Source: Arenibacter aquaticus
GTDB lineage: Bacteria; Bacteroidota; Bacteroidia; Flavobacteriales; Flavobacteriaceae
DNA: 64,000 nt
Assembly (NCBI RefSeq): GCF_003957295.1
Contig: NZ_RQPJ01000021.1
Span: forward strand, 728,210 to 792,209
Direction: 5' to 3'
Position 1 is the stretch's first letter; every line of letters starts with the position of its first letter. Below are positions 1-64,000 of this stretch, piece after piece. The position numbers and the translations under genes are program-made. The notes beneath the pieces were generated by a model. That model was not told the DNA's origin and made no database searches. It saw only the letters and a list, made by a program, of their open reading frames with translations.

Positions 1-93
1 AGGGCCTGTTTTTCTTTAGTATGGGGAACACCACTTCTACAGCTACAGATTATTGATACAGGTGAAGGGGACCTTTTAGCGAGTATATTTTGA
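1..93 (+). CDS. 3' end of an unidentified gene (partial)
   Basis: Frame 1 is open from the window edge to a TGA at 91-93 and encodes about 30 residues ending in DTGEGDLLASIF. The stop lies 12 bases before the next start, which would suit the end of an upstream operon gene. Thirty open codons in AT-rich DNA is only weak evidence, and I do not recognise the family. Confidence 0.3.
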   Translation, partial: RACFSLVWGTPLLQLQIIDTGEGDLLASIF

Positions 94-105
94 TGAGAGC
101 TCATT

Positions 106-1122
106 TTGAAACTATCTTTAATAAAATTTTTGACATTGATTAAAAATATCCTAACCATCATCTTTCTTTTCCTGTATGCATCGGTAGTTTGCCAGGATAC
201 CATTTATCCCTCAAAACAGGTGATAATTGGAAATAAAACTCACAGCAATAGAGATTTTTTAAATCATTCCCTGGTTGATAGAGAAGGGAATATAGTTCTG
301 GTAGGAAGTACGGAGAATGATTTTTCTTTTAATGATGTAATGGTCATTAAACTTAATGAAAATCTGGACGAATTATGGAAAAAAGAAATTAGTTTTAATA
401 CTAGATATTCCTTTGATAGAGTCCACTGGTCCCACGTTGATGAGAATAACAATATCATTCTAGTTTGTAAAAGTCTTTTTGCTTCTGATTATGAGACCTT
501 GTTCATTGTAGTGCTTGATGAAAATGGAAATCAAATTTGGCAACTACCTTTTTCGGAGCTTGAGAATATTGACTATGGAGTGCATCCAAAGAACATTCTT
601 GCCAATGTAAACAGCTCTGGTAATTTGGAATTGGCCTACACTAATTTAGGCCTGGGAAAGGCTGAAAACTTATGGGTATATGAAATATCCAAGACAGGTG
701 AAATCTTAGAAGAATATCAACATAATGATCTCTTTGGTTATGATTTACATTCAACAACAGGATTTGAATATGCAGATAGTCATTACTACAGTGTATTAAG
801 AGAACGTATTGATCAAGCTTCTTTTTTACAAAATAATTTAATCACAGCGCATCAGAACGAACTTACCAAAATTCAACTTGATTATTTTTCAGAAGAAGAA
901 TTGAATTTGATTGGGCGATCTGAGAAACAAGAACTAATTCATGGCGGTGATGATACCCTAATTTGGTTTATAAATCATGATTTATATTATAATAATGAAA
1001 TTCATCAAGGCTATTCAATTTATTATTTTACTGAAAAAGGTGATTTAATAAAATCTATCCCGATTGATGACACTAAAGAGAAATATGTAATTGGCCTATC
1101 AAAAGACGTTATGGAAATTTAA
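106..1122 (+). CDS. 5' segment of a frameshifted large secreted T9SS protein
   Basis: Opens with a TTG at 106, because a TGA at 94-96 closes the frame upstream, and encodes an uncleaved-looking N-terminus followed by a hydrophobic signal segment (about residues 10-28, ending ASVVCQ). The rest is repeated short strands of the type DENGNQIW and EKGDLIKSIP, typical of beta-propeller-like surface proteins. The frame ends early at TAA 1120-1122. The next frame (codons starting at positions divisible by 3) continues the same kind of protein without a break from about 1110 (YGNLIVISND) into the segment starting at ATG 1176. The two pieces are therefore one gene of roughly 1,040 codons with a one-base shift near the AAAAG run at 1101-1105. 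Whether this is a real mutation or a sequencing error cannot be told here. Confidence 0.75.
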   Translation: MKLSLIKFLTLIKNILTIIFLFLYASVVCQDTIYPSKQVIIGNKTHSNRDFLNHSLVDREGNIVLVGSTENDFSFNDVMVIKLNENLDELWKKEISFNTRYSFDRVHWSHVDENNNIILVCKSLFASDYETLFIVVLDENGNQIWQLPFSELENIDYGVHPKNILANVNSSGNLELAYTNLGLGKAENLWVYEISKTGEILEEYQHNDLFGYDLHSTTGFEYADSHYYSVLRERIDQASFLQNNLITAHQNELTKIQLDYFSEEELNLIGRSEKQELIHGGDDTLIWFINHDLYYNNEIHQGYSIYYFTEKGDLIKSIPIDDTKEKYVIGLSKDVMEI

Positions 1123-1175
1123 TTGTAATAAGTAATGATAAAAACAAAGGAACAGAAGAAGAGTTAATTATTTCG

Positions 1176-3230
1176 ATGCAAAAATACTCCTCTTCTGGAG
1201 ATCTCATATATACCAAAACACATAATACCAATGTTTGGGGAAACACCAGTTTTTTTTCTGAAAATAAAATAAGTGTGTATAGTGGGCAGGATACTATGTT
1301 GGTATTTGATTATGACCTGAATTTACAAGAAGAAATATCTTTTAATACAGTGAATGGTCTTGGTTATAATCCAACCAATATGCATTTCATCAATGGGCAT
1401 AGTTTTATGACTGGAACGGTAATCGCTTCTATGTATGAAGGTTCTGATTTTTATGGAGAATTAAACTTCAATGTTAAGAAGGTTTCCCAATCAACAGAAG
1501 TCAAAGATTATATTTTTTCTGGAGAAGGAACTTCAAAAACTTGGATAAACTGGGTAAAGAAAAATGAACATAATCAATATGTTGTGCATATCACTGATAA
1601 ACTTGGCCCTGACAATCTTTTTATAGGTGGTTCTCGGAGCAGTGAATATAGTTCTAACTATTATTTTGATTCTGAATTGAACCAAACAGATGTAGTTGAA
1701 GACGTTACCAGAGTACAATGGGTCAATCCTTCCTCTGTCGAAACAGATCCTTTCGATTTAGATGGTTTTAATTATCACTATTTATTCGACTACGACAGTA
1801 AAACTTTTAGTCTTACAAAAAATGGTAATGTTGTTTGGAACAAAACTTGGGAGGACAATAAAACACATTTTTATGATTTTAATGTCAATTCGGAGGGAAA
1901 TTTAGTGTTTAGAGGAAGCTTTAACTATGGCCACAGTCATTTTATTGGCACTATATCCTTAGAGGGCGCCATAACTACAATAAATTATGAAGGCACAATT
2001 CATTTCTTTAAAGTCCTGGAAAATGACTGGATTTTTACTCATACTGATCGATCAATTGTAGTATTCTCCCCAGAACTTGAAATCATAAGCAAAAAGTATA
2101 GTTATGAATTTGAGAGCTATATTAATCCCAACCTTTACCCCTCATTGCAAATCGGAAATAGGGTTTTGGTCTCAGCGCGTTTATATGAGAATTCTGAAAA
2201 GACCGCAACTAGAGTTTATGACCAGTACGGTAATTTGGAGAAAACTTTGTATATCGAAGGTAACCTACGACCGCGATATGCTTTTTTGGAAAATAATGAC
2301 TTAATCATACTTACGGATGACGGAGCGCATGTTGAGCATGGGTTTTCATGGAGTGTTGCTGTCCTTAATAAGTTTGAAAACTTTGTTGGTGGAAACCTTC
2401 CAAATAATGATTTAGGAGATTTGGACGGAGATGGAGTAATCAATGTACGCGATAGGTGTGAAAATACGCCGTTAGGTAACCCTGTAAACGATAATGGATG
2501 TAACCTTTTCAACATTGGAGACCAAAATTTTACTATACAAACAGTTGGGGAGAGCTGTTTTGAAAAAGCAGACGGCAAAATAAATATTACCACGGATCAA
2601 AGCCTTAATTATAATGCCATTTTATATAAAGAGGGAGTTGAACTCGAGAATATAGAATTTACCGATCAAATTTCATTTCAAAAATTGGCGGGCGGGGACT
2701 ATCAACTATGTCTTACCGTAACAGAGGTTTCTGAATTCGAAAAATGCTTTGAACTGAACGTGCAGGCTGTTGAACAACTTTTTGTAGAATCAAAAGTTTC
2801 TATGGATTCCAATTCACTAACTCTGGAGCTAAAAGGATCAAATAAGTATACTGTTCAAATCAATGATAAATTATACAATACCTCAAAAAGTAGTATAACC
2901 CTGCCATTGGAAGAACCTTTCAATTCCATTAAGGTATCTACCGAAAAAAATTGTCAAGGTTTATATGAAGAGCAGATTATTTCAAGTTTAAAAAGTAATG
3001 TCTATCCAAATCCTTCTCTTGGAATTTTCAACATTTACCTTGGTCTAAATATCACTCAGAAAATTCCGTATGAAATATTTACTTCAAATGGAGTACTAAT
3101 AAAAAACGGTGAAATAATGCCCAGATATGGCAATTTGGTTGTTGATATTTCCGAATTGTCTCAGGGTCAATATTATTACATCATTGAAATTGAAAATAAC
3201 AAAGTTCCATATACCTTAATAAAAAAATGA
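1176..3230 (+). CDS. 3' segment of the frameshifted protein: TSP3-like motif and T9SS sorting domain
   Basis: 684 codons from ATG 1176, but the coding frame is already open upstream to about 1110 and joins the preceding segment, so 1176 is probably an internal methionine. The first 400 residues look like a beta-rich propeller. A calcium-binding thrombospondin type 3 style stretch (DLDGDGVINVRDRC) lies at about residues 412-440. The last 75 residues begin VYPNPSLGIFNI and end in a lysine pair, the hallmark of a type A T9SS C-terminal sorting domain, so the protein should be exported through the Por system and attached or released at the cell surface. No enzymatic motif is visible. The stop overlaps the next gene by four bases (ATGA), indicating one operon. 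Confidence 0.8.
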   Translation: MQKYSSSGDLIYTKTHNTNVWGNTSFFSENKISVYSGQDTMLVFDYDLNLQEEISFNTVNGLGYNPTNMHFINGHSFMTGTVIASMYEGSDFYGELNFNVKKVSQSTEVKDYIFSGEGTSKTWINWVKKNEHNQYVVHITDKLGPDNLFIGGSRSSEYSSNYYFDSELNQTDVVEDVTRVQWVNPSSVETDPFDLDGFNYHYLFDYDSKTFSLTKNGNVVWNKTWEDNKTHFYDFNVNSEGNLVFRGSFNYGHSHFIGTISLEGAITTINYEGTIHFFKVLENDWIFTHTDRSIVVFSPELEIISKKYSYEFESYINPNLYPSLQIGNRVLVSARLYENSEKTATRVYDQYGNLEKTLYIEGNLRPRYAFLENNDLIILTDDGAHVEHGFSWSVAVLNKFENFVGGNLPNNDLGDLDGDGVINVRDRCENTPLGNPVNDNGCNLFNIGDQNFTIQTVGESCFEKADGKINITTDQSLNYNAILYKEGVELENIEFTDQISFQKLAGGDYQLCLTVTEVSEFEKCFELNVQAVEQLFVESKVSMDSNSLTLELKGSNKYTVQINDKLYNTSKSSITLPLEEPFNSIKVSTEKNCQGLYEEQIISSLKSNVYPNPSLGIFNIYLGLNITQKIPYEIFTSNGVLIKNGEIMPRYGNLVVDISELSQGQYYYIIEIENNKVPYTLIKK

Positions 3231-3991
3231 TACGAATAAGAATTATTGTGCTGCTAGTTGTTGGGATGACTATTATAACCAGTTGCAGTAAAGGAGAGTC
3301 TGATCAAAATAGCGTTAAACAGGATGATGGTATAGAACAAAATGATGAAAATAATGATGAAATACCGGTAGTCCTAGACCCTGATTCTGTTACTTTAATT
3401 TTTCCCAAAAATAAAACTGAATGCAATGAAGGAGTATTTATAGATAATTCTTGGAGTATAGTAACCTTTCGTTGGAACCCTTCCAATAATACCGACTATT
3501 ATGAATTATGGTATAAACATGAGGGTATCGGATCATGGACAAAAGAAACCACATCAGATACAGAAATTGATGTACAAATTCACAGAGGAAAACAGTACCA
3601 ATGGAAAGTAATTTCAAAAAACAAACAATCCTCAAAAAATGCCACAAGTGAAAATTGGAATTTTTATAATGCTGGTTCCGGTGAAGAAAATTACGCCCCT
3701 TTTCCTGCAACTTTAATCAATCCCAAGGATGGCGACGTCATGAATTCTAAGAACAACTCGAATTATTATTTTCAGTGGGATGCTTCAGATCTAGATAACG
3801 ATCCATTAACTTTTGATTTATATTTGGGAACACACCCTGACTCTCTTAACATTGTGAAAAATCTTCAAAAAACAAGTGAATTGATGGTATATCATATAAG
3901 CTTCGGTGTAAAGCATTATTGGAAAATTAAAACATCTGATTCTAAGGGAAATTCCTCATTATCAGAAACTTGGTCTTTTACTAGATATTGA
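3227..3991 (+). CDS. surface lipoprotein with two fibronectin-III-like domains
   Basis: 254 residues. The N-terminus has a hydrophobic segment closed by a lipobox (IITSC, Cys20), followed by an acidic, Asp/Asn-rich linker of the type seen in Bacteroidota lipoproteins that reach the outer surface. Two beta-sandwich repeats follow, at about 50-148 and 155-254. Both have the pattern of a W/Y-rich core, a long loop and a closing WKI or WKV strand (YQWKVISKNK; HYWKIKTSDS) and end in W-x-F, as in fibronectin type III domains. It is translationally coupled to the T9SS protein by a 4-base overlap, so it probably works with it as a binding or anchoring partner. No catalytic residues are visible; the ligand is unknown. 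Confidence 0.7.
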   Translation: MIRIRIIVLLVVGMTIITSCSKGESDQNSVKQDDGIEQNDENNDEIPVVLDPDSVTLIFPKNKTECNEGVFIDNSWSIVTFRWNPSNNTDYYELWYKHEGIGSWTKETTSDTEIDVQIHRGKQYQWKVISKNKQSSKNATSENWNFYNAGSGEENYAPFPATLINPKDGDVMNSKNNSNYYFQWDASDLDNDPLTFDLYLGTHPDSLNIVKNLQKTSELMVYHISFGVKHYWKIKTSDSKGNSSLSETWSFTRY

Positions 3992-4046
3992 CATTTTGAG
4001 AATTCGTAGCGCAGACTAAATTAGCACATCCAAACACCCTATAAAA

Positions 4047-5294
4047 ATGATAAAATTTAGATTGATCTATTTAGTATTAGCATTGACGTGCTTAATTCAA
4101 TCTTGTAATGATTCTGACAATGATATCAATGAAGACATAACTATTTCAATATCTGACTTCACGATAAATATTGACGAAAATCCTAATGCCGGTCTATATT
4201 TAGGCATAGTTGAAGCTACAACAAGTCAAGGTAGTATTCACTTTTCAATTACTCAACAAACACCCAGTCAAGCAATCGAGATCAATCCTATCTCTGGCGA
4301 AATTAATGTCTTAACCGAAAGTTTGTTTGATTATGAAACCAACCCTACGATAACCGGAATCGTAAAGGCAAGTAATTCTGGAGTTTCAGAATCAGCAAAT
4401 ATAACAATCAACCTAAATGATATTAATGAGGTAGTAGATGATTACAACTTATTGGCAGCTTCTAACCTGGGAGAAGTATTTGAAATAGGAAATAATACTG
4501 GGATTATTGAGAAAATAGGACAGATTAAGAGAGAGAACGACAATTCTATCCTATCAACCAATAATTTAATATCCTCTGAAGATAAAATTTATTGTATCGA
4601 ATATGTTTATAATCCCTCCCCTACGAATAATCTTCTAGTATTTGATAGACATAATGGTACTAGTCAAATAATACCTTTAACAATCCCTTCATCAATCAAT
4701 GGAGATGAAAGAGGAATTATAGCTCTTACTTGGTACAACAATAATTTGATAGGTGTTTTAGCTGAGAATGTTTTGATAAGTAACTTGCCAAAACATCTCA
4801 TACATATAGACCTTGATGATAATTCAATTACTGAATTGGGAATAACCTTCAAAGAAGACAAGATTACATCCATGATAAAAATTGACTCTAAATTATATAT
4901 TTCTACATGGGGGGAAGGTTTCTTAGATATAGACTTAGCCAATAAATCAGTAAATAATGTGAGCTATATTAATGGTAGTAGACTAGCTAAGATAAATGAT
5001 TCTGAATTGGGAATGATGGAAGCCATTTCTGGCTATATGAATGGAGCTAGACCGGCAATGATGAACCTACCAAATCTAACTGTTACCGATAATTCAAGCG
5101 AAGAAGTCTATGGACTTGTAACTGTTTTTGGAAATTCTATTTATGAAAACCAAATTTATCTAAATTTGGTAAGTAACAACGATTTATACTTAGGCATTAT
5201 GAAAACTAACTTTGAAACTAATACAAGTTCTATTGTGGAAATTAACTCAACAAGCGTCGACAGAAATTTAATAATTTTAGATACCACAGATTAA
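4047..5294 (+). CDS. lipoprotein with cadherin-like domain and propeller-like C-terminus
   Basis: 415 residues with a clear lipoprotein signal (LTCLIQSC, Cys20) and an acidic linker. Residues about 33-128 form a cadherin-like repeat with the typical elements F-x-I-N-I-D-E-N-P, I-x-P-x-S-G-E-I and F-D-Y-E, closing with a D-I-N-E motif, which suggests a calcium-binding adhesion domain. The remaining 280 residues resemble a beta-propeller but carry no catalytic motif I recognise. It starts 55 bases after the preceding lipoprotein gene and probably belongs to the same surface-protein cluster. The next gene is convergent, 67 bases away. Confidence 0.7.
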   Translation: MIKFRLIYLVLALTCLIQSCNDSDNDINEDITISISDFTINIDENPNAGLYLGIVEATTSQGSIHFSITQQTPSQAIEINPISGEINVLTESLFDYETNPTITGIVKASNSGVSESANITINLNDINEVVDDYNLLAASNLGEVFEIGNNTGIIEKIGQIKRENDNSILSTNNLISSEDKIYCIEYVYNPSPTNNLLVFDRHNGTSQIIPLTIPSSINGDERGIIALTWYNNNLIGVLAENVLISNLPKHLIHIDLDDNSITELGITFKEDKITSMIKIDSKLYISTWGEGFLDIDLANKSVNNVSYINGSRLAKINDSELGMMEAISGYMNGARPAMMNLPNLTVTDNSSEEVYGLVTVFGNSIYENQIYLNLVSNNDLYLGIMKTNFETNTSSIVEINSTSVDRNLIILDTTD

Positions 5295-5361
5295 AAATTG
5301 CGGTTTACATTACCCTCATGAATTTTCAGGGAAAGAAGGTTTGAATTTCTCTCTTATTTAT

Positions 5362-5916
5362 TTAAAAAAATATAAATATGACTGTAAACAGATAGTCTTT
5401 GAAATGTAGTCTAAAATGGCTAAGGGCATTGCTGATATGGGTCTCAACAGTACGAATGGAAATGTCCATTTCTTTGGCAATTTCTTTATTGTTGTAACCT
5501 TGAACACGGCTCAAATAAAAAACTCTACGGCATCTATTGGGTAGTTTGCCCATGGTTTTTATAAAAAGACCTTGGGATTCTAAATAATCCATATGCTCGT
5601 TGACACCTTCTGTATGGGGCAGCGTTTTTAATGTGTCTTCGGCAGAAACTCTTCGTTGTTGTTTTTTGAGATAATTGATGGCTTGATATTTCACCCCTCT
5701 AAATAAATATGCTTCTATCTGATTTATTTGAGTCGATTCCGATTTTTCCCACAGACTTATAAAAATTTCTTGTACCAAATCCTGGGCAATCTGGTGATTA
5801 TCCGTAAAACTAAGGGCATAGATGTAAAGACGTTTCCAATAGATGGTGAAAAGCTTTTCAAGTGCTTTTTCTTGACGGTTTTGTAGTGCCTTGGATATTA
5901 ATTTTTGGTTTTCCAT
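5362..5916 (-). CDS. ECF-type RNA polymerase sigma-70 factor
   Basis: 184 residues from the ATG at 5916; a longer reading frame extends upstream to 6039, but it has no sigma-like sequence and the conserved region 2 begins right after MENQ. Region 2 is seen as KLFTIYWKRLYIYA and the AQDLVQEIFISLW helix; region 4 as LPNRCRRVFYLSRVQGYNNKEIA with the helix-turn-helix DISIRTVETHIS. This is the Bacteroidota ECF family that is held by FecR anti-sigma factors and drives SusCD genes. It lies 3' of susD, susC and fecR on the same strand, after a 153-base gap. Such sigma genes more often precede fecR, so this order is unusual. It probably controls the locus at 6-12.4 kb. Confidence 0.9.
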   Translation of the reverse strand: MENQKLISKALQNRQEKALEKLFTIYWKRLYIYALSFTDNHQIAQDLVQEIFISLWEKSESTQINQIEAYLFRGVKYQAINYLKKQQRRVSAEDTLKTLPHTEGVNEHMDYLESQGLFIKTMGKLPNRCRRVFYLSRVQGYNNKEIAKEMDISIRTVETHISNALSHFRLHFKDYLFTVIFIFF

Positions 5917-6069
5917 AATTTGGGGCGCCTTAAATTTGAGTGGTGCCAATATGTATAAATTTATTGGGCTAACGTCAATAAATTGCTTGGTGAATATTAT
6001 GGTTTCGTTACTATAAAAAGCAAGCCCAGAAAGCATCATGTTTTCTGAACTTGCAATTATAATAAAGGA

Positions 6070-7821
6070 CTACCAATTAGGGTTTTGCGTCAAATTTGTA
6101 TTTAATTGTAATTCCTGTATTGGAATAGGTAGCAAATAATCCTTATTCTCATTAAAAGTCCTATTGTTAAATTCAGGAAGTGGATCTATTAAGTTTTCCG
6201 TAGTAAGGTGTACATCTGTCCCTAATTTAAAGTACTTAGCTCCTTCAATTTGGCCTACTGGAAGTTCACCTTCATACAAAACCGTATCAACCGCTCCATT
6301 GCCATCCAAGTCGTATTCCCCTGGACCGGGCAAATAAATACCTCTCAGTGGTAAAGTGAGGGATTGACCAGCTTTCCAACGTCTGATATCATTCCAACGA
6401 TGTCCTTCCATATAAAGTTCCACTCTACGTTCTCTCCTAATTTCCAGAATAAGCCCCTTGTTGGCGCCAGTTACATTTGAGTAGAACCTCTCTTGATAGA
6501 CATCTGGATTTGCATTGGCATCAGCAATAGAAAGACCTGGCATTCCAACCCTTGCGCGAAGCAATCCAATCGATTTTTCCATGTCTTCTTGGGTAGCTGT
6601 TCCCAGTTCGGCTTTGGCCTCGGCATAGTTCAACAATACCTCTGCGAATCTAAATACGGGTAAATCATTGGTATTTTGGTTAATCCCATCAGATCCTGGA
6701 CCTGTTACATACTTTGTTATGAAATAACCAGTAATTGAGTAAGAGAGGTCTGGAGCCAACTCCGTACTTTGTCCAACTCTTGTGTAACCAGATGTACGAA
6801 TGGTTTGTGACAATCTTGGATCACGATCAGTGGTTTCCTCTGCAAAAGAAATTGCGTTGTAATCCGATTGATCTGTAAAGCGACTTCCATCTGCATTTAA
6901 ATACGAATTTGCAACTGTTTTTGGCATGCCAGGTGTTCCTTGGGACCCGGACAATGTATAATAATTTGCTCTGTGACCGTTTACTAACGGTGCTGTATAT
7001 TCCCTGGCCAATATGACCTCTGTGAGTTCTGCAGATTCAGCCCTGAACAAATCAGCATAGTCAGTATCAGGATTACCGGTGGTGTACAATCCGTAAGGAC
7101 TGTTCTCCATTAATTCCTGTGATGACTCTACAGCCGCTTGTAGGTATTTTTCGTAACCAGAAATACCGTGGTACTTTTCAAAAGTGCCCTCAAAAAGAGC
7201 TACTCGGGACTTAAGGGCCAAAGCAGAGTATTTGCTTACTTCATAAGGGTATTGTTGATCATCCATATTGCCGATGGCCCAATCCAAATCTTTCAAGATT
7301 CTGTCCACAACAAGTTGTCTGTCGTCACGAGCCTTGTACAGGTCTTCGTCATCGGCTTCCATGGTTTTATCATACCATGGTACGTCTCCAAAGTCCATTA
7401 CCATATTAAAATAAAAATAGGCTCTAAAGAATCGGGCTACACCTCCATATCTGTTTTTTGCGGTTTCATCCTCGCACTTCTCGTAGTTTTCCAAGAAGTA
7501 GTTGATATCACGTAGGTTGTCCCAGCTCCACCCCCCACCAGTGGTAGGAACTAGTCGAGAGCTAGTCATTAGGTCGCTAAGTGTATTGTGGACAACATCA
7601 CCACATTGGCTATCCGTGATAAAAATCTCATTTCTAACAGAACTGTTCGGCAATAAAAGATAGAACCCATTGGTGTACAGTTGCAAATCCGAAGAAGTTG
7701 TAAAAAAACTATCCTCACTAACGTCGGAAATGGGATTTTTATCCAAATAGTCATCACTACAGTTTACAAGAAGTAAGCTGCTCATAATAAACAATGCTAT
7801 ATATATATTTTTCATCATCAT
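6070..7821 (-). CDS. SusD/RagB-family outer-membrane substrate-binding lipoprotein
   Basis: 583 residues, starting at the first of three consecutive ATG codons (7821, 7818, 7815); an upstream extension would overlap susC. Lipobox SLLLVNC near residue 20 places it in the outer membrane, and a SusD-type N-terminus (YLDKNPISDVSEDSFF) follows. The C-terminal RagB/SusD region has the usual LLNYAEAKAELG and RRERRVELYMEGHRWNDIRRW motifs and ends with NPNW. SusD proteins cap the SusC barrel and bind the substrate. It begins 7 bases after the susC stop, so the two are co-transcribed. The substrate cannot be deduced from sequence; the neighbouring phosphoesterase hints at a phosphorylated compound. Confidence 0.95.
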   Translation of the reverse strand: MMMKNIYIALFIMSSLLLVNCSDDYLDKNPISDVSEDSFFTTSSDLQLYTNGFYLLLPNSSVRNEIFITDSQCGDVVHNTLSDLMTSSRLVPTTGGGWSWDNLRDINYFLENYEKCEDETAKNRYGGVARFFRAYFYFNMVMDFGDVPWYDKTMEADDEDLYKARDDRQLVVDRILKDLDWAIGNMDDQQYPYEVSKYSALALKSRVALFEGTFEKYHGISGYEKYLQAAVESSQELMENSPYGLYTTGNPDTDYADLFRAESAELTEVILAREYTAPLVNGHRANYYTLSGSQGTPGMPKTVANSYLNADGSRFTDQSDYNAISFAEETTDRDPRLSQTIRTSGYTRVGQSTELAPDLSYSITGYFITKYVTGPGSDGINQNTNDLPVFRFAEVLLNYAEAKAELGTATQEDMEKSIGLLRARVGMPGLSIADANANPDVYQERFYSNVTGANKGLILEIRRERRVELYMEGHRWNDIRRWKAGQSLTLPLRGIYLPGPGEYDLDGNGAVDTVLYEGELPVGQIEGAKYFKLGTDVHLTTENLIDPLPEFNNRTFNENKDYLLPIPIQELQLNTNLTQNPNW

Positions 7822-7828
7822 TAAAGGT

Positions 7829-10800
7829 TTAAAATTGAACTGAAATACCAATTGAATAGGTTTTGGACATTGGTGCTTCCTGTCCTCTTGAATCATAGGT
7901 ATAAGATCCTGAAGGGGAGTTAAGGTTCACCTGATTACTGGCAATCTCAGGATCGATGTAATCCGTTAGCTTAGTGAAAGTAAAAATGTTTTCCCCGCTT
8001 AGGTACAATCTGATCTTATCAAATGGTGTTCTGTCCAAGACCGATTTTGGCAGGTTGTACCCCAACGTCAAGTTCTTTAGACGTAAATAAGAGATATCCT
8101 GTATGTATCGATCGTTCGTATTTCTTAAGGAGTTACGACCACTAAGGGCAATATACCCAAAGCCTCTTGGGTAGTAGGCATCCGTATTGTCCGGTGACCA
8201 AATATTGTTGGCCAGATCCTTACGCACAAAAGATGCATAGGGACGGCTATAAGGTCCCCAGAACAATTGGGAGTTGTATCCAGGATACCAATCTTGTTTA
8301 CCTACACCTTGGAAAAAGGCAGATATGTCAAATCCCATCCAGCTTGCTGCAGCTCTAAAGTTGTACAAGTATTTTGGGGCTACATTGCCCACAATTTTTT
8401 GATCCCCTGGGTTATCTAATGTATTGGTACCTGCATTTACAACATCATCACCATTTATATCAACATATTTCACATCACCAGGCTGGAGACCTCCTCGTCC
8501 GGAGATTCTGGCAGTTACATAGGATTGATCCACATGGGCGGCTATTTCCTCCTGAGATTGGAATAGGCCCTCTATTTCATAGCCCCATAGGTCACCAATA
8601 ACCATTCCCTCATAAAAGGAATTCAGTAAATTCTCTGGGTTGTCGAATCTAGTTACTACCGTTTCTGAATTGGAAAGACCCGCTCTCAAACTTAATTGCA
8701 TAGGAGATCCACCAACGTTGAATCTATCACTGTATCCCATGGAAAGTTCAAAACCTTTGGTTTCCAAATCCGCTGCATTTTCTTGCGGAGCGGAAGCTCC
8801 CAAAGTTGACGGAAGTACTTGGCCAGCGGTAAGCATTCCCAAGGTTTCTCTCTTGAACCAATCAAAATTGGCAGTGAATTTATTTCTAAATAAGCCTATA
8901 TCAACACCAAAATCAAGGGTGCGAACTTCTTCCCATGTAATTTCAACTGGATTTAGCGCAGGGGAAGATATGGATTCCAAAGGACTACCGTTCAACGAAA
9001 ATTCATCGTTCACAAAGCGGGATAATACAGGTTGATAGGCATATGGGTCAACCTCTTGGTTACCCAGAGATCCATAGGATGCCCTAAGTTTAAACTGACT
9101 TAAAGTTGGGTGAAGATTTTCCATAAAAGCTTCGTTATGTATGGCCCACGCTGCTGATATTGAAGGGAAAAAGCCCCAACGGAAATCTGAAGGGAACCTA
9201 GAGGTTCCATCATACCTGCCGTTCATCTCCAGGAAATACTTGTTGTCATAATCGTAAGAGATTCTAGAGAATACACCTTGAAGGGCCCATTCATAGGCAC
9301 TTCCATTGGCATTATCTGCTGTGGTTCCCAATCCTAATGAGTTTAGGTCAACCGAAATCAATCCTTGTGTACTTGCCTCAATGGTCTTGCTGTACATTGA
9401 CTCTTGACCAAAACCAGCCATGACATCAATATGATGCTTACCAAAACGGTTGTTGTAGTCGGCATAAATATTAAATGCGTCATAGTCGGCAGAGGTGTTG
9501 TACTCTGTCAGTTCATCAACGCCCATGGTATCCGGTTCGCCAACATATATTGTCCATGGAATCAATGTTGATCTCTGAAGTATGTTCTGATTCATTTTCC
9601 TGTAAGCATAGCTCGCTTTTACCGTAAGTCCATCAACTGGGGTCAAAGTGGCCGTTACAATATTGGAAAATTCGGAGTCTTCCGTTTCTTGCTTGGATTT
9701 TCCATGTAACAATGAAGCATATAATCCATCTCCCGCAGCATAATTGTTCAGTTCACTACGATAGAAATAGGAGCCATCGGGGTTGGTGGGTGAATACCAA
9801 GGCATCGCATGGTTATATACCAAATAGTTCCAGTAGTTTCCGTGCCATCCGGTTCTAAATCCACCATATTGTAAGTCATCATATTTATTGAATTGCATAT
9901 TGTCGGAAATCGTGATCCAATCGTTTAACTTGAACTCAACTTTAGCCCTGTAGTTTTCTTTTTTAAAGAGGTCTTCTTGAACTTTTAACAGACCAACTTC
10001 GCGATAATTACGGTATGAGAAATAACCTTTTAATTTATCCGTACCCCCACTTATGGACGCATTATAGATTTGAGATGGTCTGCTTTTACGGAAAAAGGTG
10101 TTCCACCAATCCGTTTTGGCATAGTGTACATATTGATCTCTTCCATTTCTGGTATCTGTAATGACACGTGCCAAGGATGGATTGGCCGATACTTCCTGTA
10201 AAGCGGCATAATCTGCTTCGCTATACTGTGAATAGGAAGCCCCACTACTGGCTTGGAAAAAGCTATCTGCAATCTGAATGGCTTCAAAGGGGTCTGTGAT
10301 AAAATCCGTATTTGTGGTCACTTGGTTTATTGCTGTGGTGGTCTCAAAACTCACTTTAAGATCACCTTCCCTGGCTTGTTTGGTGGTTATCAAGACAACA
10401 CCAAAGGAAGCACGGGCACCGTAAATAGCTGCCGCACCCGCGTCCTTTAAAACACTGATATTTTCTATGTCACTTGGATTTAGATCATTAATGTCCCCTT
10501 CTACTCCATCAATAATAATTAAAGGTTCGCCACCATTAATGGAGGTAAATCCCCTAATGTTAATGTTGGGGTTATCGGTAGGACGGCCATTAGATCTTGT
10601 GATGGTAAGTCCTGGTGTTAGTCCTTGTAGCGCCGAAGCTGCATTACTCACTGGACGTTCTGCCAAGGCGCTAACATCAACTTTACTTACTGCCGCACTT
10701 AACGATTCAATGGATTTTTCTCCATAACCAACCACTACTACTTCTTGCAGTTCTTCGCTGTTGGCATCAAGTTGTATATTTAACGAGTAAGTATCTGAGG

Positions 10801-11347
10801 CTACGGTTACCGTTTGTGGTTTCATTCCAATATAGGAAAACTCTAAAACCTCGCCAGTTTTAGCGATTATTTCAAAATCCCCGTCAAAATTCGTTACTAC
10901 TCCTCGGCTTGATCCAACAACCATAACATTGGCTCCTATAAGAGGTTCTCCCATATCGTCCTTCACAGAACCTTGGATAGTTCGCTGTAGCAGCTTTATG
11001 GATTTTTGCTCTAAATAGACGGTAACATTTTTGTTTTGAATCTTATAGCCCAAATGGTAAACCTTGGCCAAATGATCCATTACAGTGGTAAGGGGTTTAT
11101 TGGTATAGTTAACGCTTACCTTTCTTTTGATTTGTTTTAATTCACTACTATAAATAAAGCTTACAGCAGCTTGTTCCTCGATATTGTTGAATATTGTAAC
11201 AAGGTCAACTTGGCTTTGGTGCAAGCTAATGGTTGGTGTTACACCTTCATTGGCTTGTGCCGGCAATGCTAAAAAATGCATTGTCCATAACATCATGATG
11301 GTTTTCATAACGTTCCTATTGAAAAAAAATAGTAATTTTGGTTTCAT
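7829..11347 (-). CDS. SusC/RagA-family TonB-dependent transporter with N-terminal STN signalling domain
   Basis: 1,172 residues. After the signal sequence (ending LALPAQA; the ATG at residue 14 is an alternative start) comes an STN/secretin-type domain (about 38-110), which in this family contacts the FecR anti-sigma factor. A carboxypeptidase-regulatory-like domain follows (about 122-200, IQGSVKDDMGEPLIGANV), then the SusC box (EVVVVGYG, about 205), a TonB plug (PLIIIDGVEGDI, ISVLKDAGAAAIYGARA) and a long 22-strand barrel ending in aromatic SIGISVQF. It imports ligands bound by the SusD partner, powered by TonB. The STN domain and the upstream fecR mean that uptake is coupled to transcriptional induction. 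Confidence 0.96.
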   Translation of the reverse strand: MKPKLLFFFNRNVMKTIMMLWTMHFLALPAQANEGVTPTISLHQSQVDLVTIFNNIEEQAAVSFIYSSELKQIKRKVSVNYTNKPLTTVMDHLAKVYHLGYKIQNKNVTVYLEQKSIKLLQRTIQGSVKDDMGEPLIGANVMVVGSSRGVVTNFDGDFEIIAKTGEVLEFSYIGMKPQTVTVASDTYSLNIQLDANSEELQEVVVVGYGEKSIESLSAAVSKVDVSALAERPVSNAASALQGLTPGLTITRSNGRPTDNPNINIRGFTSINGGEPLIIIDGVEGDINDLNPSDIENISVLKDAGAAAIYGARASFGVVLITTKQAREGDLKVSFETTTAINQVTTNTDFITDPFEAIQIADSFFQASSGASYSQYSEADYAALQEVSANPSLARVITDTRNGRDQYVHYAKTDWWNTFFRKSRPSQIYNASISGGTDKLKGYFSYRNYREVGLLKVQEDLFKKENYRAKVEFKLNDWITISDNMQFNKYDDLQYGGFRTGWHGNYWNYLVYNHAMPWYSPTNPDGSYFYRSELNNYAAGDGLYASLLHGKSKQETEDSEFSNIVTATLTPVDGLTVKASYAYRKMNQNILQRSTLIPWTIYVGEPDTMGVDELTEYNTSADYDAFNIYADYNNRFGKHHIDVMAGFGQESMYSKTIEASTQGLISVDLNSLGLGTTADNANGSAYEWALQGVFSRISYDYDNKYFLEMNGRYDGTSRFPSDFRWGFFPSISAAWAIHNEAFMENLHPTLSQFKLRASYGSLGNQEVDPYAYQPVLSRFVNDEFSLNGSPLESISSPALNPVEITWEEVRTLDFGVDIGLFRNKFTANFDWFKRETLGMLTAGQVLPSTLGASAPQENAADLETKGFELSMGYSDRFNVGGSPMQLSLRAGLSNSETVVTRFDNPENLLNSFYEGMVIGDLWGYEIEGLFQSQEEIAAHVDQSYVTARISGRGGLQPGDVKYVDINGDDVVNAGTNTLDNPGDQKIVGNVAPKYLYNFRAAASWMGFDISAFFQGVGKQDWYPGYNSQLFWGPYSRPYASFVRKDLANNIWSPDNTDAYYPRGFGYIALSGRNSLRNTNDRYIQDISYLRLKNLTLGYNLPKSVLDRTPFDKIRLYLSGENIFTFTKLTDYIDPEIASNQVNLNSPSGSYTYDSRGQEAPMSKTYSIGISVQF

Positions 11348-11457
11348 TATATCATACTATGTATTTGGTGAATATGTAGTTGTGCGGGCCTTTTCTGTTG
11401 TCGCAGAAGAGGCTTTTTTTTATTTAGATCGACATTTATTTCATAGATAGATTGGTT

Positions 11458-12405
11458 TTAGAGTTTCACATTTTTTTTATAAGATATTTTAGAACCGCAT
11501 AACAGTTCCAAACTCTGTATGACTTCTTCTAGCGTGGGGTCGATGAATTTGCCTGAGATAGTTCGCTTTGCCGTGTTTTCATCTATTTCCTCTACATAAA
11601 GTTTTATATTGAACCATCGTTCCATAATTTTTAATGTCTCACTGAAAGAATGATCGTTAAGCTTTATAATATTGTAGAGCCAAAATGTATCGTTACTGGT
11701 ACTATGTGTTTCAACCAAATAATTTTCTGAAGTTTTGTCAAAAATCATTTGTTGGTCTGGCTCTAGGGTTGCTAAAATTGTTTCGGAACGACTAATCTGA
11801 ATTGAGCCGGTTGCCAAACTGATTTTAACCTCTGTATTGTCCTCGTATGCCTTGATGTTGAAAGATGTGCCCAGTACTCGGGTATTGAGCCCAGTTGTTG
11901 ATACTATAAAAGGCTGCTCGGGATTATGGGTTACTTTAAAAAATGCTTCACCACTTAATTGAACATCTCGTGTATCCCCATTGAAGGTTTCAGGATAGGT
12001 AATTCTACTTCCTGCATTTAATGTGACCGATGAGCTGTCCGGAAGTGTAACTTGTGTTTTTTCACCCAGATTTGAAGCTACGGTTATAAATTTAACTTGT
12101 TTTATTGGCAACAATAGCACTGATGACATGCCAAGGACCAATAGAATTGATAAAGAAGCTGCCACACGCAGTAAAGTTCTTCTCTTATGTTTTTCATCCA
12201 AGCTGTACTTTGATTTTTTGGCATGAGCCATAATGCGCTGGGATATTTGCAATCTGATTTTACGCTGGTCTATTTCATCAAACAGTCGTTGCCCGTAAAC
12301 ATGGTAATACTTTTCCAATTCCGCCTCTTCGGCTTTGGAGCAGTTACGGTTTAGGTGTTTTTCAACTAGTTCCAGAAATCGTTTCCGGTCGATCATAGTT
12401 ATCAT
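11458..12405 (-). CDS. FecR-family anti-sigma factor
   Basis: 315 residues. The cytoplasmic N-terminal part (1-78) carries the sigma-binding region, followed by one membrane helix (about 82-102, AASLSILLVLGMSSVLLL). The periplasmic FecR domain (LGEKTQVTLPDSSSVTLN, LSGEAFFKVTHNPEQPFIV, VLGTSFNIKAY) and a C-terminal DUF4974 domain (FSETLKIMERWFNIKLYV ... TLEEVIQSLELL) come next. It sequesters an ECF sigma factor until the STN domain of SusC signals ligand transport. It is followed by susC after 110 bases. A terminator just upstream separates it from the phosphoesterase gene, so it is expected to have its own promoter between 12406 and 12430. Confidence 0.95.
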   Translation of the reverse strand: MITMIDRKRFLELVEKHLNRNCSKAEEAELEKYYHVYGQRLFDEIDQRKIRLQISQRIMAHAKKSKYSLDEKHKRRTLLRVAASLSILLVLGMSSVLLLPIKQVKFITVASNLGEKTQVTLPDSSSVTLNAGSRITYPETFNGDTRDVQLSGEAFFKVTHNPEQPFIVSTTGLNTRVLGTSFNIKAYEDNTEVKISLATGSIQISRSETILATLEPDQQMIFDKTSENYLVETHSTSNDTFWLYNIIKLNDHSFSETLKIMERWFNIKLYVEEIDENTAKRTISGKFIDPTLEEVIQSLELLCGSKISYKKNVKL

Positions 12406-12430
12406 TTTCGGTCCTTGTTATCAAGTCAAT

Positions 12431-12462
12431 AAAAAAGGCCTTTCCACGTACTATGGAAGGCC
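12431..12462 (-). terminator. rho-independent terminator after the phosphoesterase gene
   Basis: Inverted repeat GGCCTTTCCA / TGGAAGGCC with one bulged base and a 7-base loop. On the minus strand it is followed by six U residues. It lies 88 bases after the stop of the phosphoesterase and ahead of fecR. Confidence 0.75.
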
Positions 12463-12549
12463 AATTCTGTGTACTGTTAACGTTTTCTTGATAAAGCTTA
12501 AATTTGCTTAACCATTAGCTAACAATTGTAGGAGGCTGCTCTTCTGATC

Positions 12550-13995
12550 TTATTTGTTGGGAGAAACGGTTTCAACAAATGTATTGCCAAAACTATCGGT
12601 AACCTCTATAGTGATATTGCTAACATCACTTGGTTCAAAAAAGAACATATGGTCGGTGACGGCAGGTTCTGCCCAAGGTCTTCTTTCGGGCAACTTATTC
12701 CCCATATGTAGTTTTGTACTCAAAGGGTCGGTAGCGTTTACTCTTCTTACGTGGGATTTACGCTCACCATTTTCATACCAGCAGACACTCCATTTAGAGT
12801 CCCAGTTCCAGATGTTCAAGGAACACGAATTAGGGAATTCTGGATGTATTCCTCTTTCGTAGAATCTAAATTGATGTGATTTGTCTTTCCCTACGGATTT
12901 ATAATACCACGAAAGGTCGCTGCCGTTAACTTGGTAGACCCCGTAACCATTTGGAGTGCCATCTACACAAATAGGACCGCTCCACCATGCCCCACAAACG
13001 GCACCAAGTACGTGTTCGTGACAATTTTCTTCAAAATAATGGTTTATCCTGTGAGTATGTCCAGAGAGAATATGAGTCTTGAATGGCGATAGTAATTCAT
13101 ATAAATGTGCTTTGTTTTTCACATGAAATATTGGAATATGGGCGCAAAGTATGACGGTTCGTCCAGCTTCTATATAACTTAAGTCTTCCTCGAGCCAAGC
13201 CAATTGATTCTCGGTGATATAACCGATGTATTCCCTTTTTACTCCAGTAAAGAAAACATCATCTAACACTATATAGTGGATCTCCCCACGGTTGAAGGAA
13301 TAGTATGATGGTCCAAAATGGTTGTTAAAGGTTCTAGTGGATACCTGATCGGTACGTGAATCCAAATAATCCATGTCGTGGTTTCCAACGACCTGAAAGA
13401 AAGGAATGTTAGTGGCCTTAATGGATTGATTGTAGTCATCAAATAACTGCAGTTGATCATAAACCAAATCCCCACAACCAACACCAAAAGTGTTGGGGTC
13501 GTTCAATTCCTTAATGGTTTGGATAAAATCGGGGGTAGAGATGCTAAGTAATTGTTCGACTTCATATTCATTTTGAATTTGAGGGTCTGCCAATATTAAA
13601 AGGCTATGTTTGTCATCCCTTTGTTGAACAGGTTTGAGTTGGAATAAGATTTCGTTGCTTGGACTTTTCAAATCCAAAGGTTTAAAGAATGATGCCGACC
13701 CATTGGCAAGTTGATCAATTTGGTATCCTGCCGGTAGACTAACAAAAACAAAGGGTTGTTGGCTTGAACTCCAAAAATCAAAATTTCCATTTTTGTCAGT
13801 TAAAATAACTGTTTCTCCATCAGAGACTGCGACTTTGGGCAATCCCTTTTTATTACTTGCTACTTTTCCTTTGACCCTCGTGGGCTTACGCCATAATACT
13901 GGATTTTGCCATCCCAGAAGGCTGGTTGTCCCCAAAAGGGATAATGAGCCGGTAGCCCACCCCATTTTTTTTATAAATGCTCTTCGGTTTTCCAT
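12550..13995 (-). CDS. Tat-exported calcineurin-like metallophosphoesterase with N- and C-terminal accessory domains
   Basis: 481 residues. The start carries a twin-arginine-type leader (NRRAFIKKMGW) followed by a hydrophobic segment. A small beta domain (about 40-120, RVKGKVASNKKGLPKVAV) precedes the phosphoesterase core. Metal-site motifs are ADPQ (137-139), GDLVYD (175-180), GNHD (204-207), AHIPIFH and GHTHR; the Gln in place of His in the first motif is seen in part of this family. The C-terminal third matches the layout of the calcineurin-like C-terminal domain. It should hydrolyse phosphomono- or diesters in the periplasm. It lies upstream of fecR-susC-susD on the same strand but is separated from them by a terminator. 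Its presence suggests that the locus handles phosphorylated substrates; this is inference. Confidence 0.9.
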   Translation of the reverse strand: MENRRAFIKKMGWATGSLSLLGTTSLLGWQNPVLWRKPTRVKGKVASNKKGLPKVAVSDGETVILTDKNGNFDFWSSSQQPFVFVSLPAGYQIDQLANGSASFFKPLDLKSPSNEILFQLKPVQQRDDKHSLLILADPQIQNEYEVEQLLSISTPDFIQTIKELNDPNTFGVGCGDLVYDQLQLFDDYNQSIKATNIPFFQVVGNHDMDYLDSRTDQVSTRTFNNHFGPSYYSFNRGEIHYIVLDDVFFTGVKREYIGYITENQLAWLEEDLSYIEAGRTVILCAHIPIFHVKNKAHLYELLSPFKTHILSGHTHRINHYFEENCHEHVLGAVCGAWWSGPICVDGTPNGYGVYQVNGSDLSWYYKSVGKDKSHQFRFYERGIHPEFPNSCSLNIWNWDSKWSVCWYENGERKSHVRRVNATDPLSTKLHMGNKLPERRPWAEPAVTDHMFFFEPSDVSNITIEVTDSFGNTFVETVSPNK

Positions 13996-14280
13996 AATGT
14001 GTTTTTAAGTTTCTTTACTTTATAGTCAATGAAAAAGGGGGGTACACGTAATAAAATCTATATTAAATTAAGGTTAACCTTCAAATAAGAGTAGACCATA
14101 TCTACTCCTTTGCAAAGTGAGGGTTTTGTTTAAGGAAGCTTTATTAAGAAGAGTATAGAATTTTAAATATTAGGAAGATTCAAGTAACTCCCCGACAAGC
14201 AGTTAATAAAAGTCACAGCGTAGTATTAAAAAAAGGAGCTATATAACTCCCTTCTAGCACAAACTCTAAAATTGCTTAGT

Positions 14281-14560
14281 GCAAAGTAATGGTTCTAAAT
14301 CTATGGCTTGCCTCATTGCTTTTTCAGTCTCCCCTATTCTTAAAAACTTTAAAATAGAGCAACCAACTGATTACTGTGTTATTGAGCGTTTTTTATCATT
14401 TCACCTTTGGCGATTACACCAGGCCCCATAAAAATTATTCAAACCTGATCCGAGTTCTTGTACGCCGATCCATGACTTTTCAATCTATCCAAAAGAACCG
14501 ACCCACGTCCTTGGTCTGTAGTAATGATAAATAAGGTGGTTTTCTTTTGGATAAAATGAA
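14281..14560 (-). pseudogene. remnant of an alkaline-phosphatase-superfamily enzyme (C-terminal part)
   Basis: Read on the minus strand from about 14550, one frame gives TTLFIITTDQGRGS ... SHGSAYKNSDQV, then a TGA, then IIFMGPGVIAKGEMIKNAQ. A frame shift follows, giving ILKFLRIGETEKAMRQAIDLE and ending near 14281. This is the C-terminal core of alkaline-phosphatase-superfamily proteins (usual pattern TTDHGRG ... HG ... GSD-W-F--MGP). The TGA stands where a tryptophan codon is expected, and the metal-binding His of T-D-H is Gln. Together with the frameshift this shows a dead gene. The upstream half is not recognisable. Same strand as the phosphoesterase and SusCD genes. Confidence 0.7.
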
Positions 14561-14577
14561 CAGGAAAAAAAGTGTGC

Positions 14578-14781
14578 AATATGACACATTGGGAACTTTG
14601 GTTGATGCAAAAAAATGGAAGACTTGTTACGGATATGATTTTAAAAGCAATGGAGGTACTTAAAGTCTCAAATTGAATAAAAGTTGTCAAAATTGGGGAT
14701 TCTGAAATTGATTTCGAGGAAGAAAAACTAGTAAATTGTGGCTACACCATAGCCGTTACCATTGGTGCCAAGAACAAATAA
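14578..14781 (+). pseudogene. remnant of a phosphonatase-like HAD hydrolase
   Basis: Plus-strand reading gives GTLVDA in one frame. After a shift it gives KNGRLVTDMILKAMEVLKVSN, a stop, and then VVKIGDSEIDFEEEKLVNCGYTIAVTIGA up to a stop at 14779-14781. This is the C-terminal half of phosphonatase-like HAD hydrolases (pattern GRPAPDMI--AM--LGV ... KVGDT--D-EEG-NAGC--GVT-GA). The key GDS-x-x-D element is still readable, but a frameshift and an internal stop make the gene non-functional. Phosphonatase-like hydrolases act on phosphonoacetaldehyde-type compounds. Upstream DNA is the oppositely oriented phosphatase remnant. Confidence 0.65.
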
Positions 14782-15508
14782 CAATTTAACAGTCGATTTT
14801 ACACATTGCCAAATGAATGCAGAAAATTGGAAAACAACAAAGTTAACGCTCTCCTCTTAAGTGGTTCTTTAGATGGACGAACCTATTTTAGAGATGTCCT
14901 AAAATAGGTAAGGTTACAGATGTGTTGATTGATAGCTTTTTGGTTGCCATAATTCTTACGGTTTCCTTTCTTAAACAAAACGGTTTAAAAGTGAGGGATT
15001 ATAAATAATTGATTAAATTGCTACTCAAAATTATTATTAATTGTGATCACAAACTGAACACGTTTTTCGAACACATTTTCAAATAACAGTGTCTGGGAGG
15101 CCCTGTATTTAGGGGTTTTAAAATGTCTGTCTGGAATTCATTACCCGGAGGTCATAAGTTCAACTCTCGTCCTCGCTACAATACTTAAGTTTACCTAAAT
15201 CAATTAATTGATAATAAATCATCCGTATTATTATTTTTAAAAAGGACTGTGGCTGTTTTGCCCAAAAACAAAAAGGGAACTGGATTTGAAACACAACGGG
15301 CTTTTTCCAATGCATTGTACAATCCAATTTTATATAGTCCTATTTTTAAAAAAGCTACTAAAATTGGAAGCCCACCATTTCATATTTAGCCCATTACCAA
15401 AATTTGGCTAACTTTAAACGCTCCCCTGCATAGAAACTCAGTTTCGACTGAATAATACAAAACTATACATATGGCTGTGTGCCATATTAAATACCGTTAA
15501 CAATAATT
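14782..15508. other. intergenic stretch with decayed DNA and one hairpin
   Basis: A short coding-like stretch (RKLENNKVNALLL-type reading, about 14782-14905, ending in TAG) may be further pseudogene debris in the frame of the HAD remnant, but I cannot identify it. A tRNA-like fragment is listed separately. A perfect 7-base hairpin (ATATGGC / GCCATAT, loop TGTGT) lies at 15469-15487, 22 bases before the next start. It has no T-run and no recognised riboswitch features. Nothing else is seen. Confidence 0.5.
15142..15181 (+). other. degenerate 3' half of a tRNA-Met-like gene (possible attachment-site scar)
   Basis: The stretch from about 15138 reads CATTACCCGGAGGTC, then a T-arm (ATAAG-TTCAACT-CTCGT, one mismatch and one wobble pair) and CCTCGCTACA. 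This matches the anticodon-to-3' end of a bacterial initiator-type tRNA (CAT anticodon, CCCGG stem, AGGTC variable loop, TTC-A loop). No D-arm or matching 5' acceptor strand is present, so it cannot fold as a whole tRNA. Such 3' tRNA pieces are often left by integrating elements; no integrase is seen nearby. Confidence 0.4.
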
Positions 15509-16060
15509 ATGCGTCCATTAGTAAAAGTCATATCTATCTTAGGGCTTACTGCAATAATTATTTTATTAATTCTTCAACTAATATTCAGTTGCTATTATTT
15601 ATACAAACCAATTGCTATACTATTGGATAACAATAAACTTCACTGGGAGAAAAGTGTTGCGGAAATTAAGTCGGTAAAACTTTTGAGCCGTCCAAATCCC
15701 AATATGCCAAAAGAGGCATCAATGGTATTTCCAATTGAAGTATGTTATATTCAATACACCTTCTATTATGAGGGAAATTATTATACGAATTCCAATATTG
15801 GACTTAATGTGGAAAAAGAATATCAAAGTAAATTTCATAGAGCACTTTACATGAAACTAAAAGAAATGGATAAAGTGATTGTTTATATTAACCCCAAAAA
15901 CCCAAAGCAGTCATCCATTATAAAATATGACATTAACTTAAAAGATATTGGAGCAGGTATTGCATTACTAATTTTTCCTTTATTGATTGTCTATTGGGTC
16001 TATATTGGTAGAAAACACCCCCCAAATTATATAACAGAAAAAATAAAAACCATATCATGA
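15509..16060 (+). CDS. DUF3592-like membrane protein
   Basis: 183 residues with a transmembrane helix at each end (about 8-32 and 145-167) and a periplasmic or cytosolic middle domain. The middle has the pattern WEKSVAEIKSV ... YIQYTFYYEGNYY ... VIVYINPKNPKQSSI. The alternating strands and the YxNPKNP-x-x-S element are characteristic of DUF3592. Molecular function is unknown for the family. The stop overlaps the next gene by four bases, and both genes encode the same fold, so they are a tandem duplication translated together. Confidence 0.7.
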   Translation: MRPLVKVISILGLTAIIILLILQLIFSCYYLYKPIAILLDNNKLHWEKSVAEIKSVKLLSRPNPNMPKEASMVFPIEVCYIQYTFYYEGNYYTNSNIGLNVEKEYQSKFHRALYMKLKEMDKVIVYINPKNPKQSSIIKYDINLKDIGAGIALLIFPLLIVYWVYIGRKHPPNYITEKIKTIS

Positions 16061-16548
16061 TCCTTACTTTAATCATTGGGTTAGTTGTATTCTTTTCGGG
16101 AGTAACTATCTATATTTTTGATAAAAAATCCAAAAAATGGAGTCAGACTATAGGAACGATAACAAAGTCCGAGTTAAAGGAAAACATTTCTACTGATTCA
16201 GATGGGCGTGCGCAAATATATTATAAGGCACATTTAGAATATATATATCACTCAAATGGTCAAGAAACTGAAATTGTTGGCAAACAACTTTTTCCCTATG
16301 TAGATATGTTGTCTTCCTATAGAAAAGAGAAAGTAGCGATTATCAATAAAATAAAAAAAGGAGATAAAGTTAAGGTCTACTACAATCCTATTAACCCATC
16401 AAGATCATGTTTAATTACTGGGGCCAACTATTATGCCAAGTACATTATTTCAGCGGGCTTGGTATTTATGGCCCTCGCACTAGTGATCTGGATTTATGAA
16501 CTGAGTCAGGACATGACTATCGTATTGGATCAAGTAATAGCAAAATGA
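16057..16548 (+). CDS. DUF3592-like membrane protein, tandem partner
   Basis: 163 residues; the start overlaps the preceding gene (ATGA). One helix opens the protein (1-20) and another closes it (about 130-150). Between them is the DUF3592 pattern WSQTIGTITKSEL ... YKAHLEYIYHSNGQETEIVG ... KVKVYYNPINPSRSCLI. It is a diverged paralogue of the gene before it, and the two products may pair in the membrane. No enzymatic residues are visible. Confidence 0.72.
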   Translation: MILTLIIGLVVFFSGVTIYIFDKKSKKWSQTIGTITKSELKENISTDSDGRAQIYYKAHLEYIYHSNGQETEIVGKQLFPYVDMLSSYRKEKVAIINKIKKGDKVKVYYNPINPSRSCLITGANYYAKYIISAGLVFMALALVIWIYELSQDMTIVLDQVIAK

Positions 16549-16655
16549 CTATTTTTTATGATCATTGTAAATGTTCATGTTGAAATCAATTCACCAATTT
16601 ATTCTGCTGGGTACGGTACATCTGATAAATAGGTTCCGATTCTATTATCTGATTA

Positions 16656-16685
16656 TCACAGCTTTAATTATTCACAGCTTTAATT
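16656..16685 (+). repeat. short tandem direct repeat
   Basis: The 14-mer TCACAGCTTTAATT occurs at 16656-16669 and again at 16672-16685, 20 bases before the aspartate dehydrogenase start. A two-unit direct repeat here could be an operator, or simple slippage. Confidence 0.4.
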
Positions 16686-16704
16686 CGAATTATTTGTTAT
16701 AATT

Positions 16705-17541
16705 TTGGATCAAATAATTTACTCAAATAATAAAATTCACCCTGTGAGAATAGCGATAATAGGTTTTGGAAATATTGGTAGATACCTTGCGAAATGGGTT
16801 ATTAACGACCCTAATTTCGAATTAGGATATGTGGTAGCTAGAAAAGAAATAGATAAGGATAAAGAGGATATTAATTTCAAAGATGAACCAGTAGAATTTA
16901 GAAAAGAAATTACTTCTGATCTTATTAATGATGTTGATATTATCATTGAATGTGCAAATAAGGAAGTTGTATCCCAGCTATTGAAATTTGATGAAATTGA
17001 TCGTTCTGGGTTGAAATTAATTGTGATTAGTACAGGCGGTCTTTACCAAGATAAAGCGATTTTAAAAGAGTTGAAGAAATGTGAGATAATTTTACCAGTA
17101 GGTGCAATTGCGGGACTGGATGCGATAAAAGCTGTGAATGACGAAATTACTTCTATAAAACTAAAGACTACCAAGCACCCTAAAAGTTTAGAAGGTGCAC
17201 CGTTTTTTGACAACGCAAAGATCGACCTATTGTCAATTGATACTACTCAGACTATTTGGGAAGGTGAAGTAAGTGAGGCCTTAAGCTTATTTCCAAAAAA
17301 TATAAATGTTGCTGCAAGTATTTATTTTGCGTCTAAATGTGAAAGTTTAAATATTGAAATAGTTGCTGATCCCAACGCTACTAGCAATATGCATGAGATA
17401 ACTTGTGAAGGTGATTTTGGAAAAATTTATACGCGTACCGAGAATAAACCAAGTCCAAGTAACCCTAAAACAAGTTTTTTAGCTGTTAAAAGTGTTGTAA
17501 GTATACTTAGAAATATGAATTCCACCGTTAAAATAAACTAA
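16705..17541 (+). CDS. L-aspartate dehydrogenase family protein
   Basis: 278 residues. The N-terminal Rossmann fold has IAIIGFGNIGRYLAKW near residues 16-32. The middle carries the aspartate dehydrogenase signature ILPVGAIAGLDAIKA (about 130-144). The C-terminal part has W-x-G-x-x-x-EAL-x-x-FPKNINVAAS and the ADP-x-x-x-x-N-x-H-x-I / NPKTSFLAVKS elements. These enzymes oxidise aspartate to iminoaspartate with NAD(P)+, a route into NAD biosynthesis or amino-acid breakdown. The frame opens with TTG at 16705; a GTG at 16744 would give a start at (M)RIAIIGFGNIG, which is closer to typical family starts. Located alone, with no other NAD-synthesis genes beside it. Confidence 0.85.
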   Translation: MDQIIYSNNKIHPVRIAIIGFGNIGRYLAKWVINDPNFELGYVVARKEIDKDKEDINFKDEPVEFRKEITSDLINDVDIIIECANKEVVSQLLKFDEIDRSGLKLIVISTGGLYQDKAILKELKKCEIILPVGAIAGLDAIKAVNDEITSIKLKTTKHPKSLEGAPFFDNAKIDLLSIDTTQTIWEGEVSEALSLFPKNINVAASIYFASKCESLNIEIVADPNATSNMHEITCEGDFGKIYTRTENKPSPSNPKTSFLAVKSVVSILRNMNSTVKIN

Positions 17542-18020
17542 TAATACAACTGCCTGCCAAAGATGTTCCTCCATGTTTACTTAACTCTGATTATTTAATA
17601 CAGGACTCGTCATTCTTAAGTAATCACGAATACGGTATATGCTAAGAATTTTTAGACTTCCTAAATTGGAATGGAGCAATGAATTTGTTTTCTCATAGGA
17701 GAATTAAGTCTACTACTAAAAAAGAGCTACTGTTGTCTCTGTTACAATAAACCCGCCCGATGGTGCCGTTATGTAGGGATGGGCGGTTTTACTTGGTTAT
17801 AGTAGTCCAATCACCAACACTTTGCCACACCCAAAAGAATGATACGACAGCTTTCTAGTAGCTAGCGGCTGGCAAGTTCGGTATTAATAGCCAATATTTC
17901 CATACCTCCGGTTACCTGCCCGTCTTTGTTATTCAGCCACGCGTTCGGGCGGGATTAGGTGTACACAACTTGAAGCTAACCAATTACTAACATTTTGTAC
18001 TACCTTTAATTGAAAATAAA
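17542..18020. other. intergenic stretch, 479 bases
   Basis: No open frame with coding character. It holds the terminator-like inverted repeat listed separately and a GC-rich interrupted palindrome (CCTGCCCG ... CGGGCGGG, about 17935-17955). The latter resembles the small palindromic elements scattered elsewhere in this window (e.g. at 52137-52239). Confidence 0.5.
17748..17791 (+). terminator. possible bidirectional terminator
   Basis: AAACCCGCCC at 17749-17758 pairs with GGGCGGTTTT at 17781-17790 with one bulge, leaving a 22-base loop. The T-run follows on the plus strand and the A-run precedes it. The loop is long, so the call is weak. It would end transcription from the aspartate dehydrogenase gene about 200 bases upstream. 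Confidence 0.35.
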
Positions 18021-18584
18021 ATGGGAATGGAATTGGTATATCTGAATAGCATTAAAAAACAGTTCGAATATTATAAATCCGTTGGCGAAAAAACTTTTGA
18101 CCAACTTAATGAAGATGATTTTTTTTGGCAATATAACCAACAATCAAATTCAATTGCGGTAATCGTCAACCATTTATGTGGAAATATGAAATCGCGTTGG
18201 ACCGACTTCCTTATCTCGGACGGAGAAAAGGAATGGCGGAATAGAGACTTGGAGTTTGAAGCGGTAATCCAAACAAAGGATGAACTTTTGACAAAATGGA
18301 ATGATGGATGGAATTGTTTATTTGATGCGCTGAATTCTATAAAGGAAGAAAATTTTGATTCGGAAATTTACATTAGAAACCAATCCCATTCACTTGTTGA
18401 AGCCGTAAATAGACAATTTGCCCATTATTCGTATCACATAGGACAAATTGTTTACATTGGACGAATGATTAAAGGAAAGGATTGGAAAAGTTTGACTATT
18501 CCTAAGGGGAAATCATCGGACTTCAATAAGGCAAAATTTTTAAAAGGAATACACGGCGGGCATTTTTCAGATGACATAAATTAA
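18021..18584 (+). CDS. DinB-superfamily protein (DUF1572-like)
   Basis: 187 residues, four-helix-bundle pattern. Histidines at VNHLCGNMKSRW and AHYSYHIGQIVYIGRM occupy the positions of the metal-binding triad of DinB-like proteins. The C-terminal SLTIPKGKSSDFN stretch is typical of the DUF1572 branch. DinB-like proteins bind a divalent metal, and some are thiol-dependent transferases; the reaction of this branch is unknown. The start is MGMEL, with a second ATG two codons on. It stands alone between two long non-coding stretches. Confidence 0.8.
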   Translation: MGMELVYLNSIKKQFEYYKSVGEKTFDQLNEDDFFWQYNQQSNSIAVIVNHLCGNMKSRWTDFLISDGEKEWRNRDLEFEAVIQTKDELLTKWNDGWNCLFDALNSIKEENFDSEIYIRNQSHSLVEAVNRQFAHYSYHIGQIVYIGRMIKGKDWKSLTIPKGKSSDFNKAKFLKGIHGGHFSDDIN

Positions 18585-19017
18585 AAGGAGAAATCGTTTA
18601 CCAACTACTTGTTATATAGGTTATTATCACTTTTTTTCTGTACACAGAAAAAATGCTACAGATTTCTCTCAGCTTCGTTTTCTTTTGCCAACTGGGTTAT
18701 TACGAAAACAACCAATCGTACCCAAGACTACTGGAGATTACAGAACTATGGACAGTTTGAGATTGCTCTCAAACCGTTTTTTGTAATATATCCCACAATT
18801 TTAAAAATGCCTGCTAATTTTATTAATAACCAATACTTCATATACCTGATAAAAAATCAATAATAGATCCAATCTGGATAATTATGATGATAATTTATAT
18901 ATAGAGCGGTCTAATTTTGTGCTTAAAATGTCACCCGATATTCAGTTCTGGGAAATGCCCATGAGTTTAAAAAGGAAACAGAATGCAAATATTTGAACAC
19001 TTATAACTTAAGAAACT
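18585..19017. other. intergenic stretch, 433 bases, with a perfect palindrome
   Basis: An exact 10-base inverted repeat (TTTTTTCTGT-AC-ACAGAAAAAA) lies at 18632-18653. An open frame of about 43 codons (about 18863-18994, ending FWEMPMSLKRKQNANI) looks coding-like but has no start context and is probably debris. The 84-codon frame at 18609-18863 has no recognisable family and atypical composition. No gene is called. Confidence 0.45.
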
Positions 19018-20268
19018 ATGCTACAAACTACTAAACTCCTAATCGCAGTCTTTGCTACTTTTTGTTGTTTCAGTGAGGCCATTGCACAGAAACCGCTAAG
19101 AGTCTACATAATGGCCGGACAGTCCAACATGGTAGGTACCGGTGGAATTTCTACTTTTGACTATATTGGGGACGATCCAAAAACTGCACCCTTGCTCAAA
19201 AAGATGCTTGGTCCCGATGGCAATCCGAAAGTATGTGAAAGGGTTTGGATCTCTTCGCTAAATGGAAAGATGAACCAATACGGAGGCGAAGGTTTTGGGA
19301 AATTGACAGCCGGTTACGGGGTTCGCAGAACCGATCCCACGAAGCCCGACGATTTTATTGGACCGGAGTATATGTTCGGTATTACAATGGAGGAATCGTA
19401 CGATGGGCCTATATTAATTATCAAGACCGCTTGGGGCGGTCAGAACCTTAGTGTGGACTACCGATCGCCGGGTTCCGGGCCATACGTAATGAACGACTAT
19501 CAGAAGGAAGTATTTACTAAAAAGGGGAAACTAAAGCAGGTTCAGGCTCAGAAAAAAGAGGCAACAGGAAGGAATTATCGCTATATGATAGATCATGTTA
19601 AGAAAGTCTTGGGCGATATTAAGCGTGTCTACCCAGACTACGATGCTGATGCGGGGTACGAATTGATGGGCTTTGTTTGGTTTCAAGGATGGAACGACTT
19701 TAGTGATCTTACTACTTACCCATCAAGTTTTGGAGATAAGCAGTATGATCAATACAGTAAATTATTGGCACAATTCATACGAGATATCCGTAAGGATTTG
19801 GAGACACCCAAACTACCGTTCGTTATAGGAGTTATGGGGGTATACGGAAATTATACTCCAGGCACTTTCAGGATTGTAAACAATTCGGACCATCGTATGC
19901 AGCTTTTCCGTAAGGCCCAAGCTGCACCCACGGAATTGGAAGAGTTTCAAGGAACTGTAGTAGCTGTACAAACCGCATCCTTTAGAGAAGATGCCCTTGG
20001 ATTCATCGATCAAAAACTAACAGAGGTGAAAATTATGGGTAGAAAATTGTCAAAGAAGCTCCCCGATGGCCCAAATGCAGATGGTTCCATGACACCGGAA
20101 CAGCAAAAAGCCTATATTGAAACCTACAAAGCCAAAATAGTTACCCCTCAAGAAATGGCGCTTTGGAAACGTGCAGCATCTATTGGTGGCTTTATTCACT
20201 ATTATGGCTCTGCTAAATTTCATGCTCAGGCTGGCAAGGCATTCGCAGAGGCATTATTGGAAATGTAG
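19018..20268 (+). CDS. secreted SASA-domain carbohydrate esterase (CE6/sialate O-acetylesterase type)
   Basis: 416 residues with a cleavable signal peptide (1-24, ending EAIAQ). The catalytic serine block is IMAGQSNMVG (Ser36 in GQSNM), the signature of the SASA/CE6 SGNH-like esterases. Later blocks are IIKTAWGGQNL, GFVWFQGWNDF and the His-containing C-terminus HYYGSAKFHAQAGKAFAEALL. These enzymes remove O-acetyl groups from sugars such as xylan or sialic acids. About 100 residues longer than minimal family members because of an inserted helical region near 150-185. Monocistronic; it probably contributes deacetylation to polysaccharide breakdown. Confidence 0.88.
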   Translation: MLQTTKLLIAVFATFCCFSEAIAQKPLRVYIMAGQSNMVGTGGISTFDYIGDDPKTAPLLKKMLGPDGNPKVCERVWISSLNGKMNQYGGEGFGKLTAGYGVRRTDPTKPDDFIGPEYMFGITMEESYDGPILIIKTAWGGQNLSVDYRSPGSGPYVMNDYQKEVFTKKGKLKQVQAQKKEATGRNYRYMIDHVKKVLGDIKRVYPDYDADAGYELMGFVWFQGWNDFSDLTTYPSSFGDKQYDQYSKLLAQFIRDIRKDLETPKLPFVIGVMGVYGNYTPGTFRIVNNSDHRMQLFRKAQAAPTELEEFQGTVVAVQTASFREDALGFIDQKLTEVKIMGRKLSKKLPDGPNADGSMTPEQQKAYIETYKAKIVTPQEMALWKRAASIGGFIHYYGSAKFHAQAGKAFAEALLEM

Positions 20269-20522
20269 GAGTATAAATTCTATTTACTCAAAGCCCTTTT
20301 GGAAGATTCAAAATTGAAGCAAAAACTATCGATGAAGACTTTAACGTTTGCTTACAATTCTGATCAATTGTGTTTCCCAAATAGTCTACAATACAGTCTT
20401 GAGTAAGACTTGGAGTTAAACACCTTTTGTATAGGTAAAATACGTGACCCCAAGTAAATAATTACAGTATACTTTAAAATTTTATACTTATAACAACATA
20501 TAGAACGAATGTATAAAAGGTT

Positions 20523-20538
20523 TATGTTTGTAACTTTG
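20523..20538 (+). promoter_or_regulatory. two overlapping-range -7 promoter elements (TAnnTTTG)
   Basis: TATGTTTG at 20523-20530 is followed directly by TAACTTTG at 20531-20538. Both match the Bacteroidota -7 consensus TAnnTTTG and lie 22-37 bases before the ATG of the peroxiredoxin-like gene. No good -33 TTG box is seen at the expected distance. Confidence 0.4.
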
Positions 20539-20559
20539 GGCTTGGATATTTACAATTAA

Positions 20560-21219
20560 ATGAAAATAATGAAAACCTTAAAAGAACAAACCGATGCTAA
20601 AATTGAAGCTGGACGGAAAGCTAAACCCGACTTCATGAAAGGCGTTGACGCTATAATAAGTAAGGCAAAAGAATTTCAACAAGGTGCTCATGCCATTAAA
20701 ATAGGGCAAAAAGCTCCTAGTTTTGAGCTTCCTAATCCAGAAGGGAAATCAATATCCCTAGACTCCTTACTTGACAAAGGCCCTCTTGTTGTCACATTTT
20801 ATCGAGGCGACTGGTGTCCTTATTGCAACTTACAACTCAGGGCTTTGCAAGCCAAATTAGGTGAAATACATGCGCTAGGGGCCACATTAATAGCCATTAG
20901 CCCACAAGTACCTGATGGGTCACTGACAAAAAATGAAATTGCTGAAATGGAATTCACTGTTTTGTCGGACCAAGATGCCAAAGTTGCATTGCAATATGGG
21001 GTTGCTTGGGAAGTGCCGGAGTTTCTGTTGGAACATATGCGGGTAGATCGCGAACTGGACTTAGAAAAAATAAATAACGGTAATGCCAATATATTACCCA
21101 TTCCTGCCACGTTTATTTTAGATAGTAACGGTATGGTCACATGGCGCTATGTGAATGTTGATTATAGAACACGTTCGGAGCCTGATGAGATTATCAAGGC
21201 CTTAAAAAATATGTCCTAA
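20560..21219 (+). CDS. peroxiredoxin-like (AhpC/TSA-fold) protein
   Basis: 219 residues. The N-terminal 50 residues are a charged helix; the thioredoxin fold begins at IKIGQKAPSFELPNPEGK. The active-site stretch is TFYRGDWCPYCNLQLRAL, with the peroxidatic-position Cys in a W-C-P-Y-C motif. This places it in the peroxiredoxin-like branch that keeps both cysteines, rather than in classical 2-Cys AhpC. Probable role: reduction of peroxides in the cytoplasm (no signal peptide). The ATG at 20569 (MKTLKEQ) is an alternative start. A strong terminator follows at 21306. Single-gene unit. Confidence 0.85.
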   Translation: MKIMKTLKEQTDAKIEAGRKAKPDFMKGVDAIISKAKEFQQGAHAIKIGQKAPSFELPNPEGKSISLDSLLDKGPLVVTFYRGDWCPYCNLQLRALQAKLGEIHALGATLIAISPQVPDGSLTKNEIAEMEFTVLSDQDAKVALQYGVAWEVPEFLLEHMRVDRELDLEKINNGNANILPIPATFILDSNGMVTWRYVNVDYRTRSEPDEIIKALKNMS

Positions 21220-21305
21220 GGCCTTAATTTAAAATTTGTTCCCTATATAACCATTCCAATACAACATTATCGCAATGGTTTTCATTAGGGCCATAAACTA
21301 CATTC

Positions 21306-21339
21306 AAAAGGGGACGCTTCGGTGAGCTGTCCCCTTTTT
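21306..21339 (+). terminator. strong rho-independent terminator (bidirectional)
   Basis: AAAAGGGGAC pairs perfectly with GTCCCCTTTT around a loop containing TTCGG, followed by a T-run. It lies between the convergent peroxiredoxin-like gene and the FG-GAP gene and has an A-run on its 5' side, so it can end transcription from both sides. Confidence 0.85.
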
Positions 21340-21402
21340 AATAAGGTTTTCATAATGTAATGGTATTGGCTGTTTCTAAATAATCCTTAGTGCTTCCCTA
21401 TA

Positions 21403-22656
21403 TCATTTTTGGATAAAGGCATAGACTCCTTTCTTATTGGAAGTCACTATATCTATCTTGCCGTCCCCATTAAGATCACCTGTGCTAATCTGTCTTCCTA
21501 CACCAGAGTTATCGTCGATCTTATAGGGAACAAGTTCTGCCGACCCATCGGCATGCCTTTGTGTCCTGAACCAATAGAGTACCGCTGGCTCTTCCGCCCC
21601 AGGATCACGTCCATTGTGGGCATAATAGCATTTTCCGGTCACGATATCAGGAATACCGTCCTTATCTATATCGCCCATGGACAAGGCGTGAAGTTGGCTA
21701 AAAGAGACCCCATAAGGGTTATCCTCAGGACTGTTGGTCATAACGGTATGCTCCTTGAAGGTAATTTCATCGCCATCTTCAATTTGTTCAAACCAAGAAA
21801 GGCCATATCCATGTCCGTCCATAGCGGTAACAACATCGTTATCACCATCTCCATCAATATCATAGGCAAACATTTGGGCTCCGCCCTTACCGGAAGAAAA
21901 AGGATAGGGATGATAGGTCCATGCTGTGGCTCTATCCCAGTTTTTGGGCTGCTCCCACCATCCACTTCTTTCAATCACGTCGGTGAGTCCGTCCCCATTG
22001 ATATCCCCTGCCCCTAAGCCATGGGAATATTGTATAAATTTCTTTTCGTCCTTTAAACTTATTGGGAGCATTGTCCAATCCCCTCCCTTTTTTGAGGGTG
22101 CCATTCCCAATACCAAATAGCCTTTACTAAAGGCAAGCAATTCTTCTTGTTCATCACCTATCACATCCACTAAATTTGGGGATTCATGGCAAACATTCTC
22201 TAGGCCGTTATGATATTTTGGTTCGGGTACCGTTTTGGTGAGTAAAACGGAATTCTTTCCCGGATCCTTGATCCATTTACTATCCACTCCAGGTAAGCCC
22301 ACCTGAAGGATATCCATCCATCGGTTGCTATCAATATGGGAAGGAAAAGTAAAAAAGTTGGTGGAATAACCTTTTAGGCCCGGACCTGTAATGGGAAAAT
22401 ATTTCACAGGGCCATAGGCATATGCCACCTTAAAATCAGGCCCTTTCCACCATAAATTCCCGGCAACAATATCGTTATATCCGTCTTTATCAATATCCCC
22501 TATGGAGGCTCCCTCTGAAACGTATTTGTTCAACAACTCCAACTTATTAAAGGACACCGTTGTGGATGGAGCATTTTTTTGCTGGCCCCAGAACAAACTG
22601 CAAGGAAGTAACAGCAAACATGACAAAATATAGAGTCTATTCTTTAATAGTACCAT
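21403..22656 (-). CDS. secreted FG-GAP/VCBS-repeat protein
   Basis: 417 residues with a signal peptide (about 1-25, LLPCSLFWGQQ). The body is a beta-propeller of FG-GAP repeats whose calcium loops are readable: DIDKDGYNDIVAGN, DINGDGLTDVIER, DIDGDGDNDVVTAMDG, DIDKDGIPDIVTGK and DLNGDGKIDIVTSN. Proteins of this type in Bacteroidota are secreted and are often found beside cytochrome-c-type sugar dehydrogenase or lyase genes; no active site is visible. It lies 13 bases after a remnant of exactly such a cytochrome gene, so it was probably the last gene of an operon whose upstream part has been lost. Confidence 0.85.
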   Translation of the reverse strand: MVLLKNRLYILSCLLLLPCSLFWGQQKNAPSTTVSFNKLELLNKYVSEGASIGDIDKDGYNDIVAGNLWWKGPDFKVAYAYGPVKYFPITGPGLKGYSTNFFTFPSHIDSNRWMDILQVGLPGVDSKWIKDPGKNSVLLTKTVPEPKYHNGLENVCHESPNLVDVIGDEQEELLAFSKGYLVLGMAPSKKGGDWTMLPISLKDEKKFIQYSHGLGAGDINGDGLTDVIERSGWWEQPKNWDRATAWTYHPYPFSSGKGGAQMFAYDIDGDGDNDVVTAMDGHGYGLSWFEQIEDGDEITFKEHTVMTNSPEDNPYGVSFSQLHALSMGDIDKDGIPDIVTGKCYYAHNGRDPGAEEPAVLYWFRTQRHADGSAELVPYKIDDNSGVGRQISTGDLNGDGKIDIVTSNKKGVYAFIQK

Positions 22657-22669
22657 TCAACTTTTAAGT

Positions 22670-22996
22670 TTAGTTTAATTTCTTAATATAAAATAAAAGA
22701 TCCGAAACCTGTTCCCCAGAATAATTATCGATCAAGTCTTTGGGCATAAAAGATCTTCCTCTCATAAATCCTTGTGGAGCAATTTCCGAAGTCTGGATAA
22801 ACTGGTTACTGCCTCCCATAAATCCAAGGGTGGTTCCACGATCATCTCTTTTTACCAAGTATCCCTCCATACTACTGCCATCTTTCTTGTTCACCCTAAA
22901 CACTGCATACCTACTGTCCACAGCTGCATCCGGATTTAAAATTGCGGTTAAGAGGGCTTCATTTTCCTTAATGGCCGAAGCGTCCAGTGCCTGGAT
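22670..22996 (-). pseudogene. C-terminal fragment of a cytochrome c-type heme-binding protein
   Basis: The minus-strand frame is open from 22996 to a stop at 22670, and the stop codon at 22997-22999 cuts it off upstream. It reads LDASAIKENEALLTAILNPDA ... VFRVNKKDGSSMEGYLVKRDD ... GFMRGRSFMPKDLIDNYSGEQVSDLLFYIKKLN. This matches the C-terminal end of large secreted heme-binding proteins (typical pattern KDG--L-GYL--ED --- SFMP-GLID-Y---QV-DLL-YI). The CxxCH motif that should precede it is missing. Only about 108 codons remain, and a start at ATG 22921 would leave just 83. Confidence 0.7.
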
Positions 22997-23090
22997 TTAA
23001 ATCATAAAAATTTCCTGCCAATATACCATCTTTTTTTCCACCGATATCAATATCCAGAAAAGTATTGCTGATTAGACTGTAATAGGGAGT
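22968..23090 (-). pseudogene. FG-GAP-type protein C-terminal fragment overlapping the cytochrome fragment
   Basis: A second minus-strand frame reads TPYYSLISNTFLDIDIGGKKDGILAGNFYDLNPGTGRFGH and a stop at 22968. It matches the closing repeat of VCBS/FG-GAP proteins (pattern LLAGNFY----E-GRYDA-YG). It overlaps the start of the cytochrome fragment in another frame, so two truncated genes have been joined by a deletion around 22968-22999. Confidence 0.45.
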
Positions 23091-23388
23091 TTAAATTATT
23101 ATAATAATAAATTGAGTAGCCTAATGAAATTTATGTTGAGGAATTTAAAGTCCCATGTATCATTTTGATTTACCTCAAATGGGTTTCCATAAACCAAGTT
23201 TTGGTATTATTTGCTCTAATTGGTAACATCCCCAAAAAAAGCAATGCCACATTATTATTTTTGTCAGAATAGTTCCTAATTATAGCTGATATAGCATTGG
23301 TTTTATTCCAGAAAAAGGGCTTATAGATTCAATCACTAGGCATACACCTTCAATCAATTAACTTATCTTTGCCCAGCTAAATAAAAAA
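22997..23388. other. intergenic stretch
   Basis: Apart from the FG-GAP remnant listed separately (to 23090) and the promoter element at 23364, this stretch holds only AT-rich non-coding DNA. No terminator or RNA gene is recognised. Confidence 0.5.
23364..23371 (+). promoter_or_regulatory. -7 promoter element (TATCTTTG)
   Basis: Exact match to the Bacteroidota consensus TAnnTTTG, 17 bases before the dihydrouridine synthase start, which is a suitable distance for transcription to begin about 10 bases upstream of the ATG. No clear -33 TTG is seen at the expected spacing. Confidence 0.45.
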
Positions 23389-24354
23389 ATGGCTTCTACC
23401 CTACTTTCATCACCCTTACAAGGTTTTACCGATTTCAGATTTCGGAATGCCTTCAACCATTATTTTGGGGGTATAGATACTTTTTATTCGCCCTACATTA
23501 GACTGAATGGAAAGTTGAAAATTAAGCAATCCTATCAGGACGATTTATTACCGGAAAACAACACCACTTTAGAGGTGATTCCGCAAATAATCACCAATGA
23601 CCCCGAGGAGTTTGTTTATGTTGCCAAATACGTGCAAAGTCTAGGCTATAAAGAATTGAATTGGAATTTAGGCTGCCCCTACCCTATGGTGACCAAATCA
23701 GGAATGGGCTCTGGTCTCATTTGCAATCCTGAAAGAATAAATGAAGTCTTGTACAGAGCACACAACGAAACGGATATTTTGGTGTCTATGAAGATGAGAA
23801 TGGGATATGAAAACCCGGAGGAAATTCTAGCCGCCTTCCGTATTTTAGATCATTACCCGCTTAAAAACATTGCCATTCACGCCCGAATTGGAAAGCAGCT
23901 CTATAAAGGTCCTGTAGATCTAGAGGCATTTGAAAAATGCATTGGCAGTACCAAACACAAGTTGTATTATAACGGGGACATTACCAGCGTTAGCGCTTTT
24001 AAAGCCATAGAAAAAAGGTTTCCCAGTATTGATCATTTTATGATTGGGCGTGGCTTGATAGCCGACCCATTTTTACCCAGTATGATAAAAAATAACACTT
24101 TGGAATATCCACCCAACCGATGGTCCATTTTTTCAGAATTTCATGACACTATTTACCAGCAATATGACGAGTACCTGTCCGGACCAACCCCAATAAAAAT
24201 GAAAATGCTAGGTTTTTGGGAATTCTTTTCCCAATCTACCTCCAACCCACGGAAAACATACAAAGCCATAAAAAAGGCTTCTAATCCTGTAAAGTACAGA
24301 TTGGCCGTGGATCAAATCATAAATGCAGAAATGAAAGTTAAGAGCGCTTTTTAA
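23389..24354 (+). CDS. tRNA-dihydrouridine synthase family protein
   Basis: 321 residues, TIM-barrel flavoenzyme that reduces uridines in tRNA with NADPH. Visible elements are SPLQGFTDFRFRNAF at the N-terminus, the NWNLGCPYPMV block (about 90), VSMKMRMGYE, the FMN-contact block IHARIGKQLYKG, YYNGDI, and the phosphate-binding FMIGRGLIADPFLP. The stretch after GCP reads KSGMGSGLIC. The position occupied by the proton-donor Cys in DusA/DusB-type G-Y-G-A-C-L is Gly here, with a Cys three residues on, placing this in the DusC-like or Bacteroidota-specific branch. Single-gene unit with a recognisable -7 promoter. Confidence 0.9.
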   Translation: MASTLLSSPLQGFTDFRFRNAFNHYFGGIDTFYSPYIRLNGKLKIKQSYQDDLLPENNTTLEVIPQIITNDPEEFVYVAKYVQSLGYKELNWNLGCPYPMVTKSGMGSGLICNPERINEVLYRAHNETDILVSMKMRMGYENPEEILAAFRILDHYPLKNIAIHARIGKQLYKGPVDLEAFEKCIGSTKHKLYYNGDITSVSAFKAIEKRFPSIDHFMIGRGLIADPFLPSMIKNNTLEYPPNRWSIFSEFHDTIYQQYDEYLSGPTPIKMKMLGFWEFFSQSTSNPRKTYKAIKKASNPVKYRLAVDQIINAEMKVKSAF

Positions 24355-24583
24355 AGGCTTTGCGTTTGGGGTTGGGCTTGATCGTGGAAGTGGTGTTTAA
24401 CTTATTGACTTTTTTGAATATTGATCCTGGGTGTTAGGATATAAGTGTAGAAAACCGCATTAAATTTAAACTGAGGCGAAGAACCAAGCTATAGCAGTGG
24501 TTAATACTCAAAGGATTGCCATTAACTGAGGCTTAACACATTTGTTTGGGATACAGTTTTTTGAACAAGTTATGTAATAGAAA

Positions 24584-24610
24584 AAGCTGCCTCAGATTTT
24601 GAGACAGCTT
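24584..24610 (-). terminator. rho-independent terminator for the 25-33 kb operon
   Basis: AAGCTGCCTCA pairs with TGAGACAGCTT (one G-U pair, 5-base loop). On the minus strand it is followed by a U-run. It lies about 360 bases beyond the last intact gene of the SusCD operon and just beyond the pseudogene remnant at 24706-24915, consistent with the remnant having once been the last gene. Confidence 0.8.
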
Positions 24611-24705
24611 CTAAGCAACTTAACTAATTAATAATAACTCAACAATTAAACTCTATTTTAATTCTAATGATCTTCTATTTTATTCTAGGATTACTATTCG
24701 CATTT

Positions 24706-24915
24706 TCAATTTAGTTTCCATTCGTCATATGGGTACAAAACTTTTAATGGATGATATGAGTATGGGCAAATCTCACCCTCATCAAATTTTGCTCCTTTTG
24801 GAATTTGGGTTCACAACTGCCCCACTTTGCTACTACCTATGCTATCCATGTAAAACCAAAACAAAGAGTGCTCCCGATGCCAAATAAAACGATATACATC
24901 TTTAATTGAACCTAA
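24706..24915 (-). pseudogene. remnant of an unidentified gene at the end of the SusCD operon
   Basis: A minus-strand frame of about 66 codons with one internal TGA reads KDVYRFIWHREHSLFWFY ... SSKVGQL, stop, IPKGAKFDEGEICPYSYH ... VLYPYDEWKLN, stop at 24706. The aromatic-rich, non-repetitive composition is that of a real protein tail. I cannot name the family. Its position between the last operon gene and the operon terminator suggests that a further gene was lost. Confidence 0.5.
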
Positions 24916-24973
24916 TTAACTGTCTAGGCAAAATTATTTTCTATGAAGTCTTTAACCATACATGAGTCATGAA

Positions 24974-26179
24974 TTATTCCACCCCGGATGCAAAAAATGT
25001 AAACTCATCAAAATTAGCGTTTAGCTCTCCATTAATGGATGAAATACCCACTATTCTAATATATCTATAATTCTCCGCATTTTCTAGAATTTCCACTTCA
25101 AAGGTCTCTTGTGTGTTTCCAGTGACATCTATTAATTTAACCCAGCCTTTGGCCGTTGCATCCGCTTCCCAATCTGACAATTCCCCTGCATCAATATCAG
25201 CAGTTTCTGCTCCTGTTAGGTCATTGGTTGCCCAGATTTGGTAGGCTCCAGGACTTCTGCCACCACAACATGCCGATCGTTTGTCTAATCTGAATCCACT
25301 TAGATTCGCGCTCACACCAATATCAAAACTCATCACGAAAGGGTATTGGTCTTCAGCCGAGTCGCAACTATGCCAATATTCTCCGGTTGCACCATCGGTT
25401 AACCTTTCATAGCTGGACACATAACAACCATCAGATGCATCAAAAGGCAATCTTAGAGCTGTGATGTTGGTATGGTTTAGTTGAAATTGTTCTGGAAACA
25501 CTGTTTCTGATGACGCAGTAAAAACCTCAATTGCATTGGGGCTGGGAGCATAAATACTTTCCACAATAATCTGACCACCTAAGTTGTAACTGGTCAAAAT
25601 TGTTTCATTAATATCATTGGGTATTTCAATGGTCTGCATAGCTCCATCAGCATCTTCATAACTTAGAGATGTTGAAATACTTCCATTTGGGACATCTCCC
25701 CATGATAATATCGCCTCGCTCTCAAATACCTTAATTGCGGAAATGCTTCTACTAAGAAGCGTATTTTGATATTTTGAGCCATAAACAACGGTGGTTACTT
25801 CTCGGGGAATAGATGTATTTCCTGAATCGTCCTTTAGATAGACATCAAAATTATATTCTCCTTCGTCTAAGTTGGCAATAAATAGTATTGTGTCTTGACC
25901 AATATTTTGGCGTTGCACATCAAATTCTTGAACAAATGATTTGTCTTTCGTTTGTAGGACACCGCTGCTTATTTTTGGGTCGGCATTGATTACTATTGAA
26001 AATTGGAGTTTTTCATAACCAGGAGCGACAATGACGGTATCAGGAGTACCTACATATATAATTTCCCCATCTTTGGTGAATTCGCTGTAGGTTTCGGTCG
26101 TTTCTTCACACGAGGCAACGGCAAAAAATATGCCTATAGCCAAGAGAGCGAAATATATAATTCTTGTTGACTTTTTCAT
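24974..26179 (-). CDS. surface lipoprotein with DUF4998-like and discoidin-like (DUF5000) domains
   Basis: 401 residues with a lipoprotein signal (GIFFAVASC, Cys24). The N-terminal half (about 30-215) has strands of the type YTGTPDTVIVAPGYEKLQFSI and LDEGEYNFDVYLKDDSGNTS, which matches DUF4998 layout. The C-terminal part (about 245-400) is a jelly-roll of the coagulation factor 5/8 type: FDASDGCYVSSYERL ... FVMSFDIGVSANLSGFRLDKR ... YRYIRIVGI. Proteins of this kind are surface glycan-binding proteins encoded after susD. It is the last intact gene of the operon, 82 bases after the similar DUF5000 lipoprotein. A CCGG cysteine cluster (SACCGGRS) is unusual. Confidence 0.82.
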   Translation of the reverse strand: MKKSTRIIYFALLAIGIFFAVASCEETTETYSEFTKDGEIIYVGTPDTVIVAPGYEKLQFSIVINADPKISSGVLQTKDKSFVQEFDVQRQNIGQDTILFIANLDEGEYNFDVYLKDDSGNTSIPREVTTVVYGSKYQNTLLSRSISAIKVFESEAILSWGDVPNGSISTSLSYEDADGAMQTIEIPNDINETILTSYNLGGQIIVESIYAPSPNAIEVFTASSETVFPEQFQLNHTNITALRLPFDASDGCYVSSYERLTDGATGEYWHSCDSAEDQYPFVMSFDIGVSANLSGFRLDKRSACCGGRSPGAYQIWATNDLTGAETADIDAGELSDWEADATAKGWVKLIDVTGNTQETFEVEILENAENYRYIRIVGISSINGELNANFDEFTFFASGVE

Positions 26180-26261
26180 TATTTTTTAGATATTAAAGAT
26201 TAGCTATATCCAGACTGCTTTGGTTAAATTTTATTCATTTATTAAGCATCCAGTGTTACTT

Positions 26262-27473
26262 TTAGTCTGCTAACTGCCCCCAGAAATTAATTTCCATGAT
26301 ATGCATAAATTTACCTTCAGACCAGTTCTTGAGGTTTACAAAACGGATGTAGCGTACAGGCGGGGCATCAATTGGAAATTCAAATTCCTCTCCAGAGGCC
26401 GCCGAGGCGGCATCTTCTGCACTGTTCAGGCCAATAGCCCCACCTGATGGTTTTATCACTTCTCCATTTTGGATCAATCTGGTCCAACCGTCAAAAGAAT
26501 CCCCATTATCGGCTGGTAATTCATCAATACCCCAAACTTCAAAATACCTTGGGTTTCCATGGGTGAAAATCCATGAGCCTTGTCTTTGCCAGAACTTAAA
26601 CCTACTTAGTTTAGCCTTAACCCCTAGATCCATGGTAAACATATGATAGGGTTCGTCATATGGAGCAATGGTTACACCTGGTTCCGTTTGAGAGGTGTGA
26701 AACCCTCCGCCCTCTATACTTCCGTTCCACATATTGGTCATTATCCATCCAAATGCATCTTGTCGATCCCCATTAAGAAAAAGATTGTCAAAATTCTGGA
26801 TATCAAGTTGTATTTCCTCCAGGGGCAAAACTTCTGACTGTTTTATATTCGTGATGTTGTTCCAACGGTCTATAGCTGCTACACCAAAATTTTGTAAGGT
26901 CGGCGAAAACGTTCTATAGGTAAAGTGCGACCGATTGTCGTTATCTATAAATGCAGATTGGTTATAACTAATGTTGCCATTTGGATCGGCTGCATATAAT
27001 AATATTTCGGCCTTAATATTATCCTCATTGTTGTATTTCAATCGAACCCCACCAAAATCCGGAACCAGTTCAAAGGAAGAAAAGAGTTTGTCTATTGGCG
27101 CGGTTTGAGGATTAATTGTAACTCTAACAGGAGCGGACCTGTTGTTGCTTCTATCAACAACTACAAGGTCTACCTCCTGAGGAACAGTGTCTTTAAGTCC
27201 TTCAATACTAACGAAATTCTTAAAAACAGAAGATCTTGCTGAAATTAGCTCCCCATTTCGTAAATAACTGGCCTCCACAAGAAGCGCATCTTCATCCTGC
27301 GGCAACTTATATTGAATTAAGGCTCCACCTGGCAAATTCTCAACGGTTACGTCTGTTATCACATTCGGAGAATCTCCATCAATGACCAAAGGTCCACGCT
27401 CTTCCTCTTCACAAGAAATAATTACCAAACCTAGTGAGAGAAGCGTTAAACAAAACAATTTGAAATTTTTCAT
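26262..27473 (-). CDS. surface lipoprotein with DUF4959, DUF5126 and DUF5000-like domains
   Basis: 403 residues, lipobox LGLVIISC (Cys21). The order is an FN3-like DUF4959 domain (about 35-125, VTVENLPGGALIQYKLP), a second beta domain of DUF5126 type (about 130-215, FSSFELVPDFGGVRLKY) and a C-terminal discoidin-like jelly-roll (about 235-400, FTMDLGVKAKLSRFKFWQR ... VRYIRFVNLKNW). These proteins sit on the cell surface and bind the glycan taken up by the SusCD pair. It follows susD by 29 bases in the same operon. Confidence 0.87.
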   Translation of the reverse strand: MKNFKLFCLTLLSLGLVIISCEEEERGPLVIDGDSPNVITDVTVENLPGGALIQYKLPQDEDALLVEASYLRNGELISARSSVFKNFVSIEGLKDTVPQEVDLVVVDRSNNRSAPVRVTINPQTAPIDKLFSSFELVPDFGGVRLKYNNEDNIKAEILLYAADPNGNISYNQSAFIDNDNRSHFTYRTFSPTLQNFGVAAIDRWNNITNIKQSEVLPLEEIQLDIQNFDNLFLNGDRQDAFGWIMTNMWNGSIEGGGFHTSQTEPGVTIAPYDEPYHMFTMDLGVKAKLSRFKFWQRQGSWIFTHGNPRYFEVWGIDELPADNGDSFDGWTRLIQNGEVIKPSGGAIGLNSAEDAASAASGEEFEFPIDAPPVRYIRFVNLKNWSEGKFMHIMEINFWGQLAD

Positions 27474-27502
27474 AATATAATTATATCTTTAAAACATACA
27501 TA

Positions 27503-29401
27503 TTACCAACCTGGGTTTTGTACTAAATTGCTATTAGTTATAATGTCGTTCTCGGCTATGGGCCAGAGATAATCCCTGTTCAAAAAGCGATAGCTACCTA
27601 CTGTTATTACTTTGTAATAATCCTCTGTGTTCTCACCTTCTGCATTCCATCCACGTATATCACTATTTAAAAATTCTGCAGCTCTTTTCCATCTTCTTAA
27701 GTCCCAAAAGCGATGTCCCTCAAAGACTAATTCAATCATCCGTTCGTCGTGGATTATTTCTCTAAGACCATCTTTAGTTGATGGTTTGTCAGGGTTCATT
27801 GAGGCTGTAGCCCATGATTCCATTACACCGTCAAGTCCCGCACGCTCACGAACCAAATCGATCCAAGGATACGCTTCCGTAGTTTTTCCCGCTTCGTTCA
27901 ATGCTTCGGCATACAATAAATATAGGTCTGCCAAACGAACAACCGGGAAAGGGTAAGCTCTATTACTGTACCCTGAGGAAGTACCTCTTTGTACATTTTC
28001 ATAATACACTAATTTTTTTGGCCAATAGCCAGAAATCCCCCAACGGTTGGCATCGGTCTTACCTGTTCTTTGGCCTTTTTTCGCCTCTACGATAAGTTCG
28101 TTATCATCACTTTGTTGCCCATGTCCAAACCATGTACCTCCATCAAAGCCCAATGAAGCGTAAAATCGAGGTTCCCGATGCATATTGAGGTTTGCTGTTT
28201 CAAAGCCTGGCCTTACATAATGTTGATGAGCTTCATCTGCCGTAGATACTTCAAAGCGGTTACTATAATTATAGGAATTATCTTCATCAATAGGTACTCC
28301 ATTTTCAGAATAAAACATTTCCGCAATTCTCATTGGGGTATTATAGTATGACTGAACACTTTCCCGAGTCTCTGCGGTAAGATCTAGGGCAATTTTAGCC
28401 TGTGACCAGTTTTGCAAGGTTGATACTGTACGACCTGAAGCTCCCCATACGATTTCTTCATTCCATCGTTCGGCAATACTACCTCTTATACTTAACTTTG
28501 TCACTGTAGTGTCCGACCAGTCTGCCGGGGCTCCAGTAAATTTGTATAAAGAGTGTCCAGCTTCATGAGCCACATCTATAGCCTCTTTACAAGCTATAGC
28601 TGCTAAGTTCCATTTTTCGACATCATAGGTAGTACTTATTAATTCATTTCCGTCTGCATCCGTAAATCCAGCGTAGTCTGCGTTTCCATTAAACAAAGGA
28701 CTGGCAACTGTCATCAAGGTGCGAGCCTTGATGGCTGCCGCAATAGGGGTAGTGATTCTACCTAGTTCTGTTCCCTGATCTTCAACTACCTTTGGCAAAT
28801 CATCCATGGCCTCATCCAACAATTCCACTATGTAATCTGCTACCTCGTCTACAGGATCCCGACTAACCCTTACTGCCTCCACCCCGGCACTAACTTCTAT
28901 ATTTTCTCTAATAATCGGGATAGGCCCGTACATTCGCATTAAATAAAAATGGTAATAAGCTTTTAAAACCTTGGCTTCCGCTATCCATTTTATTTTTTCA
29001 TCTTCTCGTATATCAAAGGGTTTGTCTACATTTTCTAGAAAAATATTGCAATCCCTTAATGCAATAAATAAGTTGGTTACGCTGTTTGAACCCCAATACC
29101 CCAAATGTGGGTTTACTTTAGTTTGTCCACCGCGCCCGATGATTCTACCAGCCCAGTTACGCGACACATTATCGTTCACTGCTATTTCATCTCCAGCCAC
29201 AAGTGCAGGGTTATTTATGCCGTTGAATGGAGGAAGATAACTATACAAGGTAGCAAGAAAGCGTTCGGCTGAATCACGTGTCTCAAATGCATCCTCAATC
29301 ACAGCGATATTGTCTGGGACAACGTCTACATATTTGGAGCATGAAACTCCCGATATAATTAAAGTTATGATCAGAGATCTTATTATCAATTTTATATTCA
29401 T
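27503..29401 (-). CDS. SusD/RagB-family substrate-binding lipoprotein
   Basis: 632 residues with a lipoprotein signal (LIISGVSC, Cys21). Helical TPR-type N-terminal part (DAFETRDSAERFLATLYSYL, AEAKVLKAYYHFYLMRMYGPIP) and the usual SusD C-terminal block (LADLYLLYAEALNEAGKT, IHDERMIELVFEGHRFWDLRRW), ending NLVQNPGW. It binds oligosaccharide on the outer face and feeds it to the SusC partner. It starts 33 bases after the susC stop and is followed by the two discoidin-like lipoproteins, the common layout susC-susD-surface binders. Confidence 0.95.
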   Translation of the reverse strand: MNIKLIIRSLIITLIISGVSCSKYVDVVPDNIAVIEDAFETRDSAERFLATLYSYLPPFNGINNPALVAGDEIAVNDNVSRNWAGRIIGRGGQTKVNPHLGYWGSNSVTNLFIALRDCNIFLENVDKPFDIREDEKIKWIAEAKVLKAYYHFYLMRMYGPIPIIRENIEVSAGVEAVRVSRDPVDEVADYIVELLDEAMDDLPKVVEDQGTELGRITTPIAAAIKARTLMTVASPLFNGNADYAGFTDADGNELISTTYDVEKWNLAAIACKEAIDVAHEAGHSLYKFTGAPADWSDTTVTKLSIRGSIAERWNEEIVWGASGRTVSTLQNWSQAKIALDLTAETRESVQSYYNTPMRIAEMFYSENGVPIDEDNSYNYSNRFEVSTADEAHQHYVRPGFETANLNMHREPRFYASLGFDGGTWFGHGQQSDDNELIVEAKKGQRTGKTDANRWGISGYWPKKLVYYENVQRGTSSGYSNRAYPFPVVRLADLYLLYAEALNEAGKTTEAYPWIDLVRERAGLDGVMESWATASMNPDKPSTKDGLREIIHDERMIELVFEGHRFWDLRRWKRAAEFLNSDIRGWNAEGENTEDYYKVITVGSYRFLNRDYLWPIAENDIITNSNLVQNPGW

Positions 29402-29434
29402 CGTTTTTTCTTTATGATTATATAATATGGAAAC

Positions 29435-32400
29435 TTAAAACCCAAGTTGAAAACCAACATTAATAGTTCTTTGAAGTGGATAATTTAAACCTGTTCCTTT
29501 AAGTTCAGGATCCCATAATTTAAATTTACTCCAAGTCATCAGGTTTGTACCGGTGACATACATTCTAAGCTTTTGGATATTTAATTTATCTTCCAAGCCT
29601 TTCCCTAGGTCAAATCCTATTTCAACCTGTTTCAGTCTCATAAAAGAACCATCCCGTAACCACCAAGTACTAGTTTGTAAATTATTTTGTATCGGGGTTG
29701 TAGAAAGCCTAGGCCATAAGGCGTATACATTCTTGTTGTCTTCTGACCAATGGTCGTCAGCATAGGCCTGTAGTAGGCCATTTTCAGAAAGAATGCCATT
29801 GCCAGGTTCTATTAATAAACCGGATTGGTTAGTCTGTGAACCAACTACACTATTAATAAATGGTCCTGTTCTATAAGGATCAATAAAAAAAGATGTTTCA
29901 GCAAGACCCTGGAAGAACATACTAATATCAAAGCGTTTGTACCCAGCGGAAAGTCCGAAACCATAGGTTATTTTAGGCACATCTGGCTTGCCTATAGCTG
30001 CTTGATCCAGAGAAGTGATTATATTATCCCCATTAAGATCTTTATACTTAATATCCCCACCACCATAGTCGATTCCTGGGGTGCCAAATTGGACCGGTGA
30101 ATTTCTAGCTTCTTCATCATCTACAAATAAACGCTCGGCAATATAACCCTGTCTGGTGCTTACATTGTTGCCAATATTGGAACGCCAAGGAGCTCCAATT
30201 TCAGCATAGTTTGGTTCTTCAAAAACCGTGAACTCATTATCCGTATAAACAAAGGTAGCACGCCCCTGTAACCAAAAGTTTTCGTTAAAGGAATGATTTA
30301 TGTCCAAGGAAGCATCTACCCCTTGCAACTTCACTTCTCCAACATTTGTCTGAATTACGGATTGTAAACCTAAAGTTGTAGGGATGTCCGATCTGGTCTG
30401 CAAGATATTTGATCTGTTGTCCTGAAATACATCTGCCCTGAACTGCACGGCATCATTGAACAGGTTTAGATCTACCCCTATGTTGAGTTTCCGTGCAGTT
30501 TCCCATGTAACCAAAGGATTTGCATACCTGCTAATGGAGACGCCGTTGATACCTTGGTTTAAATCGCGTCCGAAGGTATAACCACGACTGCTATTATTGA
30601 TATCGACCTCAGAGAGATAGAAAAAGCGATCGTTCCGGGTATTTCCTATTTGATCATTACCTACCCAACCGTAGGAAGCTCTAAATTTAAGCCTGGAAAT
30701 GGATTCGGATTTAAAGAATTTTTCATTGGACACTAGCCAGCCAACCCCGAAGGAAGGGAAAAAACCAAATCGATTCTCTTTCGCAAACCTTTCCGATCCA
30801 TTATATCCAAAATTGGTCTCTATAAAGTATCGGTTATCATAATCATAATTAAACCTGCCCGCCAACGTAAGATTTCTACTCGGTAAGGAAAGTTGAACCG
30901 TATTGGCATTCCCATCCAAAAACTCTCGTGCGGTAAAAGCCAGAAGTCCTGAAACAGTATGTTTCTCAGCAAAGATTTTGTGATAATCTGCAGCGAGCTC
31001 CATATATAGCACTGAATTGTTAACGGCTTTGTGATCCGGATCCAATTCCAATGATTCATCGCCTTCCGAAGTTCTCGTTAAGGTGTATTCCTCTGTATTT
31101 GAATCAAAAGTTGAAACCCGATAAAAATAGGGTTTATAGGACCTTCTGTTCTCGAATGAAGAAGTGGTGTTGGCATTACCTAAAAACCGAGCAGAAAGTC
31201 CCTCCAATATAGAATTTAGGTCTTGTTTGAACTCCAATTGAACCAATGATAGTTGACGTCTATAATCGCGATATCCCCGTTGTAATTCGGCGTACGGATT
31301 ATACCAAACGGCCCCGTTGTCACGGTTACTGCTTTGTCTTGGCCCCAAGTCGTTTCCGAATGTTATATGAGGAACTCCCTGTAATGCATCGTCAGGCTCT
31401 AGAACAGCAGGAAATCGAACAGGACTGGTCCGTACTGCAGCGTTGTAAATGGCATTTCCTCCTTGTAGAGGACCTCTATAATCATCAATTGTTGAATGAA
31501 GCCTGACAATCATTTCAGTGTTCTCGTGCAGGTCGATATTTATATTTGAACGTAGTACATATTGATTCAATTTGATATTATTGGTGAAGCTATTGGTGTC
31601 ATCTACCTTAAGCAGTCCATCATCTGAATTCAGTGCCCCCGCAACATAATATCGTACCTTATCACCACCACCTCTTACATTGAGATTTATACGTCGTGAA
31701 CCGGCCCAATCCTGAAATAATTTATCGAACCAGTCAACAGCGGGATAAATATTTGGATTGCCTCCTCTAGCGGTACCTGCAATTTTTTCCTCCGTAAAAG
31801 TTGGAAAAAGCCCTCTAGTCCTATCCGCTTCATTCTGCAATCTCATATGGGTAACAGGATCGGCAAGGTCTACTACCGAAACAGGTGAACTGTAGGCATT
31901 CTCATATCTTAGATTGACGGCTACTTTTCCTTTTACTCCCGTTTTTGTAGTGACCAAAATTATTCCATTGGCTCCACGAGCTCCATAAATCGCCGTAGTT
32001 GTAGGGTCCTTAAGTACGGAAAAACTTTGTATGTCATCTGGCTGTAACCTAGCTAGATCGTCTACAGTTAGTTCTACCCCATCTATTAAAATCAACGGGC
32101 CGTTCTGGCCATTAAAGGAAGCCACTCCCCGGACAAAAAACTGGGCATTGTCCGCGCCCGGTTCGCCACTGGTCTGATAAGAGACCATTCCCGAAATTCT
32201 TCCTGCAAGAGCGGTTGTTAAATTACTTGATGGAATCTTAAGTTCTGATGGCGTAATAGAAGTCATGGCCCCTACAACGGCTTCTTTCTTTTGGGTACCA
32301 AAACCCATAACTACCACTTCATCCAAGCCAGCCGCATTTTCTTCCAATACAATATTAATGGAACTTTGACCGTTAATAGGCACCTCCTTAGTGGCAAACC

Positions 32401-32986
32401 CTATATAAGTAATCACCAAAATAGCGTTTCCGTCCTCCACGTTTATGGAAAAATTCCCGTCAAAATCGGCCTGAGTACCATTGGTCGTCCCTTTTTCCAG
32501 TATGTTGGCACCAGCCAACGGCATTCCGTTCTCATCGGTGATGGTACCCGTAATGGTCTCCTGCAATTTTATAATTTCAAAATAACTTTGACCTGGACCT
32601 ACAAAAATTGGTTTGTTGCGTTCAATCTCTACCTTTTTTAGTAAAATTTGCTTTTTATAAACTTCATAGGTAATGTTGGTTCCACTAAAAAGCTTATCGA
32701 GAATATCAAAAATCTTTTCCTTATTCGCCTTAATATTTACTTCTCTTTTTACATCTATTTTCTGGGTGTCCACAAAAAATTTAAACTCAGAGATAGTCTC
32801 GATTTTGTTAAGTACCTCACTTAACTGTACATCGTTCATATCAAGGGATATCCTAGTTTTTTGGGAATAAGTAGTGGCATTGATCTGCAGCATACAAACT
32901 AAGAGAAAAAAGGTGGTCAGTTTCATTTTAAGATCCCACTTTAGAGTGCATATAGGTACACTCCCGATATTAATCAGGTTTTTCAT
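29435..32986 (-). CDS. SusC/RagA-family TonB-dependent transporter with STN domain
   Basis: 1,183 residues. The signal region is long (start MKNLINIGSVPICTLKW, hydrophobic core LTTFFLLVCMLQINA); the ATG at residue 21 is a possible alternative start. An STN domain follows (about 45-115), then the carboxypeptidase-regulatory-like domain (ITGTITDENGMPLAGANIL, about 143-220). The SusC box is EVVVMGFGTQKKEAVVGA, followed by the TonB plug (PLILIDGVELTVDDLARL, FSVLKDPTTTAIYGARGANG) and the barrel ending INVGFQLGF. It imports glycan captured by SusD. The STN domain links it to the FecR protein encoded just upstream. Confidence 0.96.
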   Translation of the reverse strand: MKNLINIGSVPICTLKWDLKMKLTTFFLLVCMLQINATTYSQKTRISLDMNDVQLSEVLNKIETISEFKFFVDTQKIDVKREVNIKANKEKIFDILDKLFSGTNITYEVYKKQILLKKVEIERNKPIFVGPGQSYFEIIKLQETITGTITDENGMPLAGANILEKGTTNGTQADFDGNFSINVEDGNAILVITYIGFATKEVPINGQSSINIVLEENAAGLDEVVVMGFGTQKKEAVVGAMTSITPSELKIPSSNLTTALAGRISGMVSYQTSGEPGADNAQFFVRGVASFNGQNGPLILIDGVELTVDDLARLQPDDIQSFSVLKDPTTTAIYGARGANGIILVTTKTGVKGKVAVNLRYENAYSSPVSVVDLADPVTHMRLQNEADRTRGLFPTFTEEKIAGTARGGNPNIYPAVDWFDKLFQDWAGSRRINLNVRGGGDKVRYYVAGALNSDDGLLKVDDTNSFTNNIKLNQYVLRSNINIDLHENTEMIVRLHSTIDDYRGPLQGGNAIYNAAVRTSPVRFPAVLEPDDALQGVPHITFGNDLGPRQSSNRDNGAVWYNPYAELQRGYRDYRRQLSLVQLEFKQDLNSILEGLSARFLGNANTTSSFENRRSYKPYFYRVSTFDSNTEEYTLTRTSEGDESLELDPDHKAVNNSVLYMELAADYHKIFAEKHTVSGLLAFTAREFLDGNANTVQLSLPSRNLTLAGRFNYDYDNRYFIETNFGYNGSERFAKENRFGFFPSFGVGWLVSNEKFFKSESISRLKFRASYGWVGNDQIGNTRNDRFFYLSEVDINNSSRGYTFGRDLNQGINGVSISRYANPLVTWETARKLNIGVDLNLFNDAVQFRADVFQDNRSNILQTRSDIPTTLGLQSVIQTNVGEVKLQGVDASLDINHSFNENFWLQGRATFVYTDNEFTVFEEPNYAEIGAPWRSNIGNNVSTRQGYIAERLFVDDEEARNSPVQFGTPGIDYGGGDIKYKDLNGDNIITSLDQAAIGKPDVPKITYGFGLSAGYKRFDISMFFQGLAETSFFIDPYRTGPFINSVVGSQTNQSGLLIEPGNGILSENGLLQAYADDHWSEDNKNVYALWPRLSTTPIQNNLQTSTWWLRDGSFMRLKQVEIGFDLGKGLEDKLNIQKLRMYVTGTNLMTWSKFKLWDPELKGTGLNYPLQRTINVGFQLGF

Positions 32987-33125
32987 ACTTTTGTTATGGT
33001 TATTAAATGGTTACTCTTTTTTTGACCAAACCTTTAAGTCGGGAAATGTTACGAGCATTTTCCGATTTTTTTATGGGTTGGCCTACTAAAACTTTTATGG
33101 TTTTTATGTCATAGGCAACGTTGGT

Positions 33126-34292
33126 TTATTTTATAATTATTTTATTATTTATTACGGTATATTCTATTCCGTAGGTTCTATCTAGGATTTCCAGTATCTC
33201 TTCTATACTTTCTTCCTCAAAATTGGCACTAAAGGTATTATTGTCTAAAACCGTATCCTTATTCACAATGGTCACATTGTAACGTCTTTCCAATTGCTTT
33301 CGGATTTGTTTAAATGGCATATCCCTAAAAATTAGTTTCCCTTCCACCCATGAAGTATAAATGGAGGTATCTACCATATCTGTTCTAAAACTCTGATGAT
33401 CTTTTCTCCACGTCCCCCTTTCACCAGGTAAGAGCTGAACGTTTGATTTTTCCTTGTTTACAGACAAGGAATCGTATAATTGTACACTGCCCGAAACCAG
33501 TACCGTACTGGCTTCCAAATCCTCATCATAAGCGGAAACATTAAATTCCGTACCCAGCACCCGTACGTTAACAGATCCCGAGTTAACTATAAATGGATGT
33601 TCTTTATCCTCTGCCACCTTAAAAAAAGCCTCTCCCTTTAGGGATACCTGTCTATTGTCACTTGTAGCGAAACTGGTAGGGTATCTTAAAACCGATCCTG
33701 AATTAACATACACAATGGTACCATCAGCCAGTTCCAGTTGGAATTTCTTTCCATAGGGTACATTTAACTCATTAATTCGTATTGATTCAGGTTTAACGGT
33801 TGACTTATACTTAATCTTATCACCTGATTGCACCGCAATCACATTACCATCATTATCCATAATGTTGGCACTCCCTTTCTCCTTGATGACCTCCAACTTA
33901 CCATTCCCTAAATGCAGATTTACTTCTTCATTGGCTATAATTATATTTTCCTGTCCGCTGTTGGACTTTGACAGGAAAGTAAGCGCCAATCCCAATCCGA
34001 CCACACCAATAAAGATTGCAGCATATTTCCATAATGTTCGGATACCACCAATTTTAGGTTCATGGACATTAGCATTGTGTAATTTAATTTGCTCCAGAAA
34101 GTCCCTATAAGCAACTTCTTGTTCTACTTTTAAATATTTCTTGGATAATAGATAATCCATTTCCATGGCATCTGAAAAACATTGCTTCACCTCTTCTAGG
34201 GAATAAGCCTGAATATCATCATACATTTGTTCTTCCCCTATTTTTCCATCCAAGTAATCCTGAACAAGCCGTTTCAATGTACTCTTTTCCAT
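33126..34292 (-). CDS. FecR-family anti-sigma factor
   Basis: 388 residues. The cytoplasmic N-terminus (about 1-88) is followed by one membrane helix (about 89-108, YAAIFIGVVGLGLALTFL). The periplasmic FecR domain (YGKKFQLELADGTIVYVN, LKGEAFFKVAEDKEHPFIV, VRVLGTEFNVSAY) and the C-terminal DUF4974 domain (FKQIRKQLERRYNVTIV ... IEEILEILDRTYGI) come next. It retains its cognate ECF sigma factor until SusC signals substrate. It is divergent from the sigma gene across a 134-base promoter region and is followed by susC after 139 bases. Confidence 0.95.
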   Translation of the reverse strand: MEKSTLKRLVQDYLDGKIGEEQMYDDIQAYSLEEVKQCFSDAMEMDYLLSKKYLKVEQEVAYRDFLEQIKLHNANVHEPKIGGIRTLWKYAAIFIGVVGLGLALTFLSKSNSGQENIIIANEEVNLHLGNGKLEVIKEKGSANIMDNDGNVIAVQSGDKIKYKSTVKPESIRINELNVPYGKKFQLELADGTIVYVNSGSVLRYPTSFATSDNRQVSLKGEAFFKVAEDKEHPFIVNSGSVNVRVLGTEFNVSAYDEDLEASTVLVSGSVQLYDSLSVNKEKSNVQLLPGERGTWRKDHQSFRTDMVDTSIYTSWVEGKLIFRDMPFKQIRKQLERRYNVTIVNKDTVLDNNTFSANFEEESIEEILEILDRTYGIEYTVINNKIIIK

Positions 34293-34426
34293 ATTTTCAT
34301 TATCAATTACATAAGTAAGACCCCTATTTTTTAATAATCCCTACATAATTCTTAACTTTTTTTTATATTTCACTAAATAATTATCAACTTTACTTAGATT
34401 AACTACCAACTAACCCAATTCTAATT
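34293..34426. promoter_or_regulatory. divergent promoter region between fecR and the sigma gene
   Basis: 134 AT-rich bases between two divergently transcribed regulatory genes, so both promoters must lie here. TAATTTTG at 34422-34429 fits TAnnTTTG but overlaps the TTG start codon of the sigma gene. It would start transcription inside the coding region and is therefore probably a chance match. Confidence 0.5.
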
Positions 34427-35002
34427 TTGCATAATAAAGACACTTTTTTTCTGGAAAGCCTGAAGGACGGAGACGACAAGGCCTATAAAAATCTGTATGA
34501 TTTGTATTATTCAGGCCTGGTCCTGTATTGCTATAATTTAACAAAGAATCAGGATCGAGCAGAGGACATAGTACAACAGACCTTGGTAAAAATTTGGATT
34601 AAAAGGGATACCCTCAATATTAGAACTTCATTAAAGAGCTATCTATATAGATCAGTCTACAATACTTTTCTCAAAGAATACCGTAAAATAAAAAAGGAAG
34701 AGGTAGCATTGGCAGATTTAAAAAATAACACCATAATGGAATTTGAGGATATGGATGAAAGCCTTTTGGAAGAAAAAATGAAACTACTGGAATTGGCCAT
34801 AGATCAACTTCCAAAGAAAAACAAAGAAGTCTTTTTACTCAGTAAAAAAGCTGGATATAAGCACAAGGAAATAGCAGCCCAATTAGAAATTTCGGAAAAA
34901 GCCGTGGAAAAGCATATTAGTCGCGCTACCCAAAGCATCAAAAAATGGCTCAAGGAGAAAAAAAATAGTTTGGTGCTGGCATTCTTAAACTTTAAAATTT
35001 AG
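34427..35002 (+). CDS. ECF-type RNA polymerase sigma-70 factor
   Basis: 191 residues from a TTG at 34427; no ATG or GTG lies in frame before region 2, so a rare start codon is required. Region 2: AYKNLYDLYYSGLVLYCY and AEDIVQQTLVKIW. Region 4: LDQLPKKNKEVFLLSKK-type helix (seen as IDQLPKKNKEVFLLSKKAGY), KHKEIAAQLEISEKAVEKHISRA helix-turn-helix. It pairs with the divergent fecR gene and the SusCD operon at 25-33 kb as a substrate-sensing trans-envelope switch. The rare start may keep its level low. Confidence 0.92.
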   Translation: MHNKDTFFLESLKDGDDKAYKNLYDLYYSGLVLYCYNLTKNQDRAEDIVQQTLVKIWIKRDTLNIRTSLKSYLYRSVYNTFLKEYRKIKKEEVALADLKNNTIMEFEDMDESLLEEKMKLLELAIDQLPKKNKEVFLLSKKAGYKHKEIAAQLEISEKAVEKHISRATQSIKKWLKEKKNSLVLAFLNFKI

Positions 35003-35319
35003 GGCCTTATTTTTGGTAAAGCACAGTACAAGGATTTCTAAATTACTTTTTCATTACCCCCAATAAGGCTGTCGCATTAAAAATAAAGTATTTATCGGAT
35101 CCTCCCCTTTTACCCCAAAAACAGCTTAGATTGTGTAAACAGTTGGTAGTTATAATATTGGCTCTTCAGATAGAGTTTATCAAGGGCGCCAAGCAACCAC
35201 CATAGGTCTTTATACCTAGGTCCTGGCCTTTTAAAAAAGGTAAAAATCATTACTTTTATACCGTCTTAATTTTCCAACCTAAGTCCCAGCCTACATCTTA
35301 TCATTAATTCAGAAATAAA
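35003..35319. other. intergenic stretch, 317 bases
   Basis: AT-rich, no coding character. A weak inverted repeat (GGTAAAA ... CTTTTATACC, about 35239-35263) is the only structure seen. Confidence 0.4.
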
Positions 35320-36294
35320 ATGAAACTGTATTATATTTTTCTAGTAATTTTCTCCCTCTATTCTTGTGCTGACAATCAATCATCCAAAAAAACTTCTAAA
35401 TTAAAGACGAATCAGCTACTACATAAAAATAGTACATCCCTAATTGTGCTTGGAACCATACAAGACGCCGGAGCTCCCCATATAGGCTGTAAAAAAGAAT
35501 GTTGTAGTGATTTATTTATCAATCCCGATAAGGATAAACAAGTTGTTTCATTGGGATTGGTAGATAATCACTACAGCAAAAAATATCTATTTGAAGCAAC
35601 TCCCAATATATCACGACAAATGAAATCGCTGCAAATGGATAGTATTCAAAACAAAAACGAAATGGTCAATGGCATTTTCTTGACCCATGCGCACATTGGC
35701 CATTATGCTGGATTAATGTATCTAGGAAAAGAAGCAACAAATGCGAACAATGTGAAGGTTTTTGCTATGCCTAAAATGAAGACCTACCTAGAGACAAATG
35801 GTCCTTGGAGCCAACTGGTTTCAAATAATAATATTTCCCTAACGCAACTTAAAAACGAAGAATCAATTAATCTTACTAAAAATGCAATCGTTACACCTTT
35901 TTTAGTACCCCATAGGGATGAATACTCTGAAACGGTGGGATATAAAATTAAAGGACCCAATAAGTCCGCATTGTTTATACCGGACATTGACAAATGGAAT
36001 AAGTGGGATAAAAACATTATTGAGGAAATTAAAAAAGTAGATTATGCCTTTTTAGATGCTACTTTTTATAGTGGGAAAGAAATTGATAATCGCGATATAT
36101 CCCAAATTCCACATCCTTTTATTATTGAAAGCATGGAAATGTTTAAAACACTGGATTCCAATGAAAGAAAAAAAGTGATTTTTATCCATTTCAACCATAC
36201 CAACCCTGTTATAAACCCAAATAGCGATGAATTTAAATATGTTTTAGATCAAGGGTTTAACATTGCAAGAATTAATGATGTGTTTGATTTATAA
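35320..36294 (+). CDS. PqqB-like metallo-beta-lactamase-fold lipoprotein
   Basis: 324 residues with a lipoprotein signal (SLYSC, Cys16). The N-terminal signature VLGTIQDAGAPHIGCKKECC matches PqqB-type MBL proteins (LG-AQDGG-PH-GC ... C). The metal site is H123-A-H125-I-G127-H128, that is H-x-H-x-G-H rather than the usual H-x-H-x-D-H. Later motifs PHRDEYSETVGY, FIPDIDKWNKW and FIHFNHTNP complete the fold. PqqB acts near the end of pyrroloquinoline quinone synthesis, but no other pqq gene is present, so a different hydrolase role is likely. The following sulfatase gene is convergent, 12 bases away. Confidence 0.8.
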   Translation: MKLYYIFLVIFSLYSCADNQSSKKTSKLKTNQLLHKNSTSLIVLGTIQDAGAPHIGCKKECCSDLFINPDKDKQVVSLGLVDNHYSKKYLFEATPNISRQMKSLQMDSIQNKNEMVNGIFLTHAHIGHYAGLMYLGKEATNANNVKVFAMPKMKTYLETNGPWSQLVSNNNISLTQLKNEESINLTKNAIVTPFLVPHRDEYSETVGYKIKGPNKSALFIPDIDKWNKWDKNIIEEIKKVDYAFLDATFYSGKEIDNRDISQIPHPFIIESMEMFKTLDSNERKKVIFIHFNHTNPVINPNSDEFKYVLDQGFNIARINDVFDL

Positions 36295-36306
36295 GCATAG
36301 GAGAAA

Positions 36307-37896
36307 TTATTCACTCATTTCGAATTCTTCTTCAAAGTCACTTTCATTTACCCATCCAGCAGGGACTGATTCCCCTGACATATAACGATTGTAGAAATTT
36401 TGTACGGCTCCCGAATATTTATAATTATCAAAAACATCACCCTCCCCAACTATACGTGGGTCTTCTTGTTCTGTAAGCTTAAGTAACATTTCTGACCTTA
36501 GCGCTTCTTTTACACTTGTATACTCTTTATTATCAGCTAAATTATTAATACAATATGGGTCTAGATCAATATTATAGAGTTCCTCTGATTCCCGCTTACC
36601 GAAATTTAATTGCCAGTATTTCATTTCCCCTTTTTTACGGCGTGTATCCAAAATATAGGTTTTGGTAGGGCTTCCATCCGTATTTAGGTAACCGGTCTCC
36701 GGATTCCCTTTAGGCCAACACTCTTTTTTAAAGTTTTTCAAAAATAAGAACCCATTCTTAACAATTCCACGAATAGGGTAACCTTGGTCATTGGGTCTAC
36801 CTACATCATGCCTTTCCTTTCCCACTAACTGATAATTCCTTTCAGGGTTGACCATTCCTTCCTTTTCAGAATAAAAAATATCTGTTAAACTTCTACCAAT
36901 CATTTCTTGCATGCCTGCTTGTTCTACGGTAAGTCCGGCCAGTTCCAAATAAGTAGGGGCAAAATCGGAAAAATTAATAAAATCATCTATGACTCGCCCA
37001 GGATTCTTTATGCCTTTTGGCCACATAATGGCCAGAGGTAGGTGGTTGGAATATTCGTAGGAGTCACCTTTGATACGAGGGAATGCCATACCATTATCCG
37101 CGGTAACAATCACAATGGTATTTTCCAACTCTCCTGTTTCCTCCAACTTCTTCAACATCCTTTCCAAATGATTATCAAAATATTCCAATTCATAAGCATA
37201 ATCCAACATATCGGTCCTTATAGAATCCACATCAGGCCAAAACGTTGGCACTTCGTTAATCTCATTTAATCTACCTCCTCCTTTATGTATACCTGATCCA
37301 TATTCGAAACCACGATGGGGCTCCTGGCTACCATACCAAAAGCAAAAAGGGGTATTTTGCGGCTTTGATTCAAGGAATGCTTCAAAATTCTTTGAATAGT
37401 CATTGTTTGAAATACCGCTAGTAGGCGGAATAGTTAAAAACTCATCGAACTTAGGTCCCGTTAGCTCACGCTTTTTTCCATCAATTTCTCCCGGATCTCC
37501 GGGTGCCCAACCTTTAGCTACGCTCCCTACGTAATATCCATTTTCACCTAAGGCTTCGGCATAGGTCTTAAATTTCTTAGGGAATACTGGAGAGTGATTA
37601 GCCGCCTCTTCCAACTGCCAACTATTTCGACCTGTTAAAATGGAAGCTCTGGAAGGAGCACATTTAGCATTGGAGGTATAGGCATTATTAAAGAGTAATC
37701 CTTCTTTGGCTACACGGTCAAAGCCTGGAGTCTTTACCCAATTGCATCCGTAAGCACCAAGGTGTTTCCAAGATGCATCATCGGCTATGGCAAATAGAAT
37801 ATTAGGGCGGTCTGCTTCTTTATTTTCTTTTTTTGATTCGCAGGACAAAAAGATTCCGATAAGAAATAGTGATAGGAACTTCAAGTTATTCTTCAT
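36307..37896 (-). CDS. S1-family sulfatase (heparan-N-sulfatase-like)
   Basis: 529 residues, lipoprotein-type signal (GIFLSC, Cys19). N-terminal metal-binding DD pair in [13 protein letters not shown] (D39, D40). The formylglycine motif is C79-A-P-S-R in [15 protein letters not shown], followed by the usual TG stretch. [14 protein letters not shown] and [14 protein letters not shown] supply the remaining metal and substrate-binding blocks. The layout resembles the S1 subfamily containing N-sulphoglucosamine sulphohydrolases. It removes sulfate from a sulfated glycan at the cell surface or periplasm. No formylglycine-generating enzyme gene is seen in the window. It is on the opposite strand to its neighbours, so it has its own promoter. 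Confidence 0.92.
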
Positions 37897-38120
37897 CTTA
37901 TTAAAATTAATTTTTGGTCGTTATTTTGGTTAAAATAATAATACTATTCCTTAATCCCTATAAGCAGATTAAATTGTGAAATGCAATTTCAAACCTCATT
38001 TATTAAAGCCATACCCAATTCACAAAACCTTGTAAACTTCAATCTTGTTTCTTTCTCCCTCCACAAATTAAACCTTTTAAACAAAGAATTGTCCTAGTGT
38101 CAAAAAAATAAAGATTTAAA

Positions 38121-40175
38121 ATGCAAAAACTCTGGGTTTTTTTAGTACTGTTTTTAGGAACGCAACTATTCGCTCAAGAAAACAATGATCATTTAACCGC
38201 TACTATAATTGGATCTGGCTCCCCAAAATTTAATACTCAACGTTCGGGTCCGTCTGTACTAATAGCTTATAAAAACACCCGCATTTTAGTAGATATGGGG
38301 AATGGCACCCAGGCCAATCTAAATAAAAACAACACAAGGATTAAAGACATAGATGGCTTCCTTTTTACTCACCATCATTTAGACCATAATGAGGAATTTG
38401 CCCCTATTTTTATTCAATCCCTTCTTGGAGGAAATAAAACCTTTTTTGCGGGGCCAAAACAGACCACTTCTATAATTGATAACATCCTTGACATGTATGA
38501 AGAAGACATTGCGTATAGACTATCAAAATCAGGAAGGAGTTTAAATGATGTTACCTCAAACTACACCGCAAAAAACTTAACAGGTAACACTGCATTCTAT
38601 ATAGGAGATATTAAAATCACTTATACAGCTGTTAATCATGCTATCGCTACCCTCGCTTATCGTTTTGATGTAGGTGATGAATCCATCGTAATTTCTGGCG
38701 ATTTAACTTACTCTAAATCCTTACCTATTTTGGCCAATAATGCCGATTATTTAATAATGGATTCCGGTGGTGCCATTGAATTGGGCAAGAAAAGAAATGC
38801 CCTCAAAGGCAGGAACAACAGAAATAATAACAGCGGCCGTAATAGAAATGGGAAACAAACAAAACAAAAAGCACACGTTAATTTAGTCGAAAGCTCGCAA
38901 ATGGCCAAAGAAGCTAATGCTAGAAATTTGGTCCTTACACATTTCAACTTCACCAATGTTGATGAAGAGGCTACAACTTCTGAAATACGTAAAAATTATA
39001 TCGGCAACGTTTTATACGCCAAAGATTTGATGGTAGTACCTCTTGTGGACGAGGTTCATAGTCATGATGGTATAACCCACTCCCATAACAATGAACATCT
39101 ACCAAAAATAAAAAATTTTGCCAAGGAAAAACTGCCCCTTCAAAATAAGGTTTCCATAACAGAAAATAAACAGCATGATGTTAGAATTATAAAATCCAAC
39201 GCTATTCCCAACCATACGGTAGGTCAATTTCCTACGCGCGGAAATCCCAATAAAATAGCGGAACAGGACAAAGTATATACCGTTGATCTAACTCCGGAAC
39301 TGGCAGGCAAGATTACCTATGTTTATGATTTGGGAATTGATAGCGGTAGGCCCAGCTATGTATTTGGAGTAGCCATTAATGGTGTAAAATTTGAACCTTC
39401 TGCGAACGAGTATTTTAGAAATACAGAAACCAATGAACCCAACTACGAATGGACTCTAGAACCTTTGAGTGAGGAAGTAAACTTAGGTGAAGACTACAAC
39501 AATGCTCACGTTCAGCCCAATGGTGAGTACCATTACCACGGAACCCCAACAGGATTGGTTGCCAATTTTGATGAAAATAAAATGACTTTGGTAGGTTGGG
39601 CAGCAGATGGATTTCCCATGTATTACAAAATGGGATATAAAGACCCTATGGATGCCAATAGTGAGGTGGTTCAATTAAGGTCTAGTTACACCTTACGCGA
39701 AGGAGAAAGACCTGGAGACAGTATTTCCGCGCCAAACGGAACCTATTCCGGTAAATATGTACGTGACTACGAGTATAAAAATAATTTTGGGGATTTAGAC
39801 GAGTGCAACGGAAGAACCGGAGTTACGCCAGAGTTTCCAAACGGAACCTATTACTATGTGGTTTCTGACGAATTCCCTTCAGCAAGTAGATGTTTTATGG
39901 GAACACCAAGTAATGATTTTAAAGTTGGCGGCAGGAGAATCCAAACACAGGAAGGGCAAAATAACCCCCAACGTAGACAACAAAAACCTATCGCAAATCA
40001 GACTCCAAATACACCTCCAAATTTTTTGAATATGCTAGAAAAAATGGACTCAAATGAGGATGGTAAAATTTCACAATCTGAAGCCAAAGGTAGATTAAAA
40101 GAAAACTTTTCGAATAGGGATAAGAACAATGATGGCTATATCACAGAGGATGAAATGACAAGAAGAGGCCGATAA
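38121..40175 (+). CDS. three-module secreted protein: MBL-fold hydrolase, YHYH domain, EF-hands
   Basis: 684 residues with a signal peptide (1-19, ending TQLFAQ). Module 1 (about 22-310) is a metallo-beta-lactamase-fold hydrolase with FTHHHLDH (H84-x-H86-x-D88-H89), VNHAIATLAYRF, ISGDLTYS and a long basic Asn/Arg insert near 226-250. A His-rich link (VHSHDGITHSHNNEH, about 315-330) follows. Module 2 (about 350-615) is a YHYH-type domain with GEYHYHGTPTGL (about 467) and VGWAADGFPMYYKMGY. Module 3 has two EF-hand loops (DSNEDGKISQSE, about 643; DKNNDGYITEDE, about 667). Each module is known alone; their fusion in one secreted chain is unusual. It may be a metal-dependent periplasmic hydrolase; the substrate is unknown. 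Confidence 0.85.
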   Translation: MQKLWVFLVLFLGTQLFAQENNDHLTATIIGSGSPKFNTQRSGPSVLIAYKNTRILVDMGNGTQANLNKNNTRIKDIDGFLFTHHHLDHNEEFAPIFIQSLLGGNKTFFAGPKQTTSIIDNILDMYEEDIAYRLSKSGRSLNDVTSNYTAKNLTGNTAFYIGDIKITYTAVNHAIATLAYRFDVGDESIVISGDLTYSKSLPILANNADYLIMDSGGAIELGKKRNALKGRNNRNNNSGRNRNGKQTKQKAHVNLVESSQMAKEANARNLVLTHFNFTNVDEEATTSEIRKNYIGNVLYAKDLMVVPLVDEVHSHDGITHSHNNEHLPKIKNFAKEKLPLQNKVSITENKQHDVRIIKSNAIPNHTVGQFPTRGNPNKIAEQDKVYTVDLTPELAGKITYVYDLGIDSGRPSYVFGVAINGVKFEPSANEYFRNTETNEPNYEWTLEPLSEEVNLGEDYNNAHVQPNGEYHYHGTPTGLVANFDENKMTLVGWAADGFPMYYKMGYKDPMDANSEVVQLRSSYTLREGERPGDSISAPNGTYSGKYVRDYEYKNNFGDLDECNGRTGVTPEFPNGTYYYVVSDEFPSASRCFMGTPSNDFKVGGRRIQTQEGQNNPQRRQQKPIANQTPNTPPNFLNMLEKMDSNEDGKISQSEAKGRLKENFSNRDKNNDGYITEDEMTRRGR

Positions 40176-40455
40176 AAATAGTTACCAGTTCAGCAGCCGC
40201 CCCCTACCCTAAATAGTATTGGAATGCCCCCCCTGTATGGACGGTAGAAAGGTTTAACCATATCCCAGCAACCAAATGGGAACAGGCATGGCATACAAAT
40301 ATCACTTGCCTAAATGGCTGCTGCATTATAGGCATCCATACTTAAACTTAAGGTTTGTAGTTTGGCTATAACCGATAGACACCTTCCATAAAACTATAGA
40401 GGAAATAAAATATAACGCGGCATAAACTATGGAGGGACAACTACTTACAAAACAG

Positions 40456-41739
40456 TTAGGATGCCTTTTCCAATTCAGCTTTGTCCTTATTGCTTTCAAT
40501 CCCCATACGCCGTGCTTGGATTCCTATCAGAGGACCAGCGATTATGGAGGACAACAAGGCCGAAAACACAATGGCCACGAATATGGCTTGTCCTATGAGT
40601 TCCAGTTCTATAGCCAGTGTAGCCACTACAATCTCCATGGCCCCTCCTGGGATAAAGATCAATCCCATTAAAACAGATTCCTGTGGGGATTGTTTCCCCA
40701 TTTTTGCTCCTAACCAAGCACCTCCAAATTTCCCCAGAATGGCGACCAAACAAAAAATTATCGTTGGCCATAGTTCCAAACCTAACAAAAAGTCGATTTT
40801 AATTCCCAGGGTAGCAAAAAACAAGGGAACAAAAATGGCGTGTAAGGTGTCCGAAACACTGTTACGCAGATCATCCGATACTCTTTTGGCACTCCCTGCC
40901 ATAGTACCGGCAAGGAAAAAGCCCAGAATAGCATGAATGCCCATCCACTGTGTTATAGCTCCACAAAGCAATCCAACACTTACAATCAAGGTTTGTGCTG
41001 CTGCGGGCTGTGGCAATGAAGTAGCTTCAACACGCTTTATGGCGAAACTCAATACTTTGGAGCCTATGGCAATACTAATAATGATAAAGCTTATAACAAG
41101 CAAAGCCTTTCCACCAAGCTCTACAAATCCAAGGCTCTGGGCCGTTACCAACGACATGACCAAGGTAAACAACAGCCACCCAAAAATATCATTAATGGCG
41201 CAGGCCGAAAGGGCCAGGGAAGCCTGTGGCGTTTTGCTGATCCCCAGATCTCCCAAGGCACGTGCCACCACGGATATTGCCGTAATAGAGCATGCTACGG
41301 ACAAGAACAGCGGGAATGAGAGGGCAGTGGCAGAAGCTCCCCAATATACAGGATCAAAAGCACTAAAAATGGGATAACCAATGGCTATGGGAAACAATAC
41401 CCCAACAATACCTATGAGAATGGATGCCCGCCCACTTTTTAGGGCATGCCCCACATTTACATGAAAACCCGAAGCTAGTAAAAGGAAGAATACCCCCAAC
41501 CAAGAAACAGTTTCCAACATAATGGATTGCGTTTCGTCATCAGGGAATAGCATATGTTGCAATTCTGGCGATATACGTCCAAACAATGTTGGCCCCAAAA
41601 GAACACCGGCCAGAATTTCACCCGCCAGGGCAGGAATCTTTACAGACTCACAAAGTACCCCAAGGGTTCGTGCTAATCCTAGAAGTACAAGAATCTGCAA
41701 AATAAAAAGTAGGATGTGGCTTTCGCTAAGGTAATGCAT
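40456..41739 (-). CDS. CPA2-family cation:proton antiporter (membrane part only)
   Basis: 427 residues with about 12 hydrophobic helices and no cytosolic nucleotide-binding tail, as in the short KefB/NapA-type antiporters. Conserved blocks are ILAGVLLGPTLFG, FFLLLASGFHVNV, SLFLSVACSITAISVVARAL, ACAINDIFGW (the paired Asn-Asp of the ion site), MGIHAILGFFLAGTMA and LIFIPGGAMEIVV. It exchanges Na+ or K+ for protons across the inner membrane. It has no TrkA-N domain. A universal stress protein gene lies 271 bases upstream on the same strand. Confidence 0.9.
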   Translation of the reverse strand: MHYLSESHILLFILQILVLLGLARTLGVLCESVKIPALAGEILAGVLLGPTLFGRISPELQHMLFPDDETQSIMLETVSWLGVFFLLLASGFHVNVGHALKSGRASILIGIVGVLFPIAIGYPIFSAFDPVYWGASATALSFPLFLSVACSITAISVVARALGDLGISKTPQASLALSACAINDIFGWLLFTLVMSLVTAQSLGFVELGGKALLVISFIIISIAIGSKVLSFAIKRVEATSLPQPAAAQTLIVSVGLLCGAITQWMGIHAILGFFLAGTMAGSAKRVSDDLRNSVSDTLHAIFVPLFFATLGIKIDFLLGLELWPTIIFCLVAILGKFGGAWLGAKMGKQSPQESVLMGLIFIPGGAMEIVVATLAIELELIGQAIFVAIVFSALLSSIIAGPLIGIQARRMGIESNKDKAELEKAS

Positions 41740-42010
41740 ATTCGTTTTTTATTCTTTAGCACTGCAATTACAACATAAGACCTGCGTAGTTCCTTAAAAA
41801 GAACTGGCATTCAAAACAGCGGATTTTTAAACCATATTGCCAAGCAAATAGTTATGTTACTTGCCAACATATAAAATGGAACCCTCCTCTTGTGAATGCC
41901 TAGATTTGTACCCTACCCCCTATTCTCCTCTCCGTATATCCTTATTAGAGCAAAGACAGACTATTGTAATAATATCAATTGATAGCAAATCTGCTGGAGT
42001 CTTTTATAAA

Positions 42011-42835
42011 TTATTGCTCTTTCTGGAAGGTAAATAAGGGTATTCTAGTTTGAAATGCTGTGTTTTGGGTAACACTCTGTTGAAATACCTTTTCTATAAA
42101 GTTTGTGTGGTGGGTAAACATAACCACCATATCCCCATCTACATCAGCCACAAACTTGTTGATCCCTTCTATAACCGAGTTACTTTTAAGTTCATTAAAG
42201 TTTATGTTTTGGTAAGAAAACTCTTTTCTCAAACTTGCTTCTTTGTCCTTTATGTCGCCTTCAAAACGCTCATTGTTCTTATCTATATGTAGAATATGAA
42301 GCTTGGAGTTCATTAATTTTGCAAAGGGAACAACCAGTTCCAACTCTTTGCCTAGATTGTACAGGTCACTGGAATACACCATATTACCTACTCCTTTATA
42401 ACGTGCAAATTCGGGAATGGTAAGAACAGGGATACTACTGTTTTCAATGATTGCGGCAGCATTGCTCCCAAAGAGAATCTTTTTTAAGCCACTGGCTCCT
42501 TTGGTGCCAATACAAACAATATCTATATCATTTTTTAAGGCTACGCTCTCTACATATTTTCCAATGGAGGTGCCAGAAGTAATTTGGTAGCTAATATCAA
42601 TATTGTGACTACTATCCTTTTTAATGGATCCTATGAGTTTTTTCATTTCCGACTCGGAACTGGATTTTATAGCCTCCTTTAGTTTATTGGAGCTCAGTCT
42701 CGCCTTTGCTGGGGCACTGGTATCTATTACGTGTAATAAAATAAGCTTTACTTCCACATCCTTACTGAAATCTACAGCATACCTGATTGCTACATTTGAT
42801 AACTCAGAAAAATCCGTTGGTATTAAAATTCTCAT
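42011..42835 (-). CDS. tandem-domain universal stress protein (UspA family)
   Basis: 274 residues with two Usp domains. The first (1-145) has MRILIPTDFSELSNVAIRYA and ends with the nucleotide-binding loop IGTKGASGLKKILFGSNAAAI, whose G-x2-G-x9-G-(S/T) pattern is present. The second (about 150-270) lacks the complete loop. No transmembrane segment is present. It probably senses energy or stress state through ATP binding. The neighbouring antiporter suggests a role in ion or pH homeostasis, an association often seen for CPA2 transporters. Confidence 0.9.
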   Translation of the reverse strand: MRILIPTDFSELSNVAIRYAVDFSKDVEVKLILLHVIDTSAPAKARLSSNKLKEAIKSSSESEMKKLIGSIKKDSSHNIDISYQITSGTSIGKYVESVALKNDIDIVCIGTKGASGLKKILFGSNAAAIIENSSIPVLTIPEFARYKGVGNMVYSSDLYNLGKELELVVPFAKLMNSKLHILHIDKNNERFEGDIKDKEASLRKEFSYQNINFNELKSNSVIEGINKFVADVDGDMVVMFTHHTNFIEKVFQQSVTQNTAFQTRIPLFTFQKEQ

Positions 42836-43233
42836 CGAATATTGTTTTAAGATTGAACCTTAAAATTATCCTAGGGCAAGATTTTATCCTATGACATTGG
42901 TCATCCCTGGAAAAAAATTCGCACGGAATACCATTGAATAACCAATAGATATCAAGGAACTAAAGAGAAGATTCAAATAAACCGTAAAAAACAATAGAAC
43001 ACGCTAGAGTAAAATAAAAGAGGATTAAATTAGAATTGAGCACTTGGTTATAGTACTCACCTTCTTTACTCCCCTGCAGATTTTATAGGAATAATCAGAT
43101 TTATAGTCCACTAAAAAGTAATTAGCTACCGTCTGCTGAGATGGTAGTTTTAAAATAGATATATTTAATACCTATAGCGAATTGTTGTAATCTATGTTTC
43201 TTAACGAACATAAAAAAATACCGATGAATAATT
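42836..43233. other. intergenic stretch, 398 bases
   Basis: Upstream side of both the stress protein and the next membrane protein gene, so both promoters should be here. No coding frame of note and no repeat. TATGTTTC at about 43193-43200 resembles the -7 element with one mismatch. Confidence 0.4.
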
Positions 43234-43605
43234 ATGAATGATATATACGTAAGCATAGCAATGATTGTTATCCTAATTGGTCAATTAGCCACTATTGCCA
43301 TCGGTTATAAAATGCAAAAAACAACCTTATTAATTTCCTACTTAAATGCGGTTATTGTGATAGGTTTCTTTATTTTTTGGGCTATCGATAGTCTGAATAT
43401 AAAACAACTTAACTTAGAATTTAGAGAATTGGTTGTAATATGTTTGGAAGCTTGTATTTTAATATTCGCGCTGTACTCCATCATAGGTTTTCATAATAAA
43501 ATCTATGTGAAAGTTATAAATTATATAGGCTTTGGAATTCATCTATTGTCTACTGTAGGAATGCTTTATTTTATATCGACCTTTAATTTTAATAGGCTCT
43601 TTTAA
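43234..43605 (+). CDS. small four-helix membrane protein, unknown function
   Basis: 123 residues with four hydrophobic segments (about 4-24, 30-52, 63-84, 96-118) and short charged loops. No domain is recognised. It is followed 67 bases later by a gene for a secreted protein of unknown function, on the same strand, so they may share a transcript. Confidence 0.65.
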   Translation: MNDIYVSIAMIVILIGQLATIAIGYKMQKTTLLISYLNAVIVIGFFIFWAIDSLNIKQLNLEFRELVVICLEACILIFALYSIIGFHNKIYVKVINYIGFGIHLLSTVGMLYFISTFNFNRLF

Positions 43606-43672
43606 CGGTTAATTACTCTTATATATAAGTAGCGAATGTGATTATAAACACTACCATACAACGCCCCTGATA

Positions 43673-44374
43673 ATGAAAATTTTTGAAATTTATAAGCTAC
43701 TAATTCTACTACTTGTCTTCATTCAAATCCCAGGATATGCTCAATCAGAAAAAAATATGATAGATAATTCCATTGTAATACCACTAAAAATTGGAAAAAA
43801 TTCTAGTACCCAATTTGAGACATTGGTCTTAGAACCTGTTAATCTATTTATTCAATCAAAACCAGTAAATGAACATTCTCCCCATATTCAATTAGAGTTA
43901 AATATTGTTGATGACAATAGGAGATATTCTACTTTTCTCTGGTATTATGAAAGGTCTAGTAGTGATCAAAAAATAAACTACCCCAAGGCATATCAAAACT
44001 ATTCCTTTAATTTAAAAATCAATAAAGAAGAGGTTGAGTTAGTTGTCAAAGAATTAGACTTTGGAAAAGCAATGTTTATCGATTTAGGGCAGACAGCGGT
44101 TATTGGAAACCTTACAATTCTGTTTGAAGATTATTTTGGTGAATCGTCTGTGGATATAAATGGAAATCAGACAGATGCCTTCAATACATACCATATTTCG
44201 TTATCAGAAAAAAATGAGCAGAAGACCGTGTCGTTTATGTCGCTAAATAAACAAGTTGGAAAGGAACCCTCGATAGAATGGAGGGATTATAAAATTTTAA
44301 TTTTGGAAGATTCTGAAAAAGCATTAAAGCTAAAGGTGTTTAAAAACGGTTCCCCCAAAAAAAAACCGCACTAA
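43673..44374 (+). CDS. secreted protein of unknown function
   Basis: 233 residues with a signal peptide (about 1-23, LVFIQIPGYAQS). The mature part is acidic and beta-rich. The C-terminus is basic (NGSPKKKPH). No family is recognised. The sulfatase gene begins 78 bases downstream on the same strand, so the product may belong to a glycan-processing cluster, but this rests only on position. Confidence 0.65.
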   Translation: MKIFEIYKLLILLLVFIQIPGYAQSEKNMIDNSIVIPLKIGKNSSTQFETLVLEPVNLFIQSKPVNEHSPHIQLELNIVDDNRRYSTFLWYYERSSSDQKINYPKAYQNYSFNLKINKEEVELVVKELDFGKAMFIDLGQTAVIGNLTILFEDYFGESSVDINGNQTDAFNTYHISLSEKNEQKTVSFMSLNKQVGKEPSIEWRDYKILILEDSEKALKLKVFKNGSPKKKPH

Positions 44375-44452
44375 AAAGCGTGGCAAGAAAAAACACAACA
44401 CAACCTATAAACAATACTATTGTTACCAATAATTACTAAAAAGAAGATTGCA

Positions 44453-45787
44453 ATGCATAGTAAGATTAAACCATTTATATCCAAATTGGTAGTACTTATA
44501 ATTATTAGTATTACAGCATGTATGCCTACTACTGACGGTTCTAAAAAAAGACCCAATATTATCATTTTCTTTACCGATGATCAGGGATATGGGGATGTGG
44601 GAAGCTATGGTGCAGAAGGGTTTGAGACACCTCACCTAGACAGTTTAGCCTCAGACGGGATTCGTTTTACAAATTTTTATGTGCCGGCAACAGTTTGTAC
44701 GCCTTCTAGGGCCGGTCTATTAACAGGTCGCTATCCAAAAAGATACAATCTGCACGAAGCGGTTCTTTTCCCCTTTTCGGAAGGTGGACTTTCCTTGAAC
44801 GAATATACGATGGCAGAAATGCTAAGGAACAATGGGTATACCACTTCCATTATTGGGAAATGGCATTTGGGACATAAAGAGGAATATATGCCAAATAATC
44901 AGGGTTTTGATATGTTTTATGGTGTGCCCTATTCCAATGACATGGACAATTACTATTATAAGAATATAGATTTTCAATCCCCTCCTCTACCATTTTATAG
45001 AAACAAAACAGTGATAGAAAGCGGTCCTGACCAGGACTATCTAACCAAAAGATATACAGAAGAGGCCATAGATCAAATAAAAAATAGAGGCGGGAAACCA
45101 TTTTTCATGTATGTTGCCCAAAATATGCCGCATACTCCCCTACACGCTTCGCCTGCTTTTAGAGGTAAGAGTGAAAAAGGATTATATGGCGATGTTATTA
45201 TGGAATTGGATTGGAGTGTGGGACAGATTGTAAAAACACTGAAAGAACAGAAAATCTATGATAATACTATTTTTATTTTCACATCTGACAATGGACCTAG
45301 AATTGGTTCTGCAAGACCCCTAAGAGGCAAAAAAGCAGAAACATGGGACGGAGGTCAGCGGGTGCCTGGAATAGTAGCATGGCCGGGCAAAATTCCCAAA
45401 GGAGTAGTTAGTAGTGAATTTACTAGCACTTTGGATTTATTTCCAACACTGGCAAAAATATCCGGTTCCAAAATTCCAGCCGATTTAGAACTGGATGGCT
45501 TGGATATTAGCGATTATCTTTTAGATCCAAAAACCACCAAATTACCGGAACGTCCCTTTTATTTTTATGCCCGAAACGGGGAAATGGAAGCTGTTAGAAT
45601 GGGGAAATGGAAACTTCATATTAAAAAATCTATAGGGTGGAATACGGATAAAGATGGTGTTTTCCCAGTATCGCTATATAATCTTGATGCGGACATAGGT
45701 GAAAAAAATAATGTGATAGATGTGTTTCCTGAGGTTGTTGAGGAATTAACCAACCTGATGAAAGAATTTGAAACTGAATTCCAATAA
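44453..45787 (+). CDS. S1-family sulfatase (arylsulfatase-type) lipoprotein
   Basis: 444 residues from the ATG at 44453; a longer frame from TTG 44420 would put extra charged residues before the signal peptide. Lipobox SITAC (Cys23). Metal ligands in RPNIIIFFTDDQGYGDVG; the formylglycine motif is C82-T-P-S-R within VPATVCTPSRAGLLTGR; GKWHLGHKEEY, FTSDNGPRIG and LRGKKAETWDGG follow. The C-terminal part carries a short lid. It hydrolyses sulfate esters of a polysaccharide, tethered in the envelope. An AAAAGAAG run lies 10 bases before the start. Downstream is the repeat-rich region. Confidence 0.92.
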   Translation: MHSKIKPFISKLVVLIIISITACMPTTDGSKKRPNIIIFFTDDQGYGDVGSYGAEGFETPHLDSLASDGIRFTNFYVPATVCTPSRAGLLTGRYPKRYNLHEAVLFPFSEGGLSLNEYTMAEMLRNNGYTTSIIGKWHLGHKEEYMPNNQGFDMFYGVPYSNDMDNYYYKNIDFQSPPLPFYRNKTVIESGPDQDYLTKRYTEEAIDQIKNRGGKPFFMYVAQNMPHTPLHASPAFRGKSEKGLYGDVIMELDWSVGQIVKTLKEQKIYDNTIFIFTSDNGPRIGSARPLRGKKAETWDGGQRVPGIVAWPGKIPKGVVSSEFTSTLDLFPTLAKISGSKIPADLELDGLDISDYLLDPKTTKLPERPFYFYARNGEMEAVRMGKWKLHIKKSIGWNTDKDGVFPVSLYNLDADIGEKNNVIDVFPEVVEELTNLMKEFETEFQ

Positions 45788-46120
45788 GACAGATAAACTA
45801 TGTACCCCAAAAATTGGATTTTAGTTGGCGGTACCAACCCCAACCCTAGGCTCCCCTTGCTGGGGCGAGCATCTTGCTCGTGCCCCCTCTAGTGCGAGCC
45901 TACCTATCGGCAGGTAGGCAGGCCGCTTGGCTGACGGCGAGGCAGGCTCTTACTATCATCAGTGTGTTTACCTGTGTCTCCCTGCTTTTTGATGGTTAGG
46001 CCCACTGTGCAAAATCGTAGCTTTGTATAGTCTTCTGATTTAGGGATGCTCCTAGAATCAAGTACTAGTTTTAGTGCCAATTGCTTTCGCCCATTCTTTT
46101 GAAGTTGTCTGGAATACTAA
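45788..46120. other. intergenic stretch with the first long repeat copy
   Basis: Holds repeat copy A (45851-45950) and about 170 bases of unassigned AT-rich DNA. No gene, promoter or terminator is recognised. Confidence 0.5.
45851..45950 (+). repeat. palindromic dispersed repeat, long form, copy A
   Basis: GC-rich 100-base element. It opens with CTCCCCTTGCTGGGGCGAG, then a hairpin CGAGCATCTTGCTCG, then an inner palindrome CCTACCTATCGGCAGGTAGG, and ends GCCGCTTGGCTGACGGCG. It is nearly identical to copy C at 46432-46545 and has much higher GC than its surroundings. No transposase is seen, so it resembles a REP/MITE-type element. Confidence 0.85.
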
Positions 46121-46164
46121 AAAGGCACGAGCGCGACGCTCGCGCCAGCGTTGGGGAGGCTGCC
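46121..46164 (-). repeat. palindromic dispersed repeat, short form, copy B (inverted)
   Basis: Minus-strand sequence is the first 40 bases of the repeat (CTCCCCAACGCTGGCGCGAG then GCGTCGCGCTCGTGCC). It lies exactly where the DUF6624-like reading frame loses its conserved start, immediately before the ATG at 46165. Confidence 0.75.
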
Positions 46165-46395
46165 ATGGCACTATGGATTGTTATCCACCATTCTACAGAT
46201 GTAGATAAAAGAAAAGGCTTTTTTTCGGTTCTATATCAAGCCTATAATAATGGCTTTATCAATACAGACCAGTTCGAATTATATTTGGGCAGGACATACA
46301 AATTGGAGTTCGGAACTTATCCTTATGGCGAGGGAGCTTATGATCCCAATGAAAAGATAAACAGACTGATTGAAGAGTTAAATCTGAAAAAATAA
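46165..46395 (+). pseudogene. C-terminal fragment of a DUF6624-like gene
   Basis: The 77 codons from ATG 46165 read MALWIVIHHSTDVDKRKGFF ... SVLYQAYNNGFINTDQFELYL ... EFGTYPYGEG, ending at 46395. This follows the C-terminal pattern of DUF6624 proteins (A--VI-H-D ... +L---Y-LG). The frame can be read further back through repeat copy B, but that part is repeat sequence and not homologous. The gene was therefore cut at its 5' side by the repeat. No start context is present. Confidence 0.6.
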
Positions 46396-46431
46396 AATCG
46401 CAGAACATCAACGAAACCAATTAAAAGTACT

Positions 46432-46545
46432 GCCTCCCCTTGCTGGCGCGAGCATCTTGCTCGTGCCTCCTCTAGTGCTAGCCTACCTATCGGCAGGTAG
46501 GCAGGCCGCTTGGCTGACGACTAGGCAGGCTCCCGCCAGCGGTGG
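46432..46545 (+). repeat. palindromic dispersed repeat, long form, copy C
   Basis: CTCCCCTTGCTGGCGCGAG, CGAGCATCTTGCTCGTGCC, the inner palindrome CCTACCTATCGGCAGGTAGG, CCGCTTGGCTGACGACTAGG and a closing CCGCCAGCGGTGG. Same order as copy A with a handful of mismatches. The closing CCAGCGGTGG is shared with copy D. Confidence 0.85.
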
Positions 46546-46946
46546 AATAATAGGATCATGTGCACATCAGCGCCTTTAAAAACCTTTCAAGCGATTATAA
46601 AATCGCTGAATCCAATTTTATATGTCAAAGCTATGGAATATAGCCTATGACTATTTTTTCTAAATTATTCGAGCGCTTTTATTACCCTATCCATATTCAA
46701 GTTTTATACATTGTTTGTCTTAAATCAAAAATAGTTCAAAAGTCTACCATAGACCAGCTTGGAAATAAATTGTCAATTCTAAAGTGTAAAATATTTTTTT
46801 GTTTTATCTTGAATTTTGTATTGAACATGTCCCATTTAAAGAAAAGTTTATTTTTAGGAAACCTGTCCCCATCTAATAGCCTTTAAGGTTATGGCAGGTA
46901 TTATTTTTGAATAAACAAAGGAACCCAAAAACGATTATCAGACTTT
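46546..46946. other. intergenic stretch, about 400 bases
   Basis: Contains a 7-base hairpin (AGCGATT / AATCGCT, 46590-46607) without a T-run and the promoter element at 46902. The 80-codon frame at 46647-46886 is hydrophobic and phenylalanine-rich but shows no recognisable family or conserved start, so it is not called. Confidence 0.45.
46902..46909 (+). promoter_or_regulatory. -7 promoter element (TATTTTTG)
   Basis: Matches TAnnTTTG and lies 37 bases before the start of the phosphoesterase gene. No clear -33 element. Confidence 0.35.
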
Positions 46947-47972
46947 ATGAAACGTCGCTCATTTTTTAAAGGAACAACTACTGCCCTCGTGGGGCTTGGA
47001 ATTACAACCAGTTCTTTTGCCAATACCTCGATTAAAAAGAAAAAGACTCCCCTCAAGGTATGTACTACAGTTGACCAGGAAAAAGTGTCTTTCTACGCCA
47101 CTGTAATTAAAGAGTCTATTAAAGTAGTTCATATAGCGGATACGCATTTATTCAGAGATGACGAAAGAGGTGCCCCTTACCAGCAGTATAGTAATCGTAT
47201 GGCAAAAGCGTACAACCAAACCGTACATTTCAAAACAGGAAAAAAAACGAATCCCGAGGAGGCCTTTGAGCAAACGCTTGCCTATGCAAAAGAAATAAAT
47301 GCCGATTTAATCACCTTAATTGGCGATATATTTAGCTTTCCTTCCGAGGCGGCCATAGAATGGGTGTTATCAAAATTAAAAACTACCGGTATTCCTTTCA
47401 TTTATACTGCCGGAAATCACGATTGGCACTATGAAGGAATGCCAGGCAGCCTAGTGTCGTTACGTGAAACATGGATAAACAAGCGCTTACTGCCATTGTA
47501 TCAAGGAAAAGATCCCTTGATGGCAGCCTTCGATATCAAGGGGATCAGATTTGTGGCCATTGATAATTCAACTTATGAAGTCAACAAGGAGCAATTGGCC
47601 TTTTTTAAGGAACAAGTAGCTGATGGGTTACCTTTGGTTTTATTAGTACACATCCCAATGTACGCTCCAGGAAAGCAAATTTATTTTGGTTGCGGCAATC
47701 CCAATTGGGGAGCCGCTACGGATCGTAATTTTGAATTGGAGAGACGTCCCAAATGGCCAGAAAGCGGACATACCCAAACCACAATGGATTTTCATAAAGA
47801 GGTTTTTAATGCCCAAAATCTTTTAGGGATTTTTACGGGTCATGTTCATCGTTCCTCTATTGAAATGATCAAAGGTAAACCGCAAATTGTTGCTGATGAC
47901 AATGCAAGTGGAGGTTATCTTGATATCAATTTCCTGCCCTTGGAAGAAAAGGATAAAAATTTAATACTATAA
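46947..47972 (+). CDS. Tat-exported calcineurin-like metallophosphoesterase
   Basis: 341 residues with a twin-arginine leader (MKRRSFFKGTTTALVG) and a mature N-terminus near residue 27. All canonical motifs are readable: ADTH (64-67), GD (126-127), GNHDW (156-160), VHIPMY and GHVHR. It is shorter than, and clearly different from, the phosphoesterase at 12.5-14 kb, having no added N- or C-terminal domain. It should cleave a phosphoester in the periplasm. Preceded by a -7 element; followed directly by repeat copy D. Confidence 0.9.
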   Translation: MKRRSFFKGTTTALVGLGITTSSFANTSIKKKKTPLKVCTTVDQEKVSFYATVIKESIKVVHIADTHLFRDDERGAPYQQYSNRMAKAYNQTVHFKTGKKTNPEEAFEQTLAYAKEINADLITLIGDIFSFPSEAAIEWVLSKLKTTGIPFIYTAGNHDWHYEGMPGSLVSLRETWINKRLLPLYQGKDPLMAAFDIKGIRFVAIDNSTYEVNKEQLAFFKEQVADGLPLVLLVHIPMYAPGKQIYFGCGNPNWGAATDRNFELERRPKWPESGHTQTTMDFHKEVFNAQNLLGIFTGHVHRSSIEMIKGKPQIVADDNASGGYLDINFLPLEEKDKNLIL

Positions 47973-48000
47973 TTGATGCTGGCTTTGGGAGCACCTTTTC

Positions 48001-48046
48001 CGGTCCCCTTGCTGACGCGAACATCTTGCTCGTACCAGCGGTGGGA
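48001..48046 (+). repeat. palindromic dispersed repeat, short form, copy D
   Basis: CGGTCCCCTTGCTGACGCGAAC, ATCTTGCTCGTACC and CAGCGGTGGGAAT. It lacks the inner palindromic module of copies A and C. It joins directly onto the truncated reading frame of the DUF1330-like remnant. Confidence 0.7.
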
Positions 48047-48048
48047 AT

Positions 48049-48210
48049 CCATTATTAAAAAAATATGAAGCCCCCCATGAAATCCTTTTTCTGGAATTCA
48101 GTTCCCAAGAGAACTTTGACAATTTTAAAAAAGATGAGGAGCAACAAAAGTTCCTGCATTTAAAAGAGAAGTCCATCAAATCTTCCTTTTTGATCCAGGG
48201 AACTAATTAT
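48049..48210 (+). pseudogene. C-terminal fragment of a DUF1330-like gene
   Basis: About 54 codons in one frame read KKYEAPHEILFLEFSSQENF, then DNFKKDEEQQKFLHLKEKS and IKSSFLIQGTNY. This is the C-terminal half of a DUF1330-type protein (typical pattern P-EI---SFES---F--F--DE-RK-FLHLKE-S). There is no start codon: the frame begins at the end of repeat copy D. No stop follows before the frame runs into the 3' end of the next convergent gene, so both ends are lost. Confidence 0.6.
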
Positions 48211-48219
48211 AGTAGCTTC

Positions 48220-49539
48220 CTATTTTCCCAACCAAGTATCAAACCAATCAAATGCATCGGTCTGCATCTGTATATCAAACTTATGTCCGCCATCATAGAA
48301 TTTACCGCTGTACCTTTCAGGATGTCCGGCTTTGGAATAGACCGTAGCGAGTATCTCATCGGCTTTTTTCATTTCGGGCAAGGTGTACAGTGAGTCATGG
48401 TTATTGCTCTGTACCATGGTGGGAAGGGGTACCCGCAGCCCCAAAATTTCTGGAAATTCCAGATAATTGGCTAGCCCTGGCGCATAGGTCATCCAGGTGT
48501 GGGTGTAGGCCTTGTTCAATAAGAAGTCTTTCCATGTGGTCATAAACCCTACGCATACGGCACATTTTATCCTAGCATCCATGCCCCCCAAATATACGGT
48601 ACGCAGTCCCCCGCCCGAGAGTCCGCCGCAACCAATACGCTCCGCATCCACGTCCTTTCTGGCACTCAGAATATCCAAGGCAATACGATCTTCGGCCAAC
48701 ACCATACCCGTATAGGAGGTGCCAGCAGACAAAAGGGACTTGGCCATCAGGTGCTCATGCTGGGCGGCCCATTCGTTATAGGCTTCTATGTTCCTGACAT
48801 CTTCAGCATTTTCATCGGTACGCCCCTCCGCTTTCAGCGGTCCCCATTCAATACCGGCCATATCTTCATAGAACACCCGCCGGCTACCAAAGGAAAAGGC
48901 ATCATGTACCAAAACGGCATACCCCCTTTTGGCCATCTCATTGGCCCATGCCCTACCCCCATAATCGCTTTTTTGGTGGGCCTCCATCAGCAGGTGCTGA
49001 ACATCGGAAGTCTTGGTGATCTTTCTTTTGCCAAAGTATTTTTTACCGGCATGGTCATGCAAGGCCAAAATAGCGGGCAGCTTCCCTGTACTGTTTTCGG
49101 GTTTTAAAAAAATAGCTTCTACAGGTCTTCCGTAGGGCAGTTGCCATGTAAGTTTCTCTATATGGAGTCCGTCGTAGCTATATTTCTTTTTAGTAGTAAC
49201 GGCAATGGTATCTTTTATCAAAGGCTCTGCTATCTGCTCTTGGGCCTTGGCATGGGCGCTTGGTTTCCAATCTTCAATTTTGGACCAGATGTCGTTCCGA
49301 AACGACAATTTAGGCGGATCTGGCATTTGGGAAGCCAACCAAGGGCCGTATGGGCCTATAAGGCTTTTCTGGAGTACTGCATTCATAGGGATTGGTTTTG
49401 ATGATGGTAGCATATTATCAAAAGCGGCGCTCATAGTGCCGGGCAAGAGTGGCAAGCCCACCGTTGCCATCGCGGTCTTGGATATAAAGGCCCTTCTGGA
49501 ATCCTGGGATTCGGCATCCGTGTTTTTGGATTTTTTCAT
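48220..49539 (-). CDS. Tat-exported alpha/beta hydrolase (dienelactone-hydrolase-like)
   Basis: 439 residues with a twin-arginine leader (SRRAFISKTAM, 14-24). Alpha/beta-hydrolase core with oxyanion region LALHDHAGKKYFG, nucleophile elbow GCGGLSGGGLRT (Ser308), a Cys-rich strand CAVCVGFMTTW, acid region MVQSNNHDSLYT and catalytic-His block YDGGHKFD. This resembles the large secreted dienelactone-hydrolase or acetyl-xylan-esterase-like hydrolases found in Bacteroidota carbohydrate clusters. The substrate is uncertain, perhaps an ester-linked glycan. Its 3' end lies beside the DUF1330-like remnant. Confidence 0.85.
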   Translation of the reverse strand: MKKSKNTDAESQDSRRAFISKTAMATVGLPLLPGTMSAAFDNMLPSSKPIPMNAVLQKSLIGPYGPWLASQMPDPPKLSFRNDIWSKIEDWKPSAHAKAQEQIAEPLIKDTIAVTTKKKYSYDGLHIEKLTWQLPYGRPVEAIFLKPENSTGKLPAILALHDHAGKKYFGKRKITKTSDVQHLLMEAHQKSDYGGRAWANEMAKRGYAVLVHDAFSFGSRRVFYEDMAGIEWGPLKAEGRTDENAEDVRNIEAYNEWAAQHEHLMAKSLLSAGTSYTGMVLAEDRIALDILSARKDVDAERIGCGGLSGGGLRTVYLGGMDARIKCAVCVGFMTTWKDFLLNKAYTHTWMTYAPGLANYLEFPEILGLRVPLPTMVQSNNHDSLYTLPEMKKADEILATVYSKAGHPERYSGKFYDGGHKFDIQMQTDAFDWFDTWLGK

Positions 49540-50033
49540 GTTCTAGAATAATTGGTGGGACATTTAAAGTTACCAATTATTTCCAACTATTGGCTACGAG
49601 TGGTTTAGGGGGATGAATGCTCAGCTGACTTTCATCACTTTTAAACATTAGATGGCTAAGACTGCTCCCTGTATTGGGTAAAACTCAAATACCAAATAAA
49701 AGGTACTAAACCTCAGGGCAAGCCCTGAACCCAATATTAGGAATCCACCCAAGGGTCGAGGTATTGAGCCTAGATCCCGCCGAAAAAGGCGGGATTAGTT
49801 CAATTTTCAGTGCGTCTTACTGACTTCTCAAAATTGAGTTTCACTAATAAACAATCAATTAAAGCTAATATTACTGTCTCATCGATTGGAGTCGAGAGGT
49901 ATTGGACGTTTATAACACAAAAAGAAGCGCTCCACTGCGCCCGCCTGAATGGACAACGGTAGTCAGTTCAACGGAGTCCCTTTTCGGGACGACGAGAAGT
50001 CGCACATACTGCTCGGGAACAGCAAGCCAGGCA
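49540..50033. other. intergenic stretch with palindromic elements
   Basis: A perfect 8-base hairpin (ATCCCGCC / GGCGGGAT) lies at 49774-49795 and an interrupted repeat TCAATTTT ... AAAATTGA around 49800-49845. From about 49905 to 50020 the DNA is unusually GC-rich and holds a GTCCC-TTTTC-GGGAC hairpin. The 62-codon frame there has no gene-like features. Likely another dispersed intergenic element. Confidence 0.5.
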
Positions 50034-50891
50034 TCACCTGCTTCTATAGTCGTGCAAGGCCAATACGGGTATATCGGCATAATAGCCTAGGTTCTTTACC
50101 ATTGGACGGGATAACATCATGCTAAAAAAGCTGTGCTTTTTATTGATAAAAGCAACCATATCACTTCCCCTACTCCGTATAAACTCATTAATAGCTGTCT
50201 GCACCTCATTATTATAAAGGCTGTGAAAGGAATAGTCCAATCCTTCAAAATAATCTTTCAATAGGTTTTGATTATTTATTTGGTCCGAATCCAAGTCTTC
50301 TTCTTTCTTAAAAACCTTGACCACTTTTATTGATGCGTTTGATATTTTGGCTATGTCTACCAAATACTGGAACTCCCTCCTTTTGTAGATAGTTCTGTAG
50401 TTGGTTGGGAAAACAATTTCCCTTATTTCTTTATAGATGGTTTTTTCCGGAATGGCAAGTACAGGACAATTGCGAATCTCTTCCATGGCAAGTACGGTCT
50501 GACTGCCATAGGTTTTTTGTCCGGAATTGGTTGCCCCCTTGGTGCCCATTACCACCATATCTATATCCTTTTCATCAATTATGTTTCTCATGGTATCTAT
50601 AAGATTCCCACACTCGGATACGGTACGGAATTTATGGTTTTTGGCATCATCCGGCAGTAATTCATAAGTAATTTTCAATCCGCCAACGGATTTTTTCCTT
50701 GAAGCCTCCAAATCCCCCGCGGAGGTAATTTCCATGGAGTAAGACGATACATCATAGGTGTTTAGAATATAAAACACACAGGCTTTGTCCCTAAGCAATG
50801 CCATCGCATAATTAATGGCATTCTGGGCATTTTTTGAAAAATCGGTAGGACAAAGTATTCGTTGTGTCATAATTGGAACGTATGTATCCAA
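50034..50891 (-). CDS. tandem-domain universal stress protein (UspA family)
   Basis: 285 residues with two Usp domains. The first begins QRILCPTDFSKNAQNAINYA and ends with VMGTKGATNSGQKTYGSQT and CPVLAIPEK; the second ends DIPVLALHDYRSR. It has no membrane segment. A diverged paralogue of the stress protein at 42 kb, sharing the same two-domain layout. A weak hairpin with a T-run (GCCTT / AAGGC, about 51000-51016) upstream separates it from the methyltransferase gene on the same strand. Confidence 0.88.
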   Translation of the reverse strand: MDTYVPIMTQRILCPTDFSKNAQNAINYAMALLRDKACVFYILNTYDVSSYSMEITSAGDLEASRKKSVGGLKITYELLPDDAKNHKFRTVSECGNLIDTMRNIIDEKDIDMVVMGTKGATNSGQKTYGSQTVLAMEEIRNCPVLAIPEKTIYKEIREIVFPTNYRTIYKRREFQYLVDIAKISNASIKVVKVFKKEEDLDSDQINNQNLLKDYFEGLDYSFHSLYNNEVQTAINEFIRSRGSDMVAFINKKHSFFSMMLSRPMVKNLGYYADIPVLALHDYRSR

Positions 50892-51022
50892 ATATATTTT
50901 TTAATTAAAAAAACAACTATGACAATTGTCAGTACAGCAGTTGCAAAACACTACAGTCCATGCGCTGATAAATCAAAAAAAATGAGGTGGATCCTTTTAT
51001 GAAAAAAGGCCTTAAAAGGCTC

Positions 51023-51700
51023 CTAATATAATTTATAAAGGGTAGTTTCTATAACCCCTTTCCCGTCCGTTGGAATGCTTCGCAATAATTGCTTTTTTTC
51101 TTGCACCTTAAAATTAAATGGTGGCGCCAATAGGTCCAGGCCACTTTGTTTTTTTAGTCTTATTCCCTGACCAGAAATAATATCCTTATTGGGAATAAAA
51201 TGGCCTTTGGGCAGGTGCTCTGTTATAATGAGATATCTAAAATTGCTTAACTTTTTTAGTATTTGCTGCACTTCATTGTTGGATAAATGTTGAAGCACCT
51301 GTCTTACTATAGCACAATCTGCGGAAGGCAGCTCATCTACAGCCATATCCAAACACTGGAATGCCAAATTTTCCTGTTTAAACTTTTGTTTATTATAGGC
51401 TATAAGTTCCGATACAATATCTACCCCAATATATTTTTTGGTATGCCTCACCAATTCTTTTCCCACATTAAAATCCCCACAACCTAAATCGCATACCCTA
51501 AGCGGATTTTTAAACGATTTTAAGAATGATGTCACCACCGCTACATAAGGATCTACTATTTCTGGTATATGGGATCCTTCCCCTGAATAGAACGCAGCAT
51601 TATCATCACCCCATAACCTCATTTCGTATACCTGCTCCATGGCAGCCTTGGTTGGCCATGGCTTCTTTATCTTCTGGGTTTTATTTTCTTTATGCTCCAT
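51023..51700 (-). CDS. class I SAM-dependent methyltransferase
   Basis: 225 residues from the ATG at 51700; the longer frame would need a TTG start and adds only ten residues. Motif I is VCDLGCGDFNVGKEL, followed by the adenine-binding KYIGVDIVSEL and the post-I block LAFQCLDMAVDELPSADCAIVRQVLQHLS. The C-terminal half is a substrate cap. It transfers a methyl group from SAM; the acceptor is unknown. Family members of this size include methyltransferases of small molecules. Independent of its neighbours apart from a shared strand. Confidence 0.85.
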   Translation of the reverse strand: MEHKENKTQKIKKPWPTKAAMEQVYEMRLWGDDNAAFYSGEGSHIPEIVDPYVAVVTSFLKSFKNPLRVCDLGCGDFNVGKELVRHTKKYIGVDIVSELIAYNKQKFKQENLAFQCLDMAVDELPSADCAIVRQVLQHLSNNEVQQILKKLSNFRYLIITEHLPKGHFIPNKDIISGQGIRLKKQSGLDLLAPPFNFKVQEKKQLLRSIPTDGKGVIETTLYKLY

Positions 51701-51971
51701 AATCAGCTTATTGGATGGTACAAACAGCAATAGTTTAGTTATCTGTTTTATTATATAACACCATTACAAATACCAAAAGTACACCGCACGGCTACATGAT
51801 AAAATTTAATGGCCAATAACAATATCGTATTTGGTATGTCCTTCCCATAAATTTAAGAGCTGCTAAGATAAATACATCAAAACAATTATGTAACTTCATA
51901 AGCATTATAAATGCTATGCGCTACACTCTTACTGTTGAAGCTAAGAAGCTATACCATACAGTAAGACAACT

Positions 51972-52392
51972 ATGAGGAAAGAAATTCTGTTATATAATAA
52001 TATGGAAGTAATGGACAATGATATAGGCGATCTTCTAGTGGTTACGATCGACAGGGAACTGGCAGGCGAAAATAAAATTTGGCACGGCCACCCAATTTGG
52101 TTTTTGGACGGCAATCCCATTGTAGGTTATTGTAAATTACTATGGGGCAAGCCTGTCTTCCTAAAAAGGCAGGCCCCTACAAACCGGATACGGGCGGGCA
52201 TGCGCCGGAGCAATTAAATATCGATTATCGAGTAGGCAAAAGGATGGTATTGGGCTTATGTTTTGGAGCGGCATCCATTTTGAAGAAGAAAAGCTTATAA
52301 AGGACAGCGGCAAATTTAAAGATGCTTCCATTTTCTATACCATTACCAACCAAATTAACCAGACCGAACCAAAAAGATGGCTCCGAAAATAG
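51972..52392 (+). pseudogene. DUF1801-like gene interrupted by a palindromic insertion
   Basis: Codons from 51972 to 52136 read up to NKIWHGHPIWFLDGNPIVGYCK. The frame picks up again, shifted by one, at 52240 with KDGIGLMFWSGIHFEEEKLI, KFKDASIFYTITNQ and a stop at 52390-52392. The two halves join smoothly in the family pattern (HPVWFL-GNPIVGYSK-K-GI-LMFWSG-FEEE ... KFKDASI). About 103 bases between them are a GC-rich palindromic element and shift the frame, so the gene is broken. Confidence 0.8.
52137..52239 (+). repeat. GC-rich palindromic insertion in the DUF1801-like gene
   Basis: About 103 bases, well above neighbouring GC. It contains the hairpin GCCTG-TCTTCCTAAAAAGG-CAGGC and GGATACGGGCGGGCATGCGCCGG. 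The boundaries are inferred from the two coding halves, which stay in family register when the insert is removed. It differs from repeat copies A-D but belongs to the same class of small palindromic elements. Confidence 0.75.
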
Positions 52393-52460
52393 GTAATAAT
52401 ACAAGGGGACTATAAAAACATAGTAAAGAAAAAAAGGAGAGTTATTAAGATTGAAATGAT

Positions 52461-52826
52461 ATGAAAACAACACCGGAACATAACGCCAGAGTGGCCAAAC
52501 TAACCTTTGCATCAGTATACCCACATTATCTTAAAAAGGTTAAGGACAAAGGCCGAACGGAAGAAGAACTACATAAAGTAATACATTGGCTAACGGGCTA
52601 TGATGAAAGTGATCTGCAAGAACAAATCAACAGCAAAGCCACTTTTGAAACATTTTTCAAAGGGGCCAAACTCAACCCAAATGCCAACCAAATCAAAGGG
52701 GTAATTTGTGGTTATCGAATAGAAGAAATAGAAAATCCACTCACCCAACAAGTACGGTATTTAGACAAATTGGTAGACGAATTGGCCAAAGGCAGGAAAA
52801 TGGAGAAGATTCTAAGACAGGGGTAA
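52461..52826 (+). CDS. DUF2200 family protein
   Basis: 121 residues, full length for the family and strongly conserved: KLTFASVYPHYLKKVKDKGRT, EELHKVIHWLTGYDESDL, TFETFFKGAKLNPNANQIKG, VICGYRIEEIENPLTQQVRYLDKLVDELAKGRKMEKILR. Function unknown; small cytoplasmic protein. Its start is 68 bases after the broken DUF1801-like gene. Confidence 0.92.
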   Translation: MKTTPEHNARVAKLTFASVYPHYLKKVKDKGRTEEELHKVIHWLTGYDESDLQEQINSKATFETFFKGAKLNPNANQIKGVICGYRIEEIENPLTQQVRYLDKLVDELAKGRKMEKILRQG

Positions 52827-53007
52827 AAACAAATTACCATATTATTCATACCAGTCTGTTACTCCTAGAGTAAAGCCATAGCGTATCATTGGATACTGCT
52901 AGTTGATAAATTAAAATTTATCGATTTACCTAAAAAACCAATAATATGCTTCATATTTAATAATTTTATTTGGAATTACTTAAATTCATGCCATAAAGCA
53001 TGCATCT

Positions 53008-54660
53008 ATGATAAAATATCTTTTTTCACTCATTGTCTGTCTGTCCTGTATATCATTTTCCCATGGTCAGAAAAATGGTCAATCTTCAACAATTGTAGTT
53101 ACTTCCAAAAAGGATAAAACAAAGATATTTACCCATAAAAATGGGAAGCTATTGGTTAATGTCACCCCAAAGGATGTGGTTGACCATAAGAACAAGGGAT
53201 TTGTTCGTTACAGTGAGTTTGGGGCCCTTGGTGACGGAGAAACCAATGATATGGATGCCATTGCTGCTACCCATGCCTTTGCCAACCTACATGGTCTTAA
53301 GGTAAAAGCCGATGAGGGGTACACCTACTATATAGGAGGCAACGAGCGTACGGCCATTGTTGAAACCGATACCGATTTTGGCACAGCCGCTTTTATTATA
53401 GACGATACGGAGGTACAAAATAGAACTGCTTCTATATTCCTGGTCAGTTCCAGTCAGCAACCCTTTAAACTTACAGGGATAGCTTCGCTCAAAAGAAATC
53501 AAGAAAAAATTGATATTTCCTTGCCCCAGCCCTGTCTGGTTACGGTGACCAATTCTAATGTAAAGCACTATATACGTTATGGACTTAATCAAAACAATGG
53601 ATCTCCACAAACCGATATTTTTGTAGTGGATAAAAACGGCAATGTGGATATGGACGCCCCAATAATATGGGATTTTGATAAAATTACGGAGGCTATGGCA
53701 TTGCCCTTGGACCAGACTACCCTAACTATTAGCGGTGGCCGTTTCACCACCATTGCCAATAAAGAGCAATCCAAATACAACTATTACAGTAGAAATATAG
53801 CTGTTAGGCGTTCCAATGTGGTGGTGGAAAATCTGGAACACCGGGTCATTGGCGAAGGAGATCAGGGCGCTCCCTATGGCGGTTTTATCAATATCCGCGA
53901 CTGTGCCTATGTAACAGTAAAGAACACTCTCCTAACGGGACATAAGACCTATAAGACCATTGGATCTGCAGGGAAACCTGTGTCCATGGGTTCTTATGAT
54001 GCCGTTGTTAACAGTGCCCTAAATGTCTCATTCGTAAACTGCAGTCAGACCAACGATATCAACGACAGGACCTATTGGGGCATCCTCAGCTCCAATTACT
54101 CCAAAAATCTTGTTTATGACAATTGTACTTTTTCGCGCTTTGATGCCCATAAAGGGGTTGCCAATGCCACTATTCGTAATTCCACGCTAGGGCATATGGG
54201 AATCAATGCCATAGGCAGTGGGGTCTTAACCATTGTAAATAGTACCATCCGTGGCAATAGCCTTGTAAACCTACGTCCCGATTACGGCAGTACCTGGCAA
54301 GGAGATATTATTATTCGTAACTGTGTTTTTGTTCCTTCGGACGGTAGATCTAGCAATCCCAGTCTTATAAGCGGCTCTTATTCCGGTAAGCATAATTTTG
54401 GTTACACCTGTTACATGCCTAAAAAGATTATCATAGAAGACCTACATATAGATGATTCCAATCATCCTGAAGACTACCAAGGTCCGGCAATCATTAAAGA
54501 TTTTAATAAAGAATGGACCAATGATTCGTACCAAGAAACCTTTCCCTATGTCCGAAATACCAAGATTGTACTAAAGAATGTAAGTACTTCCAGTGGCAAT
54601 GAACTAAGGCTTAGCAATAATCCCTTTATGTTCAAGGATGTAGAGGTGTATACCAAATAG
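53008..54660 (+). CDS. secreted right-handed beta-helix (pectate-lyase-fold) protein
   Basis: 550 residues with a signal peptide (1-21, ISFSHGQK). The N-terminal block FVRYSEFGALGDGETNDMDAI is the pectate-lyase-3-type G-D-G-x-T-x-D turn found at the start of many right-handed beta-helix enzymes. The body repeats Asn-ladder-rich strands (YDNCTFSR, ATIRNSTLGHMG, LTIVNSTIRGNS, DIIIRNCVF). Candidate acidic catalytic residues cannot be assigned with certainty. Probable role: binding or cleavage of a polysaccharide outside the cell. Next gene downstream is a convergent AraC regulator. Confidence 0.8.
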   Translation: MIKYLFSLIVCLSCISFSHGQKNGQSSTIVVTSKKDKTKIFTHKNGKLLVNVTPKDVVDHKNKGFVRYSEFGALGDGETNDMDAIAATHAFANLHGLKVKADEGYTYYIGGNERTAIVETDTDFGTAAFIIDDTEVQNRTASIFLVSSSQQPFKLTGIASLKRNQEKIDISLPQPCLVTVTNSNVKHYIRYGLNQNNGSPQTDIFVVDKNGNVDMDAPIIWDFDKITEAMALPLDQTTLTISGGRFTTIANKEQSKYNYYSRNIAVRRSNVVVENLEHRVIGEGDQGAPYGGFINIRDCAYVTVKNTLLTGHKTYKTIGSAGKPVSMGSYDAVVNSALNVSFVNCSQTNDINDRTYWGILSSNYSKNLVYDNCTFSRFDAHKGVANATIRNSTLGHMGINAIGSGVLTIVNSTIRGNSLVNLRPDYGSTWQGDIIIRNCVFVPSDGRSSNPSLISGSYSGKHNFGYTCYMPKKIIIEDLHIDDSNHPEDYQGPAIIKDFNKEWTNDSYQETFPYVRNTKIVLKNVSTSSGNELRLSNNPFMFKDVEVYTK

Positions 54661-54743
54661 CGTAGACCAAGCGGACATTCTTAGTTACTAGAATTGTTCT
54701 AAGTAACTAAATGTCCTCAGTTAGTTGGGGTTACAACTATAAA

Positions 54744-55604
54744 CTATACATATACATTTCTATATTCCCGTGGTGTACACTTATTAATGCGCTTAAAGGC
54801 GGCATTGAAACTACTTATGGAGTTAAACCCACATTCATAGGAAATATCGGTAATACTCTTATCTGATGCTACCAACTTCCGCTGTGCTTGGGAAATTCTT
54901 TCTTGAATGATATATTCGTTAAGCGTGGACCCGAAGGCTTTTTTAAAGACCACGTTTGCGTAGTCCGGATGCAGTCCCACCTCCTCACCTATATCTGAGG
55001 CTTTTATAGGTCTACTATAATTTTTGGCAATATACATGGCTATCCGTTCTACATGGTTGCTGTTAGCGGAATGAATTTGCAAGCGTTGTCCCATATCACT
55101 TTGCTGCACCCGGTTCGCCAATCTTATAAATCGCGCCTGCATTTCCAACAGGGTAACTTCACTTCCATCATTCTTTGATAGATCGTCAATCCAGTTCATC
55201 AGCATAAAAGGATCATATAATGAATGTTCCCCGGAGCCCTCAATAATAACTTCACCTTTTAATATTCGATCCACAAGAAATGTGGGAAGGTTCCATTCCA
55301 GAAATTGGGCCAAGGGAATGGTACATACAAAATAGGGTACATATTCCTTATAATCAACAATCTGATGTGGAACCAAGCCCCAGAACAAGCCCATGCTTTT
55401 TGGGGGGATGGTTATTTTTGAACCGCGAAATAAATACGTTATACTTCCTTCTGCAAAGTAGTTGATCTCAATTTCATTATGTCGATCAGGTTTACGCATC
55501 ACATGGGGTGTCCATAGTTCACAAGTGAGACCATAGGGCCTAAAGGCATCACGATGTTGATCAAAGCGGTGTAATTTCTCGGTATTCGATAAGTTTTTCT
55601 TCAA
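54744..55604 (-). CDS. AraC-family transcriptional regulator with cupin sensor domain
   Basis: 286 residues. The N-terminal cupin-type domain (about 25-145: HNEIEINYFAEGSITYLFRG, GLFWGLVPHQIVD) is the probable ligand sensor. The C-terminal double helix-turn-helix (about 185-283: ASDIGEEVGLHPDYANVVFKKAF, ITDISYECGFNSISSFNAAFKR, CTPREYRNVY) binds DNA. It is divergent from the nucleoside-hydrolase-like genes across 56 bases, so it probably controls them and itself. Confidence 0.93.
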   Translation of the reverse strand: MKKNLSNTEKLHRFDQHRDAFRPYGLTCELWTPHVMRKPDRHNEIEINYFAEGSITYLFRGSKITIPPKSMGLFWGLVPHQIVDYKEYVPYFVCTIPLAQFLEWNLPTFLVDRILKGEVIIEGSGEHSLYDPFMLMNWIDDLSKNDGSEVTLLEMQARFIRLANRVQQSDMGQRLQIHSANSNHVERIAMYIAKNYSRPIKASDIGEEVGLHPDYANVVFKKAFGSTLNEYIIQERISQAQRKLVASDKSITDISYECGFNSISSFNAAFKRINKCTPREYRNVYV

Positions 55605-55660
55605 AAGTGATTATTTTATATACATAAACGAGGTTAAATTTACTTTTTTTACAAACACAT

Positions 55661-57079
55661 ATGATGAAGTTAAACAATTATCTAGCAATAGGTTTCATCC
55701 TAACAATAGTACTAAATGTATTTGGCCAGCCAAAAATCAACACCCAAACCAATTCTCACCCCCTAAAACCTAGAATTGTGGTACTTACCGATGTTTCAAC
55801 CTGGGAAACGGATGATAGTGAATCCTTGGTAAGGCTACTTGTGTATGCCGACATGTTTGAGATAGAAGGTTTAATCTACACTACGGGCTACAGTCTTGAT
55901 GAAACCCGTCCCAATTTCTTTCAGTTGATCTACAACGCCATTGATGCTTATGAAAAGGATTTACCAAATCTCAAAAAACGTTCGGGACAAATTGGTTTCA
56001 ACAAAGACGAATCCAAACAGAAAATTGGGTATTGGCCCACTGCAACATACTTACGGGAACGCAGCGCTATTGGTAGTACCAAAAGAGGGATCAAGGAATT
56101 GGGGAAAAACAACATTTCTGATGGCAGTAATTTGATCATTGAATTGGCGAATGAAGATGATGAACGCCCCTTATGGGTACTACTATGGGGTGGTGGCAAT
56201 ACACTGGCCCAGGCAATATGGCAAGTGAAACAAGAACAGAGCGCAGAAGATCTAAAGGCTTTTTTACACAAAATACATACTTATGCCATTACAGACCAAG
56301 ACAGGTCCTATAAAAAAAATACACCTTTTAACACTAGCTCCCAACAGTGGATGCGCAAGGAATTCCAAAATGATTTGATGTACCTCTGGGATGAATGCGC
56401 TTGGAAATTTCAAAACGGTACCGGAAAGGAAAATTGGGAAGAATATGCAGCACATATCCAAAGTCATGGAAACCTGGGTAAAGTGTATCCCAAATACAAA
56501 TATGGGGTAGAAGGTGATACCCCTTCCTTTTTACATCTAATGCCCAATGGTCTTAATAATCCAACCATTCCCGGTGAAGCGGGTTGGGGCGGTTATTTTG
56601 AATGGGGCAAGGGACCGGACAAGGTTACTTCTGCCTATACCAATTACCAGGGAGCGGCCAATGGTATTTGTAAAACATACGCATCCTACCTCTATCCGCA
56701 TATCTTTAGTGATTTTGTTGCTCGTATGGATTGGGCCCATACTGGAAAAGGGAATCGGAATCCCGTTGTTGTAATAAACGGTAAAAAGGGAATAGGCCCA
56801 ATTCACATTAAGAAGAAAAAAGGCAAAAAGATTAAACTTAATGCCTCCGCATCATGGGATCCCGAAAACGATGCGTTACACTTTAAGTGGTGGATACAGG
56901 AAGAAGCAGGCACCTACAAAGGCCCCATTATTATTGCCGATGAAAATGCCAATAAAATTACCTTTGACATACCTCATGATTCCCAAGGCAAAAATTTTCA
57001 TATCATATGTGAAGTAACAGATCAAGGAGAACCCAACCTAACCAGCTATAGGAGAATCATTGTTAATAGCCTAGAGTAA
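55661..57079 (+). CDS. secreted nucleoside-hydrolase-like protein (DUF1593/Sde0182 type)
   Basis: 472 residues with a signal peptide (about 1-23, LNVFGQPK). The nucleoside-hydrolase-like domain has VVLTDVSTWETDDSESLVRLLVY at the start, where the calcium-binding D-x-x-x-x-x-x-D-D is only partly kept. It continues with IEGLIYTTGYS and LWVLLWGGGNTLAQA. The C-terminal 120 residues form an Ig-like, PKD-like domain (LNASASWDPENDALHFKWW), as in the cellulose-binding Sde0182 protein. Role: cleavage or binding of a plant- or algal-derived glycan, inferred from the family. First gene of an operon divergent from the AraC gene. Confidence 0.85.
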   Translation: MMKLNNYLAIGFILTIVLNVFGQPKINTQTNSHPLKPRIVVLTDVSTWETDDSESLVRLLVYADMFEIEGLIYTTGYSLDETRPNFFQLIYNAIDAYEKDLPNLKKRSGQIGFNKDESKQKIGYWPTATYLRERSAIGSTKRGIKELGKNNISDGSNLIIELANEDDERPLWVLLWGGGNTLAQAIWQVKQEQSAEDLKAFLHKIHTYAITDQDRSYKKNTPFNTSSQQWMRKEFQNDLMYLWDECAWKFQNGTGKENWEEYAAHIQSHGNLGKVYPKYKYGVEGDTPSFLHLMPNGLNNPTIPGEAGWGGYFEWGKGPDKVTSAYTNYQGAANGICKTYASYLYPHIFSDFVARMDWAHTGKGNRNPVVVINGKKGIGPIHIKKKKGKKIKLNASASWDPENDALHFKWWIQEEAGTYKGPIIIADENANKITFDIPHDSQGKNFHIICEVTDQGEPNLTSYRRIIVNSLE

Positions 57080-57164
57080 AGCAGTAATTAAAATCCTAGA
57101 ACCAAAACACCACCAATAAGTTACACCTTGTTCCCCGTATGTGACATGCAAAAACAGTATCAAT

Positions 57165-58463
57165 ATGAAAAGAAAATTTTTTATGGTTTGGTTTTGCTTT
57201 ACCGTCATCACATTCTGGGCTCAGAACCCTGAAGCCGATAAACCTAGAATCTTAATTAGTACAGACATAGGTGGTACAGATCCTGATGACAATCAATCCA
57301 TGGCACACTTGCTTATGTACAGTGATTTGTTTAAGATTGAAGGTCTGGTCTCCTCCCCTTCCTATGGCAATGGGAGCAAGGAGGATATTTTAAAAATGAT
57401 TAGTTTATACGAAAAAGATTTCCCTACATTCCAGCAGTACAAGAGTGATTTGGCCAAGCCGGATTATTTGCGTTCCATAACCAAACAAGGACAATGGGGA
57501 AATGCGCCCTATAAGGGCTATAACACAACAACCCAAGGTTCGGATTGGATTGTTACATGTGCCAAAAGAAAAACCTCACAACCTCTATGGGTTCTTGTAT
57601 GGGGCGGCTTGGAAGACCTCGCGCAAGCCTTGCACGATGCACCCGAAATACATAGCAGGATAAAAGTGTATTGGATTGGAGGGCCAAACAAAAAGTGGAG
57701 CGCTAACAGCTATGCCTATATTGTGAAAAACTTCCCTGATCTTTGGTTTATAGAGGTTAATTCTAGTTACTATGGTTTCTTTTCAAATAACAGTGCCCTA
57801 GATACCATTAATAGTTCAAATTATTATGAACATCACATTGATGGGGCCGGACATTTAGGTAGGGATTTTAAAAATTACTACAATGGAGAAATAAAAATGG
57901 GGGACACTCCTTCCCTACTCTATTTAATGAAAGGGAATCCTGATGACCCAACCGGCGAAAGTTGGGGAGGTAGTTTTACTACATTGAAACGTAGTCCAAG
58001 AATAGTATACACTGGGACAACAACCATGAAAGATACGGTTGCATTTTGTTCTATCCTGGAATTTCATTTTAAAGGACCCAAATACAATATTCCGGTCGAT
58101 TCTATTTGTTTTTGGATGGAAGTCCCGTATGGGAAATCTGCTCAAAAATGGCCCGGATACTATCTTGGCAATGGAAACTATGCCATACGCTATATACCTA
58201 AAAAAGCGGAAACCCTAAAGTATAATTTCTCATCGCAAATACCCGAGATTGATGGGCTACACGGAACTATTGTAGTGGACAATCTCTGGCCGGGAAAAAA
58301 ACATAGTACGGATTATAAGTTAGGCAACAACTGGTTTACGGACCGATCAGAAAAAAACCTTTACGATGGAAGAATACAGGGTGGCAAAACAATTCTAAAA
58401 TGGAGGGATGAGGTATTAACAGACTGGGCAAAACGTTGGGATTGGCTTAAGAAAAAAGAATAA
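57165..58463 (+). CDS. second secreted nucleoside-hydrolase-like protein (DUF1593 type)
   Basis: 432 residues from the ATG at 57165; a GTG frame from 57141 adds only eight residues ahead of the signal peptide (FTVITFWAQN). It keeps the full metal-binding motif ISTDIGGTDPDDNQSMAHLL, in contrast to its neighbour, and has LWVLVWGGLEDLAQAL and IDGAGHLGRDFKNYY. The C-terminus ends in an Ig-like module (CFWMEVPYGKS). A diverged paralogue of the preceding gene, 85 bases downstream, same strand. Substrate unknown. Confidence 0.85.
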   Translation: MKRKFFMVWFCFTVITFWAQNPEADKPRILISTDIGGTDPDDNQSMAHLLMYSDLFKIEGLVSSPSYGNGSKEDILKMISLYEKDFPTFQQYKSDLAKPDYLRSITKQGQWGNAPYKGYNTTTQGSDWIVTCAKRKTSQPLWVLVWGGLEDLAQALHDAPEIHSRIKVYWIGGPNKKWSANSYAYIVKNFPDLWFIEVNSSYYGFFSNNSALDTINSSNYYEHHIDGAGHLGRDFKNYYNGEIKMGDTPSLLYLMKGNPDDPTGESWGGSFTTLKRSPRIVYTGTTTMKDTVAFCSILEFHFKGPKYNIPVDSICFWMEVPYGKSAQKWPGYYLGNGNYAIRYIPKKAETLKYNFSSQIPEIDGLHGTIVVDNLWPGKKHSTDYKLGNNWFTDRSEKNLYDGRIQGGKTILKWRDEVLTDWAKRWDWLKKKE

Positions 58464-58721
58464 ACCACCACTATTCAGATCCGCGTAAATATAATTTTAA
58501 CCAACAATACAACCCTACTCCACTTTACCCACAACTAAGCCTCTAAGGTAATATAGAACATCTTCCCATCAATTTATACAACAATAGGACCTCTACTGTT
58601 CAAAAGAATTTTATTTGTTCATTAAAAAGACACATCTTTGGAGCCACAAACATTTTTTTAGCGCTCCGATATAACAAATAACGATCGGGAAAAAATAAAT
58701 TTCCTATTTGTAAAGATAGTA

Positions 58722-61289
58722 ATGACAAAACATTTATTGTACCTATTCGTCCTTGTCCTGACTTGTATTTCCTGTTCCCAGGCCTCAAAAAAATCGACCA
58801 CTCTCAACGATACTGGAGTTCCTTTAAAAATGGCAGAATACAGGAGCCAACAAATACAAGATGTTGTTTATCACTTATGGTTTAACATTCCCAAGGAAAA
58901 AGAACTGCCCATAACATCCAAACTAGTTTTAAAGGCCAACATAAATGATCTTTCCCATCCCCTATATCTGGATTTTAAAGAGGATTTGTCATCCATTCAA
59001 AAAATCATAGTGGACCAAAAAACAATCCCTATTACATTTGAAAAGGAACATATTATCATACCTAGTGCATCATTGGAACTGGGGACAAACACCATAGAAA
59101 TTGAATTTATAGCTGGTGAACTATCTTTAAATAGAAACAGTGATTACCTCTACACCTTATTGGTTCCAGATAGGGCTAGGACCCTTTTCCCTTGTTTTGA
59201 CCAGCCCAATATTAAAGCTAAATACAACCTAACCATAATAGCTCCCAAAAATTGGAAAGTACTAGCTGGGGCTTCAGTAGAAAAAGAAGAAACTAATGGC
59301 GAAACCACTACTTATCAATTTAGGGAAACCGATAAAATGAGCACTTATTTGTTCTCTTTTGTAGCAGGGGAGTTTAATGCCACCCTCTCTTCTTCCTCTA
59401 ATAATTCTATGAATTTACTGTACAGGGAAAGCAATGAAGAAAAACTGAATGCCAGTACGGAAGCCATTTTTAAATTACATCAATCTTCTTCCAACTTTCT
59501 GGAAGCTTATACCCAATTCAACTTTCCTTTTCAAAAATTTGATTTTGTAACCATTCCAGGATTTCAATATGGTGGAATGGAACATATTGGAGCCATACAG
59601 TATAGGGAGTCCAGTTTATTTTTAGACAGCAGTGCTACCCGTTCCCAGGAACTGTCCAGGGCAAAACTTATTGCCCATGAAACGGCCCATATGTGGTTTG
59701 GAAACCTAGTTACCATGCAATGGTTCAATGATGTTTGGATGAAGGAAGTATTTGCCAACTTTATGGCCGATAAGATCGTGAATCCTGCTTTTACCGATAT
59801 TAATCACGACCTGCAATTTTTAAGCTCTCACTACCCAAGGGCCTATAGCGTAGACCGAACAAGGGGAACCAATCCCATTCGTCAAAAATTGGAAAACCTT
59901 AATAATGCAGGATCCCTTTACGGAAGTATCATCTATGATAAAGCACCAATAGTCATGCGGCAATTGGAACTTACATTAGGGGAAACCAGCTTTAGAGAAG
60001 GTATAAGGGAATACATCGCAACTTTTGCCTATAAGAATGCGGATTGGAACGATTTGGTTGCCATTCTCGATAAAAAAATAGACTTGGATTTAAAACGTTG
60101 GAGCGAGGTATGGGTCAACTCTACAGGAAGGCCGGTGTTTTCTGAGGAAATTAAATACGATAATGCCCAGAGAATAAAAGAATTTACCCTAACACAAAAA
60201 GCAGAGGATGGATCAGCGAAGTTTTGGCCACAGTCTTTTGATATTCAACTCGTCTATCCCGATAGTATTACTAGCATTGCTGTATTATCCGATACCCCTA
60301 GTATTAAAATAAATGAAGTATTAGGTGCACCTAAACCCCTTTATGTTTTGTATAACACCAATGGGTACGGATATGGCCTCTTTCCAACAAATGAGATGGT
60401 TGCGACACATAGCGCCGCTATAGAAGAAGAAGTTTCCAGAGCACATTCCTACTTAAATATCTATGAGAATACCCTAAACGGAACAATTGCAATTACTTCT
60501 GCAATAGACAACATTAAAATGGGGGTTTCAACGGAGTCCAATGAACTAATATTAAGAATGCTTTCAGGACAAATGTCCAACCTTTTTTGGAATTACCTAA
60601 CGGACAAACAAAGAACCCAATACCAAGAAGCTTTAGAGGAATTATTATATCACAGACTACGGCAACCCGAGAGCAAGAACATTAAAAAGACTCTTTATAA
60701 GATGTATAGATCCATTGCCTATTCGCAGTCCGGAATAGACCGTCTATATCGCATTTGGAACAAAGAAGAAACTATAGAAAATCTTGTTTTAAACAAGGAC
60801 AATTATAGCAGTTTGGCACAACAATTAGCATTATTTGGGCATCCAAAAGCAAAAGATATTTTGGCAAAAGCAAAATCAGGGATTAGCAACCCTGACAAAT
60901 TGGAACGCTTTAAGTTTTTGGAACCTACGCTGAATTCGGACCCAGCTGTGCGAACGGCTTTCTTTAAATCGTTTAAAGATCCCAAGAACAGGGAAAAAGA
61001 AAATTGGGTACAAACGGCATGCTCCTTTATACATCATCCTTTACATCAAAAAGAAGGAATCAAATCTGTAGGCATAAGTCTTGAACTTTTAGAAGAAATA
61101 CAAAGAACAGGAGACATATTTTTCCCCTTGGGATGGTTAAGTAGCACCATAGGCAAGTATACCTCCAAGGAGGCCTATGATATGGTCCAAAACTATATAG
61201 CCTCCCATCCGGAGCTGGATGAAAATCTTATGAAAAAATTGTTGCAGGCTACGGACAATCTATATAGAAGGCAAAACAAGAATATTTAG
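58722..61289 (+). CDS. M1-family metallo-aminopeptidase lipoprotein
   Basis: 855 residues with a lipoprotein signal (LTCISC, Cys18). N-terminal beta domain; substrate-binding strand GFQYGGMEHIGAIQYR (GGMEH in place of the usual GAMEN). Zinc site H319-E-T-A-H323 with the second Glu at E342 in WMKEVFANF, 18 residues between, exactly the M1 spacing. A long helical C-terminal domain follows. It removes N-terminal residues from peptides in the periplasm or on the outer membrane. Monocistronic: the next gene begins 240 bases downstream. Confidence 0.92.
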   Translation: MTKHLLYLFVLVLTCISCSQASKKSTTLNDTGVPLKMAEYRSQQIQDVVYHLWFNIPKEKELPITSKLVLKANINDLSHPLYLDFKEDLSSIQKIIVDQKTIPITFEKEHIIIPSASLELGTNTIEIEFIAGELSLNRNSDYLYTLLVPDRARTLFPCFDQPNIKAKYNLTIIAPKNWKVLAGASVEKEETNGETTTYQFRETDKMSTYLFSFVAGEFNATLSSSSNNSMNLLYRESNEEKLNASTEAIFKLHQSSSNFLEAYTQFNFPFQKFDFVTIPGFQYGGMEHIGAIQYRESSLFLDSSATRSQELSRAKLIAHETAHMWFGNLVTMQWFNDVWMKEVFANFMADKIVNPAFTDINHDLQFLSSHYPRAYSVDRTRGTNPIRQKLENLNNAGSLYGSIIYDKAPIVMRQLELTLGETSFREGIREYIATFAYKNADWNDLVAILDKKIDLDLKRWSEVWVNSTGRPVFSEEIKYDNAQRIKEFTLTQKAEDGSAKFWPQSFDIQLVYPDSITSIAVLSDTPSIKINEVLGAPKPLYVLYNTNGYGYGLFPTNEMVATHSAAIEEEVSRAHSYLNIYENTLNGTIAITSAIDNIKMGVSTESNELILRMLSGQMSNLFWNYLTDKQRTQYQEALEELLYHRLRQPESKNIKKTLYKMYRSIAYSQSGIDRLYRIWNKEETIENLVLNKDNYSSLAQQLALFGHPKAKDILAKAKSGISNPDKLERFKFLEPTLNSDPAVRTAFFKSFKDPKNREKENWVQTACSFIHHPLHQKEGIKSVGISLELLEEIQRTGDIFFPLGWLSSTIGKYTSKEAYDMVQNYIASHPELDENLMKKLLQATDNLYRRQNKNI

Positions 61290-61528
61290 AATTAAAAATT
61301 TCCTTACTTATTTTTAATAATAGTCACTAAAATATAAGCTGAACTGCCATAACCGAATAAATTTAACCAACGGTTCAGAATGCCATAAAAATGCCCTGCT
61401 TAGCTAAAAGATAGGCATGTATACCGCTCCAATACGTAGGTATTTGGTAAATTAGGGGCCTAAATAACAAAAACAATAATTATCCACTCTTTCACAAAAT
61501 CAGCAACAATTATATAATTTAATATCTT

Positions 61529-63493
61529 TTGATGATCCAAAAAAGAATATTCTCTGCCCTGTTTATATTGGTGCTTGGCCAACAAATCTATTCCCAAGAC
61601 TTCCTAATTAAATCCCCTGATGAGAACATAAAACTTCAGGTAAATATTGATGAAGGCATCGGCTGGTCTGCATTCCTTAATGAAGAAGTGGTACTAAACA
61701 ATGTAGGTGTAGGAATGGATTTCTCTAACGGTCAGGATTTTGGAGACAACCCTAAGGTAAAAGCACATAGGATTAAAGATTATACGTCTACTATTTATCC
61801 TGCGGTTTCCCATAAAGATGCCGAGATCAAGGATGAATTTACCGAACTTTCCATAACATTCAAAGGAAACTATATACTTAATTTCAGAGCTTATAATGAC
61901 GGAGTGGCCTACCAATTTATAGATATGGGCAGGGCGTCACGTAATGTAAAATCGGAACGGCTGTCCTTTACTTTTCCTGAGGGATCACGCAGTCTTTTCC
62001 CTGAAGAAAAAAGTATGTATTCCCATAATGAACGTAGTTATATTGACAAATTGCTTCCTGAAATTTCATCAGAGGAATTTTGCAGTCTCCCGGTATTATT
62101 TGTTACCGAAAATGCCAATGTATTGTTTACCGAAACAGCTCTTCATGATTACCCGGCTATGTTTGTGCGGGGTAATGGGAACACTACCATGGATGCTATA
62201 TTTCCAAAACTTGTTCTGGAAGCAGTTGATAACGAAAAAAATTCCCCTGACCGCAATCAGACTATTACCAAGGAAGCCGATTATATAGCGGAAACAACAG
62301 GAAAAAGGTCCTATCCTTGGCGGGTCTTCATGATCAGTGATGACGATAGAACTTTTGTAGAGAGCAATTTAACCTATCAATTGGCAAAACCATCGGTTAT
62401 TGAAAATACGGACTGGATAAAGCCTGGTAAGGTAGCCTGGGATTGGTATAATGCCAATAATATCTATGGGGTCGATTTTAAATCGGGACTAAACACCGCT
62501 ACCTACAAATACTATATAGATTTTGCATCTTCCAACAACATAGAATATGTAATACTGGATGAAGGGTGGACCAAATCCACCACAGAAATCCTCGATTTCA
62601 ATCCGGATATAGATGTACCGGAATTGATCAGGTATGGAAAAGAAAAAGGGGTGGATATTATTCTTTGGACCCTATGGAAACCCCTACAAGAAAACCTTGT
62701 TGAAATCCTTGAAACCTATAAAAGCTGGGGAGCAAAAGGAATTAAGATCGATTTTATACAGCGTAGCGACCAATATGTGGTGAACTCCTATGAGGAAATA
62801 GCAAAAGAATGCGCTAGGTTGGAATTGTTGGTAGATTTTCATGGTTCTTTTAAACCTTCTGGCTTAAGACGTATGTATCCCAATGTGATAAACTATGAAG
62901 GTGTAAAGGGTAGCGAAAACAATAAATGGAGCAAGGATATTACTCCAGAGCACAATGTGACCATTCCCTTTATCCGAATGGCCGCAGGTCCCATGGATTA
63001 TACCCCAGGTGCCATGAGCAATAAACAAAGAGCAAATTTCGGCATTAGCGGCAAGCGACCTATGAGTATGGGCACCCGCGCACATCAGGTGGCCATGTAC
63101 GTGGTGTACGAAGCCCCCTTACAAATGCTATGCGAATCGCCGTCAAGGTATTACCAGGAACAGGAGACCGTGGATTTCATTACACAAATTCCAACAATAT
63201 GGGATGAAACCATTGTGCTACATGGGGCTGTAGGCGATTATATTGCGGTTGCCAGAAGAAAGGGAGATAGCTGGTATATTGGAGCCATGACCGATTGGAC
63301 TAAAAGAAGTTTGGAACTGGACCTCTCCTTTTTGGCAGAGGGGGATTTTAAAATGAATGTTTTCAGGGATGGCATCAATGCAAACCGATATGCCGAGGAT
63401 TATAAGGTAGAGAATTTGCAGGTTGACAAAAATTCGAAAATAACGGCACAGATGGCAGCTGGTGGAGGCTGGGTAGCAATTATTTCCAAATAA
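61529..63493 (+). CDS. glycoside hydrolase family 97 enzyme
   Basis: 654 residues with a signal peptide (about 1-22, IYSQDF). The N-terminal beta-super-sandwich is followed by a TIM barrel with WDWYNANNIYGVDF, VILDEGWTKSTTEI, GAKGIKIDFIQRSD (Asp408), LLVDFHGSFKPSGLRR, VINYEGVKGSE and FTQ-type ends. This is the GH97 family (alpha-glucosidases and alpha-galactosidases that use calcium). The Asp in KIDF occupies the position of the nucleophile of retaining alpha-galactosidases, but the subtype is not certain. It acts in the periplasm on oligosaccharides imported by a SusCD pair. Confidence 0.9.
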   Translation: MMIQKRIFSALFILVLGQQIYSQDFLIKSPDENIKLQVNIDEGIGWSAFLNEEVVLNNVGVGMDFSNGQDFGDNPKVKAHRIKDYTSTIYPAVSHKDAEIKDEFTELSITFKGNYILNFRAYNDGVAYQFIDMGRASRNVKSERLSFTFPEGSRSLFPEEKSMYSHNERSYIDKLLPEISSEEFCSLPVLFVTENANVLFTETALHDYPAMFVRGNGNTTMDAIFPKLVLEAVDNEKNSPDRNQTITKEADYIAETTGKRSYPWRVFMISDDDRTFVESNLTYQLAKPSVIENTDWIKPGKVAWDWYNANNIYGVDFKSGLNTATYKYYIDFASSNNIEYVILDEGWTKSTTEILDFNPDIDVPELIRYGKEKGVDIILWTLWKPLQENLVEILETYKSWGAKGIKIDFIQRSDQYVVNSYEEIAKECARLELLVDFHGSFKPSGLRRMYPNVINYEGVKGSENNKWSKDITPEHNVTIPFIRMAAGPMDYTPGAMSNKQRANFGISGKRPMSMGTRAHQVAMYVVYEAPLQMLCESPSRYYQEQETVDFITQIPTIWDETIVLHGAVGDYIAVARRKGDSWYIGAMTDWTKRSLELDLSFLAEGDFKMNVFRDGINANRYAEDYKVENLQVDKNSKITAQMAAGGGWVAIISK

Positions 63494-63657
63494 GAGCCAG
63501 ATGAATAAAAACGATATGGCTTCCTCTAAAGATTCTTTGAATAATAAACCAAACAAACGGCATCTGATTTTGAAAGATTTATGTTTTTAATCCAATGGCG
63601 CAGTAAAGCAAAAACCTTTGGCCAAAAAAACACTATTTAATAAAACGTACACCTCAA

Positions 63658-64000
63658 ATGAATAAAAGATATTCTACCTATTATCTTCTCTTTCTTGCTT
63701 TTATAAGCGTGGTTGCTTGTAAAAGTCCCAAGAAAGAAACAAAAAAACCAAATATACTTTTTGTATCCATAGATGACCTAAGGCCTACATTGGGAGCGTA
63801 TGGTGATACCATAGCCATTACACCAAATATGGACCAGTTTGCGGCAGAAGGAATGACCTTTAGACAGACTTTTACCCAGGTAGCCGTATGTGCCCCTTCA
63901 AGGGCTAGTTTAATGACAGGATTAAGACCAGATTCAACCCGTGTTTGGCACCTTGGTGACAAGTTCCGCGACATACACCCCAATACGGTTACCATGCCGC
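63658..64000 (+). CDS. S1-family sulfatase, 5' part (runs off the window)
   Basis: 114 codons from the ATG at 63658, open to the window end. Lipobox SVVAC (Cys21), metal-binding PNILFVSIDDLRP, and the formylglycine motif C78-A-P-S-R in QVAVCAPSRASLMTG, followed by LRPDSTRVWHLGDKFRD. The Leu-Arg-Pro-Asp and Phe-Arg pattern is typical of iduronate-2-sulfatase-like S1 enzymes. It starts 165 bases after the GH97 gene on the same strand and probably shares its role in breaking down a sulfated glycan. Confidence 0.9.
   Translation, partial: MNKRYSTYYLLFLAFISVVACKSPKKETKKPNILFVSIDDLRPTLGAYGDTIAITPNMDQFAAEGMTFRQTFTQVAVCAPSRASLMTGLRPDSTRVWHLGDKFRDIHPNTVTMP

Follow-up and report, generated by a model that had tools for sequence, protein, structure and literature searches.

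SusCD systems have been linked with organophosphate in two reports (PMC8115612 and PMC8812569). The first of these describes six PusCD forms in Flavobacterium johnsoniae and relatives that lie beside PMEs, PDEs and phosphonate-degrading enzymes, and a further report ties the FAD enzymes PbfB-D to phosphonate loci (PMC10590968). The locus considered here lies in a stretch of 64,000 nucleotides from Arenibacter aquaticus, hereafter the window, and is probably a variant of the PUS kind published in PMC8115612, to which it is likened by gene content. It contains a SusC/SusD pair, with the PF07980 and PF14322 domains in SusD, together with a predicted exported phosphoesterase in the same cluster, and this order is kept in the four closest loci (L086-L089). 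Compared with the published PUS, however, the window enzyme is a MetallophosN/C phosphoesterase, the operon is closed by a sigma gene and the regulator is of the ECF/FecR type. Literature searches returned no paper on this operon or its SusC clade.

The operon runs on the minus strand from 13995 to 5362, in the order phosphoesterase (PE), fecR, susC, susD and ECF sigma. Its first gene (12550..13995) encodes a Tat-type calcineurin-like phosphoesterase of 481 aa with MetallophosN and MetallophosC domains (Pfam). This is followed by a FecR-type anti-sigma factor (11458..12405; PF04773 63.8 bits, PF16344 29.5 bits), found at the same position in L086-L089, a SusC-type TonB-dependent transporter with an STN domain (7829..11347; TIGR04056 846 bits; PF07660 28.9 bits, cut-off 28.4), a SusD-type surface lipoprotein (6070..7896; PF07980 172.7 bits, PF14322 58.1 bits) and, as the last gene, an ECF sigma factor (5362..6039; TIGR02985 136 bits, cut-off 126.4) that also comes after susD in L086-L089. 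The listed susD start overlaps susC, and the real start is probably further inside; the start position of the sigma gene is also uncertain. GDPD is absent from the operon, and there is no space for an EEP gene between susD and sigma, PE being present instead; the best EEP elsewhere stands at 41% identity. Sigma/FecR pairs acting through an STN domain are known for FecR/ECF systems, and control of this type suggests substrate sensing rather than a response to phosphate starvation.

A Tat-type phosphoesterase upstream of fecR-susC-susD had been proposed in the original prediction, and the protein bears this out: its twin arginines are residues 4-5, both PF16371 (71.6 bits, cut-off 35.6) and PF16370 (155.2 bits, cut-off 29.7) exceed their Pfam cut-offs, and the metal ligands are present, as expected of the MetallophosN/MetallophosC family. 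When the window protein was aligned with 78 homologues, the residues taken as ligands (D137, Q139, D176, N205, H206, H286, H313 and H315) were identical in 79/79 sequences, while R4 was kept in 76/79 and R5 in 70/79; from the twin-arginine motif, PE is predicted to be exported. The nearest solved folds to its AlphaFold model (pLDDT 85.1, pTM 0.85) were Rv0805 (Foldseek E 1.3e-11) and the glycerophosphodiesterase GpdQ (E 3.7e-9). The metallophosphoesterase core of these structures aligns with the model, although identity is only 16-19% and PE has additional N- and C-terminal domains. PE also carries DxQ, unlike the DxH that is the usual motif in metallophosphoesterases. Family and fold thus point to a probable phosphoesterase activity.

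The association of PE with SusCD is conserved. Among the PE loci analysed, the best 80 of 147 from a scan of named genomes, the PE-fecR-susC-susD-sigma order was kept in the four closest, in which PE identity is 86% (Flagellimonas hadalis), 73% (F. olearia), 67% ([Muricauda] yonaguniensis) and 67% (a MAG); a chance adjacency of PE and SusCD was ruled out by this shared order. The outer flanks differ among these four orthologous operons, and in the MAG locus (L089) susC is split into two ORFs. Leaving aside L140 and L146, which had no labelled PE ORF, 57 of 78 loci had SusC within four genes of PE and 21 were without it, and within the same distance GDPD occurred in 23/78 loci and PLD in 5/78. 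GDPD or PLD ORFs accounted for 30/445 ORFs within three genes of PE, vs 0/533 farther out (Fisher p 3e-11).

The SusC clade tells a similar story. In a search of 397 genomes including its own, with at most two candidates scored per genome, the window SusC matched 18 sequences besides itself at E 1e-200, spread over 16 other genomes. All 18 neighbourhoods were fetched, and 18/18 contained a phospho-enzyme near SusC, by a list of such enzymes drawn up during inspection: EEP in 11, NAGPA in 2, GDPD in 2, type I phosphodiesterase in 2, and Metallophos/MetallophosN with FAD and HAD genes in 1. In one genome (G070) NAGPA lies five genes from SusC and a PHP-domain gene is nearer. The seven closest relatives (55-57% identity, seven genomes) have EEP directly after SusD, and a congener (G001) also has SusC-SusD-EEP. 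Pfam scans of 65 neighbours gave PF03372 in 14, PF01663 in 4, PF03009 in 3 and PF00149 in 2. As a control, the window's other SusC (29435-32986) was analysed through 18 relatives' loci. None of its 76 neighbours was labelled by the phospho profiles, and no phosphoesterase family appeared among the Pfam families matching at least two members (25 of 64 families listed); the neighbours included DUF4959/5000/5126, CBMs, GH92, alginate lyase, sulfatase and phosphomannose isomerase. ORFs bearing a SusC, SusD, sigma or FecR label, and those at the edges that lacked whole codons, were set aside before neighbours were counted, and identity to the query was higher in the control clade (47-92%) than in the test clade (35-56%). 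The usual view of SusCD systems is that they import glycans; a clade with a phospho-enzyme at 18/18 loci offers a sequence handle for organic-phosphorus uptake in Bacteroidota.

Together with the PE fold, the SusCD and PE neighbourhoods set against the control favor the organophosphate-type target originally predicted. The explanation we prefer, with a probability of about 0.62, is that the operon is a PUS-type uptake locus for an organic phosphodiester, and that the gene scraps upstream of it are debris of a different, decayed phosphonate locus. Under this model, SusD at the surface would capture an organic phosphodiester (for example, a glycerophosphodiester or the head group of a phospholipid), which SusC would import using TonB energy and the Tat-exported PE would cleave in the periplasm. 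Import would be sensed by the FecR/ECF sigma pair via the STN domain of SusC, and the pair would then turn the operon on. The substrate class proposed here derives from gene company and fold, and the location and regulation of the products are likewise predicted from the genes. The scraps would be the remains of a phosphonate-utilisation locus (SusCD, DUF5690 transporter, FAD enzyme, HAD and phosphatases) broken by rearrangement, with presumably no part in the work of the operon.

Dead phosphatase and phosphonatase-like copies had been reported near 14.2-14.8 kb, and both were recovered, at 14364-14793, in a gap (14014-15500) where no intact gene was recognised. The first is what is left of the C-terminal end of a phosphonatase-like HAD gene (TIGR03351) at 14544..14793 on the plus strand, with a frame change and two stops, supported by both profile and tblastn. 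HMM searches had been suggested with the original prediction, and a search of the genome with TIGR03351 placed the match on the plus strand at 14614-14787 (E 3.6e-6), covering profile positions 143-200 of 220, with two stops inside and a score under the family cut-off; it was the sole match in the genome at E 0.001, and no intact TIGR03351 HAD was found there. With the G013 protein as the tblastn query, the scrap matched at 14611-14793 (54.3 bits, E 4.4e-12, 51% over 61 aa), and a second piece in a different frame at 14544-14612. The other is a C-terminal scrap of an alkaline-phosphatase-superfamily (AP) gene at 14364..14546 on the minus strand, with two stops and 46% identity over 61 aa to the AP of G009 and of the genome's own contig C5, whose intact copy as query gave 54.7 bits. 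Queried with G009 proteins, the HAD and AP scraps scored 53.5 and 53.9 bits, vs maxima of 23.5 and 26.9 bits in 500 dinucleotide shuffles of 14014-15500; a PAP match in the gap reached 25 bits only, which the shuffles put at noise level. No FAD-oxidoreductase remnant was found in 14.0-15.5 kb, where the HAD scrap is adjoined by neither a TIGR03364 FAD enzyme nor a DUF5690 transporter, and none of the 27 scored of 42 candidates in the genome exceeded the TIGR03364 cut-off. Both scraps are C-terminal pieces only, lacking the N-terminal parts in which the catalytic nucleophile of the HAD and AP families sits. They abut head-to-head, meeting at 14544/14546 by their N-terminal sides, and since AP and HAD lie on one strand in 7/7 intact loci with both, this arrangement requires a rearrangement. 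We judged the two scraps to lie outside the operon.

What the scraps correspond to is a distinct phosphonate locus that recurs among relatives. HAD genes over the family cut-off were found in 4/60 relatives and in 28/397 family genomes, and 30 HAD loci, not all independent, were fetched (the 28 plus G009 and G013; stretches of ~14-20 kb). DUF5690 was present in 30/30 of these, the FAD enzyme in 29/30, a phosphatase-type gene (PDE, PAP or AP) in 28/30, SusD in 26/30 and PbfA in 19/30, as labelled by custom profiles built from loci including the first four, with names from NCBIfam/Pfam scans of representatives. SusCD, a PhnX-like HAD, a TIGR03364 FAD enzyme (presumably PbfD) and phosphatases therefore form a real recurrent locus among relatives, and the frequency of SusD in it suggests that passage across the outer membrane via SusCD may extend from free aminoethylphosphonate to larger phosphonate esters. 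The HAD scrap of the window belongs to the same TIGR03351 family; whereas intact loci carry FAD, DUF5690, phosphatases, mostly SusCD and often PbfA, the window has only C-terminal scraps, no FAD gene and a live SusCD from another clade. Orthology between the window SusCD and that of the first four HAD loci was rejected, as only local stretches matched, at ~22-38% identity.

The original prediction had further held that the uptake system lost part of its cytoplasmic route, and had looked to related genomes for intact neighbours. Such neighbours exist, in the recurrent HAD-FAD-phosphatase locus, but they are absent from the four orthologous operons: tblastn with HAD, FAD and AP queries gave no match in the 80 PE loci (E 1e-5), including the fetched flanks of those operons, and none of the three lay within four genes of PE in any of 78 loci. 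Moreover, intact phosphonate genes are found on other contigs. Contig C5 carries SusC-SusD-PDE-PbfA-PAP-AP with an intact AP, PbfA at 737.8 bits (cut-off 525) and DUF5690 adjoining, and contig C4 carries PhnW (407.4 bits, cut-off 360.8), PhnA (457.8 bits, cut-off 407.55) and PhnY (627.9 bits, slightly below the cut-off of 635.65). A flanking P-type-ATPase-like gene, read by eye, suggests that the C5 locus corresponds to that of G009 with FAD and HAD missing, and no HAD or FAD scar was found between its DUF5690 and SusC. The idea that the organism lost phosphonate use is ruled out by these genes, and phosphonate catabolism was thus not lost together with the scraps. Taking the orthologous operons, the PE loci and the intact loci elsewhere together, the scraps as a former part of this uptake system, and with them a lost route, are unsupported.

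An alternative hypothesis is that the operon imports a phosphonate ester, such as a phosphonolipid or an aminoethylphosphonate-bearing glycan, from which PE frees a phosphonate formerly processed by the broken HAD and its partners, in line with the original prediction. The scraps do lie only 0.4-0.8 kb upstream, and other genomes lean the same way. In F. hadalis, DUF5690, an HTH regulator (identified by eye, as NCBIfam gave no match at 1e-20) and a TIGR03366-like dehydrogenase follow directly beyond sigma; the dehydrogenase, cut by the locus end, scored 228.9 bits over profile positions 1-212 of 315 (cut-off 328.1). L232, L237 and L243 have a comparable block next to FAD-HAD, and the L237 dehydrogenase, the one scanned of the three, reached 320.3 bits, slightly below the cut-off. 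In L237 (G061) and L243 (G296), genes for a large protein, FAD and HAD come after a SusC/SusD pair of the window clade (38-41% to the window), the large protein of L237 having Metallophos and MetallophosN domains. HAD is also over its cut-off in 3/3 searched operon-bearing genomes, a set without F. olearia, vs the 28/397 across the family; this co-occurrence may reflect shared ancestry. The F. hadalis block and the 3/3 co-occurrence thus keep a phosphonate ester among the possible substrates. Nevertheless, in all three of those genomes HAD is on a contig other than that of the operon, the flanks of the orthologous operons and the surroundings of PE are free of HAD, FAD and AP, the closest SusC relatives (53-56% on the scale of the control comparison) adjoin EEP enzymes, the scraps would have had to be rearranged, and PhnW, PhnY, PhnA and PbfA are retained, so that we consider this hypothesis doubtful. 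Equally tentative is the broader proposal that the SusC/SusD clade is a dedicated phosphoester/phosphonate-ester transporter lineage of Flavobacteriaceae swapping esterase modules (EEP, MetallophosN/C, GDPD, NAGPA, type I phosphodiesterase, esterase+FAD+HAD), and that the window operon and its F. hadalis twin both act on phosphonate and phosphate diesters alike.

Less probable still is uptake of DNA- or RNA-derived material or nucleotides, with PE and the relatives' EEP acting as nuclease or nucleotidase. EEP and metallophosphoesterase folds also cover nucleases and monoesterases, EEP (PF03372) among them including nucleases, and the weaker fold matches of the PE model include 5'-nucleotidases, Mre11 and Dbr1. 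However, the model fits Rv0805 and GpdQ best, GDPD and PLD are among PE neighbours elsewhere, and one SusC relative (L258) occurs with GDPD and with GlpK-like and GlpF-like genes, the last two named by eye. An ordinary glycan PUL whose phosphoesterase merely trims phosphate substituents is very improbable: SusCD systems mostly serve glycans and NAGPA, a phosphodiester glycosidase, accompanies two SusC relatives, but no carbohydrate-active enzyme was found by NCBIfam/Pfam profile scans in the five-gene operon or in the commonest 25 of 103 neighbour families around SusC relatives, unlike in the control clade.

PE was found at E 1e-60 or better in two other genomes of the 397 in the family search, where the order is sigma-fecR-SusC-SusD-PE and SusCD comes from another clade. 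The best-scoring PE match across 17 congeners shows just 38% identity, and the operon is thus probably a recent arrival or was retained in this lineage alone. An intact version of the site in congeners was sought and rejected, as the island genes are not beside the downstream dus gene in six congeners. HAD and AP queries found no match in these six dus stretches, two of which span only 10-12 kb and one of which is ended by the contig end; FAD matched weakly in L205 (E 0.003), as did PDE in L200 (E 0.008). One of the six carries a different sigma-FecR-SusC set, with SusC at ~33%.

The sigma gene of the window operon (5362-6039) is the operon's final gene, lying 3' of susD, unlike in many other loci examined, where the sigma gene is found upstream of fecR. 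The terminal position past susD is shared by the four closest phosphoesterase loci with the same operon order (L086-L089), and in L072-L074 the sigma gene is placed past an EEP gene. A DUF5689 protein, labelled in 30 of the 78 phosphoesterase loci, is located between SusD and the phosphoesterase in many loci of Hymenobacter, Chitinophaga and Pedobacter (L097, L109, L157 and others). Elsewhere in the window, a gene resembling aspartate dehydrogenase (16705-17541) had a single weak relative (34%, in G011) among the 15 congeners searched.

In genome G070, two SusCD systems adjoin back to back (locus L082, 454-19001). The first, AP-SusD-SusC-FecR-sigma, is divergent from the second, SusC-SusD-TIM barrel-GDSL-PHP-NAGPA, which is related to the window SusCD.

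Two further loci were observed on other contigs of the A. aquaticus genome. On C5 (744000-774000; L185, L190), the order SusC-SusD-PDE-PbfA-PAP-AP is intact and accompanied by DUF5690; in the fetched counterpart from relatives G009 and G013, FAD and HAD genes are present and profile labelling of that stretch gave no PbfA label. A PhnW-PhnY-PhnA cluster is located on C4 (203000-230000; L184, L189), near genes for an AP, an EEP, a metallophosphoesterase and an FAD oxidoreductase, as well as a SusCD pair and two GlpT-like MFS genes, and loci in G006 (L186) and G014 (L187) resemble this region in gene content.
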